DNA of 59,038 nucleotides from Candidatus Atopostipes pullistercoris (GTDB lineage Bacteria; Bacillota; Bacilli; Lactobacillales; Carnobacteriaceae_A). The DNA lies in the NCBI GenBank assembly GCA_019116785.1, contig DXAZ01000037.1, positions 1 through 59,038 on the forward strand. Direction: 5' to 3'. Below the pieces are notes generated by a model. That model worked only from the letters and a program-made list of their open reading frames with translations, did no database searches and was not told the DNA's origin. The first letter of the stretch is position 1, and each line of letters opens with the position of its first letter. Shown here piece after piece: positions 1 to 59,038 of this stretch. The translations under genes were made by a program, and so were the position numbers.

Positions 1-756
1 AAACTCTTGTAAAAAAATACCTACTGATAGTCCTCTAGGTACTAAGTTACGGTAAGTTTTCGTTTTTCCTAAAATGACTTTAATGATAGGAGCGATGGCT
101 TTTTTAGGACGTAATTGCGGAAAAGGGAAGGCTAAATTTTTATAATTAAAGATTCGAGTTTGTGGTTGATCATTCCAAGTTCTGTACCGTTCAAACTCTT
201 CATCATTGAAACCTGTTAAAAAAGGGCCAGGATTAATGGTTGCGACTTCAATATTAAATTCTTGAAGTTCTTGTTGGAAAGCTTTAGCTATCGCTTCTAT
301 GGCAAATTTAGAAGATGAATATGGTCCTGAGAACGGATTTACCATCAGTCCAGAAATCGAAGAGATAAAAATGATTCGGCCGTATCCTTTATTTATCATT
401 TTTTGAGAAAATCCTTGAGTCAGTAAAAAAGTACCAAAGACATTCACTTCATATTGATTTCTGAAATTTTCCTCAGGAATGTCCACTAAGGCCCCACCTT
501 CTTTCACAGCCGCATTATTTACTAAAATATCAATGTCCCATTCCCAGGCTTTCTTTCGATCTGCTGGATCGGTGATATCTATTTTTTCAACAACCAATGG
601 GATTTCAAGCGCTTCTGCGTCTGCTTTTAGAAGATCTGCTTGGAATTGTGTTTCTGTTGTAGCAATAACTTTCTTACCTAACTTGGCAAGGGTGAGCGCG
701 GTTAATTTACCTAATCCACTTCCAGAACCTGTAATTAAAATAGTTTCCATAGGCAT
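1..756 (-). CDS. SDR family NAD(P)-dependent oxidoreductase, partial (C-terminus beyond window)
   Basis: A continuous frame of 252 codons runs from ATG 756 to base 1 without a stop, so the C-terminus lies outside the window. The start is set by GGAGG at 764-768, seven bases upstream. The protein opens with a Rossmann glycine motif TGSGSGLG (about residues 9-16). It then shows an NNA motif, a catalytic-type serine in FISSISG and the YSSSK form of the YxxxK active site. This is the classical short-chain dehydrogenase layout, whose members use NAD(P)H to oxidise or reduce small alcohols, sugars or carbonyls. The substrate cannot be told. It lies downstream of nth on the same strand after a 101-bp gap with no clear terminator. 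The family usually has 240-290 residues, so little should be missing. Confidence 0.85.
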   Translation of the reverse strand, partial: MPMETILITGSGSGLGKLTALTLAKLGKKVIATTETQFQADLLKADAEALEIPLVVEKIDITDPADRKKAWEWDIDILVNNAAVKEGGALVDIPEENFRNQYEVNVFGTFLLTQGFSQKMINKGYGRIIFISSISGLMVNPFSGPYSSSKFAIEAIAKAFQQELQEFNIEVATINPGPFLTGFNDEEFERYRTWNDQPQTRIFNYKNLAFPFPQLRPKKAIAPIIKVILGKTKTYRNLVPRGLSVGIFLQEF

Positions 757-857
757 ATAAATTCCTCCAATTTTCTTTATTTGGATTCTCACCTAAACTG
801 TAGCAGTAGTTGTTGAAATATAAAATTGATTTGACCTCTAATGGTTAAATAAGTCAT

Positions 858-1496
858 TTATTTTTGTTGTTCATTTTCTAAGCAGGCATATAACTGTGGG
901 AAATGCTCACATTGAGGATTTCGTGGGTGACAAATTTCTCTTCCAAAATTAATCATTGCTTGATGAGCAGCTCCCCAGAGTTCTGGAGGAATGACTTCAC
1001 ATACTCTCTTTTCAATGTCTTTAGGTGTAGCATTTTTTTCAACAATTTGATGATGCTTGCATACTCGAGTTACATGAGTGTCTACCGCAAAAGCAGGTTC
1101 TTTGAAAGCCACACTTAAAAGAATATTTGCAGACTTTGGCCCGATTCCTGTAAGGGACTCTAATTCTTTTCGAGTGTGAGGCACTTCACCGTCAAACCGT
1201 TCTAATAATTGTTGACTGCTCTGATAAATATATCTGGCTTTATTTCGATACAAACCAATTGAACGAATATATGGTTCAATTTCTTCGGGAGAAGAAGCAA
1301 TGACAGCTTCTGGATTAGGATAGCGTTCGAATAGAGTAGGGGTGACTTTTGCTACGGATTCATCCGTTGCTTGAGCACTTAAAATAACCGCCAGCAGTAA
1401 TTGAAAAGGATTTTCATAATGCATAGTTGGGGTAGCTTCTGGATATAAATGAATAATTTCTTGGATGACTTGTCTTGCACATTGTTTGGTTAACAT
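858..1496 (-). CDS. nth: Endonuclease III (DNA glycosylase/AP lyase) with one iron-sulphur cysteine replaced
   Basis: Base-excision repair enzyme that removes oxidised pyrimidines and cuts abasic sites. The helix-hairpin-helix segment LTGIGPKSA carries the expected catalytic lysine and AVDTHV the catalytic aspartate. The C-terminal 4Fe-4S loop should read C-x6-C-x2-C-x5-C. Here the third position is Phe199 (codon TTC, bases 902-900), while the other three cysteines remain (189, 196, 205). I chose ATG 1496 (212 aa) because GAGAGG sits eight bases upstream. The longer frame to 1517 lacks such a site. Three of four ligands remain, so the cluster may be weakened or absent. The family assignment itself is firm. 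Confidence 0.93.
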   Translation of the reverse strand: MLTKQCARQVIQEIIHLYPEATPTMHYENPFQLLLAVILSAQATDESVAKVTPTLFERYPNPEAVIASSPEEIEPYIRSIGLYRNKARYIYQSSQQLLERFDGEVPHTRKELESLTGIGPKSANILLSVAFKEPAFAVDTHVTRVCKHHQIVEKNATPKDIEKRVCEVIPPELWGAAHQAMINFGREICHPRNPQCEHFPQLYACLENEQQK

Positions 1497-1529
1497 CGTT
1501 AATACCTCTCTTTTCATAATTACTAATGT

Positions 1530-1559
1530 AGTATATCAAAAGGAAGAGTCTTTTGTCTG
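1530..1559 (-). promoter_or_regulatory. Probable sigma-A promoter of nth
   Basis: On the minus strand CAGACA (1559-1554), an 18-base spacer and TATACT (1535-1530) lie about 35 bases before the nth start. The -35 matches four of six consensus bases. Confidence 0.45.
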
Positions 1560-1586
1560 ATTTATTTATTAATAAATTAAAAATGA

Positions 1587-1595
1587 TGGTATAAA
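1587..1595 (+). promoter_or_regulatory. Possible extended -10 promoter of the sirtuin gene
   Basis: TGG-TATAAA forms an extended -10 element (TG at 1587-1588, hexamer 1590-1595) about 70 bases before the sirtuin ATG. No good -35 is visible. Confidence 0.35.
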
Positions 1596-1664
1596 GTCAG
1601 TATTTCGTGTCATTCTTTGATAGGATAAGGATACATAAGATTTAAAAGTTAAGGAGGAAAATAA

Positions 1665-2390
1665 ATGAGTGATAAAATTGAACAATTAAAAGAACAATTA
1701 GCAGATAGCCAAAAAATTGTTTTCTTCGGTGGTGCAGGTGTTTCAACAGAAAGTGGTATTCCTGATTTTCGTTCTTCCAACGGTTTATATATGAAAGATA
1801 GTGGAACGCATGTTTCTGCTGAACAAATGGTTTCACATTCTTTTTACAAACGTTATCCTAAAGAATTTTTTAAATATTATTTTGAAAATTTAGTATTTGA
1901 AGAGGCTAAACCAAATCAAGCACATATTTTTCTTAAAGAGTTAGAAGATCAAGGAAAGAAGATCAGTATAGTTACACAAAATATTGATGGCTTACACCAA
2001 AAGGCAGGAAGTACAGTAGTCCATGAGCTGCATGGCTCAACATTAAGAAATTATTGTACACAATGTCACCAACAATATAAGATAAATGAATTAGAGTTAG
2101 ATAATGAGGGCATCCCTCGTTGTCCAAAAGATGGTGCTATTGTACGCCCGGATATTGTCTTGTATGAAGAAGGACTAGATCAAAATGTTATCCAACAAGC
2201 TGTCAAAGACATTCAAAGGGCAGATATGTTGATGATTGCAGGAACTTCTCTGATTGTTTATCCAGCAGCTGGTTTAGTGAATTACTTTAATGGAGATCAT
2301 TTGGTTGCTATTAATAAATCATCCATTCGTGTCCCAGAAGGAACTTTAATGTTTAAGGACTCCATTTCCAATGTTTTTTCTAAATTGTAA
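1665..2390 (+). CDS. Sir2-family NAD-dependent protein deacetylase/deacylase
   Basis: Sirtuin of 241 aa that removes acyl groups from protein lysines using NAD, releasing nicotinamide. The NAD-binding motif GAGVSTESGIPDFRS is at residues 24-38, TQNIDGLH at 104-111 and the catalytic His in ELHGS at 123. The zinc module keeps Cys131, Cys134 and Cys153, but the fourth ligand position is Asp156 (CPKD instead of CPxC). The start ATG follows AAGGAGG at ideal spacing. It stands alone, convergent with the yolD-polymerase pair and separated from it by a shared terminator. Class U/III bacterial sirtuins have this length. The target proteins are unknown. Confidence 0.93.
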   Translation: MSDKIEQLKEQLADSQKIVFFGGAGVSTESGIPDFRSSNGLYMKDSGTHVSAEQMVSHSFYKRYPKEFFKYYFENLVFEEAKPNQAHIFLKELEDQGKKISIVTQNIDGLHQKAGSTVVHELHGSTLRNYCTQCHQQYKINELELDNEGIPRCPKDGAIVRPDIVLYEEGLDQNVIQQAVKDIQRADMLMIAGTSLIVYPAAGLVNYFNGDHLVAINKSSIRVPEGTLMFKDSISNVFSKL

Positions 2391-2420
2391 ATTATAAGAA
2401 ATGAAGATCAATTTTATACT

Positions 2421-2497
2421 AAAAGAGCGCTCTTATATGAACTGCTCCTGACTACTTAAGAAGGGGGCGTTCACATTAATAGGCGCTCTTTTATTTT
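2421..2497. terminator. Bidirectional intrinsic terminator between sirtuin and yolD
   Basis: AAAAGAGCGC (2421-2430) pairs perfectly over ten bases with GCGCTCTTTT ending near 2492, with a long loop and a T-rich run after it. It separates two convergent genes and can serve both. Confidence 0.75.
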
Positions 2498-2501
2498 TTA
2501 T

Positions 2502-2900
2502 TTATTCTTTTTCTTGCCAATCCATGGGGTTCATAAATTCTATATGACGGATATCTTCTAAAGTTGTGTCAACCAAGCGTCCGTTTTTTAAAAGTAAATA
2601 GATTCTATCTTCAAAAGTACCCGAAACCATACAAGGGACATCTTTAAAATAAGCACCGTTTTGTAAAATATTTGCTTGAATTAAAACGGGATTTCCTGTG
2701 TGATATGCTTGTCCTAAAATTTCACTAATTTCTAAGAGAGATTGTTTGGGTTTAGCTGTAACATCTTTTAACTGCTCTTTTTTTTCCATCTTTGAGAGAA
2801 GTTCCGTATGGTCAGATAACATCAAGCCTAACCACTTCATTTTCCCACGATCTTTGTACCCTAATTGATCAGGAGTTAAACGAATAATTTTCTTCTCCAT
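2502..2900 (-). CDS. YolD-like family protein
   Basis: 132 aa protein carrying the YolD signature DRGKMKWLGLML (residues 17-28), matching the family pattern DRGxxKW. YolD-like proteins are habitually encoded next to UmuC/UvrX-type Y-family polymerases in Firmicutes and are thought to modulate them; the biochemical role is not settled. Here it lies 18 bases downstream of such a polymerase on the same strand, so the two are co-transcribed and share the damage-responsive promoter at 4288-4316. GTGAGG lies upstream of the ATG at slightly long spacing. Confidence 0.85.
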   Translation of the reverse strand: MEKKIIRLTPDQLGYKDRGKMKWLGLMLSDHTELLSKMEKKEQLKDVTAKPKQSLLEISEILGQAYHTGNPVLIQANILQNGAYFKDVPCMVSGTFEDRIYLLLKNGRLVDTTLEDIRHIEFMNPMDWQEKE

Positions 2901-2918
2901 ATATATTCATCCTCACTT

Positions 2919-4238
2919 CTAGTTATTTTCTTCGGTATTTGCTTGGTGACCACCCAATAATTTACTCCGTTGGAAAGCCATACCATTTTGAATTAAACTA
3001 CTAGCATGTAAAAGAGAAGTGTAGCCATATTTTCTTCGAACTAAATCAACGACTTTATTCAAACGCTCGTCTTTTAAAACATCTTCTGTGCTTTCAAATA
3101 AGCTTAATTGGTAATCTTGTTTAGGAGCAATTTTATGAAAAGTAACATTAATTATTCGAACGGGATAGGGCTCATAATATTTTCGGAACAAACGATTCAT
3201 ATAATTTACTAATTTTTTAGAAGAATCTGTCGGTTCTATAGTCATTTGATGACTAAAGCCAGGATGATTGGTTTGTTTAGAATAACCGATTGTTAACTTT
3301 ACAATACTGGTTGTTAACCCATGTTCCCGTAATCTCATTGCATTCTCTTCGGTTAGTTCGCCAATAACTACTTGAACATCATATGGATTTATATAATCTC
3401 TATTCAAAATTTGATTTTTTGAAAAAGAGTTTTCTTTTGGAGTAAAGTGATCCGATAAAATTGTGCGGTCAATTCCGTGCGCATGAAAGAAAAGTTGTTC
3501 TCCAATAATATTAAAACGGTCTTTTAATTTATGAACATCATATTGAGCCAAGTCTTTTAAATTATGTATACCTAATTGATTTAATTTTGCTTCTGTACGA
3601 GAACCGATTCCCCAAAAATCTGTCAGTTTTTCAATTTGCCAAATGGTACTTTCGACATCTTTATAACCCCAATAGGCCTGATAGTTATTTTTGTCATCTT
3701 TTTTCGCTTGGTGATCTAAAGCAAGTTTTGCAAGTAAAGGATTATCACCAATGCCTACCGTTGCTATAAGGTGTAACTCTTTCCAAATATCTAATTGTAT
3801 TTGATGAGCGATTTCTTTTGTAGTTCCAAACAAAGCATGAGAAAAAGTAACATCCAAAAAAGATTCATCACTACTATAAACGTGTAAATCTTCTATAGAG
3901 ACATATCGTTTAAAGATTTCGACGATTTCTAAATTCTTTTTTAGATAAAGTGCCATACGAGGTTCAACAATTTCTATTTGTGAATGTTTGGGTATTTCGT
4001 AGACTCTTGTTCCTGTTTTTACGTTATAGAGTTCTTTCACGCGAGGAGACGCTGCAAGAACGAGCCCACCGTTATTGTCAGGCTTACTGACAACTGCTAT
4101 CATAGCTTCTAAGGGATGTTGATGACGTTCTACTGCTTCAACGCTAGCAAAAAAAGATTTAATATCAATACATAAAATATCACGATGAGGTTCATTTGAA
4201 TAGTCCATATAGAGAAGCGTTTCTTGCTTTTTACTCAT
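2919..4238 (-). CDS. Y-family DNA polymerase (UmuC/DinB/UvrX-like translesion polymerase)
   Basis: 439 aa translesion polymerase. The first catalytic aspartate is in CIDIKSFFASVE (Asp25) and the second acidic pair in YSSDESFLDV (Asp124-Glu125). The helix-hairpin-helix region around KLTDFWGIGSRTEAKLNQLGI binds DNA. A little-finger domain follows from about residue 250, and NQILNRDY is typical of the UmuC/UvrX branch. AAAGGAG precedes the ATG by eight bases. It heads an operon with yolD, and a LexA-type palindrome overlaps the transcription start, so SOS induction is likely. The choice between DinB (Pol IV) and UmuC/UvrX naming is open; the YolD partner favours the UvrX type. Confidence 0.92.
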   Translation of the reverse strand: MSKKQETLLYMDYSNEPHRDILCIDIKSFFASVEAVERHQHPLEAMIAVVSKPDNNGGLVLAASPRVKELYNVKTGTRVYEIPKHSQIEIVEPRMALYLKKNLEIVEIFKRYVSIEDLHVYSSDESFLDVTFSHALFGTTKEIAHQIQLDIWKELHLIATVGIGDNPLLAKLALDHQAKKDDKNNYQAYWGYKDVESTIWQIEKLTDFWGIGSRTEAKLNQLGIHNLKDLAQYDVHKLKDRFNIIGEQLFFHAHGIDRTILSDHFTPKENSFSKNQILNRDYINPYDVQVVIGELTEENAMRLREHGLTTSIVKLTIGYSKQTNHPGFSHQMTIEPTDSSKKLVNYMNRLFRKYYEPYPVRIINVTFHKIAPKQDYQLSLFESTEDVLKDERLNKVVDLVRRKYGYTSLLHASSLIQNGMAFQRSKLLGGHQANTEENN

Positions 4239-4267
4239 GAATTTAGCTCCTTTCTAGAACAATATAC

Positions 4268-4281
4268 CGAATGTGTGTTCG
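4268..4281 (-). promoter_or_regulatory. LexA (SOS) box of the polymerase-yolD operon
   Basis: CGAATGTGTGTTCG fits the Gram-positive DinR/LexA consensus CGAACRNRYGTTCG with a single mismatch (T for C at position 5). It sits just downstream of the -10, over the transcription start, where LexA would block RNA polymerase. Confidence 0.75.
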
Positions 4282-4287
4282 GTTATT

Positions 4288-4316
4288 ATTATAAAAAAAG
4301 GATAAAATATAGTCAA
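4288..4316 (-). promoter_or_regulatory. Strong sigma-A promoter of the polymerase-yolD operon
   Basis: Minus-strand TTGACT (4316-4311), exactly 17 bases, then TATAAT (4293-4288). This near-consensus promoter immediately precedes the LexA box. Confidence 0.8.
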
Positions 4317-4413
4317 GGGGAACAAATGAAGATTATTAATTATTTTAATTAATACTATGAAGGGAATTGTTTATAAATATGGTAAAATAAAGAAAAGACA
4401 AGGAGGAAATAGA

Positions 4414-4962
4414 ATGTCTTTGGATTTAGGAAGTTATATTTATAAAAATATGCTAAAAAAAGCTACATACTACCAATGGAAAATTATTGTGGATCGTTCT
4501 AAAAGAGCCATAGAAATTTATTTTACGATATCACTAGATATACCAGATGAACAGTTTGTCCAAGATGCCAATGCTAAAGTGAATGAAGCAGGACAGTTGA
4601 ATTTTGAAGAAGTGGTTTGTTTTTATGATGAAGCCAATAATAAAATTGTTCCAAAAAATTATTTAGTAGCCGTCCCTCTAAATATAAACACAGGAATAGA
4701 ACAAGGCTACGTGGATGCTTTTATTAAGCAGTTAAATATTATCGCCTCAAATGCTAATGGACAAATAAGAGAATACTTAACCGATGAAACCCAGAGTGAA
4801 TTTTCACTCGTATGGAATGAACAAAATATGGAAAACACAATACATACCATGAAGGAAACAAAAAATTATCTCACAGAGACATTAACGATTGAATTTGAAG
4901 AAAAAGCGTCATTGATTGATCAATTCAAGGAGGAGCATGATGGCGGAATGGAAAGAATATAG
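4414..4962 (+). CDS. DUF3013 family protein
   Basis: 182 aa protein of unknown function that resembles the Lactobacillales DUF3013 family, often found just upstream of prmA. ATG 4414 (MSLDLGSYIY) follows AAGGAGG; the frame extends further upstream to 4357 but without a binding site. There is no signal peptide or membrane segment. The sequence is mixed alpha/beta with several acidic stretches. Its 3' end overlaps prmA by 23 bases, so translation is probably coupled, which suggests expression linked to ribosome modification. No catalytic motif is recognised. Confidence 0.8.
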   Translation: MSLDLGSYIYKNMLKKATYYQWKIIVDRSKRAIEIYFTISLDIPDEQFVQDANAKVNEAGQLNFEEVVCFYDEANNKIVPKNYLVAVPLNINTGIEQGYVDAFIKQLNIIASNANGQIREYLTDETQSEFSLVWNEQNMENTIHTMKETKNYLTETLTIEFEEKASLIDQFKEEHDGGMERI

Positions 4963-5890
4963 CGTTCATATTAATGAAGAGGCGGTAGAGAGTGTTTCAG
5001 AGCTATTTATGGAATTAGGATCTGCTGGAGTAAGCTTGGTTGATCGGACTGATTTTGAAACGATGCCTGAATATGGATTTGATTCGTTATGGGCATTAGA
5101 TGAAGCAAAGTTTCCGACTGACGGTGTGGTGATTAAAGGCTATTTTCCAGTAGAAGCGGTGCATTCAAATTTAGAAAAAACACTTCATCAGCGACTCGAA
5201 AAATTAAAAGCGTTTGATTTGAATGTGACAAATTATACAGTGGAATCAAGAACGTTAATGGATTCGGATTGGAATAATAAATGGAAAGAATTTTATCATT
5301 CTGTTCCGATTACACGTTATTTAACGATTGTTCCTGAATGGGAAGAGTATACAAAAAGAAAAGATGATGAGCAACTGATTGTAATGGATCCAGGTTTAGC
5401 CTTTGGAACAGGTACCCATCCGACCACACAGCTATCTATTCAAGCATTAGAAATGGTTTTACGTGGAGGAGAAATAATTTTAGATGTAGGGACTGGTTCG
5501 GGTGTTTTGACTATTGCTAGTTCACTTTTAGGTGCTGCAGAAATTCATGCGTTTGATTTGGATGATATTGCTGTACAGTCTGCTAAAAATAATATTCATT
5601 TAAATGAATTAGCAGCAAAAATTACAGTGAAAGAGAATAATTTATTAAAAGATGTTACAATAAAAGCAGATGTGGTGGTTGCAAATATTTTGGCTCCTAT
5701 CATATTAGAACTAATACCTGATGCTATGCGTGTTTTAAGACCAGGTGGAACGTTTATTTCATCAGGAATTATTAAAGAACAAGAAGAAGAAATCTTGACT
5801 GCATTAAAAAATGAAGGGTTCAAAATCCGACAAATTAATCAAATGAAAGATTGGATAGTTATTATTGCTCAAAAACCATTAAATAAATAA
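4940..5890 (+). CDS. prmA: Ribosomal protein L11 methyltransferase
   Basis: 316 aa SAM-dependent enzyme that trimethylates ribosomal protein L11. The substrate-recognition domain fills the N-terminal third. The methyltransferase domain shows DPGLAFGTGTHPTT, the SAM-binding motif DVGTGSGVLTIA and the catalytic-site motif VVANILAPII. Two ATG codons are adjacent (4937 and 4940). AAGGAGG at 4927-4933 leaves six bases before 4940, so I use that one. It overlaps the end of the DUF3013 gene, indicating an operon. Confidence 0.93.
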   Translation: MAEWKEYSVHINEEAVESVSELFMELGSAGVSLVDRTDFETMPEYGFDSLWALDEAKFPTDGVVIKGYFPVEAVHSNLEKTLHQRLEKLKAFDLNVTNYTVESRTLMDSDWNNKWKEFYHSVPITRYLTIVPEWEEYTKRKDDEQLIVMDPGLAFGTGTHPTTQLSIQALEMVLRGGEIILDVGTGSGVLTIASSLLGAAEIHAFDLDDIAVQSAKNNIHLNELAAKITVKENNLLKDVTIKADVVVANILAPIILELIPDAMRVLRPGGTFISSGIIKEQEEEILTALKNEGFKIRQINQMKDWIVIIAQKPLNK

Positions 5891-5951
5891 TAGCTCTCTA
5901 TATTTTAAAATTTGGATGATTTAAAACTTTATAAAAAAGGGGTATTTATTC

Positions 5952-6614
5952 ATGGAAAACATTGCTCAATATATTGACCATACAATACTAAATGCGGATG
6001 CTACAAAAGCAGATATTCAAAGAGTTTGTGAAGAAGCAAAAGAATATAACTTTAAAACCGTTTGTATCCAACCGTACTGGGTAAAATATGCAAAAGAAAT
6101 ATTAGGAGACTCAAAAGTAGGGGTGACTACAGTTATTGGTTTTCCACTAGGAGCAAACACAACTGAAATTAAAGTAGCCGAAGCTAAGTTAGCAGTAGCT
6201 GAAGGGGCATCTGATGTTGATATGGTGATTAATATTGGTGCGTTAAAATCTGAAGATTATGACACCGTCTTAAAAGATATTCAAGCAGTTGTAGATGCCG
6301 TTACTGGCCAAGCAATCGTAAAAGTGATTCTTGAAACTTCTTTACTCACAAAATCTGAAAAAATCCGTGCTTCAGAGTTAGCGAAACAAGCCGGTGCAGA
6401 TTTTGTTAAAACGTCCACTGGTTTTTCAACTGGAGGAGCTACATTGGATGATGTCCAATTAATGCGTGCCACAGTTGGTCCAGATATGGGGGTAAAAGCT
6501 TCAGGAGGGGTTCGTACCTTTGAAGATGCTAAGGCAATGATTGAAGTAGGTGCAACTCGCATTGGTGCCTCAAGTGGCATTTCAATTATAGAAGGCTCTA
6601 AAGAAGTAGAGTAA
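5952..6614 (+). CDS. deoC: Deoxyribose-phosphate aldolase
   Basis: 220 aa class I aldolase that splits 2-deoxyribose-5-phosphate into acetaldehyde and glyceraldehyde-3-phosphate in deoxynucleoside salvage. The Schiff-base lysine is in [10 protein letters not shown] (Lys153). The helper lysine is in VKASGG (Lys182) and the acidic motif is DVDMVINIG (88-96). The length matches the short bacterial DeoC type. An AAAAGGGG stretch precedes the ATG at long spacing. It lacks the usual deo neighbours. Cytidine deaminase, which acts in the same salvage route, lies about 37 kb away. Confidence 0.95.
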
Positions 6615-6668
6615 TTTTAATTAAGAAAAATAATGAAATTTCTTTCATCATGGGCTTAAATGAATCAG

Positions 6669-6697
6669 TTGAAAACAAAGACCATAATCGTTATAAT
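6669..6697 (+). promoter_or_regulatory. Strong sigma-A promoter upstream of rel
   Basis: TTGAAA (6669-6674), a 17-base spacer, TATAAT (6692-6697). Transcription should start near 6704, only a few bases before the hairpin at 6707-6734. Confidence 0.7.
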
Positions 6698-6706
6698 TAA
6701 GAGAAC

Positions 6707-6734
6707 AAACCAGCACTGACCAGTGCTGGTTTTT
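6707..6734 (+). terminator. Terminator-like hairpin between deoC and rel
   Basis: AAACCAGCACT pairs with AGTGCTGGTTT (11 bp, loop GACC), followed by TTTTG. It can end deoC transcripts. It also lies at the very 5' end of any transcript started at the promoter 6669-6697, so it may shape rel expression. Confidence 0.75.
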
Positions 6735-6773
6735 GTAAATCATTTGTAGGATAAAAAAAAGAAGGTGTCTGAA

Positions 6774-8978
6774 ATGACGAAAAAAACAGATTATACAGCA
6801 CAAGAAGTCATTGCATTATGCTTAACTTATATGAACAGTGAGCATGTTAAATTCGTCAATAAAGCGTATGAATTTGCAGCGAATGCTCATAAAGAGCAAA
6901 TGCGAAAATCGGGAGAAGAATATATTATTCATCCGATTCAAGTTGCCGGTATTCTCGCTGAAATTAATATGGATCCTGTAACCGTCGCAACAGGCTTCCT
7001 TCATGATGTTGTTGAAGATACAGAATATTCATATGACGATATAAAAGAAGAATTTTCTGAAGAAGTAGCTGATTTAGTAGAAGGGGTTACTAAATTAGGA
7101 AAATTTAAGTTTACGTCGAAGCGTGAACATCAAGCAGAAAACCATCGAAAAATGATTCTAGCTATGGCACAAGATGTACGTGTAATTTTAGTGAAATTAG
7201 CTGATCGTTTGCATAATATGCGTACTTTACGATTTCATAAAGTTGAAAAACAAAGAGATATTGCGACAGAAACACTTGAAATTTATGCCCCTTTAGCTGA
7301 TCGATTAGGTATGAGTCGTATTAAATGGGAATTAGAAGATTTATCTCTTCGTTATACAAATCCACAACAATTTTATCGTATTGTCCATTTGATGGATTCT
7401 AGACGTGAAGATCGCGAACAGTATATTAAAGACTCTATCGAAGCAATTAATGAATCGATTGAAGAATTAGATATTCAAGCAGATATCACCGGACGGCCCA
7501 AGCATATTTACTCTATTTATCGAAAGATGAAGACGCAAAAGAAACAATTTGAAGAAATTTATGATTTATTAGCTATTCGTGTTATTGTTGATTCCATAAA
7601 GGATTGCTATGCGGTTCTAGGTGCGATTCATACTCAGTGGAAACCAATGCCTGGCCGTTTCAAAGATTATATTGCTATGCCAAAAGCAAATATGTACCAA
7701 TCTTTACACACAACGGTACTTGGTCCAAATGCGACACCACTTGAGGTTCAAATTCGGACTCATCAAATGCATGAAATTGCAGAATATGGGGTAGCCGCAC
7801 ATTGGGCTTACAAAGAAGGGGTCACGACAAAAGTTCAAAATGATCAATTAGGTGATCAGCTTTCTTGGTTTAGAGATATTATTGAACTGCAAAGTGAATC
7901 AAATGATGCGTCTGAATTTATGGATGCGATTAAACAAGATTTCTTTACAGATAAAGTGTACGTTTTTACCCCTGGTGGCGATGTAATGGAACTTCCAGAT
8001 GGTGCCAGTACGCTTGATTTCGCTTATCATGTTCATTCAGAAGTTGGCGATAAATCAACAGGAGCCAAAGTCAACGGAAAGATTGTCCCGTTAAATTACA
8101 AATTGAAGACAGGAGATATTGTAGAGATTATTACTTCCTCTTCTTCTGCTGGCCCAAGTAGAGATTGGCTGAATTTTGTCAATACATCCAAAGCTAGAAA
8201 TAAAATTCGCCGTTACTTTAAAACTCAAGATCAAGAAAATGCCATTGAACATGGACAAAAGATTGTTACAGATCTAATCTTGGAACTCGAATTAGATCCA
8301 AAAGATTTCATGACTGATGAAATAATGAATAAGCATGCAGAAAAATTTAATTATAAAGATAGTGATAGTCTCTATGCAGCTATTGGCTTTAATGAGATTA
8401 GACCATTAACCGTCGTTAACCGTTTAACAGAAGAGGCCAGAAAAGACCGCGATAGAAAATCATCAAAATTATCAAACGAAGCGACGATTGAGAAAAAGCA
8501 AGAACCTGAAAAAGTGACCATTCATCATGAAGATGGTGTGGTTGTAGAAGATGCTGAAAATCTATTATTACGATTAAGTAAATGTTGTAATCCAGTGCCT
8601 GGAGATGAAATTGTAGGGTATATTACAAGAGGACGAGGAATTTCTGTTCATCGAAAAGATTGTCCAAACGTTGTAGCAGAAGCGGACTTAGAAAATCGTT
8701 TAATTGAAGTCGAATGGGAAAATAAAAAAACAGAGAAAATTTATGATACAGATTTAGAAGTTTACGGTTTTGATCGATCAGGTTTATTAAATGATATCCT
8801 TGAAGTGATTAATAGTATGACCAATCGATTAAGCAATATAAATGGCCGTGTAGACAATAATCAAATGGCAACCATTCGAATAACGATTGGTATTCATAAT
8901 ATAAAAGAATTGGAACGTATCATTGATAAACTCAATCAAATTCCAGATGTCTATTCCATTCAACGAATTACGTTATAA
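6774..8978 (+). CDS. rel: Bifunctional (p)ppGpp synthetase/hydrolase
   Basis: 734 aa long RelA/SpoT homologue controlling the stringent response. It makes (p)ppGpp on starved ribosomes and also degrades it. The N-terminal HD hydrolase domain includes HDVVEDTEYSYDDI. The synthetase domain has RFKDYIAMPKANMYQSLHT, where RFKD is the form found in bifunctional Rel rather than RelA-only enzymes. A TGS domain starts near residue 390. The zinc-finger region with CCNPVPGDEIVGY and a C-terminal ACT domain complete the layout. ATG 6774 is used because AAGGTG lies six bases upstream; a GTG nine bases earlier has no binding site. dtd follows 36 bases downstream, the common Firmicutes rel-dtd pair. Confidence 0.96.
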   Translation: MTKKTDYTAQEVIALCLTYMNSEHVKFVNKAYEFAANAHKEQMRKSGEEYIIHPIQVAGILAEINMDPVTVATGFLHDVVEDTEYSYDDIKEEFSEEVADLVEGVTKLGKFKFTSKREHQAENHRKMILAMAQDVRVILVKLADRLHNMRTLRFHKVEKQRDIATETLEIYAPLADRLGMSRIKWELEDLSLRYTNPQQFYRIVHLMDSRREDREQYIKDSIEAINESIEELDIQADITGRPKHIYSIYRKMKTQKKQFEEIYDLLAIRVIVDSIKDCYAVLGAIHTQWKPMPGRFKDYIAMPKANMYQSLHTTVLGPNATPLEVQIRTHQMHEIAEYGVAAHWAYKEGVTTKVQNDQLGDQLSWFRDIIELQSESNDASEFMDAIKQDFFTDKVYVFTPGGDVMELPDGASTLDFAYHVHSEVGDKSTGAKVNGKIVPLNYKLKTGDIVEIITSSSSAGPSRDWLNFVNTSKARNKIRRYFKTQDQENAIEHGQKIVTDLILELELDPKDFMTDEIMNKHAEKFNYKDSDSLYAAIGFNEIRPLTVVNRLTEEARKDRDRKSSKLSNEATIEKKQEPEKVTIHHEDGVVVEDAENLLLRLSKCCNPVPGDEIVGYITRGRGISVHRKDCPNVVAEADLENRLIEVEWENKKTEKIYDTDLEVYGFDRSGLLNDILEVINSMTNRLSNINGRVDNNQMATIRITIGIHNIKELERIIDKLNQIPDVYSIQRITL

Positions 8979-9014
8979 AAATTAAAATACGAGCGAAGAA
9001 AGTGGTCGAACAAA

Positions 9015-9461
9015 GTGAGAGTTGTGATTCAACGTGTATCAAAGGCGAATGTAGTCATTGATGAAAAAGAGAACGGAGAAATTGGGCGTGGTTTTCTTTT
9101 ACTGGTAGGTGTGGAAGAAGAAGATACAAAGGAAGATGTAGATTATTTAACTCGAAAGATTTCTAATCTACGCATTTTTGAAGATGAGGCGGGAAAAATG
9201 AACCTCTCTTTACGTGAAGTAAAAGGAGAGATTCTTTCTATTTCTCAATTTACACTTCACGCAGATACCAAAAAAGGAAATCGTCCCAGCTTTATAAAAG
9301 CCGCTAAGCCCCAAAAGGCTGAATCGCTTTATGAAGAGCTTAATCAAAATCTGCGCAATGAAGGATTTAAAGTAGAAACTGGAGTTTTTGGAGCAGATAT
9401 GGCTGTTTCTTTAATCAATGATGGTCCGGTAACGATTCTAATCGATTCAAAAAATAAATAA
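9015..9461 (+). CDS. dtd: D-aminoacyl-tRNA deacylase
   Basis: 148 aa enzyme that hydrolyses D-amino acids (and Gly-tRNA-Ala) from tRNA, protecting translation. It begins [16 protein letters not shown] and contains the hallmark [17 protein letters not shown] segment plus the C-terminal GPVT motif (cross-subunit Gly-cisPro). The start is GTG 9015. The upstream binding site is poor, so translation may depend on coupling with rel. It ends at a strong bidirectional terminator. Confidence 0.95.
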
Positions 9462-9464
9462 AAC

Positions 9465-9521
9465 AAAAACTCAGTAAGTAAAAGCGACAAATCGTTGCTT
9501 CTTTACTTACTGAGTTTTTTT
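9465..9521. terminator. Bidirectional terminator between dtd and amidase
   Basis: AAAAACTCAGTAAGTAAA (from 9465) pairs with TTTACTTACTGAGTTTTT ending at 9519. The loop holds a second small hairpin. The A run on one side and T run on the other serve both convergent genes. Confidence 0.9.
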
Positions 9522-9529
9522 ATTTTTAA

Positions 9530-10909
9530 TTATTGGCTATAATATTCACGTAAAGCTTGATAAATAGCTTCTACAACAGAGGCTTGATAGGATTGTGAAT
9601 CAATATATTGTAGATCTAAATCGCTGTTCATATAGCCTAATTCAAGTAGAACAGCTGGTTGTTGATTGGTTCGCAATACATAATAATCACCCATCCGCAC
9701 ACCATTATTAGTTAAAGGAGCACTTTGTGTTAAGTAACGATTAATTGTATTGGCGAGCTCAAGATTTGATTCATAATAATAATAAGAGGTTGTACCACTC
9801 ATCGTATTGGCTTGTTCAACAGCATCATAATGTAGGCTAATAAACGCATCAGCATAGTTTGCATGAGCAGTTTGTACACGTTGTTCTAATGAAATATATT
9901 GATCAGATGAACGAGTCAAGATAACATTTGTTCCTGCATCTTCTAAACGATTTTTTAATAATTGAGCGGTATTCAATGCTACGTCTTTTTCAACAATTGA
10001 TTGATTGGATGCCGTTGCTCCTGGATCATAACCTCCATGGCCCGCGTCAACAACAATTGTTGCTTCAGCTAAAGAAGACACCGTACGTGCATATTGTGCT
10101 TCATTTGTTTCGGTAGTTGTTTCTGTCTCATCGGCTTCTGTGTTTTCTTCAACAATACTAGAAACCCAAGCGGCTACATAACCTGTAGTATTTTCATCGA
10201 TTCGAACATGATACCAATCTTCATTGTTTTCAATAAATTCAAACCTTTCGCCCGGTTGAGCCGTATGGATTATTTCGCCTTCGGTTGAAGGTAAGGTTCG
10301 AATGTTTGTTGGAGTGTCTCCCATTTCTACAAAAGAGGTGGAGGTGTCTGAATTTGTTGTTTGACTTTCAGCACTCTCAGCATTTGTAGGTGCATCGATC
10401 ATTTCTATGTAACTTCCATGAATCCAAGCGACTCGTCCCATATATAAAATTTGATACCAATCACCATCTTGATAAAGGACTTGTAATTCAGCATCTTTAT
10501 AAACAGTTCCTAAGATTTCTGATTCAGCATTTGAAAACTGTCGGATATTTACTGCTTCTCCTGTGACTTTTGCAAATTGTGCGTCTCCTTGTGTTATTTC
10601 TCCGGAGCTGACTAACCAGCTAGCCACCCAACCCACTTGATCATTGTTTAAGCGAACTTTATACCATTTGTTTTCTTCACCCAAAAGAAATAAACGATCA
10701 TTTTCTTTTGCTTGAGTCAAGACTTCATGTGACAAACCGGGTCCTAAACGCACGTTCAAAACAGCCGTCTCCACTCTGACGGTATTTTCGTTGGCTAACG
10801 CAACCATCGCACCAAAAGTTAAACTGATTAAAAGAATAAAGAAAGCAATAAATGCTTTTTTATTGGGTAATTTGTTCTCTATCTTTTTTGTAATTGTGTT
10901 TGAGGACAT
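9530..10909 (-). CDS. SH3-domain N-acetylmuramoyl-L-alanine amidase, cell-wall hydrolase
   Basis: 459 aa exported peptidoglycan amidase. A membrane/signal segment spans residues 19-40. Three bacterial SH3 domains lie at about 45-103, 113-171 and 194-252, and probably bind the wall. A Thr/Glu-rich linker (255-270) leads to an Amidase_3 domain (284-457). Zinc ligands fit His291 (DAGHGG), Glu307 (VEKD) and His360 (SLHYD), and the catalytic Glu is Glu423 (LLELGY). The ATG follows AGGAGG. It is a single gene convergent with dtd and divergent from hisS. The domain order resembles LytC/YrvJ-type autolysins; its exact cell-division or turnover role is not visible. Confidence 0.93.
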   Translation of the reverse strand: MSSNTITKKIENKLPNKKAFIAFFILLISLTFGAMVALANENTVRVETAVLNVRLGPGLSHEVLTQAKENDRLFLLGEENKWYKVRLNNDQVGWVASWLVSSGEITQGDAQFAKVTGEAVNIRQFSNAESEILGTVYKDAELQVLYQDGDWYQILYMGRVAWIHGSYIEMIDAPTNAESAESQTTNSDTSTSFVEMGDTPTNIRTLPSTEGEIIHTAQPGERFEFIENNEDWYHVRIDENTTGYVAAWVSSIVEENTEADETETTTETNEAQYARTVSSLAEATIVVDAGHGGYDPGATASNQSIVEKDVALNTAQLLKNRLEDAGTNVILTRSSDQYISLEQRVQTAHANYADAFISLHYDAVEQANTMSGTTSYYYYESNLELANTINRYLTQSAPLTNNGVRMGDYYVLRTNQQPAVLLELGYMNSDLDLQYIDSQSYQASVVEAIYQALREYYSQ

Positions 10910-10954
10910 AAATTTACCTCCTATTTAGCTGAAAACGGCTTATATAATAAGAAT

Positions 10955-10983
10955 AGTATATCAATCTTAAATTAGTTTGTAAA
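10955..10983 (-). promoter_or_regulatory. Sigma-A promoter of the amidase gene
   Basis: Minus strand TTTACA (10983-10978), 17-base spacer, TATACT (10960-10955), about 45 bases before the start codon. Confidence 0.65.
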
Positions 10984-11030
10984 TACAAGCATTAAACAAA
11001 TTGTAAAATGAAATTAATTTTTTTACTACA

Positions 11031-11057
11031 TAACTAAAAAACTCTCTTTTTTAGTTA
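11031..11057. other. Orphan terminator-like AT-rich hairpin in the amidase-hisS gap
   Basis: TAACTAAAAAA (11031-11041) pairs perfectly over 11 bases with TTTTTTAGTTA (11047-11057) around a CTCTC loop. No gene on either strand ends into it, since the amidase points away and hisS starts downstream. Apart from this hairpin, the hisS promoter and the T-box, I see nothing in the 490-bp gap 10910-11399. Confidence 0.6.
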
Positions 11058-11076
11058 TATCTGGGTGTTTACGCAA

Positions 11077-11105
11077 TTGACAAAAGGGGGGGCCTATGGT
11101 AGGAT
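11077..11105 (+). promoter_or_regulatory. Promoter of the hisS-aspS T-box leader
   Basis: TTGACA (11077-11082), a 17-base spacer containing seven consecutive G, then TAGGAT (11100-11105). The TATGG just before the hexamer gives an extended -10. Transcription should start near 11112. Confidence 0.65.
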
Positions 11106-11111
11106 TACTTG

Positions 11112-11371
11112 TGATAACTTTTTAATAAGTGAGATCCAGAGACAGAAAAAGTAATTTTATTTAAACTATTTACAGAGAAGGTTTTGTAGTTGAGAGAAGC
11201 CAATAGTAAATAAAATGAAAGACATTCTTGAGGATGACAGGAAAACTGTCACGTTAAAGGCGTTAACAAAGAGGGAATAATTTGTTTTATTCCAAATAAA
11301 GGTGGTACCACGTTACGTCACACTAAATATAAACTTACACGTCCTTGTTCGAAAGAATAAGGGCTTTTTTT
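11112..11371 (+). promoter_or_regulatory. T-box leader of hisS-aspS, Asp (GAC) specifier
   Basis: tRNA-sensing transcription attenuator. Stem I is closed by ATCC (11134-11137) with GGAT (11232-11235). A kink-turn follows, then a specifier loop with AGUA on the 5' side and GAAAGACA on the 3' side. The codon GAC (11221-11223) is followed by the conserved purine. The distal stem pairs ATTTTAT with ATAAAAT and ACTATT with AATAGT. The T-box core AAAGGTGGTACCACG is at 11298-11312, and the terminator stem CCTTGTTC/GAATAAGG plus a T run occupies 11342-11371. Uncharged tRNA-Asp should stabilise the antiterminator. The specifier is my own fold, not a computed one. Confidence 0.88.
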
Positions 11372-11399
11372 ATTGAAATTTTACAGAGAGGGAGAAACC

Positions 11400-12707
11400 A
11401 TGAAATACCAAAAAATAAGAGGAACTGCTGATTTGTTACCTAATGAAACCAATAAATGGCAGTATGTAGAAAATAAAATAGAAGATTTATTAGAAAAATA
11501 TTCTTACCAAGAAATTCGTTTGCCTATTTTTGAACAATTTGAATTATTTGCTCGCGGGGTAGGAGAAACGAGTGATATCGTTTCAAAAGAAATGTATGAA
11601 TTTTACGATAGAGGGGATCGACATCTAGCTCTTCGTCCTGAAGGTACAGCAGGCGTCGTCCGTGCTTATGTAGAAAATAAAATATATGGACCTGAACATC
11701 ATAAACCTGTTAAATATTATTACACAGGCCCTATGTTTCGTTTTGAGCGCCCACAAAGTGGTCGTATGCGTCAATTCCATCAAATAGGTGTTGAAGTGTA
11801 CGGTAGTAATAATCCTGCTGTAGATGTTGAAACTATGGCATTAGCGATGGATATTTTTAAATCTTTCGGTATTAAAGACTTAACCTTAGTGATTAATTCA
11901 TTAGGAAATACGGAATCTCGCTTGGCTTACCGTGAAGCTTTAATTGATTTTTTAACTCCTCATTTTGAAGAATTAAGTGACGATTCTAAAGAACGTCTGC
12001 ATAAAAATCCTTTACGTGTCTTAGATAGTAAAGATAAAAAAGACCAAGAGATTGTAAAAGAAGCACCTTCTGTTTTAGATTACTTAGATGAAAACTCTAA
12101 AAAGCACTTTGAAGAGGTAAAAGATATGTTAGAACTTTTAGAGGTTTCTTATGAAGTCGATCCAAATATGGTGCGCGGTCTGGATTATTATAATGATACC
12201 ATTTTTGAAATAATGACCAATGATCCAAATTTTGGAGCCAACACAACGATTTGTGCTGGTGGACGTTATGATCAGTTGGTAGAAGAGGTTGGGGGGCCGG
12301 CGACTCCTGGTTTTGGTTTTGCTATTGGTCTTGAACGTTTAGTGATGTTACTAGAAGGCATTCATTATGATTTTCCAAAAAGACATCAACTTGATGCTTA
12401 CATTGTAACAATTGGTGATGAAGTGAATAGTGAAGCTTTAAAATTAGCAAATGTACTAAGAAAACAAGGACTAATTGTAGAAAGAGAATTTATTGGCCGT
12501 AAACCAGGTAAACAATTTAAAACTGCAGATAAATTAAATGCGAAAACAGTATTTACTTTAGGTACTCAAGAATTACAAAATCGTACAGTAAATATGAAAC
12601 TTTTATCAACAGGTAAAGAAATTTCATTAAATCTTGAGGAAATATACGCCGATAACTTTAAAAATGAATATTCGAAAATACTAAAAAAATTAGAAGGTGA
12701 GGATTAA
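11400..12707 (+). CDS. hisS: Histidine--tRNA ligase
   Basis: 435 aa class II synthetase charging tRNA-His. Motif 2 region is FRFERPQSGRMRQFHQIGVE, the histidine-binding loop AGGRYDQLV, and motif 3 GFGFAIGLERL. RPEGTAGVVRAY is the histidyl family signature. A C-terminal anticodon-binding domain starts near residue 330. ATG 11400 (MKYQKIRGTADLLP) follows GAGAGGGAG; a TTG in frame at 11373 overlaps the leader terminator and is rejected. It is the first gene of the T-box operon with aspS three bases downstream. Confidence 0.97.
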   Translation: MKYQKIRGTADLLPNETNKWQYVENKIEDLLEKYSYQEIRLPIFEQFELFARGVGETSDIVSKEMYEFYDRGDRHLALRPEGTAGVVRAYVENKIYGPEHHKPVKYYYTGPMFRFERPQSGRMRQFHQIGVEVYGSNNPAVDVETMALAMDIFKSFGIKDLTLVINSLGNTESRLAYREALIDFLTPHFEELSDDSKERLHKNPLRVLDSKDKKDQEIVKEAPSVLDYLDENSKKHFEEVKDMLELLEVSYEVDPNMVRGLDYYNDTIFEIMTNDPNFGANTTICAGGRYDQLVEEVGGPATPGFGFAIGLERLVMLLEGIHYDFPKRHQLDAYIVTIGDEVNSEALKLANVLRKQGLIVEREFIGRKPGKQFKTADKLNAKTVFTLGTQELQNRTVNMKLLSTGKEISLNLEEIYADNFKNEYSKILKKLEGED

Positions 12708-12710
12708 AAA

Positions 12711-14492
12711 ATGAGTAGAACAAATTATTGTGGAGAAATCACTAAAAAGAATATAGGAGAAACCGTCACCTTAAATGGTTGGGTACAAAAACGACGCGAT
12801 TTAGGTGGCATGATTTTTATTGATTTAAGAGATCGTACTGGTTTAGTTCAAGTGGTATTTAATGCAGAAGAAGGGAATGGTTTATTACAAACTGCTGAAA
12901 CACTTCGTGCAGAACATATCCTTGAAATTACAGGAAAAGTAGTTGAACGTTTAGAGGGCGCAGTCAATCCCAATATGGCAACAGGTGAAATTGAGATTGA
13001 AGCAACAGAACTAAAAGTTTTAAATACATCTAAAACCCCTCCGTTTGAAATTACGGATCAAATTAATGTGTCAGATGATTTGCGACTAAAATATCGCTAT
13101 ATTGATTTACGACGTCCTCGTATGCAAGAAAATATTTTAATTCGTCATGAAGTAAAAAAAGCAATACGCAATTATTTAGATGATCATGGATTCATAGATA
13201 TTGAAACACCTTATCTAACAAAGTCGACACCTGAAGGAGCGCGTGATTATTTAGTCCCTTCTCGTGTCCATCAAGGTAAATTTTTTGCTTTACCGCAATC
13301 TCCACAGTTATTTAAACAATTATTGATGAGTTCTGGCTTTGATCGTTACTACCAAATTGTTCGTTGTTTCCGTGACGAGGATTTGCGTGGAGATCGTCAA
13401 CCTGAATTTACACAAGTAGATATCGAAACTAGCTTTTTAAGTGAAGAAGAGATTCGTCAAAATACAGAAAAAATGTTGAAACATGTCGTTAAAGAAGTCA
13501 AAGGTCTAGAAATTAAAGAAGACTTTCCAATGATTACTTACGATGAAGCTATGAATAATTACGGAAGCGATAAGCCAGATATTCGTTTTGAAATGAAATT
13601 AAAAGATGTAAGTTCTGTGGTAGCTAATTCTGATTTCCGTGTCTTTACTTCTACAATTGAAAATGGTGGTTTTGTAAAAGGATTAGCTGTTAAAGGCGCT
13701 GCGGATGAATTTACTAGAAAGCAAATTACTGAATTAGAAGAGATTGCTAAAATTCATGGCGCAAAAGGATTAGCTTGGATTAAAGTAACCGATAAAGGAT
13801 TAACAGGTCCAATTTCAAAATTCTTTGCGGAAGAAGAGATGTCAAATAAATTATTAGAGGCAATGGATGCTGAAGCTGGAGATTTATTGTTATTTGTAGC
13901 GGATAAAAAAAGAGTGACGCATGATGCCTTAGGTGCTTTACGTGTTCATTTAGGAAAAGAATTAAATCTATATGACCCAGAAGAATTAGCCTTTATTTGG
14001 GTAGTAGATTGGCCTTTATTAGAATTTGACGAAGATGAAAATCGTTATGTAGCTGCTCATCATCCATTCACCCATCCAAAACCTGAAGATGTAGATAAAT
14101 TAGCGACCCATCCAACAGAAGTTTATGCTCAAGCCTATGACATTGTATTAAATGGTTACGAGATTGGTGGAGGTTCTATCCGCATTCATGAAAAAGAATT
14201 ACAAGAGCAAATGTTTGAATCATTAGGATTTACACAAAAAGAAGCTGAGAGTCAATTTGGCTTTTTACTCAATGCTTTTGAATATGGTTTCCCGCCTCAT
14301 GGAGGTATTGCTTTAGGATTAGATCGACTTGTTATGCTTTTAGCAAATGAACCAAACATTCGTGAAGTGATTCCATTCCCTAAAAATGGTCGAGCAGTTG
14401 ATCCATTAACGGATGCACCTACAGTTGTGTCAGACAACCAACTGCATGAATTAGCCTTGCAAGTTACAACAACTCCTAAAGATAAAAATTAA
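12711..14492 (+). CDS. aspS: Aspartate--tRNA ligase
   Basis: 593 aa class IIb synthetase. An N-terminal OB-fold anticodon-binding domain (about 1-105) precedes the catalytic core with [20 protein letters not shown] and [17 protein letters not shown]. The bacterial GAD insertion lies about residues 290-430 and motif 3 is [12 protein letters not shown]. Length is normal for the bacterial type. It lies three bases after hisS, with GGTGAGG as binding site, so it is read from the same T-box controlled transcript. The Asp specifier in the leader matches this second gene, not the first. Confidence 0.97.
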
Positions 14493-14526
14493 AAAAGATA
14501 AAGAATTAAAACAAAGGAGAATGTAA

Positions 14527-15438
14527 ATGACACTATTAGGGTCACATGTGAGTATGAAAGCTCCCCATATGGTCTTGGGTTCAGCAAAAGAAGCCACTTC
14601 TTATCAGGCAAATACATTTATGATTTATACCGGGGCACCACAAAATACGCGTCGTCGAGCAATAGAAGATTTAAAAATCCCAGAGGCTCATGAATATATG
14701 AGCCAAAACAATATAGACGTGAAAGATATTGTGATTCATGCTCCTTATATTGTAAATCTGGGGAATACATTTAAACCTGATAATTTTGAATTTGCGATTG
14801 AGTTTATGAAAGAAGAGATTCGTCGAGCGGATGCGATCGGGGCAACCCAAATGACAATGCATCCAGGTGCACATGTTGGTGCGGGCCCAGAAGCAGGGAT
14901 TGATAAAATTGCTGAAGGTCTAAATCGTATTTTAAGTGCTGATCAAAATGTACAGATTGCTCTAGAAACGATGGCTGGGAAAGGGACAGAAATTGGTCGT
15001 TCCTTTGAAGAATTAGCTCAAATTATTGAACGTGTGGATTTAGAAGATAAACTATCTGTTACATTAGATACTTGTCATACCCATGATGCGGGGTATCCGA
15101 TTAAAGATGATTTTGATTGGGTTTTAGATGAATTTGATCGAATTATTGGTCTAGATCGCCTAAAGGTTATTCATGTGAATGATTCAAAAAATCCACAAGG
15201 TGCAGCAAAAGATCGTCATCAAAATATCGGATATGGTGAAATTGGGTTTGAGAGTTTGAATCATATTGTCCATCACCCTAAATTAGCCCATTTACCTAAA
15301 ATTCTTGAAACGCCTTTTGTAGGGGAAGATAAGAAAAATAAAAAAGCCCCTTATGCCCATGAAATTTATATGTTAAAACAAAAAACTTTTAATGAAGATT
15401 TATTAAAAGATATTATGAACGAAACACCTATAAATTAA
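14527..15438 (+). CDS. nfo: Endonuclease IV (AP endonuclease)
   Basis: 303 aa zinc-dependent TIM-barrel enzyme that cleaves 5' of abasic sites in base-excision repair. Metal-ligand motifs occur in order: [43 protein letters not shown] and HVNDSKN...[12 protein letters not shown]. It opens with LLGSHVSM, typical of Nfo. AAAGGAG precedes ATG 14527, 34 bases after aspS, so it may receive readthrough from the T-box operon. It ends at a strong terminator. Together with nth and mutY in this window it completes an oxidative base-repair set. Confidence 0.96.
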
Positions 15439-15447
15439 ATAGTAAAA

Positions 15448-15500
15448 AAGAAGCTTAAAAGTGTAGAATGAATACATTTTTAGGCTTCTTTCGTTTTTTT
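15448..15500 (+). terminator. Intrinsic terminator after nfo
   Basis: AAAGAAGC-TAAAA-TGTA pairs with TACA-TTTTA-GCTTCTTT with two small mismatches, followed by TCGTTTTTTT. Confidence 0.85.
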
Positions 15501-15558
15501 GAAACTAGGTAGCTTATCATTGACAGAAGATCTTAATTAAAAGAATTCAATGAACACC

Positions 15559-15569
15559 TATGCTATAAT
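15559..15569 (+). promoter_or_regulatory. Extended -10 promoter of miaA-hflX
   Basis: TATGCTATAAT is a full TRTGN extended -10 with a perfect TATAAT (15564-15569), 34 bases before the miaA ATG. There is no good -35 at 17 bases; a TTGACA at 15519-15524 is too far to act with it. Confidence 0.65.
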
Positions 15570-15603
15570 AATAAAGTAAATAAGCAGAAGGGGTGTCTCG
15601 TAG

Positions 15604-16548
15604 ATGAAGGATAAAATTATTGTCATTGTTGGACCAACAGCTGTGGGCAAGACAGCATACAGTATAGAACTCGCTAAACAATTTAACGGTGAAGTGATTA
15701 GTGGGGATTCTATGCAGATTTATAAAACTTTAGATGTTGGTACAGCAAAAGTTACCCCTGAAGAAATGGATGGGATCCCTCATCATTTAATAGATATTAA
15801 AGAAACGGATGAATCTTATTCAGTGTCAGATTTTCAAAAAGATGCCTCCGAAGAAATCGAAAAAATGATAGAAAAAGGAAAAGTTCCTATTGTTGTTGGA
15901 GGAACAGGATTATATATTGAATCATTATTGTATTCTGTATCTCATAGTGGAGAAGCAGAGCCAAATTTTGAGTTAAGAGATGAATTAGAAGAATATGCAA
16001 AAAAAAATAGTAACCAGGAATTGTGGAAAAAATTAGATAAGATTGACCCAGAAGCTGCTGAAAAAATTCATCCCAACAATGTTAGACGAGTTATTCGTGC
16101 GTTAGAAGTGTATTATGAGACGGGTCAGTTGTTTTCTTCTTTTCAAAATGAGCGGAAGAAAAAAGAGGCTCGATATGAGGCTTATATAATATGTTTGAAT
16201 ACGGATCGTTCATTACTTTATGAACGAATTAATAAACGAGTAGATATTATGATAGAAGAAGGGCTGGTTGAAGAAGCCCAAAGTCTTTGGAAAAAATTAG
16301 GCCCCCAAGCAAATGCTCAAAGTACGAAAGGAATTGGCTATCAAGAGTTGTTCCTTTATTTTAATCATCAGATAACTTTGGATGAAGCTGTAGAAAAAAT
16401 TAAACAAAATTCTAGAAGATACGCTAAACGACAATTGACTTGGTTTAGAAATCGATTAGAAAAGGTTCATTGGTATGATTTTATTTTAGAGCCTGAAGGA
16501 AAAGAAAAAAGTTTTATAGAAATCAAAGAATTTTTAAAGGATGAGTGA
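15604..16548 (+). CDS. miaA: tRNA dimethylallyltransferase
   Basis: 314 aa enzyme adding the isopentenyl group to A37 of tRNAs reading UNN codons. P-loop GPTAVGKT is at residues 9-16, then SGDSMQIYKTLDVGTAKV and GGTGLYIES, all MiaA hallmarks. It is the first gene of a unit with hflX, whose start lies one base beyond the miaA stop. This mirrors the miaA-hfq-hflX neighbourhood in other bacteria, but hfq is absent here. Expression likely comes from the extended -10 promoter just upstream. Confidence 0.96.
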   Translation: MKDKIIVIVGPTAVGKTAYSIELAKQFNGEVISGDSMQIYKTLDVGTAKVTPEEMDGIPHHLIDIKETDESYSVSDFQKDASEEIEKMIEKGKVPIVVGGTGLYIESLLYSVSHSGEAEPNFELRDELEEYAKKNSNQELWKKLDKIDPEAAEKIHPNNVRRVIRALEVYYETGQLFSSFQNERKKKEARYEAYIICLNTDRSLLYERINKRVDIMIEEGLVEEAQSLWKKLGPQANAQSTKGIGYQELFLYFNHQITLDEAVEKIKQNSRRYAKRQLTWFRNRLEKVHWYDFILEPEGKEKSFIEIKEFLKDE

Positions 16549-16549
16549 T

Positions 16550-17791
16550 ATGGACAGACCCGTTGAAAAAGGAATAGTTGTTGCGATTCAGACAAAGGAA
16601 ACGGATGAAGATTTCCATTATTCCTTAGAAGAGTTGAGACAACTTGTCGAAAATACAGGTGTTGAAGTCGTGGGTGAAGTCACTCAAAAAAGAGAAGCTT
16701 TAGACAGTCGTACATTAATAGGTAAGGGAAAATTACAAGAACTAAAGCATCTAGTAGAAGAATTAGAAGCTGCCGTTGTTGTATTTAATCAGGAGCTATC
16801 ACCTAGTCAGGTACGTAATATCCAAGAAGAGATTGATGTGAAGGTCATTGATCGTATTCAAGTTATTTTAGATATTTTTTCTTTGCGAGCGACCAGTAAA
16901 GAAGGTGCCTTACAAGTTCAACTGGCACAACTGAATTATTTATTGCCAAGATTAGTTGGACATGGAATTAATATGTCCAGACTTGGTGGTGGAATTGGGA
17001 CGCGTGGACCTGGAGAGACAAAATTAGAAACGGATCGCCGTCACATTAATCGCCAAATTAATGAGATTAAAAAAGAACTAAAAAAAGTTGAAGGTCATCG
17101 TAGTCGCCGAAGAGAAAGGCGTCAACGTAGTCATTTATTTAGAATTGGATTGATAGGGTATACAAACGCTGGTAAGTCAACAGTTTTAAATGCTTTAACA
17201 GATAGTGAAACGTTTGAGAAGGACGAGTTGTTTGCGACATTAGATCCTATTACAAGACAATTAGAATTACAGTCAGGTCTCCAAGTTACGCTAACAGATA
17301 CTGTAGGATTTATTCAAGATCTACCAACGGATTTAATCGAGGCTTTTCAATCGACTTTAGAAGAAACCAAAGATGTTGATTTGCTTTTGCATGTAGTTGA
17401 TGCATCTTCACCAAATATCGACAGTCATGAAAATACTGTGTTAGAACTAATGAATGATTTAGATATGGATAATATCCCCATGCTTACGGTATACAATAAA
17501 AAGGATTTAGTAAAAGGAGCATTTTATCCAACATTATTTCCAAATATTATTATTTCAGCGATTAAGCCCGAAGATCAAAAACACTTAATTGAAAAAATTG
17601 AAGATACGATTCGAGGCTTATTGGAAGAATATAAAGTAGCTATTCCTGCTAATCGTGGAGATGTGTTAGCAAAATTAAGAACAGAGACAATTATTACCAA
17701 TCAAGAATACGATGAAGAGTCAGAGAAATATCTTGTGACGGGCTTGACAAAAGATAGTGATTGGCTGGATTATTTATTTAATGATTTATAA
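16550..17791 (+). CDS. hflX: GTPase HflX, ribosome-splitting factor
   Basis: 413 aa translational GTPase of the OBG-HflX branch that binds 50S subunits and can split stalled or hibernating ribosomes. The N-terminal HflX domain (about 1-190) includes the glycine-rich SRLGGGIGTRGPGETKLE. The GTPase has G1 GYTNAGKST, G3 DTVGF and G4 NKKD. ATG 16550 lies nine bases after AAAGG; an ATG at 16541 directly abuts it and is less likely. The reading starts right after the miaA stop, so translation is probably coupled. Confidence 0.94.
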   Translation: MDRPVEKGIVVAIQTKETDEDFHYSLEELRQLVENTGVEVVGEVTQKREALDSRTLIGKGKLQELKHLVEELEAAVVVFNQELSPSQVRNIQEEIDVKVIDRIQVILDIFSLRATSKEGALQVQLAQLNYLLPRLVGHGINMSRLGGGIGTRGPGETKLETDRRHINRQINEIKKELKKVEGHRSRRRERRQRSHLFRIGLIGYTNAGKSTVLNALTDSETFEKDELFATLDPITRQLELQSGLQVTLTDTVGFIQDLPTDLIEAFQSTLEETKDVDLLLHVVDASSPNIDSHENTVLELMNDLDMDNIPMLTVYNKKDLVKGAFYPTLFPNIIISAIKPEDQKHLIEKIEDTIRGLLEEYKVAIPANRGDVLAKLRTETIITNQEYDEESEKYLVTGLTKDSDWLDYLFNDL

Positions 17792-17818
17792 AATTTCTCA
17801 AAGAAAAGGTGTTTATTT

Positions 17819-18763
17819 TTGAGTAATGAAAAAAAGTTGATCAATTTAAGTAAAGAAAATAAAATTGAAACAAAAGGCAAAACAGAAAACCTAAATCGAA
17901 AGCTAAAAAGTGAAAAAGATAAAAAGAAAAAACAAGATAATTCAAATAAAAAAGTATCTTCTAAGTCATTTCGGATGATTTCAAAGATAGAGCCGCAAAA
18001 AAGAAAAGGTCGTTATAATATTTATATTAATGATGACTTTGCTTTTGGCGTGGATGAAGAGGTATTGATTAAATTTGAACTGAGTAAAGGACTACATGTA
18101 ACCAAAGAGTTGCAAAAGAAAATAGAAAATGAAGACTCTTATTACAAAGCCTATCAAAAAACACTAAACTATCTTAGTTATTCCTTGCGTTCTGAAAAAC
18201 AAATCAGAGATTATTTAGCTAAACACGAACTTTATCATTTTAGTGACCGAATGGTTGAGCAATTAAAAAGTATGCGCTTGATTGATGATTTAAATTTTGC
18301 ACAAAGTTTTGTTCGCTCACAAGCAAATATTAACCAAAAAGGTCCTAGAAATATCGAGCAAGATTTGAAAAAAAAAGGAATTAAGGAAGATTTTATTTTA
18401 ATAGCTCTAGATGAATATCCTTATGAGCAACAATTAGAAAATGCGATACATCTAGCTTCCAAAAAATGGGAGAAAACGAGGAAAAACTCTGAAATTGAAA
18501 GTATTCAAAAAGTAAAAGCGTATTTATTAAATAAAGGGTATTCTTTTGATTTAGTGGATGAAGCCATGGCTGCGATAGATACGAAAAAAGATAAGAATGC
18601 TGAATACAATGCCTTAGTAAATCAAGGAGACAAAGCGCTTAAAAGGTATTCTCGCAAATATGAAGGCTATGAGTTGTCCCAAAGGATTAAAGGTTATTTA
18701 TATAATAAAGGCTATCCTACAGAATTAATTAATCGTTATATAGATGAGAGGGAAATGGAATAA
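17819..18763 (+). CDS. recX: Recombination regulator RecX with a long basic N-terminal tail
   Basis: 314 aa RecX-family protein, which binds and modulates RecA filaments. The family core begins about residue 53 (MISKIEPQKRKGRYNIYI) and contains YLSYSLRSEKQIRDYL and NFAQSFVRSQ, made of repeated three-helix units. Residues 2-50 form a Lys/Asn/Glu-rich low-complexity tail, unlike the short leader usual in RecX. TTG 17819 is the start, with AAAAGGTG at good spacing; no internal ATG before residue 53 has a binding site. The 3' end overlaps or abuts mutY. Confidence 0.9.
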   Translation: MSNEKKLINLSKENKIETKGKTENLNRKLKSEKDKKKKQDNSNKKVSSKSFRMISKIEPQKRKGRYNIYINDDFAFGVDEEVLIKFELSKGLHVTKELQKKIENEDSYYKAYQKTLNYLSYSLRSEKQIRDYLAKHELYHFSDRMVEQLKSMRLIDDLNFAQSFVRSQANINQKGPRNIEQDLKKKGIKEDFILIALDEYPYEQQLENAIHLASKKWEKTRKNSEIESIQKVKAYLLNKGYSFDLVDEAMAAIDTKKDKNAEYNALVNQGDKALKRYSRKYEGYELSQRIKGYLYNKGYPTELINRYIDEREME

Positions 18764-18764
18764 A

Positions 18765-19970
18765 TTGTTTAAGATTGAATATACTAAAAAAGAACTCAAA
18801 GAAAAATTTAATATTGAAATGTGGACGGATGAAAAAATACGTTCATTTCAGAAAATTTTGATGGATTGGTACGACCAGCAAGAAACAGATCATAATTTTC
18901 CATGGCGAGAATCTGGAGCACCTTATAATATTTGGGTCTCTGAAATCATGCTTCAACAAACAAGAACCGATACAGTTATTCCATATTATGAAAGATTTAT
19001 TGAAGCGTTTCCGACCATTAAAAGTTTAGCAGAAGCTTCTGAAGATCAGGTGTTAAAGATGTGGGAAGGCTTGGGTTATTATTCAAGGGCACGAAATTTA
19101 AGAGAAGCAGCTCAACAAATTATGATTCATCATGGGGGTATTTTCCCAAATAATCCAAAAGAAATTATTCAACTAAAAGGAATTGGTCCTTATACAGCTG
19201 GTGCAATTAGTAGTATGGCCTTTGGCTTACCTACTCCAGCAATTGATGGTAATTTAATGCGGGTTTTAAGCCGTTTATTTGAAATTGATTTAGATATTAC
19301 AAAAGCTAAAAATAGAAAAGTTTTTGAAACGGTTGCTTTATATTTAATAGATGAAGAAAGACCAGGAGACTTTAACCAAGCTTTAATGGATTTAGGTCGT
19401 ACAATTTGTACTCCGAAGAATTATTTCCCGGAAAGATCACCTGTGAAAGAGTTCAATGCCTCTTATCTTAATGATACTTGGCATAAATATCCTGTAAAAA
19501 AGGCGAAAAACAAACCAAAACCGGCTACTTATCTTTCATTAGTTATTCAAAATGAAATGGGAGAATATTTACTCGAAAAACGTCCAGATACTGGGTTATT
19601 AGCAAATACCTGGCAATTTCCTATGATTCAAGTGGAAGAAATTGTAACAGACGGGACTTGGAAACCCTTTGAACCAATTATTTTAGAAACTTTAAACCGA
19701 GAAAATAAAATGTATACTGAACAATTTATCGAAGAAAAATATAATTTGCCGATTACAATAAATGATCAAACTTCAGGAGTAGTAGAACATATCTTTAGTC
19801 ATTTAAAGTGGTCAGTGTCAATTTTTAACGGAGAAAAAATTGCTTCTTCTCTAAATCAAGAGATTCCTAAAAACTGTGAGTGGGTGAAGCCACAAGATTT
19901 TGATCAGTACACTTTTTCAACTGTTCAGAAAAAAATATGGACAAATTTTACTGAAATTACTTTATTTTAA
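18765..19970 (+). CDS. mutY: Adenine DNA glycosylase MutY lacking the iron-sulphur cysteines
   Basis: 401 aa glycosylase removing adenine mispaired with 8-oxoguanine. The catalytic Glu is in SEIMLQQTR (Glu60), the HhH motif in LKGIGPYTAG and the catalytic Asp in PAIDGN (Asp161). The C-terminal third is a NUDIX-like 8-oxoG recognition domain. The cluster loop keeps only the first Cys (215). The other three positions are Pro222, Ser225 and Asn231 instead of Cys, so no 4Fe-4S cluster can form in the usual way. The start is uncertain: TTG 18765 has GAGAGGG 12 bases upstream, while ATG 18744 in the same frame has none. It follows recX closely. Confidence 0.93.
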   Translation: MFKIEYTKKELKEKFNIEMWTDEKIRSFQKILMDWYDQQETDHNFPWRESGAPYNIWVSEIMLQQTRTDTVIPYYERFIEAFPTIKSLAEASEDQVLKMWEGLGYYSRARNLREAAQQIMIHHGGIFPNNPKEIIQLKGIGPYTAGAISSMAFGLPTPAIDGNLMRVLSRLFEIDLDITKAKNRKVFETVALYLIDEERPGDFNQALMDLGRTICTPKNYFPERSPVKEFNASYLNDTWHKYPVKKAKNKPKPATYLSLVIQNEMGEYLLEKRPDTGLLANTWQFPMIQVEEIVTDGTWKPFEPIILETLNRENKMYTEQFIEEKYNLPITINDQTSGVVEHIFSHLKWSVSIFNGEKIASSLNQEIPKNCEWVKPQDFDQYTFSTVQKKIWTNFTEITLF

Positions 19971-19994
19971 AGGGAATGGAGGAATAAAGAACGA

Positions 19995-22028
19995 ATGAAT
20001 TATTATTCAAGAAAAAAGAATACATCTAAGAGTAACATAGGGCGATATATTGGAATAATCATTGTATCAATTCTACTAATCGTTGCCTTAATTATAGGCT
20101 ATAAATATTGGACAGGTAAACAAAGGAAAGAAAAGGCGAATGAAGTAGCGACTTCTTTTATAGAAGCGTTGGAAGCCAAAGATTATGACCAACTGACTAA
20201 CACCTTATCTCCATCATCTTTAGAGGAAATAGGGTACACAGAAGAAAAAGTAAAAGAAAGGTACGAGACTATTTATGGTGGAATTGGGGCAAATGATCTT
20301 GAAGTGGATCATATGGAATTAGAAGAAAGTGAAGAAGACAATTCCTTTGTGCTTCGCTATGATTTAAACATGACCACTTCACTAGGTGAATTAGAAACCC
20401 AATCCTATGAAACAAATCTTCAAGAAATAGATAATGATTTTTTCGTTGCTTGGAATACACATTTAATTTTCCCAGATATGGATGAAGAAGATACCATTCA
20501 AATTCAGTTTACTTCAGGTAAAAGAGGAAATATTCTTGATCGAAATGGCGAGTTATTAGCGGGAGAAGGCAAGGCTTGGCAAGTCGGTTTACATCCAGCA
20601 CAACTTGAAGAAGGTGAGGGAAAAGAAGAAAATCTCCAAAATATTGCAAAAACATTTGATATAAACGTGGAACAGTTGGAGCAGTTATTATCTGCAGAGT
20701 GGGTAACCGATGAAAGTTTTGTTCCTTTCGCTTTAGTAGATGAAGGAAAAACTCCAGAAATAACAGGTGTTGTTTATCAAGAAACTACTACGAGATCCTA
20801 TTTTTTAGGTGAGGCAGGAGCACATCTGATAGGTTACATAGGGGAAGTTTACGCAGAAGATATTGAAGAAGATCCCTCCTTACAACCTGGAGACATTATT
20901 GGAAAATCTGGTTTAGAAGCTGCTTTCGATGATCGCTTAAGAGGAGGTAAAGGAGGGGAGATTAATATCCTAGATGAGGCTGGGGAAACAAAAAGCACCT
21001 TACAAAAAGCTCCTGTTGAAGATGGGGAAGATATTACATTAACCATTGATTCTAAGTTACAAAAACGTTACTTTGAAACTTTTGAAGGTGAAAAAGGTGG
21101 AGCAGTGGTGACAGATCCCACTTCTGGAGAATTACTCGTTTTAACTAGTTCACCTTCATATGATCCAACATTAATGGCCCGAGGAATTAGTGGAGACAAA
21201 TATCAAGAGTATGCGGAAAGTCCAGATTCTCCATTTTTAGCTCGTTATGCAGCTCGTTATGCTCCAGGATCAACCTTTAAAATGATTACAGCAGCCATTG
21301 GTTTAGAATCGGGAACAACGAACTTAGAAAAAACACATACAATTACAAGTCTACAATGGCAAAAAGATGATTCTTGGGGAAATTATAAAGTGACTCGAGT
21401 TAGTGATCATCCAACAGAAGTAAATTTAGAAGATGCACTCATTTATTCTGATAATATTTTCTTTGCTCAAGAAGTTTTAGAAATGGGAGCTGAAACATAT
21501 TTGGAAGGATTAAAGAAGTTCCCGTTTGATGAGACTTTTGATTTACCTATAAATATGAAAAAGGCACAAATTTCAAATAGTGGTTCCTTTGATTCACAAC
21601 CCCTACTCGCAGATACAGCGTTTGGGCAAGGGCAGTTATTAATGAGTCCTTTACATCAAGCAATTTTTTATAGTGCATTTGCAAATAATGGAACGCTTAC
21701 TTTCCCAAAGCTGGAGTTAAATTCTAACGAACCAGAAACCATGCAACCTATAGAGCCAAAAACAGCAGAAACGATTGAAAAAATATTAGTTCAAGTGGTC
21801 GAAGACTCAAACGGAACAGCCCATGTACTCAACAAATCTCCGTTATCTTTAGCAGCTAAGACAGGTACGGCAGAGTTTAAAGGTGAAGAAGAAGGAAATG
21901 ATACAAATGGTTTTGTAGTCGCTTTTGATGCAGAAAATCATTCCTTCCTATCTACGATTTTTATCGAAGATAAATCAGGAAGTAGTGTCGCTAATCAATT
22001 TGCCTCCGTTTTAGCACAACATGAATAA
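19995..22028 (+). CDS. Class B penicillin-binding protein, MecA/PBP3 type
   Basis: 677 aa membrane-anchored transpeptidase cross-linking peptidoglycan. A single transmembrane helix is at 18-37, an NTF2-like MecA_N domain at about 45-155, a dimerisation domain at about 160-340 and a transpeptidase domain from about 345. Active-site motifs are Ser426-T-F-Lys429, Ser485-D-Asn487 and Lys622-T-G. This architecture is that of low-affinity PBPs such as enterococcal PBP5/PBP4 and staphylococcal PBP2a, as well as B. subtilis PbpC. Beta-lactam affinity cannot be judged from sequence alone. GGAGG lies 12 bases before the ATG. It follows mutY by 24 bases. Confidence 0.92.
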   Translation: MNYYSRKKNTSKSNIGRYIGIIIVSILLIVALIIGYKYWTGKQRKEKANEVATSFIEALEAKDYDQLTNTLSPSSLEEIGYTEEKVKERYETIYGGIGANDLEVDHMELEESEEDNSFVLRYDLNMTTSLGELETQSYETNLQEIDNDFFVAWNTHLIFPDMDEEDTIQIQFTSGKRGNILDRNGELLAGEGKAWQVGLHPAQLEEGEGKEENLQNIAKTFDINVEQLEQLLSAEWVTDESFVPFALVDEGKTPEITGVVYQETTTRSYFLGEAGAHLIGYIGEVYAEDIEEDPSLQPGDIIGKSGLEAAFDDRLRGGKGGEINILDEAGETKSTLQKAPVEDGEDITLTIDSKLQKRYFETFEGEKGGAVVTDPTSGELLVLTSSPSYDPTLMARGISGDKYQEYAESPDSPFLARYAARYAPGSTFKMITAAIGLESGTTNLEKTHTITSLQWQKDDSWGNYKVTRVSDHPTEVNLEDALIYSDNIFFAQEVLEMGAETYLEGLKKFPFDETFDLPINMKKAQISNSGSFDSQPLLADTAFGQGQLLMSPLHQAIFYSAFANNGTLTFPKLELNSNEPETMQPIEPKTAETIEKILVQVVEDSNGTAHVLNKSPLSLAAKTGTAEFKGEEEGNDTNGFVVAFDAENHSFLSTIFIEDKSGSSVANQFASVLAQHE

Positions 22029-22081
22029 AGTAAAGTAAGCTTCATATTTACAAATCTTATTTTGTTTGATTTGAGTATATT

Positions 22082-22092
22082 TATGTTACAAT
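22082..22092 (+). promoter_or_regulatory. Extended -10 promoter of the DUF402 gene
   Basis: TATGTTACAAT supplies TG-T plus TACAAT (22087-22092). Transcription should begin about 22099. Confidence 0.55.
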
Positions 22093-22098
22093 TTTAGG

Positions 22099-22149
22099 TG
22101 AGAGTTGTTTATTATTTGGAATAATAAACAAAAGAATAACTGAGAGTTG
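22099..22149 (+). repeat. Direct repeats flanking a perfect hairpin in the DUF402 5' leader
   Basis: TGAGAGTTG occurs at 22099-22107 and again at 22141-22149. Between them TTGTTTATTATT (22105-22116) pairs perfectly with AATAATAAACAA (22120-22131) around TGG. The second repeat provides the only SD-like sequence before ATG 22159. Confidence 0.7.
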
Positions 22150-22158
22150 GCTAAATAA

Positions 22159-22698
22159 ATGAAAAACAAACCAAAAGAAGGAGACATTATAACACTAAAA
22201 AGTTATAAACATGATGGAAGCTTACATCGCACATGGCGTGACACTATGGTATTAAAAACAACGGAAAAAGCGTTAATCGGTTGTAATGACCATACCCTAG
22301 TAATAGAATCAGATGGAAGACGATGGCGAACGCGTGAACCAGCTCTTGTTTATTTTCACGAAGAATACTGGTTTAACATTGTCACCATGATTCGTCAAAA
22401 AGGAATTTCTTATTATTGTAATTTAGCTTCTCCTTTTTTAATTGATGAAGAAGGCGCAAAATATATTGATTATGATTTAGATGTTAAAATATTCCCAGAT
22501 GGAGAAAAACGTCTGCTTGATGTCGATGAATATGAAGTCCATGGGAAAAAATATAACTATCCAAATGAAATAGACCCTATTTTAAATGAACATGTGAAAA
22601 TATTAGTGAGCTGGATAAGAAATGAAAGAGGACCATTTTCAAAAGAATATGTTGATTTATGGTTCAATCGATACAAACAACTAACAGGTAAAAAATAA
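22159..22698 (+). CDS. DUF402 nucleoside tri-/diphosphate phosphatase
   Basis: 179 aa protein of the DUF402/FomD-like family. The Gram-positive members (S. aureus Sa1684, Ntdp) hydrolyse nucleoside di- and triphosphates. Matching features are [24 protein letters not shown] at the start (two short blocks), then [24 protein letters not shown] and the metal-binding-type segment [14 protein letters not shown]. The binding site is weak (TGAGAG nine or more bases before ATG) and lies in a direct repeat next to a hairpin. It is a single gene with its own promoter and terminator. Cellular substrate not visible. Confidence 0.9.
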
Positions 22699-22699
22699 A

Positions 22700-22737
22700 A
22701 AAAGCGATGTAGAGAAATCTACACCGCTTTTTTTTAG
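22700..22737. terminator. Terminator after the DUF402 gene
   Basis: AAAAAAGCG-TGTAGA pairs with TCTACA-CGCTTTTTT across a GAAA loop with one mismatch. A and T runs make it work in both directions. It lies just beyond the 3' end of the minus-strand small RNA. Confidence 0.9.
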
Positions 22738-22743
22738 GAAAAC

Positions 22744-22867
22744 AAAAAAACGTATCGCTTCGGTGTAATCACGGCAAAACGATACGTTAGTTAAGCCATT
22801 GAGTAACACCGTTTTATGTCAGCACATATCAGCTTACTGACATAAAAGGGTGGGTCAAAAGGCTTAT
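22744..22867 (-). ncRNA. Candidate small regulatory RNA, about 124 nt, family not recognised
   Basis: Seen on the minus strand: a promoter (22875-22902) fires into a compact structured segment. Closing stem P1 pairs TAAGCC (22866-22861) with GGCTTA (22797-22792). Inside it hairpin P2 has 11 perfect pairs (TTTTATGTCAG with CTGACATAAAA, 22847-22837 and 22822-22812) and a 14-nt loop. Between P1 and P2 is an unpaired GACCCACCC. A 9-bp hairpin AACGTATCG/CGATACGTT (22788-22749) followed by seven T ends it. No ORF with a binding site lies within. C-rich unpaired stretches in Firmicutes small RNAs often pair with ribosome binding sites, so a trans-acting role is my inference. I could not match it to 6S, SRP or a known riboswitch. 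Confidence 0.7.
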
Positions 22868-22874
22868 AAAAAGT

Positions 22875-22902
22875 ATTATAACATAGGTGATTATTAATGC
22901 AA
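22875..22902 (-). promoter_or_regulatory. Promoter of the candidate small RNA
   Basis: Minus strand TTGCAT (22902-22897), 16-base spacer ending TATGT, perfect TATAAT (22880-22875). This gives a start at about 22867, exactly where stem P1 begins. Confidence 0.75.
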
Positions 22903-22915
22903 ATAAGAAATTTAC

Positions 22916-23155
22916 TTAATAGTAGTACTTGCTTTCATCATTACTCATATTTTTTTCCATTGCTTCCTCAAATTTTAATAAACCTTCTTGAGTCTTTAAA
23001 ATGGACTTTTGCGTTAAGTCATTTAATCTGTATGCAAGGTCTTTTTTAGTATCAGTTCCCTTTTGTGGAGCTAAAAAGAATGCACCAGCTGCTCCTGCAA
23101 TTGTTCCTACGATAAGTCCTAAACTCATTAAATTTCTCGTTTTATTTTTACTCAC
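22916..23155 (-). CDS. YtxH domain-containing protein
   Basis: 79 aa small membrane protein. One glycine-rich helix GLIVGTIAGAAGAFFLAPQKG matches the YtxH signature (G-xxx-G pattern ending in APxxG). A charged, helical cytoplasmic tail follows, with tyrosines at the C-terminus. Members are general-stress associated in Bacillus; molecular function is unknown. GTG 23155 is the start because GGAGGG lies five bases upstream; the frame upstream of it contains no binding site. It is divergent from the exporter-like gene and is followed by the small RNA promoter 14 bases past its stop. Confidence 0.8.
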   Translation of the reverse strand: MSKNKTRNLMSLGLIVGTIAGAAGAFFLAPQKGTDTKKDLAYRLNDLTQKSILKTQEGLLKFEEAMEKNMSNDESKYYY

Positions 23156-23343
23156 AGTTTCCCTCCTAAAATATCGATATAGTATTGCTACGATTATATA
23201 ATAGATTTCAATTAAGTTACAATTATACACTATTTTAATTGTAAAAATTGTTCAATAAGCATTTAAAATAATAGATTATCTGGCTCAAATCATTTATACT
23301 AGTTGCACAATGAATGTTTAATTTAAGAAAATTGAAAGAGAGA

Positions 23344-24438
23344 ATGATTAATTTGAAGATTGGGGCTAGAACATTTAAAACAAGCCTTGCAATCCTACTT
23401 GCAATGATAATACCTAGATATATCGGCTTAGAAGATGGTGTTGGATTGGCAGCAGCTGCTGTTATATTTTCTATGATGCCTTCCGTTCAAGAAACATTTG
23501 ATAAAATAGGAAGTCGGATGATATCTAATATTATTGGAGGTATCATTGCGTTTTTAATATCAAATTATATTGGTGATAGTAGCTTATTGATTGCAGTGGC
23601 TTCTGCTGTGCTAATTGCTATTTTAAATCAATTAAACTTAGGTAATATGATTGGACTTTCAACATTAACAACAATTAATGTTATGTTGTATCCAGGAAGT
23701 AATATTTTGCTAACAGCCATTCAACGAGTGGCAGCAACATTAGTAGGAGTGTTGATTGCCTTTTTTGTTAATACTTTTGTGCTTCCACCAAAATATGATG
23801 TGAAATTTTATCAATTAACGGTAAGTTTAACCGATAATTCAACGAAATATGTACGTTCTATGTTAAGAAAAAATGCTCAATTTCCTATAATGTCAGAAGA
23901 TTTAAAACAATTAAATAAAGACCTTCGAACTTTGAATAAATATCATAAATATATGATGGATCCTGTTTATAAACGATTTATCAGTTCAAAATATTATTCA
24001 TTATTACGATTTTTAGTAGTGTGTAGACAATCTATTAAAGTAAATCAAATTCTTTACGAAGTAGCTTTTATCATGCACGAATCAGAAAATACTATCAATC
24101 ATTTACCAAAGGAATTACGAACATTGATACGTGAACGTATGGAAACTTTAATGACTGCCCATGAACAAATTTTATTAAAATGGAATGGTCGTGTTCTTCC
24201 AGAAAATGTAAACTTTATGAAATATAAAAATGATTTACGAAAATCTTTCATGGAAGCTTTTTATTTAGAAGCTTCTACTGAAGAAGCGATGGAGTATGAT
24301 TTTTCTAAAGGAAATGATTTATTAAGAATTATGACCACAATTTTTGAATATGATAAGGAACTTCAACATTTTAATAAATTAACAAACAGTTTTGTTAAAT
24401 ATAAAAGAGACGATCAAATAAAATATAAATATGACTAA
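23344..24438 (+). CDS. Aromatic acid exporter (ArAE/FUSC-like) family membrane protein
   Basis: About 364 aa. The N-terminal half holds five to six hydrophobic helices (residues about 10-155) with IGARTFKTSLAI and FSMMPSVQETFDKIGSRMIS, a pattern of DUF939/ArAE_1 proteins. The C-terminal half is soluble and alpha-helical (DUF939_C-like). The family name comes from E. coli AaeB, but substrates of the Firmicutes members are untested. The start is uncertain: ATG 23344 and TTG 23353 share a weak AAAGAGAG site; ATG 23314 has none. It is a single gene with its own terminator. Confidence 0.85.
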   Translation: MINLKIGARTFKTSLAILLAMIIPRYIGLEDGVGLAAAAVIFSMMPSVQETFDKIGSRMISNIIGGIIAFLISNYIGDSSLLIAVASAVLIAILNQLNLGNMIGLSTLTTINVMLYPGSNILLTAIQRVAATLVGVLIAFFVNTFVLPPKYDVKFYQLTVSLTDNSTKYVRSMLRKNAQFPIMSEDLKQLNKDLRTLNKYHKYMMDPVYKRFISSKYYSLLRFLVVCRQSIKVNQILYEVAFIMHESENTINHLPKELRTLIRERMETLMTAHEQILLKWNGRVLPENVNFMKYKNDLRKSFMEAFYLEASTEEAMEYDFSKGNDLLRIMTTIFEYDKELQHFNKLTNSFVKYKRDDQIKYKYD

Positions 24439-24459
24439 AAAATAATTTTTAAATGATTT

Positions 24460-24506
24460 AGAGTGTTAATGGAGGCGAGAGCTGAGCCATTGACACTCTT
24501 TTAATT
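24460..24506 (+). terminator. Intrinsic terminator after the ArAE-like gene
   Basis: AGAGTGT-AATGG pairs with CCATT-ACACTCT with one mismatched position, followed by TTTTAATT. Confidence 0.8.
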
Positions 24507-24527
24507 GAGTTTCATCTTTTTAAAATC

Positions 24528-24557
24528 TTACAAATATTATTCCATTTTTGTTATACT
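24528..24557 (+). promoter_or_regulatory. Promoter of queG
   Basis: TTACAA (24528-24533), 18-base spacer ending in TTTGT, TATACT (24552-24557). Confidence 0.5.
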
Positions 24558-24587
24558 AATAAAAGAATAAGGTTGGGAGGGAGTAAG

Positions 24588-25742
24588 GTGGATAATATCG
24601 CATTGAAAGAACAAATTCGCCAAAAAGCTTATGAAATTGGTATCGATAAAATTGGCTTTACTCATGCTGAACCTTTTTATGAATTGGAAAAATCCATTAC
24701 AGAACAGCATAAAAAAGGGCATCAATCTGGATTCGAACATAAAGTTCTTAAAGAAAGAATTTATCCAGAGTTAATATTCGATCAGCCCAAAACTCTCATT
24801 TCCATCGCTTTGGCATACCCTTCTAAAATAAACGATCAACCTCCAAGAGTTCGTGGAGAACGAAGAGGGGAGTTTGCACGTGCCTCATGGGGATTAGATT
24901 ATCACTTAGTTTTACAAGAGCATATTAACCAATTGGTTGATTATATGAAAAATGTATTAGGAGAAGACGCTGAATTTAAATCCATGGTGGATACAGGAGA
25001 GCTAATAGACGTAGCCGTTGCAGCTCGTGCGGGAATCGGATTTATTGGTAGGAATGGTTTATTAATTACTAAAGAGTTTGGTTCCTATGTTTATCTGGGA
25101 GAAATTATAACTAACATTCCATTTGAACCCGATCCACCAGTCGAATATGATTGTGGCGATTGCAGGCGTTGTATAGATGGTTGTCCAACGCAAGCATTAC
25201 TTGGGAATGGTGAGATGAATGCGCAGAAATGTCTTTCTTATCAAACCCAAACCAAAAATTATATGCCTAAAAAATTCAGGAAATCCATGCGAAGTGTAAT
25301 CTATGGTTGTGATATTTGTCAGATAGTTTGTCCATACAACCAAGGAATTGATTTTCACTTACATGAAGAGATGGAGCCAGATTATGAAAGGGTTCATCCA
25401 AAGTTAGAGCCGATGCTTACAATTTCGAATAAAGAATTTAAAGAACAATTTGGACAGATGGCTGGTTCTTGGCGTGGAAAGAAGCCTTTACAAAGAAATG
25501 CAATCATTGCTCTTGCCAACTATCGTGATCGGAGTGCTATACCGACTCTTTTAAAATTAATAGAAGAGGATCCCCGGCCCATGATTCGTGGAACAGCTGC
25601 ATGGGCGATTTCTAAAATGATGGAGAAAAATCCAAACAAAGAAATTATTTCTTTTTTAAAAGAAGCCATAGATAAAGAAGAAGATTCTGAAACGATTGAA
25701 GAGTTTACTGAAGCTATTAGGCGTCTTGAAGAAAATATGTAA
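24588..25742 (+). CDS. queG: Epoxyqueuosine reductase
   Basis: 384 aa cobalamin and iron-sulphur enzyme performing the last step of queuosine synthesis in tRNA. Two 4Fe-4S motifs are intact: [16 protein letters not shown] and [11 protein letters not shown]. The N-terminal part has the conserved [20 protein letters not shown] block. A HEAT-like repeat at the C-terminus ([20 protein letters not shown] and after) binds tRNA. GTG 24588 is chosen, with GGGAGG seven bases upstream. trmL follows 43 bases later and modifies the same wobble position class, so the two likely form an anticodon-modification unit. No queuosine synthesis genes are visible nearby. Confidence 0.95.
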
Positions 25743-25785
25743 TAAAATATTTAATTAAAGTTAATATAGAAAGAAGATATTGTAC

Positions 25786-26292
25786 ATGAACCATATCGTA
25801 TTATATAAACCACAAATTCCACCAAACACGGGAAATATTGTAAGAACCTGTGCGGGGACGGATGCTCATTTACACTTGATTTTTCCGTTAGGGTTTAGCT
25901 TGGAAGATAGAATGCTTAAACGAGCAGGGTTAGATTATTGGAATGAACTAAAAATTACTTCTCATAAAAGCTTAAAATCTTTTTTAGAATATGCTAAGGA
26001 TGGACAACTTCATTTAGTGACTAAATTTGCTCATCAAACATATACAGATGTTGACTACTCAAACACTGATGAAGATCATTATTTCATTTTTGGTAAAGAA
26101 ACTACAGGTTTACCTGAAAAATTTATGAGAGAAAACGAGGAAAACTGTATAAGAATTCCTATGGATGACACACATATTCGTTCTTTAAATTTATCGAATA
26201 CTGTTTCTATTATTATATACGAAGCGTTGCGGCAGCAGAATTTCCAGCATATGGATTTAACGAAACACTATGAAAAAGATAAATTAGATTAG
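25786..26292 (+). CDS. trmL: tRNA (cytidine/uridine-34-2'-O)-methyltransferase
   Basis: 168 aa SPOUT-class enzyme methylating the wobble ribose of tRNA-Leu. It begins NHIVLYKPQIPPNTGNIVRT and carries the knot motifs FIFGKETTGLP and IPMDDTHIRSLNLSNTVS. Length is typical (150-170). ATG 25786 is preferred over an in-frame TTG two codons earlier. The binding site is weak (AAGAAG). It lies downstream of queG. Confidence 0.93.
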   Translation: MNHIVLYKPQIPPNTGNIVRTCAGTDAHLHLIFPLGFSLEDRMLKRAGLDYWNELKITSHKSLKSFLEYAKDGQLHLVTKFAHQTYTDVDYSNTDEDHYFIFGKETTGLPEKFMRENEENCIRIPMDDTHIRSLNLSNTVSIIIYEALRQQNFQHMDLTKHYEKDKLD

Positions 26293-26330
26293 GCTAAGTA
26301 CGAAAGTACCAATTAGGAGGAAATATACAA

Positions 26331-26975
26331 ATGACAAAATCAATTACCAAAGATGAATTAATTGTAGAAATATTCAATGCGATTACACATGGAGTTGTGG
26401 CTTTGCTTGGTGTGGTTGCAATGATTTTTCTGTTGGATAAATCATTGACTGGTCCCCAAATCGCAGTGTCTGAAGTGGTTGCATATAGTATTTATGGAAC
26501 AAGTTTAATTATGTTGTTTTTAGCTTCAACCTTATATCATAGCTTTAGCTTTTCAGCTTATAAAGATCTCTTTCAAAAAATCGATCATGCCTCCATTTAT
26601 TTATTAATTGCGGGAACCTACACTCCCTATCTAATGATTACTGTAGGGGGAGCAGTGGGCTACATCTTTTTAGCGATTGTTTGGATAGCAGCCTTAGCAG
26701 GTGTTATTTTTGAGGTTGTGTGGACTAATCGTTTCCCTAAATTAAGTACTTACTTATATTTAATTATGGGCTGGATGGCTGTCTTCTTAATTTACCCTCT
26801 ATACAAATCTCTTCCAGTGAATGGGGTTATCCTTTTATTTCTCGGGGGACTTTCTTATTCAGTAGGAACGATTTTTTATAAGATGAAACATTTAGATTGG
26901 ATGCATGTTATCTGGCATCTATTTGTGGCTGCCGGAGCTATATTTATGTATTTTAGCATTTATTTATATGTTTAA
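26331..26975 (+). CDS. Hemolysin III / PAQR family membrane protein
   Basis: 214 aa, with seven predicted hydrophobic helices. Family motifs are NAITHGVVALLG near the start, STLYHSFSF, KIDHASIYLLIAGTYTPY and HVIWHLFVAAGAIFMY near the end. Conserved His and Asp residues could bind zinc as in PAQR receptors. The B. subtilis relatives (YplQ) are linked to membrane fluidity and energy; haemolysis was shown only for a B. cereus member. AGGAGG precedes the ATG. It ends at a bidirectional terminator shared with argS. Confidence 0.92.
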   Translation: MTKSITKDELIVEIFNAITHGVVALLGVVAMIFLLDKSLTGPQIAVSEVVAYSIYGTSLIMLFLASTLYHSFSFSAYKDLFQKIDHASIYLLIAGTYTPYLMITVGGAVGYIFLAIVWIAALAGVIFEVVWTNRFPKLSTYLYLIMGWMAVFLIYPLYKSLPVNGVILLFLGGLSYSVGTIFYKMKHLDWMHVIWHLFVAAGAIFMYFSIYLYV

Positions 26976-27014
26976 AATACATAAGGATTGAATGAATATT
27001 TAAATGTAAAAATT

Positions 27015-27066
27015 AACAGCTGGCCTTCTTTTACTAGAATAGTAGAGAGAAGGCCAGCTGTTTTTA
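27015..27066. terminator. Bidirectional terminator between hemolysin III gene and argS
   Basis: AACAGCTGGCCTTCT pairs with AGAAGGCCAGCTGTT (15 bp), then TTTATG. An inner TACTA/TAGTA stem extends it. Confidence 0.92.
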
Positions 27067-27095
27067 TGTTTAATATAGAACAAAAAATAGTTAAT

Positions 27096-28796
27096 TTACA
27101 TTTCATCAGGTGCTTGAATACCCAAGATTCTTAAATCTTCTTCAAGCATTAAAGCTACAGAATATACAAGGGCTAAACGACTATCTTTTTCAGGATGGTC
27201 ATCTAGGACTCGTACATTCGCATAGAATCGGTTAAAGGCTTGGGCAACACTTAAAGCATGTTTTGCGATAATAGAAGGTTCAAACTCTCGATGTGCTCTA
27301 GTTAGAGTATCACTAAATGATTGAATAAGTTTGATAATAGACCAACTGTATTGATCGGTTAGTGAATAAGGGGTATCATCAATAAAGTCAGTTGCGTCTA
27401 CATTTGCTTTTTTCAAAATACTTAAAGCGCGGGCACGCGTATATTGGACGTAAGGCCCAGTTTCTCCTTCAAATTGAACAATTTCATCTAGATTAAAATT
27501 AAAGTCATTGCGACGATCGTGTTGTAAATCGTGGAATAAAACAGCTCCTACACCAACTTGTTCGGCAACTTCTTCTTTATTAGAGAGCGTAGGATTCTTT
27601 TCGTTGATTAATAGAAGGGCGCGTTCTACAGCTTCATTTAATACATCTTCTAATAAAACAACTTTTCCTCGACGGGTAGACATTTTTGCGCCGTCAATAG
27701 AAATTAAGCCAAAGATAATATGGTGGATATCTTCTTCCCACTCATATCCCATCTTATTCAAAACAGCTTTTAATTGATTAAAGTGGTAAATTTGATCTTG
27801 ACCAACAACATATAAGGCTTCATCGAAGTCATAGGTTCTTTTTCGATATAAAGCAGCAGCAATGTCACGAGTAATGTATAGCGTAGCTCCATCTTGCTTT
27901 TTAATTAGTGCAGGCTGTAAATCATATTCATCTAAACGCACGACTTGAGCGCCTTGATCTTCAATAAGTAGCTCTTTTTCTGTTAAAATATCTATGACTT
28001 CATCCATTTTATCATTGAAAAAGGCTTCGCCATCCATAGAATCAAAAGTAATTCCTAAGCGATCATAAATCGCGTTAAATTCATTTAAAGACTCTTTACG
28101 GAACCAGCGCCATAACTGTACGGCTTCTTCATCTCCAGCTTCAAGTTTTCGGAACCATTGACGACCAACACTTTCTAATTCTGGGTCTTCTTCTAGTTCT
28201 TCATGGAAACGAACGTATAACTCATTCAATTCAGCAATCGGGTTGGCCCGAACCTTTTCCTCATCTCCCCAAAGCTTATAAGCAGTGATTAGACGGCCAA
28301 ATTGTGTTCCCCAGTCTCCCAAATAATTAATTTTAACAGGATTATAGCCAAGTTTTTCTACAATATTCGCCAACGCATTTCCAATAACTGTAGAACGCAA
28401 ATGGCCCATAGACATTGGTTTTGCAATATTTGGAGAAGACATATCTAGGGGAATATTTCTTTTATTCCCGATATCGCTTTTCCCATAATTTTCTTTTTTA
28501 GAAAGGATTTCTCCTAATACTTCCGCGCTAACTTTTCCTTTATCTAAATAAAAATTTAAATAAGGACCTACAGCCTTAACGGAAGAAACAGCTTCAGAAG
28601 AAAAATTTTCTGCTAGATTTTCTGCAATCTCTGCCGGATTTTTACGAAAAACTTTGGCTAATTGGAAAGTAGGAAAAGCTAGGTCACCATGTTCTTCAAT
28701 TTTTGGCTTTTCAAGTAAGTGGTATATTTTATCTGTTGTTAAATGATCACTCAATTGAGTGGATAAATCTTCAGCAATTATTTTTTTATAATCCAA
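27096..28796 (-). CDS. argS: Arginine--tRNA ligase
   Basis: 566 aa class I synthetase. The HIGH-type motif lies in SPNIAKPMSMGHLRSTVIG (residues about 122-140) and the KMSK equivalent is KMSTRRG. The N-terminal add-1 domain and C-terminal DALR anticodon domain are present. The start is TTG 28796 with AGGAGG upstream (Leu codon read as Met). Unlike hisS and glyQS, no T-box lies in the leader, only a promoter. It is a single gene, convergent with the hemolysin III gene and downstream of zwf on the same strand. Confidence 0.96.
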   Translation of the reverse strand: MDYKKIIAEDLSTQLSDHLTTDKIYHLLEKPKIEEHGDLAFPTFQLAKVFRKNPAEIAENLAENFSSEAVSSVKAVGPYLNFYLDKGKVSAEVLGEILSKKENYGKSDIGNKRNIPLDMSSPNIAKPMSMGHLRSTVIGNALANIVEKLGYNPVKINYLGDWGTQFGRLITAYKLWGDEEKVRANPIAELNELYVRFHEELEEDPELESVGRQWFRKLEAGDEEAVQLWRWFRKESLNEFNAIYDRLGITFDSMDGEAFFNDKMDEVIDILTEKELLIEDQGAQVVRLDEYDLQPALIKKQDGATLYITRDIAAALYRKRTYDFDEALYVVGQDQIYHFNQLKAVLNKMGYEWEEDIHHIIFGLISIDGAKMSTRRGKVVLLEDVLNEAVERALLLINEKNPTLSNKEEVAEQVGVGAVLFHDLQHDRRNDFNFNLDEIVQFEGETGPYVQYTRARALSILKKANVDATDFIDDTPYSLTDQYSWSIIKLIQSFSDTLTRAHREFEPSIIAKHALSVAQAFNRFYANVRVLDDHPEKDSRLALVYSVALMLEEDLRILGIQAPDEM

Positions 28797-28862
28797 CCCA
28801 ATACCTCCTCATAATATTTACGATCTTATTGATCTATTCATAACGTATAAATTCGCTATGAT

Positions 28863-28891
28863 ATTATAGCAAATACGAAACTTTTCAGCAA
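28863..28891 (-). promoter_or_regulatory. Promoter of argS
   Basis: Minus strand TTGCTG (28891-28886), 17-base spacer ending TTTGC, TATAAT (28868-28863). Confidence 0.6.
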
Positions 28892-28906
28892 ATCTCACTT
28901 TTATAT

Positions 28907-28946
28907 TCAAAATTAAAGGCAAAGAATGCAGTGCATCACTTTGCCT
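28907..28946 (-). terminator. Terminator of zwf
   Basis: On the minus strand AGGCAAAG pairs with CTTTGCCT (28946-28917) and is followed by TTAATTTT. Confidence 0.7.
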
Positions 28947-28974
28947 AAATAAATCGTGTTTATGAAAGATTCAT

Positions 28975-30423
28975 TTAACTCCAAACCCAATAATCATTAT
29001 TATTTTCTAATAATTCGTTGGCTTCTGTAGGTCCGTTTGTATTTACTTCATATAAATAAAGAGGGCTCTCTGCTTTTGACCAAGCTTCACGTATGGAGTC
29101 AATATACTTCCAAGACTCGGCTAATTCATCCCAGTGTACAAAATTTGTTTTATCACCCATTAAAGCACTTAATATTAATCGTTCATAATCGTCTGGAGCA
29201 TCAGCCGATGGATTAAAGATCAAATCAATAGGCTCTAATTCAAAAGCGTGTCCAATTTGTTTATTGTTTAGTTGAAGAGAAAGTCCCTCGTTTGGACCAA
29301 TATGAATACTTAAAATATTCTCTTTAACTTCTTCAGTAGAGAAAAAGTTCATTGTGTCCTTTTTAAATACAATATTTATTTGCGTATTTTTTGCTTTCAT
29401 TCGTTTTCCTGTTCGAATATATATTGGGACACCTTCCCAATTTTCGTGGGTTGATTCAATCTTGCCAGCAATAAAGGTTTCTACGTTCGATTCAGGATCT
29501 ACTTCATGTTCAGAAACATAGTCTAAAATATCTGGATTATCTTTTGAAGTCGTATACTGACCACGCACGAAATTTTGGTTAATATTTTCTTGATTCACTG
29601 CTTTTAAATTTTTTAAAGCATCCACTTTTGCTTTGAGAATGGCTTTTGAATCATTTGAACTCGGTTCATTCATGTACAATAAACTCACAATTTGTAAAAC
29701 ATGATTTTGAACCATATCTCTTAAAGCTCCACTTTGTTCATAATAAGCTCCACGTTCTTCGACCCCCATATCTTCAGCAAGGGTAACTTGAATATTTGAA
29801 ATGAAATGTTTATTCCAAATTTGTTTGAAGAGGGGATTTCCAAAACGAAGAGCTAGAAGCATTTGAATCATCTCTTTACCTAAATAATGGTCAATTCTGT
29901 AAATTTGCTCCTCTGTAAAAGATTCTAAAATATCGTTATTTAGAGCATTAGAATTTACAAAATCTGTGCCGAAAGGTTTTTCAATAATTAAGCGATTAAA
30001 GCCATTTTCAGTAATGAGATTTTCAGCTCTTAAATGTGAAGAAACAGTTCCAAAAAGGCTTGGAGATACAGAAAGATAAAAAATACGGTTTCCTTCAATG
30101 TCGTATTTTTCGTCTAATTGATCAGCTAATTTCAATAAGGAAATATAGTTTTCAGTATCATTTACATTGTGTGATTGATAACGAAAATGGCTAGCAAACT
30201 CTTTAGCCTCTTGATCAGATTCTTTAATGTCTTGAATCGAATCATAAACCACTTCTTGGTAATAAGAATCTGACCATTCCCTACGAGCAGTTCCAATCAC
30301 TGCAAAGTTCTCATTTAAATAGTTCTTTTTGTACAATTTATATAGAGCAGGATATAATTTCCGATAAGCTAAATCACCTGTTCCACCAAAAATAATAAAC
30401 AGAGCTTTTTTATTCTGTGACAT
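28975..30423 (-). CDS. zwf: Glucose-6-phosphate 1-dehydrogenase
   Basis: 482 aa first enzyme of the oxidative pentose phosphate pathway, oxidising glucose-6-phosphate with NADP. The nucleotide-binding motif is FGGTGDLAYRKLYPALY (12-28). The active site RIDHYLGKEM is intact, as is the EKPFGTD motif. AAAAGGTG precedes the ATG. It stands as a single gene with its own terminator, divergent from cshB. Glucokinase, which provides its substrate, lies about 7 kb away in this window. Confidence 0.97.
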   Translation of the reverse strand: MSQNKKALFIIFGGTGDLAYRKLYPALYKLYKKNYLNENFAVIGTARREWSDSYYQEVVYDSIQDIKESDQEAKEFASHFRYQSHNVNDTENYISLLKLADQLDEKYDIEGNRIFYLSVSPSLFGTVSSHLRAENLITENGFNRLIIEKPFGTDFVNSNALNNDILESFTEEQIYRIDHYLGKEMIQMLLALRFGNPLFKQIWNKHFISNIQVTLAEDMGVEERGAYYEQSGALRDMVQNHVLQIVSLLYMNEPSSNDSKAILKAKVDALKNLKAVNQENINQNFVRGQYTTSKDNPDILDYVSEHEVDPESNVETFIAGKIESTHENWEGVPIYIRTGKRMKAKNTQINIVFKKDTMNFFSTEEVKENILSIHIGPNEGLSLQLNNKQIGHAFELEPIDLIFNPSADAPDDYERLILSALMGDKTNFVHWDELAESWKYIDSIREAWSKAESPLYLYEVNTNGPTEANELLENNNDYWVWS

Positions 30424-30577
30424 TTTTAATCACCTTTTCTAATTTACTTAATTCTATTTTACTTTTTATTTAAACATGAAGCAAATCTCATGAAGCAACA
30501 AATCTAAATATAAGACTAGCACTAGAAGTTCGACTTTGGTAAAATATTAAAGAACCTAGTTAGGAGAGGAATAAGGA

Positions 30578-31903
30578 ATGAAAAATAATTTTGAACAATT
30601 TAATTTAAAGCCTTTTTTATTAGAGGCAATCTCTGAATTAAATTTTAAAGAACCCACAGAGATTCAAACGGAAGTTATTACAAATATTCAATCTAATCGA
30701 GATGTTATCGCACAATCCAAAACAGGCTCAGGAAAAACACATGCATTTTTACTGCCATTACTAAATCAATTGGATCAAAAGGCAAACAATGTCCAAATAG
30801 TCATTACAGCTCCCAGTAGAGAGTTAGCTGAACAGCTCTATCAAGCCACGATTCAATTGACAAAAAAAGCACTATGGGATATTGAGGTTTCACGTTTTAT
30901 CGGGGGAACTGATAAAAATAGACAAATTGAGAACTTACAAAGTAGCCAACCTGATGTGGTTATTGGAACCCCTGGACGATTATTGGATTTGATTCAATCT
31001 AATGAATTAAAAACAAATACGGCCTATGCCTTAGTCGTAGATGAAGCGGATATGACACTGGACATGGGGTTTATTGAAGAAGTAGACCAAATAGCAGCAA
31101 CTCTTTCGCCTAATAGTCAGCTTCTTGTATTTTCAGCCACTATTCCTCAAAAATTACAACCATTTTTACAAAAATATATGAATCATCCTATTAGAATTGA
31201 AGTGGAAAATAAAGAAGTTATTTCAGATTTAATTGATAATTGGTTAATTTCAACAAAAAGTAAAGATCGGACAGAAGTCATTTATGATTTATTGACGATA
31301 GGGAACCCATATTTAGTTTTAATCTTTGCAAATACCAAAGAAAATGTTGAACAGTTAACTAAACAATTGATTGATCGAGGACTCAATGTGGGGATGTTGC
31401 ATGGTGGATTAGACTCAAGAGAACGTCGGAGAGTCATGCGAGAAATTCATAATTTAGATTATCAATTTATTGTGGCTACAGATCTAGCCGCACGAGGGAT
31501 TGATATTGAAGGAGTCTCTCATGTAATTAATGCTGAAGTTCCACAAGATTTGTCCTATTTTGTTCACCGAGTAGGACGAACAGGAAGAAATAATCTATCT
31601 GGAATTGCGATTACTTTATATTCACCTGGAGAAGAAGATGAAATTCAAACCATTGAAAATATGGGGATTACTTTTGAGGAAAAAACAATAAGAAACCACG
31701 AAATTGTTGATGCTCCTGAAAAAAGAGCGGAAAGAAAGAAACCGACAAAACCACTTGAATATGATGCTGAGATTGCAGGCTTGGTGAAGAAATCTAAGAA
31801 AAAAGTTAAACCTGGTTATCGTCGAAAAATAAGATCAAAAAGAAAAGAATTAAACAAGCAAAAGAATCGTCAAAAAAGAAAACAAAATAGAAAAAATAGA
31901 TAG
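30578..31903 (+). CDS. cshB: DEAD-box RNA helicase, CshB type
   Basis: 441 aa ATP-dependent RNA helicase. Motifs in order: Q motif FKEPTEIQTEV (22-32), Walker A SKTGSGKT, Ia APSRELAEQ, DEAD in VVDEADMTLDMGF, SAT, and HRVGRTGR near residue 330. The C-terminal 60 residues are extremely Lys/Arg-rich and should bind RNA. The opening FEQFNLKPFLLEAI resembles B. subtilis CshB, a cold-shock helicase, which is why I use that name. AGGAG lies upstream at slightly long spacing. Single gene with a terminator. Confidence 0.9.
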   Translation: MKNNFEQFNLKPFLLEAISELNFKEPTEIQTEVITNIQSNRDVIAQSKTGSGKTHAFLLPLLNQLDQKANNVQIVITAPSRELAEQLYQATIQLTKKALWDIEVSRFIGGTDKNRQIENLQSSQPDVVIGTPGRLLDLIQSNELKTNTAYALVVDEADMTLDMGFIEEVDQIAATLSPNSQLLVFSATIPQKLQPFLQKYMNHPIRIEVENKEVISDLIDNWLISTKSKDRTEVIYDLLTIGNPYLVLIFANTKENVEQLTKQLIDRGLNVGMLHGGLDSRERRRVMREIHNLDYQFIVATDLAARGIDIEGVSHVINAEVPQDLSYFVHRVGRTGRNNLSGIAITLYSPGEEDEIQTIENMGITFEEKTIRNHEIVDAPEKRAERKKPTKPLEYDAEIAGLVKKSKKKVKPGYRRKIRSKRKELNKQKNRQKRKQNRKNR

Positions 31904-31949
31904 TAATTTATTTGAAGATAAGTTCAACTTCAATCGATGAATGAATGTT

Positions 31950-31997
31950 AAAAGAGACGAAAACCCAACATGTTTTGGGGTTCCCGTCTCTTTTTTA
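31950..31997. terminator. Bidirectional terminator between cshB and DUF1189 gene
   Basis: AAAAGAGACG-AACCC pairs with GGGTT-CGTCTCTTTT, with small internal mismatches and T run. Confidence 0.88.
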
Positions 31998-32003
31998 AAT
32001 GAT

Positions 32004-32789
32004 TTAATGGGGCTTTTTTTGTTTGTCAATGCGCTTTTTCATTTCAGTAATGCTTATATAAAATAAAAATAAAGAACTGAAAAGAGTGATTTCGTATTGA
32101 TAAGCCACTTGAATTTGAAAAGCACTCAAAATTGCGATTAAAATAAAAGGTCCCATTGAAGCAAGTAAAGCAATTTTTGCATTTTGAAAGAAGGTCATAT
32201 GGGTTTTTTGAACAATTGAAAGCAAGTTGGCAAATAAAGAAATGGGTATCAGTTGAATAATATAAAAGATTAAATTAAATATAAGTAATATAATGAGAAG
32301 AAGGATATACATTCCTATAGTAAAGTTTCCCATATTATCCATTGCTTCCATTAGAGAGTCAGCAGTCAAATAAGTGAAATCGTCATATGTAAATGAATAT
32401 GTTGCATTTGCTGCATTAAAATAGATCTCATCTTTTAAAAGTCCGATAGAAATGGGAGCTGCTTGAGTAGGTATGTTTGATTCAATATCATCAGTAGTTA
32501 TTCGGTCCTCGCTATCAAAGTAGAGCATAATACTATTTGTTTGATAAATATAACTTCCCGTATCACTTTCTAATTGACCATCTACGAGTTCAAAGTCAGG
32601 AATGGATGCTTTAATTTCTTGATAGTCATCAGAAAATTGAACCGCTATGGGGAACATTTCAAAGATAGATAAAAAAGTTAAGATTAAACCAGTAAGAAGT
32701 ATCAGTGAAAAGTAGTGAGAATTTTTCATGTTTCTAGCTGTATATATTTCTTTAGGTTTAGTAAAGACGGTTTTTATATAAGTAAACAT
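32004..32789 (-). CDS. DUF1189 family membrane protein
   Basis: 261 aa. A transmembrane helix at about 29-50 is followed by an extracytoplasmic domain (about 52-155). Three more hydrophobic stretches come after it, with a short basic tail KKRIDKQKKPH. The opening FTKPKEIYTARNMK is typical of DUF1189, sometimes called maltodextrin utilisation protein MalA because of its place in streptococcal mal operons. No sugar genes are near here, so that name should not be applied. Function unknown; the layout suggests a membrane sensor or accessory protein. Confidence 0.82.
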   Translation of the reverse strand: MFTYIKTVFTKPKEIYTARNMKNSHYFSLILLTGLILTFLSIFEMFPIAVQFSDDYQEIKASIPDFELVDGQLESDTGSYIYQTNSIMLYFDSEDRITTDDIESNIPTQAAPISIGLLKDEIYFNAANATYSFTYDDFTYLTADSLMEAMDNMGNFTIGMYILLLIILLIFNLIFYIIQLIPISLFANLLSIVQKTHMTFFQNAKIALLASMGPFILIAILSAFQIQVAYQYEITLFSSLFLFYISITEMKKRIDKQKKPH

Positions 32790-32871
32790 AGCTTTCTCCT
32801 TCTGTATAAGATTGCGTACTTATTTTAGCGAAAGGAAAGCCAAAAGTAAATGAAGCCAAAAGAAATATATT

Positions 32872-32900
32872 TTGACGAATTGATGAATTTGTTATATATT
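32872..32900 (+). promoter_or_regulatory. Promoter of the ECF S-component gene
   Basis: TTGACG (32872-32877), 17-base spacer, TATATT (32895-32900). The short leader holds no recognisable riboswitch. Confidence 0.6.
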
Positions 32901-32954
32901 TAAACAAATTTTAGTACATAATAATTTAAGAGAATAGATATTTAGGAGAACAAG

Positions 32955-33548
32955 ATGAATAAAAAAACAGATGTATTTCAACTAACGATTCTTAGTATGC
33001 TTTTAGCTATTTTAATTGCACAAACCTTTATTCCCATGCTTGGTTATATTCCCTTAGGGCCGATTGATGTCACGATTGTTCATATTACAGTCATTTTGGC
33101 TGCTGTTTTATTTGGGAAAAAAACAGGATCAATTATTGGATTAGCTTGGGGACTTTTAAGCATGTTGAGAGCTTATATGCAACCAACCCCTTTTAATGTA
33201 GTGTTTTTAAATCCATTAATTTCAGTTGTTCCTCGATTAATTGTGGGGTGGATAAGTGCTGTTGTGTTTATTTTCCTAAGCGAAAAAATATCTGACAAAA
33301 TTTCTTATGCAATAACAGCAGCAATAGGGACGTTTGCGAATACTTTTTTCGTGTTAGGTGGAATATATTTATTTGCGAGTGAAGCTTATGCAAAAGCTCT
33401 AGGTATTCAAGAATCCGTACTATTAGGAGCTTTAGGAACAATTGTTGCAACCAATGGTGTAATTGAAATTATTGCAAGCGTTATTATTTTACCTTTAGTC
33501 GCTTTGCCTTTGAAAAAAGTAATAAATCGAAGAACTCCCTCTTTATAA
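32955..33548 (+). CDS. ECF transporter S component, substrate uncertain (pantothenate-like)
   Basis: 197 aa substrate-binding membrane subunit of an energy-coupling-factor vitamin transporter. It shows six hydrophobic helices. The block LGPIDVTIVHITVILAAVLF and GLAWGLLSMLRAYMQPTPF match a group of S components often assigned to pantothenate (PanT), but I cannot prove the substrate. AGGAG precedes the ATG. The ATPase and T subunits (ecfA, ecfA', ecfT) are not in this window and must be supplied from elsewhere, as in group II ECF systems. Absence of a riboswitch gives no hint to the vitamin. Confidence 0.82.
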   Translation: MNKKTDVFQLTILSMLLAILIAQTFIPMLGYIPLGPIDVTIVHITVILAAVLFGKKTGSIIGLAWGLLSMLRAYMQPTPFNVVFLNPLISVVPRLIVGWISAVVFIFLSEKISDKISYAITAAIGTFANTFFVLGGIYLFASEAYAKALGIQESVLLGALGTIVATNGVIEIIASVIILPLVALPLKKVINRRTPSL

Positions 33549-33607
33549 GGATTGCTATTGATTTTTTTAGGAAAGAATAGAAGTCATTGGAGTTAGTGCT
33601 AATTATT

Positions 33608-33635
33608 TTACCTTAAAATTTATATGTGCTACACT
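33608..33635 (+). promoter_or_regulatory. Promoter of sodA
   Basis: TTACCT (33608-33613), 16-base spacer ending TGTGC, TACACT (33630-33635). Confidence 0.5.
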
Positions 33636-33681
33636 GCATTTAAGTGTTAGAAACAGATAATAATCAAGGAGGAGTTTTTAC

Positions 33682-34290
33682 ATGACTTATAAATTGCCAG
33701 ATTTACCGTATGCATATGATGCCCTAGAACCATATATTGATGAAGAGACGATGAAACTTCATCACGATAAACATCATAATGCTTATGTAGAAAAGACGAA
33801 TAAAGCTTTGGAAGGTCACGACGATTTACAAAATCTATCGATTGAAGAACTTGTAACAAAATTAGATGAAGTGCCTGAAGACATTCGTACAACAGTTCGT
33901 AATAATGGTGGAGGACATGTGAATCATTCATTATTTTGGGAAGTGCTTTCTCCAAATGGTGGCGGTGAGCCAACAGGTGAATTAGCGGATGCAATTAATG
34001 AATCGTTCGGAAGCTTTGATGATTTTAAATCAGAATTAGAAACAGCTGCAACTGGTCAATTTGGATCAGGATGGGGCTGGCTTGTAGTAGATAATGGAAA
34101 TTTAAAAGTTACAAGTACACCAAACCAAGATTCTCCTCTAATGGAAGGACAAACGCCAATTTTTGGAATAGACGTTTGGGAACATGCTTACTACCTAAAT
34201 TATCAAAATGTACGTGCTGATTACGTGAAAGCAGTATGGAACATTGTTAATTGGGATGAAGTCGCAAAAAGATATAAAGAAGCTAAATAA
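33682..34290 (+). CDS. sodA: Superoxide dismutase, manganese type
   Basis: 202 aa enzyme dismutating superoxide. Metal ligands fit His27 ([10 protein letters not shown] region), His in HVNHSLFW, and Asp/His in [14 protein letters not shown] Gln in the NQDSP segment and Gly in NGGGHVNHS correspond to the Mn-type pattern rather than Fe-type. AAGGAGG precedes the ATG. pbpA follows and rpmG is next, the same sodA-pbpA-rpmG neighbourhood seen in Bacillus. It has its own terminator. Confidence 0.96.
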
Positions 34291-34317
34291 TTTTATAAAA
34301 ATACAAGAATGAAATAT

Positions 34318-34366
34318 TAAAGGTTTAATCATTGGTTCTTTGTACCAGTGATTAAACCTTTTTTAT
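34318..34366 (+). terminator. Intrinsic terminator after sodA
   Basis: AAAGGTTTAATCA-TGGT pairs with ACCA-TGATTAAACCTTT with one mismatch, then TTTAT. Confidence 0.9.
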
Positions 34367-34455
34367 GATTTCTAATGCAAAACACCTCTCAATTTGTTAA
34401 ACTACCATATAGAAATAGACGGTAAGAAATTGATGAGATTAAAGAGGTATAATGA

Positions 34456-36591
34456 ATGGAAAACAAAAAGAAGAATCGAAAAGATCGTAATAAATCACAT
34501 ATTCCTTTTCGACTAAATTTATTATTTTTTATTATTTTTTTATTATTTGTAACTTTGATTATTCGTTTAGGATACTTGCAAATTATACAAGGTGAAGAAT
34601 TTAAAGCTGAAGTTGAACGAACAGAAAGTACGACTGTTCGTGGGAATGTACCTCGTGGAGAGATCTTTGATTCCAAATTAAGACCTTTAGTCGCCAATGA
34701 AGCGAAAAATACGATTATGTACACTAGAGGAGCGAACACCAAAACTGAAAATATGGCACAAGTTGCGGATAACCTAGCACACTTAATTGATTTGCCACAT
34801 ACATCACCTTTTCAAAATGATGACAGCGATTTGACTGTACGAGATTTGAAGGATTATTTTTTTGCGACTAATGATGAAATGATGAAAGAGCGTATTGAAA
34901 AATATACAACAGAAAATAATATTAGCGAAAATGATTTTTCTTATTCCGATCAACTTGAATTAATTAGTGATGCAGAAATTATGGATTATTCAGATCATGA
35001 GTTAAAAGCGATCGCTATTTTTACAAAAATGAATTCAGCATATGCTTTAAGTACAGTTAACATAAAAAATAATGAAGTCACACAAGATGAAATTGCTCGC
35101 GTAAGCGAAAATTTATTGTTGCTTCCCGGTGTAACAACTGGAACAGATTGGGATCGAATTTATCCTCAAGAAGATACTTTACGAAGTATATTAGGGTCTG
35201 TTTCTTCGGAAAGTCAAGGAATCCCTAAACAACAATTAAATAGTTATTTAGCGAAAGGCTATTCAAGAAATGATCGAATTGGCCAAAGTTTTCTTGAAGC
35301 TCAATATGAAACAGTGTTACGTGGAAGTAAATCCACTTCAAAAACAGAAACAGATAATTCGGGAGATATTATTAGTCAAGAAGAAATCTTTTCTGGAAGT
35401 AAGGGAAATAATTTAATTTTAACCATTGATATGGACTTTCAAGATCGTGTAGATGATATTTTGTTAGATGTTCTTTCCAATAGACGAGGTTTAAACGAGA
35501 GTGTTTATGCAGTGGCTATAGATCCTAAAAATGGAGATATTTTAGCTTTAAGTGGAAAAAAAGTTGTCAATGGAAAAGTTAAAGATGATTCATTAGGTGT
35601 TATTTCCAATGCATTTAATATGGGGTCTTCGGTTAAGCCTGCGACTGTTTTGATGGGTTATATGGATGGGGCCTTAACCTTGGATAACAATACTATTGTA
35701 GATACACCTATGCGCATGAAAGGATCAAATAATATTTCATCAGTCTTTAATCGTTCTGGTTCCGTTTCAGTTAATGATATAACAGCCCTTCAATATTCAT
35801 CTAACGTATATATGGCTCAAATTGCCTTGCGTATGGGAGGATATTGGAATTTCCAACAGGATCAAGGTGTACCAATTGATTATATAAATACAGTAGATAA
35901 TATGCGAAGATATTATCGTCAATTTGGATTAGGTAGTGAAACTGGTATAGATTTACCAAGTGAAGCAACTGGTCAGCAAAGCGTTCCTCAAGATGCTGGT
36001 CAAGCAATGTTCTTGGCTTTTGGACAATTCGATACGTATACTCCTTTACAGTTGGCTCAATACTCTTCTACGATTGCAAATGGGGGAACAAGATTTGCTC
36101 CTCGCTTGGTTTCTGAGATTAGAGAAACAAATCAAGATACAGGAGAAGTTGGCTCTCTGGTTAAAGAGATAGAGCCCAAAATAATGAATACGATTGATGT
36201 TTCTCCAACAGTCATCGAACGAGTTCAACAAGGAATGTACCAAGTAGTAAACGGAAATTATGGGTTTGTTCCTGGTATATTTAATAGTGCTCCTTATGTT
36301 TCAGCAGGTAAAACAGGAACGGCACAAGCCTTTTATTGGGGAGCGAATAAATCAAAACAAGGGGAGAGTGTAACGAATGTTACTTATGTAGGTTATGCCC
36401 CTTATGATGATCCAGAAATTGCTATTGCAGTTGTAGTTCCTTATTTACCGAATCATAATACTGGGACCGTTCATGTGGACACATCTAGAAAAATATTTGA
36501 TGCTTACTTTGAGGTAGGGGAGTATGAGAATGAAGAACCAACATCTGATGAAATACCAGAAGATGCAGGAGATCCTCTAGAAGATGAATAA
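34456..36591 (+). CDS. pbpA: Class B penicillin-binding protein 2 (elongation-type transpeptidase)
   Basis: 711 aa. A basic N-terminus precedes one membrane helix (about 19-41) and a dimerisation domain beginning VRGNVPRGEIFDSKLRPL. The transpeptidase domain carries Ser391-S-V-Lys394, Ser448-S-Asn450 and Lys619-T-G. The last 30 residues are acidic. It is the elongasome PBP2/PbpA-PbpH type, matching the Bacillus sodA-pbpA order. No PASTA domains are present, which argues against the divisome PBP2x type. GAGG precedes the ATG. Together with the MecA-type PBP at 19995 this window holds two of the class B enzymes. Confidence 0.92.
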   Translation: MENKKKNRKDRNKSHIPFRLNLLFFIIFLLFVTLIIRLGYLQIIQGEEFKAEVERTESTTVRGNVPRGEIFDSKLRPLVANEAKNTIMYTRGANTKTENMAQVADNLAHLIDLPHTSPFQNDDSDLTVRDLKDYFFATNDEMMKERIEKYTTENNISENDFSYSDQLELISDAEIMDYSDHELKAIAIFTKMNSAYALSTVNIKNNEVTQDEIARVSENLLLLPGVTTGTDWDRIYPQEDTLRSILGSVSSESQGIPKQQLNSYLAKGYSRNDRIGQSFLEAQYETVLRGSKSTSKTETDNSGDIISQEEIFSGSKGNNLILTIDMDFQDRVDDILLDVLSNRRGLNESVYAVAIDPKNGDILALSGKKVVNGKVKDDSLGVISNAFNMGSSVKPATVLMGYMDGALTLDNNTIVDTPMRMKGSNNISSVFNRSGSVSVNDITALQYSSNVYMAQIALRMGGYWNFQQDQGVPIDYINTVDNMRRYYRQFGLGSETGIDLPSEATGQQSVPQDAGQAMFLAFGQFDTYTPLQLAQYSSTIANGGTRFAPRLVSEIRETNQDTGEVGSLVKEIEPKIMNTIDVSPTVIERVQQGMYQVVNGNYGFVPGIFNSAPYVSAGKTGTAQAFYWGANKSKQGESVTNVTYVGYAPYDDPEIAIAVVVPYLPNHNTGTVHVDTSRKIFDAYFEVGEYENEEPTSDEIPEDAGDPLEDE

Positions 36592-36620
36592 AAAAGATGG
36601 GAAAAATTTCCCATCTTTTT
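36591..36620 (+). terminator. Terminator of pbpA overlapping its stop codon
   Basis: AAAAAGATGGGAAA pairs with TTTCCCATCTTTTT across AA (14 bp). Confidence 0.9.
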
Positions 36621-36670
36621 AGCTTATAGAAAAATATAAACACTTCCTAATTCTTTTATAAAAGAATAAA

Positions 36671-36703
36671 GCTTCTAACTTGTTCAAAAGAACTAGTTAG
36701 AAG
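36671..36703 (-). terminator. Terminator of rpmG
   Basis: GCTTCTAACT-GTTC pairs with GAAC-AGTTAGAAGC. Read on the minus strand it is followed by TTTATTCTTTTA. Confidence 0.8.
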
Positions 36704-36726
36704 CCGTTATTTCTTACTTTGATGAA

Positions 36727-36879
36727 TTATTTTTTAGTTTCACGGTGTAAAGTCATTTTACGTTCACGTGGGCAATATTTTTTCATCTCTAAACGTTCAT
36801 CATTCGTTTGTCTGTTTTTTGTAGTAATGTAATTTTGTTCTCCACACTCAGTACATTCTAATGTAATATTTACGCGCAT
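36727..36879 (-). CDS. rpmG: 50S ribosomal protein L33
   Basis: 50 aa protein beginning [17 protein letters not shown] and ending [15 protein letters not shown]. The first zinc pair CxxC is present but the second is reduced to a single Cys (CPRER), as in B. subtilis RpmGA, so this paralogue sits between the zinc-binding and zinc-free forms. GGAGGG precedes ATG 36879. Zn-independent L33 copies are often regulated by Zur, and a zur gene lies 3.5 kb away, but I see no clear Zur palindrome here. It is convergent with pbpA, with separate terminators. Confidence 0.93.
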
Positions 36880-36903
36880 ATCTTTCCCTCCAAATCAGAA
36901 AAT

Positions 36904-36932
36904 AAAGTATTTACAAATCGAGTAAATACTTT
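36904..36932 (-). other. Perfect hairpin in the rpmG 5' leader
   Basis: AAAGTATTTAC (36904-36914) pairs with GTAAATACTTT (36922-36932), 11 bp around a 7-base loop. It lies 25 bases upstream of the rpmG start, within the likely transcript. Confidence 0.6.
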
Positions 36933-37007
36933 GCGAATAATAGAATACCACGACTCCGATAATTATTCTAGTCTTTTTTGGTAAAAGTTCATATTCTTAA
37001 AGTAAAT

Positions 37008-37018
37008 TATGTTATAAT
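37008..37018 (+). promoter_or_regulatory. Extended -10 promoter of the rhomboid gene
   Basis: TATGTTATAAT, with a perfect hexamer at 37013-37018, 38 bases before ATG 37056. Confidence 0.6.
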
Positions 37019-37055
37019 TGTAAAAGATTTCACTGCACAACGAAAGGGTTTATTC

Positions 37056-37757
37056 ATGAAGACTAATTTAGATAATAGGTTTTATAAACTAAAGAGGCAG
37101 CCATTTGTGACTTATGGTTTATTGGCGGTGACTATTTTAATGTATTTGCTCATGACCTTTAACGGTGGAAGTGAGAATCCATGGACTTTAATGATTTTTG
37201 GAGCAAAAGTGAATGAATACATTGTTTATGGAGATTGGTGGAGATTAATCACCCCGGTTTTTTTACATATTGGTTTTACCCATTTATTATTTAATGGATT
37301 AGTCATTTATTTTCTAGGAATTGAATTGGAAATGATTATAGGCCATTTTCGTTTTTTATTATTATATCTATTAAGTGGATTGCTTGGAAATGCAGCCAGT
37401 TTTGCGTTCAATAGCTCGATTTCAGCAGGGGCTAGTACAGCGATTTTTGGAATGTTTGCGACAACAATTGTTTTGGGCAAGTTATATCCGTATCACTCCA
37501 AAATCCAAAGATTATCGAGAGATTATATAGCATTGATTATTATTAATGTGATCAGTGGTTTTTTCAATCAGTCTATTGATAATGCAGGACATTTAGGAGG
37601 AATGCTTGGTGGATATTTGATTATGTATGTTTTATCTTCGAAAAATGCGATCAATAATCCAACTAAGAAGCGAATGAAATATGGTCTGATTTACTTACTT
37701 AGTTTAATTATACTTATAGTCATAGGCTATATTAGAACAACCTCCTTTGTTTTTTAA
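37056..37757 (+). CDS. gluP: Rhomboid family intramembrane serine protease
   Basis: 233 aa membrane protease. The catalytic serine motif is GASTAIFGMF and the catalytic histidine lies in AGHLGGMLGGY; HLLFNGLVIYFLG in an earlier helix supports the active site. Six to seven hydrophobic helices are visible. ATG 37056 follows AAAGGG; the frame continues upstream through the promoter and is rejected. Position before glcK and a rhodanese gene matches B. subtilis gluP/yqgP, hence the symbol. The soluble N-terminal domain and TPR repeats of B. subtilis GluP are absent, so this is a minimal rhomboid. Confidence 0.9.
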   Translation: MKTNLDNRFYKLKRQPFVTYGLLAVTILMYLLMTFNGGSENPWTLMIFGAKVNEYIVYGDWWRLITPVFLHIGFTHLLFNGLVIYFLGIELEMIIGHFRFLLLYLLSGLLGNAASFAFNSSISAGASTAIFGMFATTIVLGKLYPYHSKIQRLSRDYIALIIINVISGFFNQSIDNAGHLGGMLGGYLIMYVLSSKNAINNPTKKRMKYGLIYLLSLIILIVIGYIRTTSFVF

Positions 37758-37821
37758 AGGATTTAAATATACATTCAATTAAAATAACAATTGTAAATAT
37801 ATTAAAGGTAGGAGAATTTAA

Positions 37822-38802
37822 ATGTTAGATAAAAAAGTCATTGGAATTGATTTAGGGGGTACAACTGCAAAGTGTGCCATTTTAAATACAAAGGGAGAAA
37901 TCCAAACGAAATGGAGTATTGAAACAGATATTTCTGAGGAAGGCTCAAAAATTGTTCCAAATTTAATTGATTCGATTAATCATCAATTAGAGCGTTTTCA
38001 ATTAACGGCTGAAGATTTTATAGGTATTGGAATGGGTTCACCAGGAACAGTAAATCGAGTGGAAGGAACGGTCATAGGTGCTTATAACTTAAATTGGAAA
38101 ACAATGCAGCCTGTTCGTGAACAAATTGAAAAGGGAACTGGAATTCCTTTTTTTATTGATAATGATGCAAATGTTGCAGCTCTTGGAGAACAATGGGTAG
38201 GTGCAGGAAATAATGAACCGGATGTTGTTTTCGTTACTTTAGGTACAGGAGTAGGTGGAGGATTAATTTCTGACGGGAAGTTATTACATGGAGCAATTGA
38301 TGCTGCCGGAGAAATTGGCCATGTGACCGTAGAACCAGATGGTTATTTATGTACTTGTGGTAAGAAAGGATGCCTCGAACAATATGCTTCGGCTACAGGA
38401 GTAGTTCATCTAGCGCGAGATTTATCTGAAGAATACGCTGGAGATTCTCAATTAAAATATTTAATTGATGATGGACAAAAAGTGGATGCTAAGATTATTT
38501 TTGATTTAGCGAATGAAGGCGATGCTTTAGCCGAAATGATTGTTGATCGTTTTGCTTATTATTTAGGTTTTGCTTTAGCAAATATTGCAAACTTATTAAA
38601 TCCATCCACTATAGTTTTAGGCGGCGGAGTTTCTAAAGCAGGAGAATTTTTAGCCGAGAAAGTTCGAAAAGTCCTAATCGAATTTTCTTTTCCAACCATT
38701 CGCGAAGTAACAAAAGTAAAAATTGCTGAATTAGGCAATGATGCGGGTGTAATAGGGGCGGCTTCTTTAGTTTTAAATGAAATTGAAGACGTGCTAAAAT
38801 AA
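37822..38802 (+). CDS. glcK: ROK family glucokinase
   Basis: 326 aa kinase phosphorylating glucose with ATP. The phosphate-binding loop is IGIDLGGTTAKCAIL (8-22), the glucose-binding region DNDANVAALGEQ and the ROK zinc motif CTCGKKGCLEQYAS. HGAIDAAGEIGHVTV precedes it. AGGAG lies nine bases before the ATG. In B. subtilis the gene order is gluP-yqgQ-glcK-yqhL; here yqgQ is missing but the rest is kept. The product feeds glycolysis and zwf. Confidence 0.95.
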   Translation: MLDKKVIGIDLGGTTAKCAILNTKGEIQTKWSIETDISEEGSKIVPNLIDSINHQLERFQLTAEDFIGIGMGSPGTVNRVEGTVIGAYNLNWKTMQPVREQIEKGTGIPFFIDNDANVAALGEQWVGAGNNEPDVVFVTLGTGVGGGLISDGKLLHGAIDAAGEIGHVTVEPDGYLCTCGKKGCLEQYASATGVVHLARDLSEEYAGDSQLKYLIDDGQKVDAKIIFDLANEGDALAEMIVDRFAYYLGFALANIANLLNPSTIVLGGGVSKAGEFLAEKVRKVLIEFSFPTIREVTKVKIAELGNDAGVIGAASLVLNEIEDVLK

Positions 38803-38846
38803 ATCAATAAAAATTAATTTTGTAGATGAAGAAAGGAATAATGATT

Positions 38847-39281
38847 TTGTTGAATGGAATTAAAAATTTTATTAGTAATATGAGTACATTTGCCTTGATT
38901 TTGTGGATTATCTTAATTTTGTGGGGAATTTGGGAGTTAATTCAATACTTTCGTAGAAAGAGATCAGCGGTTGCTTTGGAAAGTGAAGAATTCAAAAAAG
39001 ATTTACGTAAAAAACAATTAATTGATGTAAGGGAAAAGGATGAATTTGATGCTGGTCACATATTAGGTGCTCGTAATATTCCTTTTTTTGAAATCAAACA
39101 AAGATATGTTGAACTGCGTAAAGATCAACCAATTTATTTATATGAAGCAGGAACTTATGCTGCTTATAGAGCCGCTATTGAGTTAAGAAAACATGGATTT
39201 GAAGATTTATTTGTACTTAAAGGTGGCTATGACAATTGGGAAGGTCGCATTAAACGCAATAAGAAAAAATTAGAAGATTAA
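38847..39281 (+). CDS. Membrane-anchored rhodanese-like protein lacking the catalytic cysteine
   Basis: About 144 aa. An N-terminal membrane helix (FALILWIILILWGIWELI) is followed by a rhodanese fold with LIDVREKDEFDAGHILGARNIP and LKGGYDNWEG. The active-site loop, normally with Cys, reads YLYEAGTYAAYRAA, with Glu in the Cys place, so sulphur transfer is unlikely. Starts are ambiguous: AAAGGA (38832-38837) fits TTG 38847 best; ATG 38841 is very close and ATG 38826 has no site. It corresponds in position to B. subtilis yqhL downstream of glcK. Confidence 0.85.
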   Translation: MLNGIKNFISNMSTFALILWIILILWGIWELIQYFRRKRSAVALESEEFKKDLRKKQLIDVREKDEFDAGHILGARNIPFFEIKQRYVELRKDQPIYLYEAGTYAAYRAAIELRKHGFEDLFVLKGGYDNWEGRIKRNKKKLED

Positions 39282-39288
39282 AAATTTA

Positions 39289-39336
39289 AAATGGTGTAGA
39301 AAAGTAATAGTCAATACTTTTTTACACCATTTTATT
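39289..39336. terminator. Bidirectional terminator between rhodanese-like gene and PPDK regulator
   Basis: AAAATGGTGTA-AAAAGTA pairs with TACTTTT-TACACCATTTT with one mismatch. Confidence 0.9.
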
Positions 39337-39371
39337 TGTTTACTTTATTGAAGAGTAAATGAAGAGGGTTA

Positions 39372-40232
39372 TTATCTATTTTCGGGTTTTTTAATGATGT
39401 GATGTAAACCTTCTTCATTTAAATAATTCACAATAGTACCTGCTGTTTCTTCAATAGATTTGTTAGCAACGTTGATAATTCTACAATTAAGTTTATTGTA
39501 TAATTCATTTGCATAATCAATCTCTTTTTTTATGCGGGTCTTGTCAGAATAAACCGTCTCTGGATCTAATCCATAAGCAATCATTCTTTCTTTTCGTATC
39601 TCACTTAAAACTTCTACATCATTCGTCAATCCAATAATACGACTAGGATTTACCTCCCAAATTTCTTCAGGTAATTCAGATTCAGGCATTAATGGAAGAT
39701 TAGCCACCTTATAATTGGTGTTATTGGCTAAATAAATACTTAGTGGCGTTTTTGAAGTTCTTGAAATCCCCAAAATAACAATATCCGCTTCTAAGAATCC
39801 TTTAGGTTCTTTCCCATCATCATGTGCTACCGCAAACTCTAAAGCTGTAATACGATCAAAATATTCTTTATCTAGAGGAGTCTGAAAATCTGACTCGGCA
39901 GCGTTTGAGGTTAAACCGGTGACTTCTCCAACTCGGTTAACGATTGGAGTTAGGATATCATGGTAGTCATCACAAATTCCTTTAGCTTCATTCTCTAAAT
40001 ATTCAGACATATTTTGATTGGCAAAAGTGTGAAAAACAATAGTGACCTCCGTTTCACTTTTTAACTCATTGACTATTTTATCAATTTCTGCAAACTCTGT
40101 AATAAAAGTATAATCTTTTATTACATATTCTAACTCAGAAAATTTGTTTAAGGCAGCTCTAGCAATATTTACAGCAGATTGGCCAATAGAATCTGAAACA
40201 ACATAAGCAATTAATTTTGGCTGATTCGACAT
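39372..40232 (-). CDS. Pyruvate, phosphate dikinase regulatory protein (kinase/pyrophosphorylase)
   Basis: 286 aa member of the DUF299/PPDK-regulatory family, which phosphorylates a threonine of pyruvate phosphate dikinase using ADP and removes it with phosphate. The P-loop-like motif is GISRTSKTPLSIYLAN; the start VVSDSIGQSAVNIARAAL is characteristic. The B. subtilis homologue YqfL sits beside glyQS-dnaG-sigA. Here it lies some 6 kb before that block, next to zur. The dikinase itself is not in the window, so the target is unproven. GAGAGG precedes the ATG. Confidence 0.92.
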   Translation of the reverse strand: MSNQPKLIAYVVSDSIGQSAVNIARAALNKFSELEYVIKDYTFITEFAEIDKIVNELKSETEVTIVFHTFANQNMSEYLENEAKGICDDYHDILTPIVNRVGEVTGLTSNAAESDFQTPLDKEYFDRITALEFAVAHDDGKEPKGFLEADIVILGISRTSKTPLSIYLANNTNYKVANLPLMPESELPEEIWEVNPSRIIGLTNDVEVLSEIRKERMIAYGLDPETVYSDKTRIKKEIDYANELYNKLNCRIINVANKSIEETAGTIVNYLNEEGLHHIIKKPENR

Positions 40233-40423
40233 AGATAAATCCTCTCATATCATAGTAAAATAAGTTCTTGTAAGTTAACGTTCATTATATAGTAAAAGAG
40301 TTAAGAAAAAAAGCGATAAAATAAATTCCTTTCTTTTAAAAGATGTTTGAATGGAGTATACTGTTACTTGAGATAAGATTATAAAACATTGAAGGAATAA
40401 TAGCATTACAAGGGTGATGAATT

Positions 40424-40855
40424 ATGCCGTTATTAAAAGAAGCATTAAACATACTCAAAGAAAGTGATTTAAAAATAACAGAACGAAGAGTTGAAATGAT
40501 TGAAGTGATGTATCAATCAAATCGTTATTTATCTGCTAAAGAAGTAAAGGCAGAATTAGAGGATAGTTATCCTAGTATAAGTCCAGATACTATTTATCGG
40601 AATCTTCATTCTTTTTCAACTTTAAATATATTAGAAGAAACAGAGATTAATGGGGAAAAATTCTTTCGAGCCAATTGTTATTTAGATGAACACCATCACC
40701 ATTTTATTTGTACAGAGTGCGGACGTTCGCTAAAACTTCCTATGTGCCCATTAGATTATTATAAAGGGGAAATTGGGAATGCAGAAATTACGTCACACCG
40801 TTTTGAATTATTTGGTAAATGTGAAGAGTGCTTAAAAAAGAAAGAAACGACTTAG
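40424..40855 (+). CDS. zur: Fur-family metal regulator, most like Zur
   Basis: 143 aa winged-helix repressor. The DNA-binding part includes LKITERRVEMIEVMYQSNRYL and DTIYRNLHSF. The metal-sensing part has HHHHFICTECGRSLKLPMCPLDY and a second CxxC near the end (CEEC), giving the structural zinc site. The CPLD/CPMD segment after the first CxxC resembles B. subtilis Zur more than Fur or PerR, hence the symbol; a Fur identity cannot be excluded. AAGGGTGAT precedes the ATG. The intergenic region with the divergent regulator gene shows no clear Zur box. Confidence 0.82.
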   Translation: MPLLKEALNILKESDLKITERRVEMIEVMYQSNRYLSAKEVKAELEDSYPSISPDTIYRNLHSFSTLNILEETEINGEKFFRANCYLDEHHHHFICTECGRSLKLPMCPLDYYKGEIGNAEITSHRFELFGKCEECLKKKETT

Positions 40856-40902
40856 CTTATTATCTAAATAAGATAATAATTTAAAAATAAATCTTTTATT
40901 AA

Positions 40903-40931
40903 TTGACCTAAAATTCATTTTTGTTTATAAT
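40903..40931 (+). promoter_or_regulatory. Strong promoter of rpsU
   Basis: TTGACC (40903-40908), 17-base spacer, TATAAT (40926-40931). Confidence 0.8.
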
Positions 40932-40937
40932 GTATTA

Positions 40938-41070
40938 TAGACTGTTAAGTTCAATAGCTTACAGAAAACATAACATTCCAATAGTTAAACTATTTGGATT
41001 AAGGGAAGACAAATTGTGAATATGAAACAAAAACTGTCATCCCCTGGATTGATGAGGGGAGGTAAGAACG
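40938..41070 (+). promoter_or_regulatory. Structured 5' leader of rpsU with SD-sequestering hairpin
   Basis: The transcript starts about 133 bases before the rpsU TTG. Hairpin one is CCAATAGT with ACTATTTGG (40978-40997, one bulge). Hairpin two is TCCCCT (41040-41045) with AGGGGA (41055-41060), which covers half of the ribosome binding site GGGGAGGT (41056-41063). Such a fold could hold back translation initiation. No known leader family is recognised. Confidence 0.55.
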
Positions 41071-41259
41071 TTGACTAAAACAAATATAAGAGATGGTGAA
41101 TCTCTAGATGATGCTCTTCGTCGATTCAAACGTTCCGTTTCTAAAACTGGTACTTTAAGAGAAGCACGAAAAAGAGAGTACTATGAGAAACCAAGTGTTA
41201 AACGCAAGAAAAAATCAGAGGAAGCTCGTAAGAGAGAAAAAAGAAATAAAAGACGTTAA
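41071..41259 (+). CDS. rpsU: 30S ribosomal protein S21
   Basis: 62 aa basic ribosomal protein. It contains the family core [19 protein letters not shown] and [17 protein letters not shown]. The start is TTG 41071 (Leu codon) with GGGGAGGT seven bases upstream. yqeY follows after a terminator, the usual rpsU-yqeY-phoH-ybeY-dgkA-cdd-era order of Firmicutes. Two features suggest tight translational control: the TTG start and a hairpin over the binding site. Confidence 0.96.
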
Positions 41260-41269
41260 TAATTTTGAC

Positions 41270-41307
41270 AGCCCAGCGAATCGATTTTCGATTGTTGGGC
41301 TTTCTTT
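41270..41307 (+). terminator. Terminator after rpsU
   Basis: AGCCCAGC-AATCGA pairs with TCGATT-GTTGGGCT (one bulge and one wobble), then TTTC. Confidence 0.8.
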
Positions 41308-41332
41308 ACATAAAAAATAAAGGGTGAGCTAT

Positions 41333-41782
41333 ATGAGTATTTTAGATCAATTAAATGAAGATATGAAAGCTGCAATGAAAGCCAAAGAAAAAGAACGTTT
41401 GACAACGATTCGAATGGTTAAAGCAGCACTTCAAAATGAAAAAATTGCTAAAGGTCGTGAATTGACTCCTGATGAAGAAATAACCATTTTATCGCGTGAG
41501 AAAAAGCAAAGAATGGATTCTTATGAAGAATTTTCAAAAGCAGGGCGAGAAGATCTCGTTGAAAAACTTGAAAAAGAATTAGAAGTAGTTAACCAATATT
41601 TACCCGAACAACTTTCTGATGATGAAGTTCGCTCAATTGTTAAAGAAACAATTGATGAAGTTGGGGCTGAATCAATGAAAGATATGGGGAAGGTCATGAC
41701 AAATATTATGCCGAAAGTAGCAGGCGCTGCAGATGGCAGTAAAATTAATCAAATGGTTAAAGAAGAGCTATCCAATCATTAA
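41333..41782 (+). CDS. yqeY: GatB/YqeY domain-containing protein
   Basis: 149 aa protein related to the tail domain of the amidotransferase subunit GatB, thought to bind tRNA; its cellular job is unsettled. It has the helical [21 protein letters not shown] opening (split here only for length) and the C-terminal [19 protein letters not shown] motif. ATG 41333 follows AAAGGGTG. It sits between rpsU and phoH as in many Firmicutes. Confidence 0.93.
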
Positions 41783-41805
41783 AATTAATAATTAAAGAAG
41801 AAATC

Positions 41806-41840
41806 AAAAAGAGTGGAATGTAAATGTTTCACTCTTTTTT
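41806..41840 (+). terminator. Terminator after yqeY
   Basis: AAAAAGAGTG (41806-41815) pairs with CACTCTTTTT (41830-41839) around a 14-base loop. Confidence 0.75.
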
Positions 41841-41977
41841 GAACGCTTATGTAAAACAAAAAAATGATGAGAGAACCTTTTGTTTTAATCGAGATAGCAG
41901 ACAAACATAGCGTAAGATATGCATATATGATAAAATCAATTTATAATAAATTAAAAATAGAAAGGGTGTTTGATTCT

Positions 41978-42964
41978 TTGTCCAAAGAATTGATACAATC
42001 CATCCGCACGATGAAAAGTGATGAGCAAGCGATGTCAGTATTTGGAGCACAAAATAGTAACCTACCGATTTTTGAAGATGAGTTAGACATTACTCTTAAT
42101 ACAAGAGGAAAACAACTTATTATCAATGGGACTGAAGAAGCTGTGTTCGAGATGGGTGAAATTCTTTCTCAACTTGAACACTTAACTGAAAAAAAGATAA
42201 CCATCCAACCGATGGATATTATCAATGCGATTCGCTTATCAAAAAAAGGCAAACTCGATCAATTTATTCGGATGTATGAACAAGAAATAACACGTGATTA
42301 TAACGGAAGATCTATTCGTGTAAAAAATGTAGGACAAAATGATTACTTTCAAGCGGTTAAAAATAATGATATCGTCTTTGGAATAGGTCCAGCAGGTACT
42401 GGGAAGACTTTTTTAGCGGTGGCAATGGCCGTTGCTTCATTAAGAAAAGGTGAAGTGAAAAGAATTATATTAGCCCGTCCAGCCGTGGAAGCCGGTGAAA
42501 ATCTAGGTTTCTTACCTGGAGACTTGAAAGAAAAAGTAGATCCGTATTTAAGACCTTTATACGATTCTTTATATCGAATTTTAGGGGTTGAGCACACGGG
42601 GCGTTTGTTAGAACGAGAAACTATTGAGGTTGCTCCTTTAGCTTATATGCGTGGACGAACTTTAGATGATGCGTTTGTCATTCTCGATGAAGCCCAAAAT
42701 ACAACCATTCAACAAATGAAGATGTTTATCACCCGTCTTGGATTTGGATCAAAAATGATCATTAATGGAGACATCACACAAATTGACTTACCACGGGGGA
42801 CAAAAAGTGGGTTAATTCATGGTCAACGCACATTAGACCACGTGGATGGAATTGGTATGGTTCAATTTGATTCTTCAGATGTTATCCGCCATCCTTTGGT
42901 TTCAAAAGTAATTACTGCTTATGAAAAACAAGAGAAAATTGAAAAAGAGAATAAGAAAAAATAA
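41978..42964 (+). CDS. phoH: PhoH family ATPase
   Basis: 328 aa PhoH-like P-loop ATPase linked to RNA metabolism and ribosome maturation. A small N-terminal domain (1-95) precedes Walker A GPAGTGKT and Walker B FVILDEAQN; NGDITQIDLPRG is a family signature. The frame is open back to 41864, but TTG 41978 has AAAGGGTG nine bases upstream. It also gives the normal length, and a -10-like TATGATAAAAT lies inside the extra part at about 41926-41936, so the short form is preferred. ybeY follows by 19 bases, the standard partner. Confidence 0.93.
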   Translation: MSKELIQSIRTMKSDEQAMSVFGAQNSNLPIFEDELDITLNTRGKQLIINGTEEAVFEMGEILSQLEHLTEKKITIQPMDIINAIRLSKKGKLDQFIRMYEQEITRDYNGRSIRVKNVGQNDYFQAVKNNDIVFGIGPAGTGKTFLAVAMAVASLRKGEVKRIILARPAVEAGENLGFLPGDLKEKVDPYLRPLYDSLYRILGVEHTGRLLERETIEVAPLAYMRGRTLDDAFVILDEAQNTTIQQMKMFITRLGFGSKMIINGDITQIDLPRGTKSGLIHGQRTLDHVDGIGMVQFDSSDVIRHPLVSKVITAYEKQEKIEKENKKK

Positions 42965-42983
42965 TTTTTATTAATGACTGGAT

Positions 42984-43478
42984 GTGACAAAATTGGATAT
43001 TGCATTATACGATGAAACAAAACGTGTAAAGCAAGAACAATTAGACTTGATTGAAGAGTTAATTCTTGCAACAGCGAAAGAATTAGGATTGGATCAAAAC
43101 TTTGAAGTCTCGATTACAATAGTCGATAACGATAAAATTCAACAAATTAATCGAGATTATCGTTCTATTGATCGCCCAACAGATGTGATTAGTTTTGCGA
43201 TAGAAGATAATGATGAAGAATTCGAATGGTTATTTGATGAAGAATTTAGTGAATGTACAAATGATCTCCCTAGATTGCTAGGTGACATTTTTATTTCATT
43301 TGATAAAATAAAAGAACAAGCTTCAGATTATGGACATTCTTTTGAGAGGGAGCTGGGTTTCTTAACTGTTCATGGATTCTTACATCTTAATGGATTTGAT
43401 CATCAGACCAAAGAAGATGAAAAAGCAATGTTTTCCCTTCAAGAGAAAATTTTGGAGGAGAATGGCCTTGAGAGATAA
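42984..43478 (+). CDS. ybeY: Endoribonuclease YbeY (rRNA maturation)
   Basis: 164 aa zinc-dependent RNase needed for 16S rRNA 3' end maturation and ribosome quality control. The metal motif HGFLHLNGFDHQ contains the three histidines. RSIDRPTDVISFA and the LLGDIFIS block are also typical. The GTG 42984 start has a weak site (GGAT); TTG 42993 is an alternative. The end overlaps dgkA by 17 bases, so the two are translationally coupled. Confidence 0.95.
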   Translation: MTKLDIALYDETKRVKQEQLDLIEELILATAKELGLDQNFEVSITIVDNDKIQQINRDYRSIDRPTDVISFAIEDNDEEFEWLFDEEFSECTNDLPRLLGDIFISFDKIKEQASDYGHSFERELGFLTVHGFLHLNGFDHQTKEDEKAMFSLQEKILEENGLER

Positions 43479-43869
43479 AAACAGTAAAAACAAACCTTAT
43501 AAAAATAGAACATTTTTTGATTCTTTTCGTTATGCTTTTCAAGGAGTTTGTACAGTTTTTCAAGAAGAAAGAAATATGCGTTTCCATATTTTGACAACCA
43601 TTGTCGTTATTTTTGTGTCTTTATTTTTATCTTTATCAATGAATGAATGGTTATGGATTTTTTTGGTCTGTTTTTTAGTCATTATTATGGAAATTTGGAA
43701 TACAGTGATTGAAAACACAATAGATATGTTTTCGCCTGATTATCATCCACTAGCAAAAAAAATAAAAGATATGGCAGCAGCGGCTGTGCTATTTACTTCT
43801 ATTTTTTCTGTAATAGTTGGTGTAATCATTTTATTGCCTAAATTATTGGTATTCTTTCAGTTAGTCTAA
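43462..43869 (+). CDS. dgkA: Undecaprenol kinase / diacylglycerol kinase family
   Basis: 135 aa small membrane kinase with three hydrophobic helices. In Gram-positives it phosphorylates undecaprenol for wall synthesis. The conserved core is NTVIENTIDMF, then HPLAKKIKDMAAAAVL, holding the metal and ATP-binding acidic and Lys residues. ATG 43462 follows TTGGAGGAG; the upstream frame inside ybeY is discarded. The N-terminus is basic and cytoplasmic. Confidence 0.93.
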   Translation: MALRDKNSKNKPYKNRTFFDSFRYAFQGVCTVFQEERNMRFHILTTIVVIFVSLFLSLSMNEWLWIFLVCFLVIIMEIWNTVIENTIDMFSPDYHPLAKKIKDMAAAAVLFTSIFSVIVGVIILLPKLLVFFQLV

Positions 43870-43904
43870 TAATATATATAAAATAATTAAAAAGGGGTCA
43901 GTTT

Positions 43905-44309
43905 ATGGCAAAACTTTCAGATGAAACATTAACAAAAAAAGCAGAAAGTATGTTAGAGCAAGCTTATGTTCCTTATTCAAAATTTCCAGTAGGAGCGGCT
44001 TTATTAACTAAGGAGGGCGAAGTTTACACGGGATGTAATATTGAAAATGCCTCCTACCCGTTATCTATCTGTGCTGAACGTACGGCATTTTTTAAAGCTG
44101 TTTCTGAAGGAAAATTTGAGTTTGAAAAATTAGTGGTTACAGGGGCAACAGAAGGTCCTATTTCCCCGTGTGGAGCTTGTCGACAAGTTATGGCAGAATT
44201 TTGTGATCCAGATATGCCTGTTATTTTAACCAACACTCACGGTCATGTCTATGAAACAACAGTTGCAGGATTGTTACCCGGAGCATTTACGAATAAGGAT
44301 ATGGTTTAA
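43905..44309 (+). CDS. cdd: Cytidine deaminase
   Basis: 134 aa tetrameric-type deaminase turning cytidine into uridine in pyrimidine salvage. The zinc site is CAER with the catalytic Glu, plus [26 protein letters not shown] is the standard active-site block. AAAAGGGG precedes the ATG at slightly long spacing. It lies between dgkA and era, six bases before the latter. Confidence 0.96.
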
Positions 44310-44314
44310 TAAAG

Positions 44315-45226
44315 ATGATGAATAATAATGAAACGTTTAAATCAGGCTTCGTCTCGATTGTTGGTCGACCAAATGTAGGGAAATCTACTTTGCTTAATCA
44401 AATTATGGGTGAAAAGATCACAATAACGAGTGATAAAGCGCAGACAACTAGAAATAGAATTCAAGGGATTTATACAACAAATGAAGAACAAATCGTGTTT
44501 ATTGACACACCAGGAATCCATAAACCTAAACATCAACTTGGGCGGTTTATGGTAGATTCTGCATTAAGTACCTTAAATGAAGTAGACTTGGTTTTATTTA
44601 TGGTAAATGTTTCTGAAAAAATGGGCCCAGGAGATCGTTTTATTATGGAGCGATTAAAAAATGTGAGTACTCCTGTCTTTTTAGTTTTGAATCAAATTGA
44701 TAAACTACATCCAGATGAATTATTACCAATAATCGAAGCTTATCAAGATGAAATGATATTTGATGAGATTATCCCTATATCCGCAATGAATGGGAATAAT
44801 GTGGATCGTTTATTAGAAGTGATTTCCGCTTATCTAGTAGAAGGTCCTCAATACTATCCAAGTGACCAAATATCAGATCATCCTGAATATTTTATTGTCC
44901 AAGAATTAATTAGAGAAAAAGTTTTACAATTAACGCGAGAAGAGATTCCCCATTCTGTAGCAGTGATTACTGAAAGTATGCAAAGAGAAGATGAACATTT
45001 AATTGAAGTTCAAGCAACGATTGTAGTTGAGCGCAATAGCCAAAAAGGAATTATTATTGGAAAGCAAGGAAGTATGTTAAAAGAAATCGGCACGCGTGCT
45101 CGTTTAGATATCGAAAAGTTGCTAGGAAGTAAAATATATTTAGAGTTATGGGTGAAGGTAGCCGATGATTGGCGAGATACTCCACGAGATTTAAATCGAT
45201 TTGGGTACAAGGATGAAGAATATTAA
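44315..45226 (+). CDS. era: GTPase Era
   Basis: 303 aa GTPase that assists 30S assembly by binding the 3' end of 16S rRNA. G motifs are [19 protein letters not shown] and NQID. The C-terminal KH domain has [22 protein letters not shown]. Two adjacent ATGs (44315, 44318) have no strong site, so coupling to cdd is likely. recO follows. Confidence 0.96.
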
Positions 45227-45315
45227 GTAAATTAAATATTTAATCTTAATAGTCAGGAGCCTAAAGGAATCAATGAAATAAAAAAGACTAAACAATAAAG
45301 GGAAAGTGAGGTTAT

Positions 45316-46089
45316 ATGGCGCATTTAGAAGAAATAGAAGGTATTGTGTTGTATCAGCGCAAACATCGAGAACGCGATTTTTTGGTTAAAATTTTCACCG
45401 AACGTTTTGGAAAGATTATGTTTTTTGTTCGTGGCGCTAAACGACCTCAAGGAGAAATCTATCAAGCAATTCAACCCTTTACTAAAGCAATCTTTATTGC
45501 AGATATCCGTGAGAATGGCTTAAGCTTTTTGCGAGGGGCAAAGGAAATTAAACAAAAAAGGGCTTTGCAGCTGGATATCTTCAGTAATGCCTATGCAACG
45601 TATATTGGTGCGCTATCAGATGCAGCAGTAGAAGATCATATTCCTTACCCTTCTTTGTATCGACTTTTTGATACTGGTCTTCAATTAATTGATGAGGGCT
45701 ATAACCCAGAAGTCATTTCGAATATTTTAGAAGTTAAATATTTAGTGGTTTTCGGTGTTAGCCCCAATTTTAGTGCATGTAGTATTTGTGGGAAGACAAA
45801 AGGTATTTTTGATTATTCGGATAAATATCATGGAATTCTTTGTTCAGAACATTTCTTTAAAGATCCTCGAAGATTGCACGTTGATCCAAAAGCTGTTCAC
45901 TTAATCAGATTATATTCTGTTATACAATTAAAAAAAATTGGGGATATTTCCATTAAAAAAAATACACAGATAGAAATCAAACGTTTAATTGATCATATTT
46001 ATGATCAGTTAGTTGGTTTAAATTTAAAAAGCAAGAAATTTATTGATAATCTTTATAAATGGGAAGATATGTTAAAAAAAGATGATTGA
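45316..46089 (+). CDS. recO: DNA repair protein RecO
   Basis: 257 aa mediator loading RecA onto SSB-coated DNA. The N-terminal OB fold begins EEIEGIVLYQRKHRERDFLV. The zinc segment has CSICG and a later GILCSEHF, so three Cys plus a His may bind the metal. GTGAGG precedes the ATG. The order era-recO-glyQS is the classic Gram-positive arrangement. The glyQ promoter -35 overlaps the last codons of this gene. Confidence 0.94.
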   Translation: MAHLEEIEGIVLYQRKHRERDFLVKIFTERFGKIMFFVRGAKRPQGEIYQAIQPFTKAIFIADIRENGLSFLRGAKEIKQKRALQLDIFSNAYATYIGALSDAAVEDHIPYPSLYRLFDTGLQLIDEGYNPEVISNILEVKYLVVFGVSPNFSACSICGKTKGIFDYSDKYHGILCSEHFFKDPRRLHVDPKAVHLIRLYSVIQLKKIGDISIKKNTQIEIKRLIDHIYDQLVGLNLKSKKFIDNLYKWEDMLKKDD

Positions 46090-46113
46090 CAATTTATTTT
46101 AGAAGTGTAATAT
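46086..46113 (+). promoter_or_regulatory. Promoter of the glyQS T-box leader
   Basis: TTGACA (46086-46091, overlapping the recO stop), 16-base spacer, TAATAT (46108-46113). Confidence 0.65.
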
Positions 46114-46119
46114 TAACAC

Positions 46120-46341
46120 GTAGGATTTATTTTATAATATGGAAGAGTACATGTAGAAATTCTTATTGTTTCAGCGAATCTAGGAAAGTGAGAGCTAGGT
46201 CAATAAATACATTGGAAGGCACCATATTTATTTAAAGATAGGATTAAAAGTGCTAACTTTTTGTTAGAAATAGGGTGGAACCGCGAGAACTCGTCCCTAT
46301 ACTGATTGGAAAACAGTCAGTATAGGGACGAGTTTTTATAT
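46120..46341 (+). promoter_or_regulatory. T-box leader of glyQS, Gly (GGC) specifier
   Basis: Stem I base pairs ATATGG with CCATAT (ending 46227). The specifier loop has AGTA on the 5' side and GGAAGGCA on the 3' side, with codon GGC at 46218-46220. The upper stem pairs TTATTG with CAATAA. The T-box core AGGGTGGAACCGCG is at 46272-46285; its TGGA would pair with the UCCA end of tRNA-Gly. The terminator CTCGTCCCTATACTGA/TCAGTATAGGGACGAG plus T run ends near 46338. Confidence 0.95.
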
Positions 46342-46358
46342 TTAGAGGAGAGAAGACA

Positions 46359-47291
46359 ATGACTAAAAAAGCATTAACCTTTCAGGAAATTATTTTAACT
46401 TTACAGCGTTATTGGTCAGATCAAGGTTGTTTATTAATGCAAGCTTATGATACTGAAAAAGGGGCTGGAACAATGAGCCCTTATACTTTTTTACGTTCTT
46501 TAGGACCAGAACCATGGAATGCCGCTTATGTTGAGCCCTCACGAAGACCAGCTGATGGCCGATATGGAGATAATCCTAACCGTTTATATCAACACCATCA
46601 ATTTCAAGTAGTTATGAAGCCTTCACCAAAGGATATCCAAGATTTATATTTAAATAGTTTGGTTGCTTTAGGCATTAACCCATTAGAACACGATATCCGT
46701 TTTGTTGAAGATAATTGGGAGAATCCTTCATTAGGATGTGCAGGCCTTGGTTGGGAAGTGTGGTTAGACGGTATGGAAGTGACTCAATTTACTTATTTCC
46801 AACAAGTAGGTGGGATTGAAGTAGATTCTGTAACGGCGGAATTAACTTATGGTTTAGAACGCTTAGCTTCTTATATTCAAGATGTAGAAAGTGTCTATGA
46901 TATTGAGTGGGCTGATGGGGTAAAATATGGAGAAATTTTTAAAGAACCAGAATATGAACACTCTGTTTATACTTTTGATGAAAGTGATTTAGATTTACTC
47001 TTTCATTTATTAGATGCCTATGAAAAAGAAGCCACTTTGCTTATCGAACAAGGATTAGTGCATCCGGGATATGATTATGTTTTAAAATGTAGTCATATTT
47101 TTAACTTAATTGATGCACGTGGAGCTGTTTCTGCTACGGAACGTCCAGACTATCTACGTAGAATACGTACAATGGCACGCAATGTTGCAAAATCTTTCTT
47201 AAATGAAAGAGCAAAATTAGATTTTCCATTATTAAAAGAAGATACCAAAAAATGGATTGAAAAATATCAAATAGAAGAGGAGGCAAAATAA
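46359..47291 (+). CDS. glyQ: Glycine--tRNA ligase alpha subunit
   Basis: 310 aa catalytic subunit of the bacterial heterotetrameric glycyl-tRNA synthetase. It contains [33 protein letters not shown] and [19 protein letters not shown], all diagnostic. AGAGGAG precedes the ATG. The stop is immediately followed by the glyS ATG, and both are controlled by the T-box. Confidence 0.98.
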
Positions 47292-49373
47292 ATGACAAAG
47301 ACATTTTTACTCGAAGTGGGTTTAGAAGATATGCCAGCAGGTGTCGTTTTAAACACCCAAAAACAATTAATGGATAAAACAAGAACCTTCTTAACTGAAG
47401 CTAATCTAACTTTTAGTGAGATTATAGGCTATTCTAGTCCTCGTCGTTTTGCTGTGATGGTTAAAGAATTAGCTGAAAAACAACCTGATGAAACATTAAC
47501 GGTTCGAGGTCCGGCTAAAAAAATTGCCCAAGATGAAGAAGGGAATTGGACAAAAGCAGCTATTGGTTTTTCAAAAGGGCAGGGAGGTTCTGTTGAGGAT
47601 TTAATCATCAAAGAAGAAAAAGGAAAGCCTTATGTCTTTATTGAAAAATTCGTACCAGGAAAATCTGCTCAAGAAATATTAGAAGGAATGGACGAGGTTA
47701 TTTCAAATCTTGAATTTCCGAAAAATATGAAATGGAGCAATCTTTCCTATCATTATGTAAGACCGATTCACTGGTTAGTAGCTTTATTAGATGACGAAGT
47801 GATACCATTTGAAGTGTTTGGGGTGACTACAGGAAGAACTTCACAAGGCCATCGCTTCTTAGGAGAATCTGTAGAAATTACAGTTCCAGAAAAATACGAA
47901 AGTTTATTAAATAAACAATCAGTTATACCAGATCGCGCAGAAAGACAAAACATGATTATTGAGCAAATTCATGGTTTATGTAAACAACATAACTGGGCTG
48001 TTCCTGCATTAGAGAGTGAACTATTAGAAGAAGTCACGGATTTGGTTGAATATCCTACTGCTTTCTATGGTCATTTTGATGAAGAATATTTAAAATTACC
48101 ACGTGTTGTTTTAGAAACATCAATGATCGACCATCAACGTTATTTCCCAGTCCGTGATGGAAAAGATACTCAAGCGTTATTACCTTATTTTATTTCTATA
48201 CGTAATGGAAATAGTGAGCATATTGAAAATGTTGCTCGAGGTAATGAAAAAGTACTAACGGCACGTTTAGCGGATGCAAAATTCTTCTATGCTGAAGATC
48301 AAAAAACAGAGATAATTGAATTTGTAGAAAAATTAAAAAATGTAGCCTATCATGAACAATTAGGTTCAATTTATGATAAACAAAATCGAGCAATAAAGAT
48401 TATAGATGTTCTAGCAGATTATTTTGCTTTATCTGGTCCTGAGATTAAAGAATTAAAAGAAATTGCTGCGATTTATAAATTTGATTTGGTGACACAAATA
48501 GTCGATGAATTTCCAACACTCCAAGGAACAATAGGTGGTATTTACGCTAAAGAACATCATCTATCTGATGAGATAGCCGATGCCATTAGTGAACAATATT
48601 TACCACTTTCACAAGTTGATCCACTTCCTTCGACAAAACTTGGAAAGTATATCGCTTTAATTGATAAGTTAGATACCTTAATTCAATTTTTCTCTATTGG
48701 ATTAATTCCAACAGGTTCAAATGATCCCCATGCATTGAGAAGGCAGGCAGTAGGAGTGGTTCGTTTAATGCTGGCATTGGATGTAAAAGATATCGATATC
48801 ATCCATCTAATCGATGATATGGTGATAGCAAGTGATCTTCCAAAAAATCGTACAGCTCATCTGGAGGAGAACATGCAAACATTAAAGGACTTTATCTTAG
48901 CTCGATTAGAACAAATCATGAAAACAGACTATCATTTTTCTTATGATATCCGCCAAGCAGTATTAGCAACAAAGAATAAAAATATGATACGAATGGTAGA
49001 AGCTGGTGAACGATTAGAACAACATAAAGACGATGAAAACTATAAAAAACTTGTAGAATCTATCACTCGTATTCTCAATATTACAAAAACAAACGGGAAA
49101 ACCGGTGAAATCAATGAACAACTTCTAAAAACAGATTCAGAAAAAGAGCTTGCAAAAGTTATTGACCAGTTGGCCGAAATCTTTAATCAAACATTAGATG
49201 CAAATAAACGTTATACTGCACTTGAGAAGATACATGAACCAATAACTGAATTTTTCAACCACAATATGGTCATGGTTGATCAACCAGAAATTAAAGAAAA
49301 TCGTTTAACTTTGCTTAACAATCTAGCAAATATTACGATGGACTTTGCTGACTTTAGTCAATTAATTGTTTAA
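47292..49373 (+). CDS. glyS: Glycine--tRNA ligase beta subunit
   Basis: 693 aa tRNA-binding subunit. The N-terminal GlyS core starts FLLEVGLEDMPAGV; SSPRRFAVMV and SNDPHALRRQAVGVVR are family motifs, and a DALR-like anticodon domain lies at the C-terminus. The start is contiguous with the glyQ stop and uses GAGGAGG inside glyQ. A weak inverted repeat follows the stop. Confidence 0.97.
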   Translation: MTKTFLLEVGLEDMPAGVVLNTQKQLMDKTRTFLTEANLTFSEIIGYSSPRRFAVMVKELAEKQPDETLTVRGPAKKIAQDEEGNWTKAAIGFSKGQGGSVEDLIIKEEKGKPYVFIEKFVPGKSAQEILEGMDEVISNLEFPKNMKWSNLSYHYVRPIHWLVALLDDEVIPFEVFGVTTGRTSQGHRFLGESVEITVPEKYESLLNKQSVIPDRAERQNMIIEQIHGLCKQHNWAVPALESELLEEVTDLVEYPTAFYGHFDEEYLKLPRVVLETSMIDHQRYFPVRDGKDTQALLPYFISIRNGNSEHIENVARGNEKVLTARLADAKFFYAEDQKTEIIEFVEKLKNVAYHEQLGSIYDKQNRAIKIIDVLADYFALSGPEIKELKEIAAIYKFDLVTQIVDEFPTLQGTIGGIYAKEHHLSDEIADAISEQYLPLSQVDPLPSTKLGKYIALIDKLDTLIQFFSIGLIPTGSNDPHALRRQAVGVVRLMLALDVKDIDIIHLIDDMVIASDLPKNRTAHLEENMQTLKDFILARLEQIMKTDYHFSYDIRQAVLATKNKNMIRMVEAGERLEQHKDDENYKKLVESITRILNITKTNGKTGEINEQLLKTDSEKELAKVIDQLAEIFNQTLDANKRYTALEKIHEPITEFFNHNMVMVDQPEIKENRLTLLNNLANITMDFADFSQLIV

Positions 49374-49385
49374 ATGAATATACAA

Positions 49386-49446
49386 CAAAAGAAAGTCACT
49401 TATTATACACAATTTTATTGTTTTAATAGGTGATTTCTCTTTTTGT
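49386..49446 (+). terminator. Possible imperfect terminator after glyS
   Basis: GAAA-TCAC-TATT can pair with AATA-GTGA-TTTC with several single mismatches, followed by CTTTTTG. Weaker than others in the window. Confidence 0.45.
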
Positions 49447-49514
49447 GTGATATATTGTCAAATTTTTGTTATAATAAGATGATAGAAACTTTAAGGTAAA
49501 AAGGACTGAATTAT

Positions 49515-52500
49515 TTGTTTAAAAAACAATTTTTTCCTGAAGCAACAATTAAATCTCTAGCAGCTAATCAATCGATTTATGAAAAAGGAGTTATGCTATT
49601 TAATAATGGCCAAGTCAAAGAATTGTCATTAAATGAAGGCAATCGATCCGTAGAATTTACAATTTTTGATGAACAGAATCAAAAAACGTATTTAAGTTTT
49701 TTAAAAAATGGACTTGCCCAAAAATATTCTTGTAATTGTACTGTTTTTCAAAAGCATTCGGGTGCATGTCAACATGTGATAACGAGTATGATGTATCTAA
49801 ATACAATTAACCAAGATGCATTTAATGCTTTAAATGAAAATCAAACGATTGATACAAAAGAACCTTCTAGCCAGCTTCAGTTATTGCAAAAAAATCGGAG
49901 ATTATTAGATCATTTATTTGAAGAAGCAAATAAAGATATAGAATCTAATGCAATGACTTTAACAAAAACACCACTTCAATTTGAATTTGTGTTAAATATG
50001 CACAAATCTAATCAGTCATTTGAATACGAATTGTATCTAAAAGCAGGGGTGGATCATTTATATGTGATTCATGATATTTTAGATGTTACAAATCATTTAT
50101 TAGAAGGAAATGAATATACTTTTGGCAAACAGCTTAAATACACCCCAAAAGAATATTTTTTATTTTCTGAAGATCGAAAACTACTCACTTATATTAATGA
50201 GATTGGTAAAGCACAAGAAGAAATCTTCCAAATGCTTTATGTAGGTCATTCTTTAGAGCGAAATGGTGTATTATCCATACCACCAAAAAATGTAGCGACC
50301 TTGCTTGAATTACTAAGTAATGTTGAGGGAGGTTATGTTCGATTAGCCCCGCCTCCTCGTTTACTAAGTTCAATTAACCAAATACAACATCCTTTAATCG
50401 CAGAAGAAGGGAAAAAATTACCACTTATTTTTTCTATTGAACAAAAGAAGGATTTCTTTACTTTAGATATTCAAAGTAAATATAATAAGAGAAATATTAT
50501 GGTTCATCCTGAGGCCAATATCGTTAATGTTGATTCAGTGTTTTATTTATTAAATAATAAACAATTTAATTTGGCTCAATTATTAATTGAAACAATGAAT
50601 AATATGACAGAAGAACCCTTTAAATTAACCAAAGATGATTTAACTTCCTTTTATTCTTTGATTTTACCCAATTTAAAAGAACTTTTTTATTATGAAATTG
50701 CGGATGGAATTGAAGAGAATATCGAACATGAACCTCTAATGACTGAATTGTACATTGATTACGATCAAGAATCCTTATCCATAGAGCCTCATTTTAAGTA
50801 TGGCGAAAATACACTTAATCCTCTTATTTCAGGTACAGATGAACAATCTATTGATGCCTCTTCTGTATTTATCCGAGATATGTATAATGAAAAGGATACA
50901 CTCAATGTATTGTCTCATTATTTCAAGAAAGCTGAAGTTATTGAAGGAAAATATGTTTTCAATCAATTCGAAGATATCAGTACTTTTATCTATGATTCTT
51001 TGAGTGAAATTTCAGAACTCATGGAAGTTTACCTTTCCTCTGATGCTAAAAATCTAATTTATGACCAAGAGAATAAACCTGGTTTATCTATTGAAATGAA
51101 TAAGCAAACAAATTTGTTGGATATAAAATTTGATTTAGCTGAGATATCTGATGATGATTTAGAGAATTTAATTATACAGCTACAAAAATCAGATTCCCGT
51201 TTTTATAAACTTAATTCAGGGAAAATAATTGATTTAAAAGAAGATCGTTTCGAAGAATTCTTTGAGAATGTGAATAAATTAGAATTAAAACCTTCCGAGA
51301 TAGCTAAAGAGACTTCTGTTTCTTTATTACGCGGTTTATCTTTAGAAGAAGAGGATAACGTTTCTATCGGAAGTGAATTTAAAGAATTTATTAAAGAATT
51401 AAAAGAACCCAATCACTTAGAATTTGATCTTCCAAAAGGTTTAAACGCAACCTTAAGACCCTATCAAGAAACAGGGTATAAATGGTTAAGAATGTTAGAT
51501 TATTATGGTTTAGGCGGCGTTTTAGCTGATGATATGGGTCTTGGAAAGACAATTCAAACGATTTCATTTCTTTTGTCTAAAATTGAAAACAAGGGTGGCA
51601 AATATTTAGTGGTTTGTCCATCAAGTGTTGTATTTAATTGGGAAAGAGAATTTAAACAATTTGCTCCCCATGTGGATTGTTTGGTAATTAGTGGCTCGAT
51701 TGAAGAGCGAAATGAACAATTAGAATATGCTTTAAATGACGAGAATCTCGATGTGTTAATTACCAGTTATCCCTTGATTCAACGGGATATTGAACATTAT
51801 AAAAAATATGTCTTCCAATCCATTATTTTAGATGAATCGCAAAATGTGAAAAATGATGCAGCGAAAACTACAAAAGCGGTAAAAAAATTAAGAGCCCAAA
51901 ACATTTTTGCTTTATCTGGTACGCCAATTGAAAATAATTTAAATGAATTATGGTCTTTATTCTCAATTATATTGCCAGGGCTCTTTCAATCGAAAAAATC
52001 TTTCAATGAATTATCAGAAGAAGAAATTTCTCGAAAAATTGATATTTTTGTTTTAAGACGGTTAAAAGAAGATGTACTAGATGACTTACCACCTAAAACA
52101 GAAACGGTAGAATTTATTGAGCTTTCTGATGAACAAAAAAGACTCTATCAAACCCAATTATCTCTTATTAAAAATGATGTGGAGTCATTGATCGAACAGG
52201 ATGAGTTTGAGCAAAATAGAATGCGTGTTTTAGCAGGTATGACTCGATTACGACAGATTTGTTGTGACCCAAGGCTGGTCAATCCTGATTACGAAGGAGG
52301 TTCTGCTAAATTAGACCGACTCTTGGAATATTTAAGAGAAGCATTAACGAATAAAAAACGAGTGGTCTTGTTCTCACAATTTACGAGTATGCTAGCGATC
52401 ATTCGTAATATTTTAGATGAACAAAATGTTGATTATCACTACTTAGATGGAAGCACACCAAAAGAAGAACGATTAGAATTAACGACTCGTTTTAATGAAG

Positions 52501-52817
52501 GAGAAAAGGATTTATTTTTAATTTCTCTACGTGCCGGCGGAACAGGCTTGAATCTAACAGGTGGGGATACCGTTATTTTATATGACTCATGGTGGAATCC
52601 AGCCATTGAAGATCAAGCTGCAGATCGAGTCCATCGATTTGGTCAACAAAAATCTGTTCAAGTTATTCGGATGATTATGCAAGGGACGATTGAAGAAGGG
52701 ATAAATGAACTTCAGGATCAAAAAAGAGAGTTAATAGATAATGTCATACGCAAAAGTGACAGTAAGAAGAGTCGTTCACTTACAAAAGATGATATTCTAA
52801 AATTATTAACCCATTAA
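49515..52817 (+). CDS. SNF2-family helicase with SWIM zinc finger
   Basis: 1100 aa. A SWIM zinc finger (CNC ... CQH, residues about 73-87) is followed by a long bacterial SNF2-associated region. The two RecA-like SNF2 lobes start about residue 640: Walker A DDMGLGKTIQ (about 670), DESQ in place of DEAH (about 771), LSGTPIENN, LFSQFTSML and DRVHRFGQQKSV. Such enzymes translocate on double-stranded DNA; bacterial members such as RapA recycle RNA polymerase, but RapA has no SWIM domain, so the role here is open. The start is TTG 49515 with AAGGAC. It lies between glyS and dnaG. Confidence 0.9.
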   Translation: MFKKQFFPEATIKSLAANQSIYEKGVMLFNNGQVKELSLNEGNRSVEFTIFDEQNQKTYLSFLKNGLAQKYSCNCTVFQKHSGACQHVITSMMYLNTINQDAFNALNENQTIDTKEPSSQLQLLQKNRRLLDHLFEEANKDIESNAMTLTKTPLQFEFVLNMHKSNQSFEYELYLKAGVDHLYVIHDILDVTNHLLEGNEYTFGKQLKYTPKEYFLFSEDRKLLTYINEIGKAQEEIFQMLYVGHSLERNGVLSIPPKNVATLLELLSNVEGGYVRLAPPPRLLSSINQIQHPLIAEEGKKLPLIFSIEQKKDFFTLDIQSKYNKRNIMVHPEANIVNVDSVFYLLNNKQFNLAQLLIETMNNMTEEPFKLTKDDLTSFYSLILPNLKELFYYEIADGIEENIEHEPLMTELYIDYDQESLSIEPHFKYGENTLNPLISGTDEQSIDASSVFIRDMYNEKDTLNVLSHYFKKAEVIEGKYVFNQFEDISTFIYDSLSEISELMEVYLSSDAKNLIYDQENKPGLSIEMNKQTNLLDIKFDLAEISDDDLENLIIQLQKSDSRFYKLNSGKIIDLKEDRFEEFFENVNKLELKPSEIAKETSVSLLRGLSLEEEDNVSIGSEFKEFIKELKEPNHLEFDLPKGLNATLRPYQETGYKWLRMLDYYGLGGVLADDMGLGKTIQTISFLLSKIENKGGKYLVVCPSSVVFNWEREFKQFAPHVDCLVISGSIEERNEQLEYALNDENLDVLITSYPLIQRDIEHYKKYVFQSIILDESQNVKNDAAKTTKAVKKLRAQNIFALSGTPIENNLNELWSLFSIILPGLFQSKKSFNELSEEEISRKIDIFVLRRLKEDVLDDLPPKTETVEFIELSDEQKRLYQTQLSLIKNDVESLIEQDEFEQNRMRVLAGMTRLRQICCDPRLVNPDYEGGSAKLDRLLEYLREALTNKKRVVLFSQFTSMLAIIRNILDEQNVDYHYLDGSTPKEERLELTTRFNEGEKDLFLISLRAGGTGLNLTGGDTVILYDSWWNPAIEDQAADRVHRFGQQKSVQVIRMIMQGTIEEGINELQDQKRELIDNVIRKSDSKKSRSLTKDDILKLLTH

Positions 52818-52855
52818 GAAATATGTTGTTTATTGAAACGGGTGAGGCAAAATAA

Positions 52856-52883
52856 TTGACATGTAACCTATGAATGGTATACT
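52856..52883 (+). promoter_or_regulatory. Promoter of dnaG-sigA
   Basis: TTGACA (52856-52861), 16-base spacer ending TGG, TATACT (52878-52883). Confidence 0.75.
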
Positions 52884-52952
52884 AAAAATCGGATTTATCC
52901 TAGGGTTTTTATATCGTTTTATAATAAAATATAATTATAGGAGGTGAGCATA

Positions 52953-54836
52953 GTGGTTCGAATCCCTGATGCGACGGTCGATGATATCAGAAAAAATACA
53001 GATATCGTAGATATCATTTCGCAATATTTACAGTTAAGAAAGTCAGGGCAAAATCATTTTGCTCATTGTCCTTTTCATGAAGACAAAACGCCTTCTTTTT
53101 CTGTAAATGATCAAAAACAAATTTTTTATTGTTTTAGTTGTGGTCGAGGAGGCAATGTCTTTAATTTTCTTAAAGAAATCGAAGGACTGACTTATCCAGA
53201 AGCGATTATAAAAACAGCCGAACTTATTAATTATCCTCTAGATCAAAATTTAATTTCAGAAGTTTCTAACCAAAAAGAAAATGAAGATTCAGCAATTGGT
53301 AAATTGTATTCAATTCATCGATTGGCTAAATCTTTTTATCATCATATCTTGGTGAATACGCAAATTGGAAAAGCTGCTTTAGATTATTTACTAGAACGCG
53401 GGATGACTAGAGAAACAATTGATGAGTTTGAATTAGGTTTCTCGCCCCCTCAGCGGAATGCTTTATATCTATTTTTGGATTCCCAAAAAGATGTTGATTT
53501 TGAATTGGATACTTATCAAAACTCAGGATTATTTTCATCAAAGCAAGCATCCGAGGAAGATGAGTTTTTAGATCGTTTTTCAAACCGAATTATTTTTCCG
53601 ATTCATAACGAACAAGGAAGGGTGGTCGGCTTTTCAGGAAGAATTTTTGACAATGAAAACAGTTCGTTTCAAACAGCCAAATATTTAAATACACCTGAAA
53701 CACCGCTATTCAATAAAAGTAAAATTATCTATAATTTTGACAAGGCAAAAGCTTCTGTTCGCCGCGAAAATGAAGCAATATTTTTTGAAGGATACATGGA
53801 TGTCATTTCAGCGTGGCAAGCAGGCGTTAAAAATGCGGTTGCCTCTATGGGAACCAGTTTAACAGAAGAACAAATTAAAAGTATTGATCGCTTTACTGAT
53901 CATATTATTTTAGCTTTTGATGGTGATGATGCTGGAAATGATGCAATTAAAAGATCCATTGATTTTTTAAACAAACAAACTCATTTTAATTTAGAAGTTA
54001 TAACATTTCCTAGCGGGTTAGATCCAGATGATTATATCCAAAAATTTGGGAAACAAGCATTTATTGAGTTTTTAACGCATGGTCGCGATACAGATATTGG
54101 TTTTTTAATGCAGTATTATAGACGTGACAAAAACCTAGCAAATGAATCAGAGCGAATCACTTATATTGAAGAAGTCCTTCGCGAATTGACTCAAGTGGAT
54201 TCACTCATTGAACGAGAGATATATTTAAGTCAATTAGCTGAAGAATTTAAACTATCTTTAGATACGTTAAAATCACAATTTGAATCCATAATGGAAGTTG
54301 TTCAAACAAAGCAGTTAAATGAGATGAAACAACGACAAAGGATGCAAAAAAATGAAAGACCTTCTCTACAAGTATCGTATCAAGATAAACCCAAATTCAC
54401 TTTAGTTGAGCAAGCGGAACGAATGTTGTTGAATCGGTTATTTTATGATGAAGAAGCTTGGATTACTCTAAAGAAACTTGATCCCGATTTTCACTTTAAC
54501 CATGAATCTCATCAATTAATTTTTATTCTATTTGAATCATATCGTGAAGATGATTTAGAATTAACGGATACTGAAGGGTTTTTAGACTATCTACAAGATG
54601 ACCAATTAAAAAAGAAAGTGGCAGAAATTTTCTTAATTGATTTAGGAGAACTAAAGCAGGGAGAGATTAGTGACTATGTTCACGTTATTAAAAATATTTC
54701 ACCCGTTAAAGAGACCATTGCACAAAAGACAGAAGAGCTAAAAGAAGCTCAAAGACAAGGAAATACAAGTAAGCAAAATTCCTTAGCTATTGAAATAATT
54801 AATTTAAATAAAAAGTTAAAAAATAATAAGCAATAA
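52953..54836 (+). CDS. dnaG: DNA primase
   Basis: 627 aa primase making RNA primers at the replication fork. The N-terminal zinc-binding domain has [12 protein letters not shown] and [14 protein letters not shown]. The TOPRIM core has [10 protein letters not shown] and [11 protein letters not shown]. The C-terminal domain contacts DnaB. The start is GTG 52953 with AGGAGG eight bases upstream; a GTG nine bases earlier overlaps that site. sigA follows by 32 bases, reproducing the conserved macromolecular-synthesis operon of Firmicutes (without rpsU here). Confidence 0.97.
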
Positions 54837-54868
54837 ACAAGATTACTACTACGGGAGGCAATAATCTT

Positions 54869-55987
54869 ATGGCAGAATCCGCAGATATAAAAAAAGATTA
54901 TAAAACAGCACTTAATGAAATGATTAGCGAGATTAAGTATCTAAATCAAGATACTATTTCTTATATAGAACTTAGTGATAAGTTAGCTAAACCATATCAT
55001 CTAGATGAAAAGGCAATGGACGATTTAATTCAAAAGCTTGAAGATGAAGGAATCGGAGTTGTCGATGAAGACGGAAATCCATTAGCAAAACAAGTTGAAA
55101 AAGAAGAAGAAATTGTAGAAGAAGCGCGTGAAGAACAATTAGTTGCTCCACCTGGAGTTAAAATTAATGACCCAGTACGTATGTATTTAAAAGAAATTGG
55201 TCGTGTCGATTTACTTTCTGCCGATGAAGAAGTTGAACTTGCGAAACGTATTCTTGAAGGAGATAAGAGTGCAGAAGATGAATTAGCCAGTGCTAACTTA
55301 CGTTTAGTAGTTTCTATCGCTAAAAGATATGTAGGTCGTGGAATGAGCTTTTTAGACCTTATTCAAGAAGGTAACATGGGGCTTATGAAAGCAGTAACGA
55401 AGTTTGATCATACGAAAGGCTTCAAGTTTTCAACTTATGCCACTTGGTGGATTCGTCAAGCCATCACACGAGCAATTGCTGATCAAGCACGAACGATACG
55501 TATTCCAGTCCATATGGTTGAAACGATTAATAAATTGGTTCGTGTTCAAAGATCCTTGCTTCAAGATTTAGGTCGTGAACCGACACCAGAAGAAATTGGC
55601 GCAGAAATGGATTTACCTACTGAAAAAGTAAGAAATATTATTAATATTTCTCAAGATCCAGTTTCTTTAGAAACGCCTATTGGTGAAGAAAATGATTCTC
55701 ATTTAGGTGACTTTATTGAAGATGGAGAGGCAATGGACCCTGAAGATAATGCCTCATACGAAATGTTGAAAAATGAATTAGAAGATGTTTTAGAAACCTT
55801 AACAGATCGTGAAGAAAATGTTTTACGCTTAAGATTTGGTTTAGATGATGGTCGTCAACGTACACTAGAAGATGTTGGTAAGGTATTTGGTGTTACTCGT
55901 GAACGAATCCGTCAAATTGAAGCAAAAGCTTTAAGAAAATTACGTCATCCAAGTCGCTCTAAACAACTAAAAGACTTCTTAGAATAA
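54869..55987 (+). CDS. sigA: RNA polymerase primary sigma factor
   Basis: 372 aa housekeeping sigma. Region 1.1 (about 5-60) is followed by region 1.2 [17 protein letters not shown]. Region 2 holds [17 protein letters not shown] and [14 protein letters not shown] for -10 recognition. Region 3 and the region 4 helix-turn-helix [17 protein letters not shown] recognise the -35. The promoters seen in this window fit its consensus, many with a TG extended -10. GGGAGG precedes the ATG. Confidence 0.98.
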
Positions 55988-56110
55988 GACGAGCTAAAAG
56001 CATGGAGAATTATTTTTACCCGCTTTTAAAATGAGAAATAAAGGTTGAATGAATTTTAATAACTTTATTTGCTAATTTTTTTAAAATAAGATAAAATGTT
56101 TTGTGGTACT

Positions 56111-56139
56111 TTGCATTAGGGTAGTAAATTTGATATACT
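56111..56139 (+). promoter_or_regulatory. Promoter of rplY
   Basis: TTGCAT (56111-56116), 17-base spacer ending TTGA, TATACT (56134-56139). Confidence 0.65.
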
Positions 56140-56200
56140 TATCCTTGATTTATTCAGATAAGAACTGAATGGTATTAATATTGAGTGGAAGGTGAAATGC

Positions 56201-56824
56201 ATGAAAATTGTTGCGGAAAAACGCGCAAAAACAGGTACGTCTGCTTCTAAACAAGCACGTGCAGCTGGTAAATTACCTGCTGTAATTTACGGTAAAGCTG
56301 TTGATTCATTACCTGTGTTAATAGATTTAAAAGAATTTGAAGATGCTATTCGTCAAGTAGGATCTAATGGGGTATTTTCATTAGAAGTTGATGATGAAAC
56401 TTATCAAGTATTCGTTAAAGAATATTCATACTATGCTACAAAGCCAACTTTATATCACGTAGATCTACAAGCATTTACTGCTGGTGAAAAAGTTGATATG
56501 ACTATTCCAGTTTATGTTGAAGGTGAAGAAGAGATTTTAGAAGGGATTCTATCTCAATCTATATCAGAAATTGATATAGTAATTGCTCCTGAAGACGCTC
56601 CAACAGACTTTACAATCGACGCTTCAAAACTACAAATTGGAGATAGCTTAACTGTTGCGGATATCGAACTTCCTGAAAGTGCTGAATTATTAACGGAACC
56701 TGACGAAACAGTTGTTTCTGTATCAGCTCCTGAAGACATTTCAGATGATTTAGAAACAGAAGATACTGCTACAGACGTTATGCCTGAACCAGAAGTTATT
56801 GGGGAAGACGACGAAGATGAATAA
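56201..56824 (+). CDS. rplY: 50S ribosomal protein L25/general stress protein Ctc
   Basis: 207 aa two-domain L25 that binds 5S rRNA. The N-terminal L25 domain has GKLPAVIYGKAVDSLPVLI, then the Ctc-type beta domain with DMTIPVYVEGEEE. The last 25 residues are strongly acidic (ending GEDDEDE), common in this group. ATG 56201 follows AAGGTG; an in-frame GTG three codons earlier is rejected. Placed between sigA and trmK. Confidence 0.94.
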   Translation: MKIVAEKRAKTGTSASKQARAAGKLPAVIYGKAVDSLPVLIDLKEFEDAIRQVGSNGVFSLEVDDETYQVFVKEYSYYATKPTLYHVDLQAFTAGEKVDMTIPVYVEGEEEILEGILSQSISEIDIVIAPEDAPTDFTIDASKLQIGDSLTVADIELPESAELLTEPDETVVSVSAPEDISDDLETEDTATDVMPEPEVIGEDDEDE

Positions 56825-56837
56825 TTAACTTTAAAAG

Positions 56838-56882
56838 CCTCTTTCGGACAAAGTTTTATCTTTTGTTTGAAGAGGTTTTTTT
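56838..56882 (+). terminator. Terminator after rplY
   Basis: CCTCTT-C-GACAAA pairs with TTTGTT-GAAGAGG with small mismatches, followed by TTTTTTT. Confidence 0.8.
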
Positions 56883-56917
56883 GCATTATCATTGAAGAAT
56901 ATAAATTAGGGGATACC

Positions 56918-57613
56918 ATGGGAAAAATACGTTTATCAAAAAGGTTAACGAAGGTAAGTCAGTATGTAAAAAAATCTGCACCATTAGCCGATATTGGTTC
57001 TGATCATGCACAGTTACCTATTTATTTAGTTCAAAACAAACAAGTCCCAAAGGCTGTGGCGGGAGAAGTCGCTGACGGACCATTCCAAATCTCAAAAAAT
57101 GAAGTAGAAAAACATTCTTTAGAAGATAAAATTTCAGTTCGTTTTGGAGATGGCTTAGCAATACTAACACCAAAAGAAGAAGTAGGGACCATCACGATTT
57201 GTGGAATGGGCGGGCTTTTAATTAAAAGAATCTTAAAAGAGGGCATAGAAAATAAAACCCTCAAAAAAAACACTCGGCTCATTCTTCAACCCAATAACGA
57301 GGAAAAGGAATTAAGAGAATTTTTACAACTAAATAATTATGAAATCATTGCTGAAGATTTAGTTGAAGAAAACGAAAAGATTTATGAAATTATTGTTGCA
57401 GAATCTAGTTCAAAAGAGATTCATTATACAGATATTGAATTAACCTTTGGCCCATTGTTATTGAAGAAGAAGCCAGCCATTTTTTATAAAAAGTGGGAAG
57501 CAGAACTGAAAACCAATCAATATATTATTGAGCAACTCAAGAATACCACACATAAAGAAAAATTAAGAAACACGCAAAAACAAATTGATCAAATAAAGAA
57601 GGTGTTATCATGA
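56918..57613 (+). CDS. trmK: tRNA (adenine(22)-N(1))-methyltransferase
   Basis: 231 aa class I methyltransferase that modifies A22 in the tRNA D-loop. The SAM motif is PLADIGSDHAQLPIYL; TICGMGGLLIKRIL and LQPNNEEKELREFL are TrmK family segments. The C-terminus is helical and basic. ATG 56918 follows AGGGGAT. The stop overlaps the yqfO start (ATGA), as in B. subtilis yqfN-yqfO. Confidence 0.94.
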   Translation: MGKIRLSKRLTKVSQYVKKSAPLADIGSDHAQLPIYLVQNKQVPKAVAGEVADGPFQISKNEVEKHSLEDKISVRFGDGLAILTPKEEVGTITICGMGGLLIKRILKEGIENKTLKKNTRLILQPNNEEKELREFLQLNNYEIIAEDLVEENEKIYEIIVAESSSKEIHYTDIELTFGPLLLKKKPAIFYKKWEAELKTNQYIIEQLKNTTHKEKLRNTQKQIDQIKKVLS

Positions 57614-58740
57614 CAACAGTAAAAGAAATTGTTTCAAGGATTGAAAAGTTTGCTCCTAAAAGCTTGGCTGAGGATTGGGATCCAGTCGGTTTGGCTTTTG
57701 GTTCAATGAATCAAGAAGTTCATAAAATGATGATTGCTTTAGATTTAGATGCCATGACTTTAAAAGAAGCGCAAGAGAATGATGTAGACTTTATCTTTAC
57801 TCATCATCCACCAATCTTCAAATCCCTCACAACTTTAAATGAACATGATACCCGTCGGAAAGAATATATTGAACTGATTAAATCGGATATTTCTTTATAT
57901 GCTGCCCATACAAACGTTGATGCAGCTGAAAATGGGATGAATGATTGGTTAGCGAATTCTTTGTCTTTAAAAAGTCCTATAGAAGTGCTTGATACAACGA
58001 CTGAGAGTTCTTATAAATTGTTGGTGTTATATACACCTTTAGAAGATGCAGAATCTATAAGGCGTGCTTTACATAAAAAGGGAGCCGGTCAAGTCGGAGA
58101 CTATGATAACGTTTCTTATAATACAAGAGGAACTGGCCGATTTATTCCCAGTGAAAAAGCAAAACCTGCAATTGGTCAACCAAACAAAGCAGAACAAGTA
58201 ATAGAAGAACGAATAGAAGTATTAGTCAAAGAATCTTTAATCGGTCAAATTATTCAAACCATTTATGAAGTTCATCCTTATGAAGAACCTGTTTTTCATT
58301 TGTTTGATATCGGAAAGAAAGACAAAGAGTTTGGTATGGGGCGAGTAGGTTCTTTAGCTGAACCTATAACTATTCAACAGTTAGTTGAAAAAGTAAAGGA
58401 AGCCTATCATCTTCCTTTTGTTCGCTGTGCGAATGTAAATTTAGAACAAAAGGTAGAAAGGGTAGCTATTCTAGGAGGTTCTGGAGAGAAATATTATAAA
58501 AAAGCCTTGGAAAAAGAAGCAGATATTTATATTACAGGTGATATTTCTTATCATGGGGCACAGGATATGATTCGCGATGGATTACCCTTTATTGATCCCG
58601 GTCATTTTATAGAGAATATCTTTGTTGAAAAGATGACCGAAAAACTTAAGAAGTGGAAAGAAGAAGAAAATTGGTCGTTAGAAATCATACCGGCCTCAAA
58701 ACAAAAAGATGTCTTTACATTTAACCTGAATAATTCATAG
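57610..58740 (+). CDS. yqfO: Nif3-like dinuclear metal centre protein
   Basis: 376 aa NIF3/DUF34 family protein forming toroidal hexamers with a di-metal site. N-terminal motifs are AEDWDPVGLAFG and TFTHHPPIF-like FTHHPPIFK; the second metal region is ITGDISYHGAQD near residue 300. A PII-like insert (about 130-235) separates the halves, as in the Bacillus type. A recent line of work links the family to GTP cyclohydrolase activity, but the role here is unproven. AAGGTG precedes the ATG, coupled to trmK. Confidence 0.93.
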   Translation: MTTVKEIVSRIEKFAPKSLAEDWDPVGLAFGSMNQEVHKMMIALDLDAMTLKEAQENDVDFIFTHHPPIFKSLTTLNEHDTRRKEYIELIKSDISLYAAHTNVDAAENGMNDWLANSLSLKSPIEVLDTTTESSYKLLVLYTPLEDAESIRRALHKKGAGQVGDYDNVSYNTRGTGRFIPSEKAKPAIGQPNKAEQVIEERIEVLVKESLIGQIIQTIYEVHPYEEPVFHLFDIGKKDKEFGMGRVGSLAEPITIQQLVEKVKEAYHLPFVRCANVNLEQKVERVAILGGSGEKYYKKALEKEADIYITGDISYHGAQDMIRDGLPFIDPGHFIENIFVEKMTEKLKKWKEEENWSLEIIPASKQKDVFTFNLNNS

Positions 58741-58751
58741 TTTTTTAGAAA

Positions 58752-58768
58752 ACACTCTAAAAGAGTGT
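58752..58768 (-). other. Small palindromic hairpin downstream of yqfO
   Basis: ACACTCT and AGAGTGT form 7 bp around AAA. Only the minus-strand reading is followed by a T-rich run, so it would terminate leftward transcription rather than yqfO. Confidence 0.45.
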
Positions 58769-58781
58769 AGCCTCGCTATTA

Positions 58782-59038
58782 TTTTGTTTGTTTTCCAGCA
58801 CCCTTTGGGTGTACAAAAAGAACCCCAATCTGCTATGGTTAAAGCGTCTAAACCTAACCAAAGAAAGGGGTCCTCTCAATGGCTAAATTACAGGAAAGAT
58901 GCGTAAAATTCAACTCAAAATTGCTAGTGAATAATACGGGTGAGAATCTTTTCATGGATTCGAGCTTCTCAAAATTAGCCGGCTATCCTGCTGATTCATC
59001 CGCCAACTCACTGAAGGAATACCCAGTTACTTAAGAAA
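58782..59038 (+). mobile_element. Remnant of an IS1380-like insertion sequence (left boundary uncertain)
   Basis: DNA from about here to the window end reads unlike the neighbouring core genes and holds a broken transposase start. A short ACCC-TTT-GGGT inverted repeat lies at 58799-58812 and a GGTT/AACC pair at 58838-58860. I cannot locate terminal repeats or a target duplication, and the right end is outside the window. Confidence 0.5.
58879..59034 (+). pseudogene. Internally deleted IS1380-like transposase fragment
   Basis: 51-codon frame with AAAGGGG upstream. Residues 1-24 (MAKLQERCVKFNSK, then NNTGEN) look like the N-terminus of IS1380-family transposases. Residues 25-34 (FMDSSFSKLA) and 34-46 (AGYPADSSANSLK) resemble segments that normally lie further along the protein, separated by dozens of residues. 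The frame ends at TAA 59032. The pattern suggests two internal deletions that kept the frame, followed by a stop. Family assignment is from remembered motifs only. Confidence 0.6.

Follow-up and report, generated by a model that had tools for sequence, protein, structure and literature searches.

A probable stand-alone member of the RF01065 RNA family in Candidatus Atopostipes pullistercoris

The window analyzed here, the whole stretch of 59,038 nt from Candidatus Atopostipes pullistercoris, carries a small RNA gene of about 124 nt on the minus strand at 22744..22867. On the covariance-model matches, it is the Atopostipes member of a known family, RF01065 ("23S-methyl"): a real RNA gene, and not a new one. 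With a probability of about 0.72, we propose that this member would be a stand-alone small RNA transcribed from its own promoter, a structured RNA with a regulatory role in trans.

When the whole window was scanned with Rfam, 22853..22744 of the minus strand was assigned to RF01065 at 51.8 bits (gathering cut-off 50), the sole match above any cut-off in the window. The sister species A. suicloacalis scores just under that cut-off, at 49.4 bits. Since the Rfam score was marginal, an independent covariance model (R1) was built from 21 aligned relatives and the structure seen in their individual folds, with the window's genus excluded. R1 matches the window over all 129 of its positions (22868..22744) at 86.3 bits (E ~6e-19), which removes the doubt left by the marginal Rfam score. 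The same model gives 81.9 bits in A. suicloacalis and 91.1 bits for a full-length copy in a genome labelled E. faecalis, and it finds a single copy in the window's genome. Both the fold and the covariation show the RF01065 layout of a long hairpin with a terminator hairpin 3' of it, and Atopostipes, in the Carnobacteriaceae, falls within the Lactobacillales where the family occurs. An adjacent rRNA or tRNA methyltransferase gene (rlmA, trmL), which the family name suggests and which we treated as context and not as part of the RNA model, is not present at the window. The preliminary description had called the gene unannotated and had itself named a significant match to a known family as grounds for giving up its claim; the RF01065 match is of that kind, and the gene can no longer be called unannotated. 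Nor did the kinship that it raised with RsaE/RoxS, 6S, or csRNA hold, as the Rfam scan has no match to these near a cut-off. RsaE/RoxS (RF01820) reaches 19.3 bits against a cut-off of 79, at another place in the window, and no 6S match was found in the window.

The gene sits between two convergent protein genes, one for a DUF402 protein on the plus strand (ending at 22698) and one for a YtxH-like protein on the minus strand (stop at 22916), and an ORF check found no notable coding frame over the RNA segment. The promoter (22875..22902, minus strand) consists of a -35 TTGCAT (22902..22897), a 16-nt spacer, and a TG-extended -10 TATAAT (22880..22875); direct reading of the window places the TG one base 5' of the -10 box, and a scan also recovered the promoter in a 17-nt register. 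Its conservation was assessed from 106 distinct sequences upstream of relatives' copies, in each of which the best promoter-like site within 130 bases was taken. That site lies 4-10 bases 5' of the closing stem in 98 of the 106 regions, with about seven expected at random, although many of the 98 come from close relatives and so are not 98 independent events (Enterococcaceae, Carnobacteriaceae, and others are included). The -10 box is preceded by TG in 97 of these 98. The coordinates, promoter, convergent flanks, and lack of an explanatory coding frame are therefore as first described. A long A/T-flanked hairpin (22697-22734) that could terminate transcription on both strands also separates the DUF402 gene from the terminator of the RNA, placing two terminators back to back. 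A trpB-motif match (36.6 bits against a cut-off of 59), which spans two terminators, was taken as chance.

The predicted fold is far from what chance would give. The MFE of the RNA is -49.5 kcal/mol, compared to -20.9 (sd 3.1) in shuffled sequences, and a z of -9.1 with 0/200 shuffles reaching the native value excludes a fold by chance. The first hairpin is closed by P1, in which UAAGCC (22861..22866, minus strand) pairs with GGCUUA (22797..22792) in the MFE structure and in the alignment. P1 is paired in 24-26 of 26 aligned sequences and includes a C-G/U-A change. P2 is formed by CACC (22852..22849) and GGUG (22807..22810), found in the MFE structure, the pairing probabilities, and the alignment; its C-G in the window replaces the U-G or U-A of relatives. 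P3 (22812..22847) pairs 22847..22836 with 22823..22812 around an apical loop, includes the 11-bp arms UUUUAUGUCAG/CUGACAUAAAA evident both by direct reading and in the MFE structure, and differs from relatives by two compensatory double changes (U-A to A-U and A-U to G-C).

The terminator hairpin with its T run occupies 22744..22788. A stem of 9 bp had been described, with seven T after it; the hairpin and the seven T are there, and the stem is longer, with 14 pairs (22788..22775 with 22762..22749) and three more (22772..22770 with 22765..22763) on either side of a conserved 2-nt bulge (22774-22773). All 17 pairs form in 26/26 sequences, with six changed on both sides. The tip with the bulge (GCNGUG...CACCGA) is the most constant part of the RNA over the order, and a genome search found no further copy of it elsewhere in the genome.

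Twenty-seven sequences folded one by one have a broadly common layout, and 26 were aligned for covariation. On this alignment 97.5% of cells pair, and both partners have changed in 11 pairs, compared to 4.0 in shuffles, none of which (0/500) reach 11; sliding the partner by 1-3 columns lowers pairing to 40-47%. MAFFT placed the two Atopostipes rows off by one column in P1, and one gap was moved for the pair-by-pair reading; the covariation counts use the uncorrected alignment. The closing stem, the 11-bp hairpin, and the covariation of the stems expected in the preliminary description are thus borne out. Together with the promoter kept in relatives, the covarying stems support an independently transcribed, non-coding structured RNA, as judged from comparative sequence data.

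The preliminary description further proposed that an exposed C-rich segment, GACCCACCC (22848..22856), expected to be constant in relatives, could pair through CCCACCC with ribosome binding sites, making this a trans-acting C-rich small RNA. The letters are present in the window, and A. suicloacalis carries GACCCAUCC. However, the CACC in the segment is the 5' arm of P2 and is locked with GGUG: each of its bases has a predicted probability of 0.00-0.02 of being unpaired, free bases of the segment are predicted only at CC (22854-22853) and at the last C (22848), and any 6-mer of GACCCACCC is unpaired with a probability of 3e-6 to 4e-5. These probabilities are thermodynamic predictions for naked RNA, and helicase action or a target might nonetheless expose the arm. 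Nor is the segment C-rich or constant in other relatives, where GACCCACCC aligns with the GUUCAUUGG arm and UUCAU/GUGAA stand at the columns of CACC/GGUG. The sequence has changed while the pairing is kept, which argues for a structural role. On the predicted pairing, the C-rich segment is one side of a helix and not a seed; pairing probabilities and covariation led us to reject a C-rich seed, and the reading built on it is highly improbable.

The gene context separates the window from most of the family. In most of 170 tabulated loci (some genomes enter twice, via two collections) rlmA, assigned by a Pfam match to the RlmA zinc ribbon, precedes the RNA and trmL, queG, or ddl follows it, with all of these genes in the RNA's orientation. 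The order in the window is YtxH > RNA < DUF402, whereas in relatives it is mostly RlmA > RNA > TrmL/QueG/Ddl. In the window, ytxH and an exporter gene separate the RNA from queG and trmL, both of which point away from it, trmL at a distance of about 2.9 kb. Protein and family searches found no rlmA in the window's genome or in that of A. suicloacalis (99% complete), which keeps the RNA. In A. suicloacalis a gene other than ytxH precedes the RNA, and the contig ends there; the truncated ORF at this contig end (L002 1800-2045) matches AID/APOBEC-like deaminase families weakly, at scores below the cut-off. No rlmA was detected in at least eight genomes that carry the RNA (e.g., G004, G008, G010, G031, G071, and G085), and in G044, a genome of streptococcal type, over half a megabase of one contig separates rlmA from the RNA.

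The family's name and its "Cis-reg" type in Rfam apparently derive from neighbors of the rlmA/trmL type. A cis-regulatory leader, controlling rlmA or trmL by attenuation or as a 3' element, would suit the majority of tabulated loci, where the RNA is co-directional with its neighbors, follows rlmA, precedes trmL, queG, or ddl, and ends in a terminator. At the window it has little probability: the downstream DUF402 gene is convergent, trmL and queG run in the opposite direction, rlmA is absent, and the RNA still has its promoter, fold, and terminator. The distant rlmA of G044 and the genomes in which rlmA was not detected argue against it as well. Because promoter and fold persist despite the absence of rlmA and with no trmL or queG downstream, the window RNA looks, on sequence grounds, like a stand-alone RNA and not the cis-element of the Rfam label.

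Alternatively, the element might serve chiefly as the 3' UTR and terminator of ytxH, with a small RNA perhaps processed from the ytxH mRNA. The end of ytxH, which is on the RNA's own strand, lies about 50 bases 5' of the RNA, and no terminator stands between them, so the ytxH mRNA should end at the RNA's terminator. We consider this origin unlikely, given the conserved promoter between ytxH and the RNA and the different upstream genes in the sister species and other relatives.

If the window RNA is indeed a stand-alone small RNA, a sigma-A-type promoter would start transcription at about 22867, and P1, P2, and P3 would make up a single long hairpin with interruptions, its closing pairs at the very 5' end of the transcript, with a second hairpin 3' of it ending transcription. 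We infer that the RNA most likely acts in trans, because a stand-alone RNA was kept without its usual neighbors. Its contact with a partner, an mRNA or protein, would be made by the P3 apical loop, the bulged tip of the terminator, or both. The P3 loops of relatives contain CCAUCAGA or CCUGUU, sequences with the potential to pair with a start codon or ribosome binding site. The loop sequence CCAUCAGA, constant in relatives, is absent in Atopostipes, and for this reason the partner of the Atopostipes RNA may have been lost or changed. A search of 16 relatives' genomes for the loop complement TTCTGATGGGT found no start site common to different genera among the matches examined, and those outside the RNA gene fell almost all within coding frames. 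We dropped the idea that the loop mimics the RlmA substrate in 23S rRNA (UGUU occurs in some loops), since Carnobacteriaceae loops lack UGUU and Atopostipes lacks rlmA.

A possible rearrangement was also seen. In several lineages the P2 3' arm is also complementary, in differing letters, to the linker 5' of the terminator, giving a possible swap helix of 7-10 bp (GUUAGUGAA/UUCACUAAC, GUUGAUG/CAUCAAC, GUGAAUGA/UCAUUCAC). Copies with this helix include L021-L025, L030, L036, L039, L166, L183, and L189; the window keeps only 4 bp of it (GUUA/UAAC). Helices with a sequence's own linker score 6.10, compared to 5.45 (sd 0.17; 0/200) when linkers are dealt among sequences in a shuffle that ignores relatedness. 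The swap helix has a probability near zero in thermodynamic ensembles, and we treat it as a lead, no more. A broader proposal would be that the cis-regulatory label is wrong for the whole family, and that this widespread RNA has its own transcription, acts in trans, and switches between two states, with the P2 3' arm swapping to the linker and freeing the 5' arm for a target; this is speculative and rather doubtful.

RF01065 was found in 194/295 Lactobacillales genomes and 48/74 genera, usually as one copy. The RNA is thus present in about two thirds of the sampled genomes of the order, enterococci included. The enterococcal copies sRNA_111 (E. faecalis) and sRNA_106 (E. faecium) have been detected and validated by Northern blot (PMC7724050). 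No function for the RNA is reported in the literature searched, and the main text of the enterococcal Grad-seq paper does not mention it. Several variants were recorded. One genome (G035) has, besides a normal copy, a shortened match of 46.4 bits directly after a tRNA-like sequence (L064 1501-1578), and two matches each also occur in G069, G097, G255, and G274. In Trichococcus copies (L074, L081, L090, L156) the first hairpin is quite different, whereas the terminator hairpin is retained, as is a TTGACA/TATAAT-like promoter. A Trichococcus-like copy is found in a record titled Sedimentibacter sp. SX930 (L091), which is likely contaminated or mislabelled, as Sedimentibacter is outside the Lactobacillales. 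In a genome labelled E. faecalis, a PreQ1 riboswitch match (39.5 bits, cut-off 39) lies about 5.5 kb from the RNA (L128 596-641).

Taken alone, the window RNA is an unremarkable further copy of an RNA already in the catalogue; its value is as evidence about the RF01065 family. Atopostipes lost or left the usual neighbors and kept the RNA with its promoter and fold, a small natural experiment. This retention makes an independent small RNA the better hypothesis for RF01065.

Among known systems, RoxS/RsaE and other C-rich small RNAs of Firmicutes have only a short C-rich stretch in common with the window RNA, which has no family match to them and holds that stretch in a helix, not free. With RF01065 it shares the two-hairpin layout with a bulged terminator at the end, a score above the cut-off, and a full-length match to the relatives' model. 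It differs from the family in its P3 loop, its gene context, and the absence of rlmA, and the Rfam model does not cover its closing stem P1 or its promoter. Enterococcal copies among the tabulated loci have a CCUGUU-type loop and the rlmA-trmL context, and the window has neither. It nonetheless belongs to one family with sRNA_111 and sRNA_106, the members that have been detected experimentally as small RNAs (PMC7724050).
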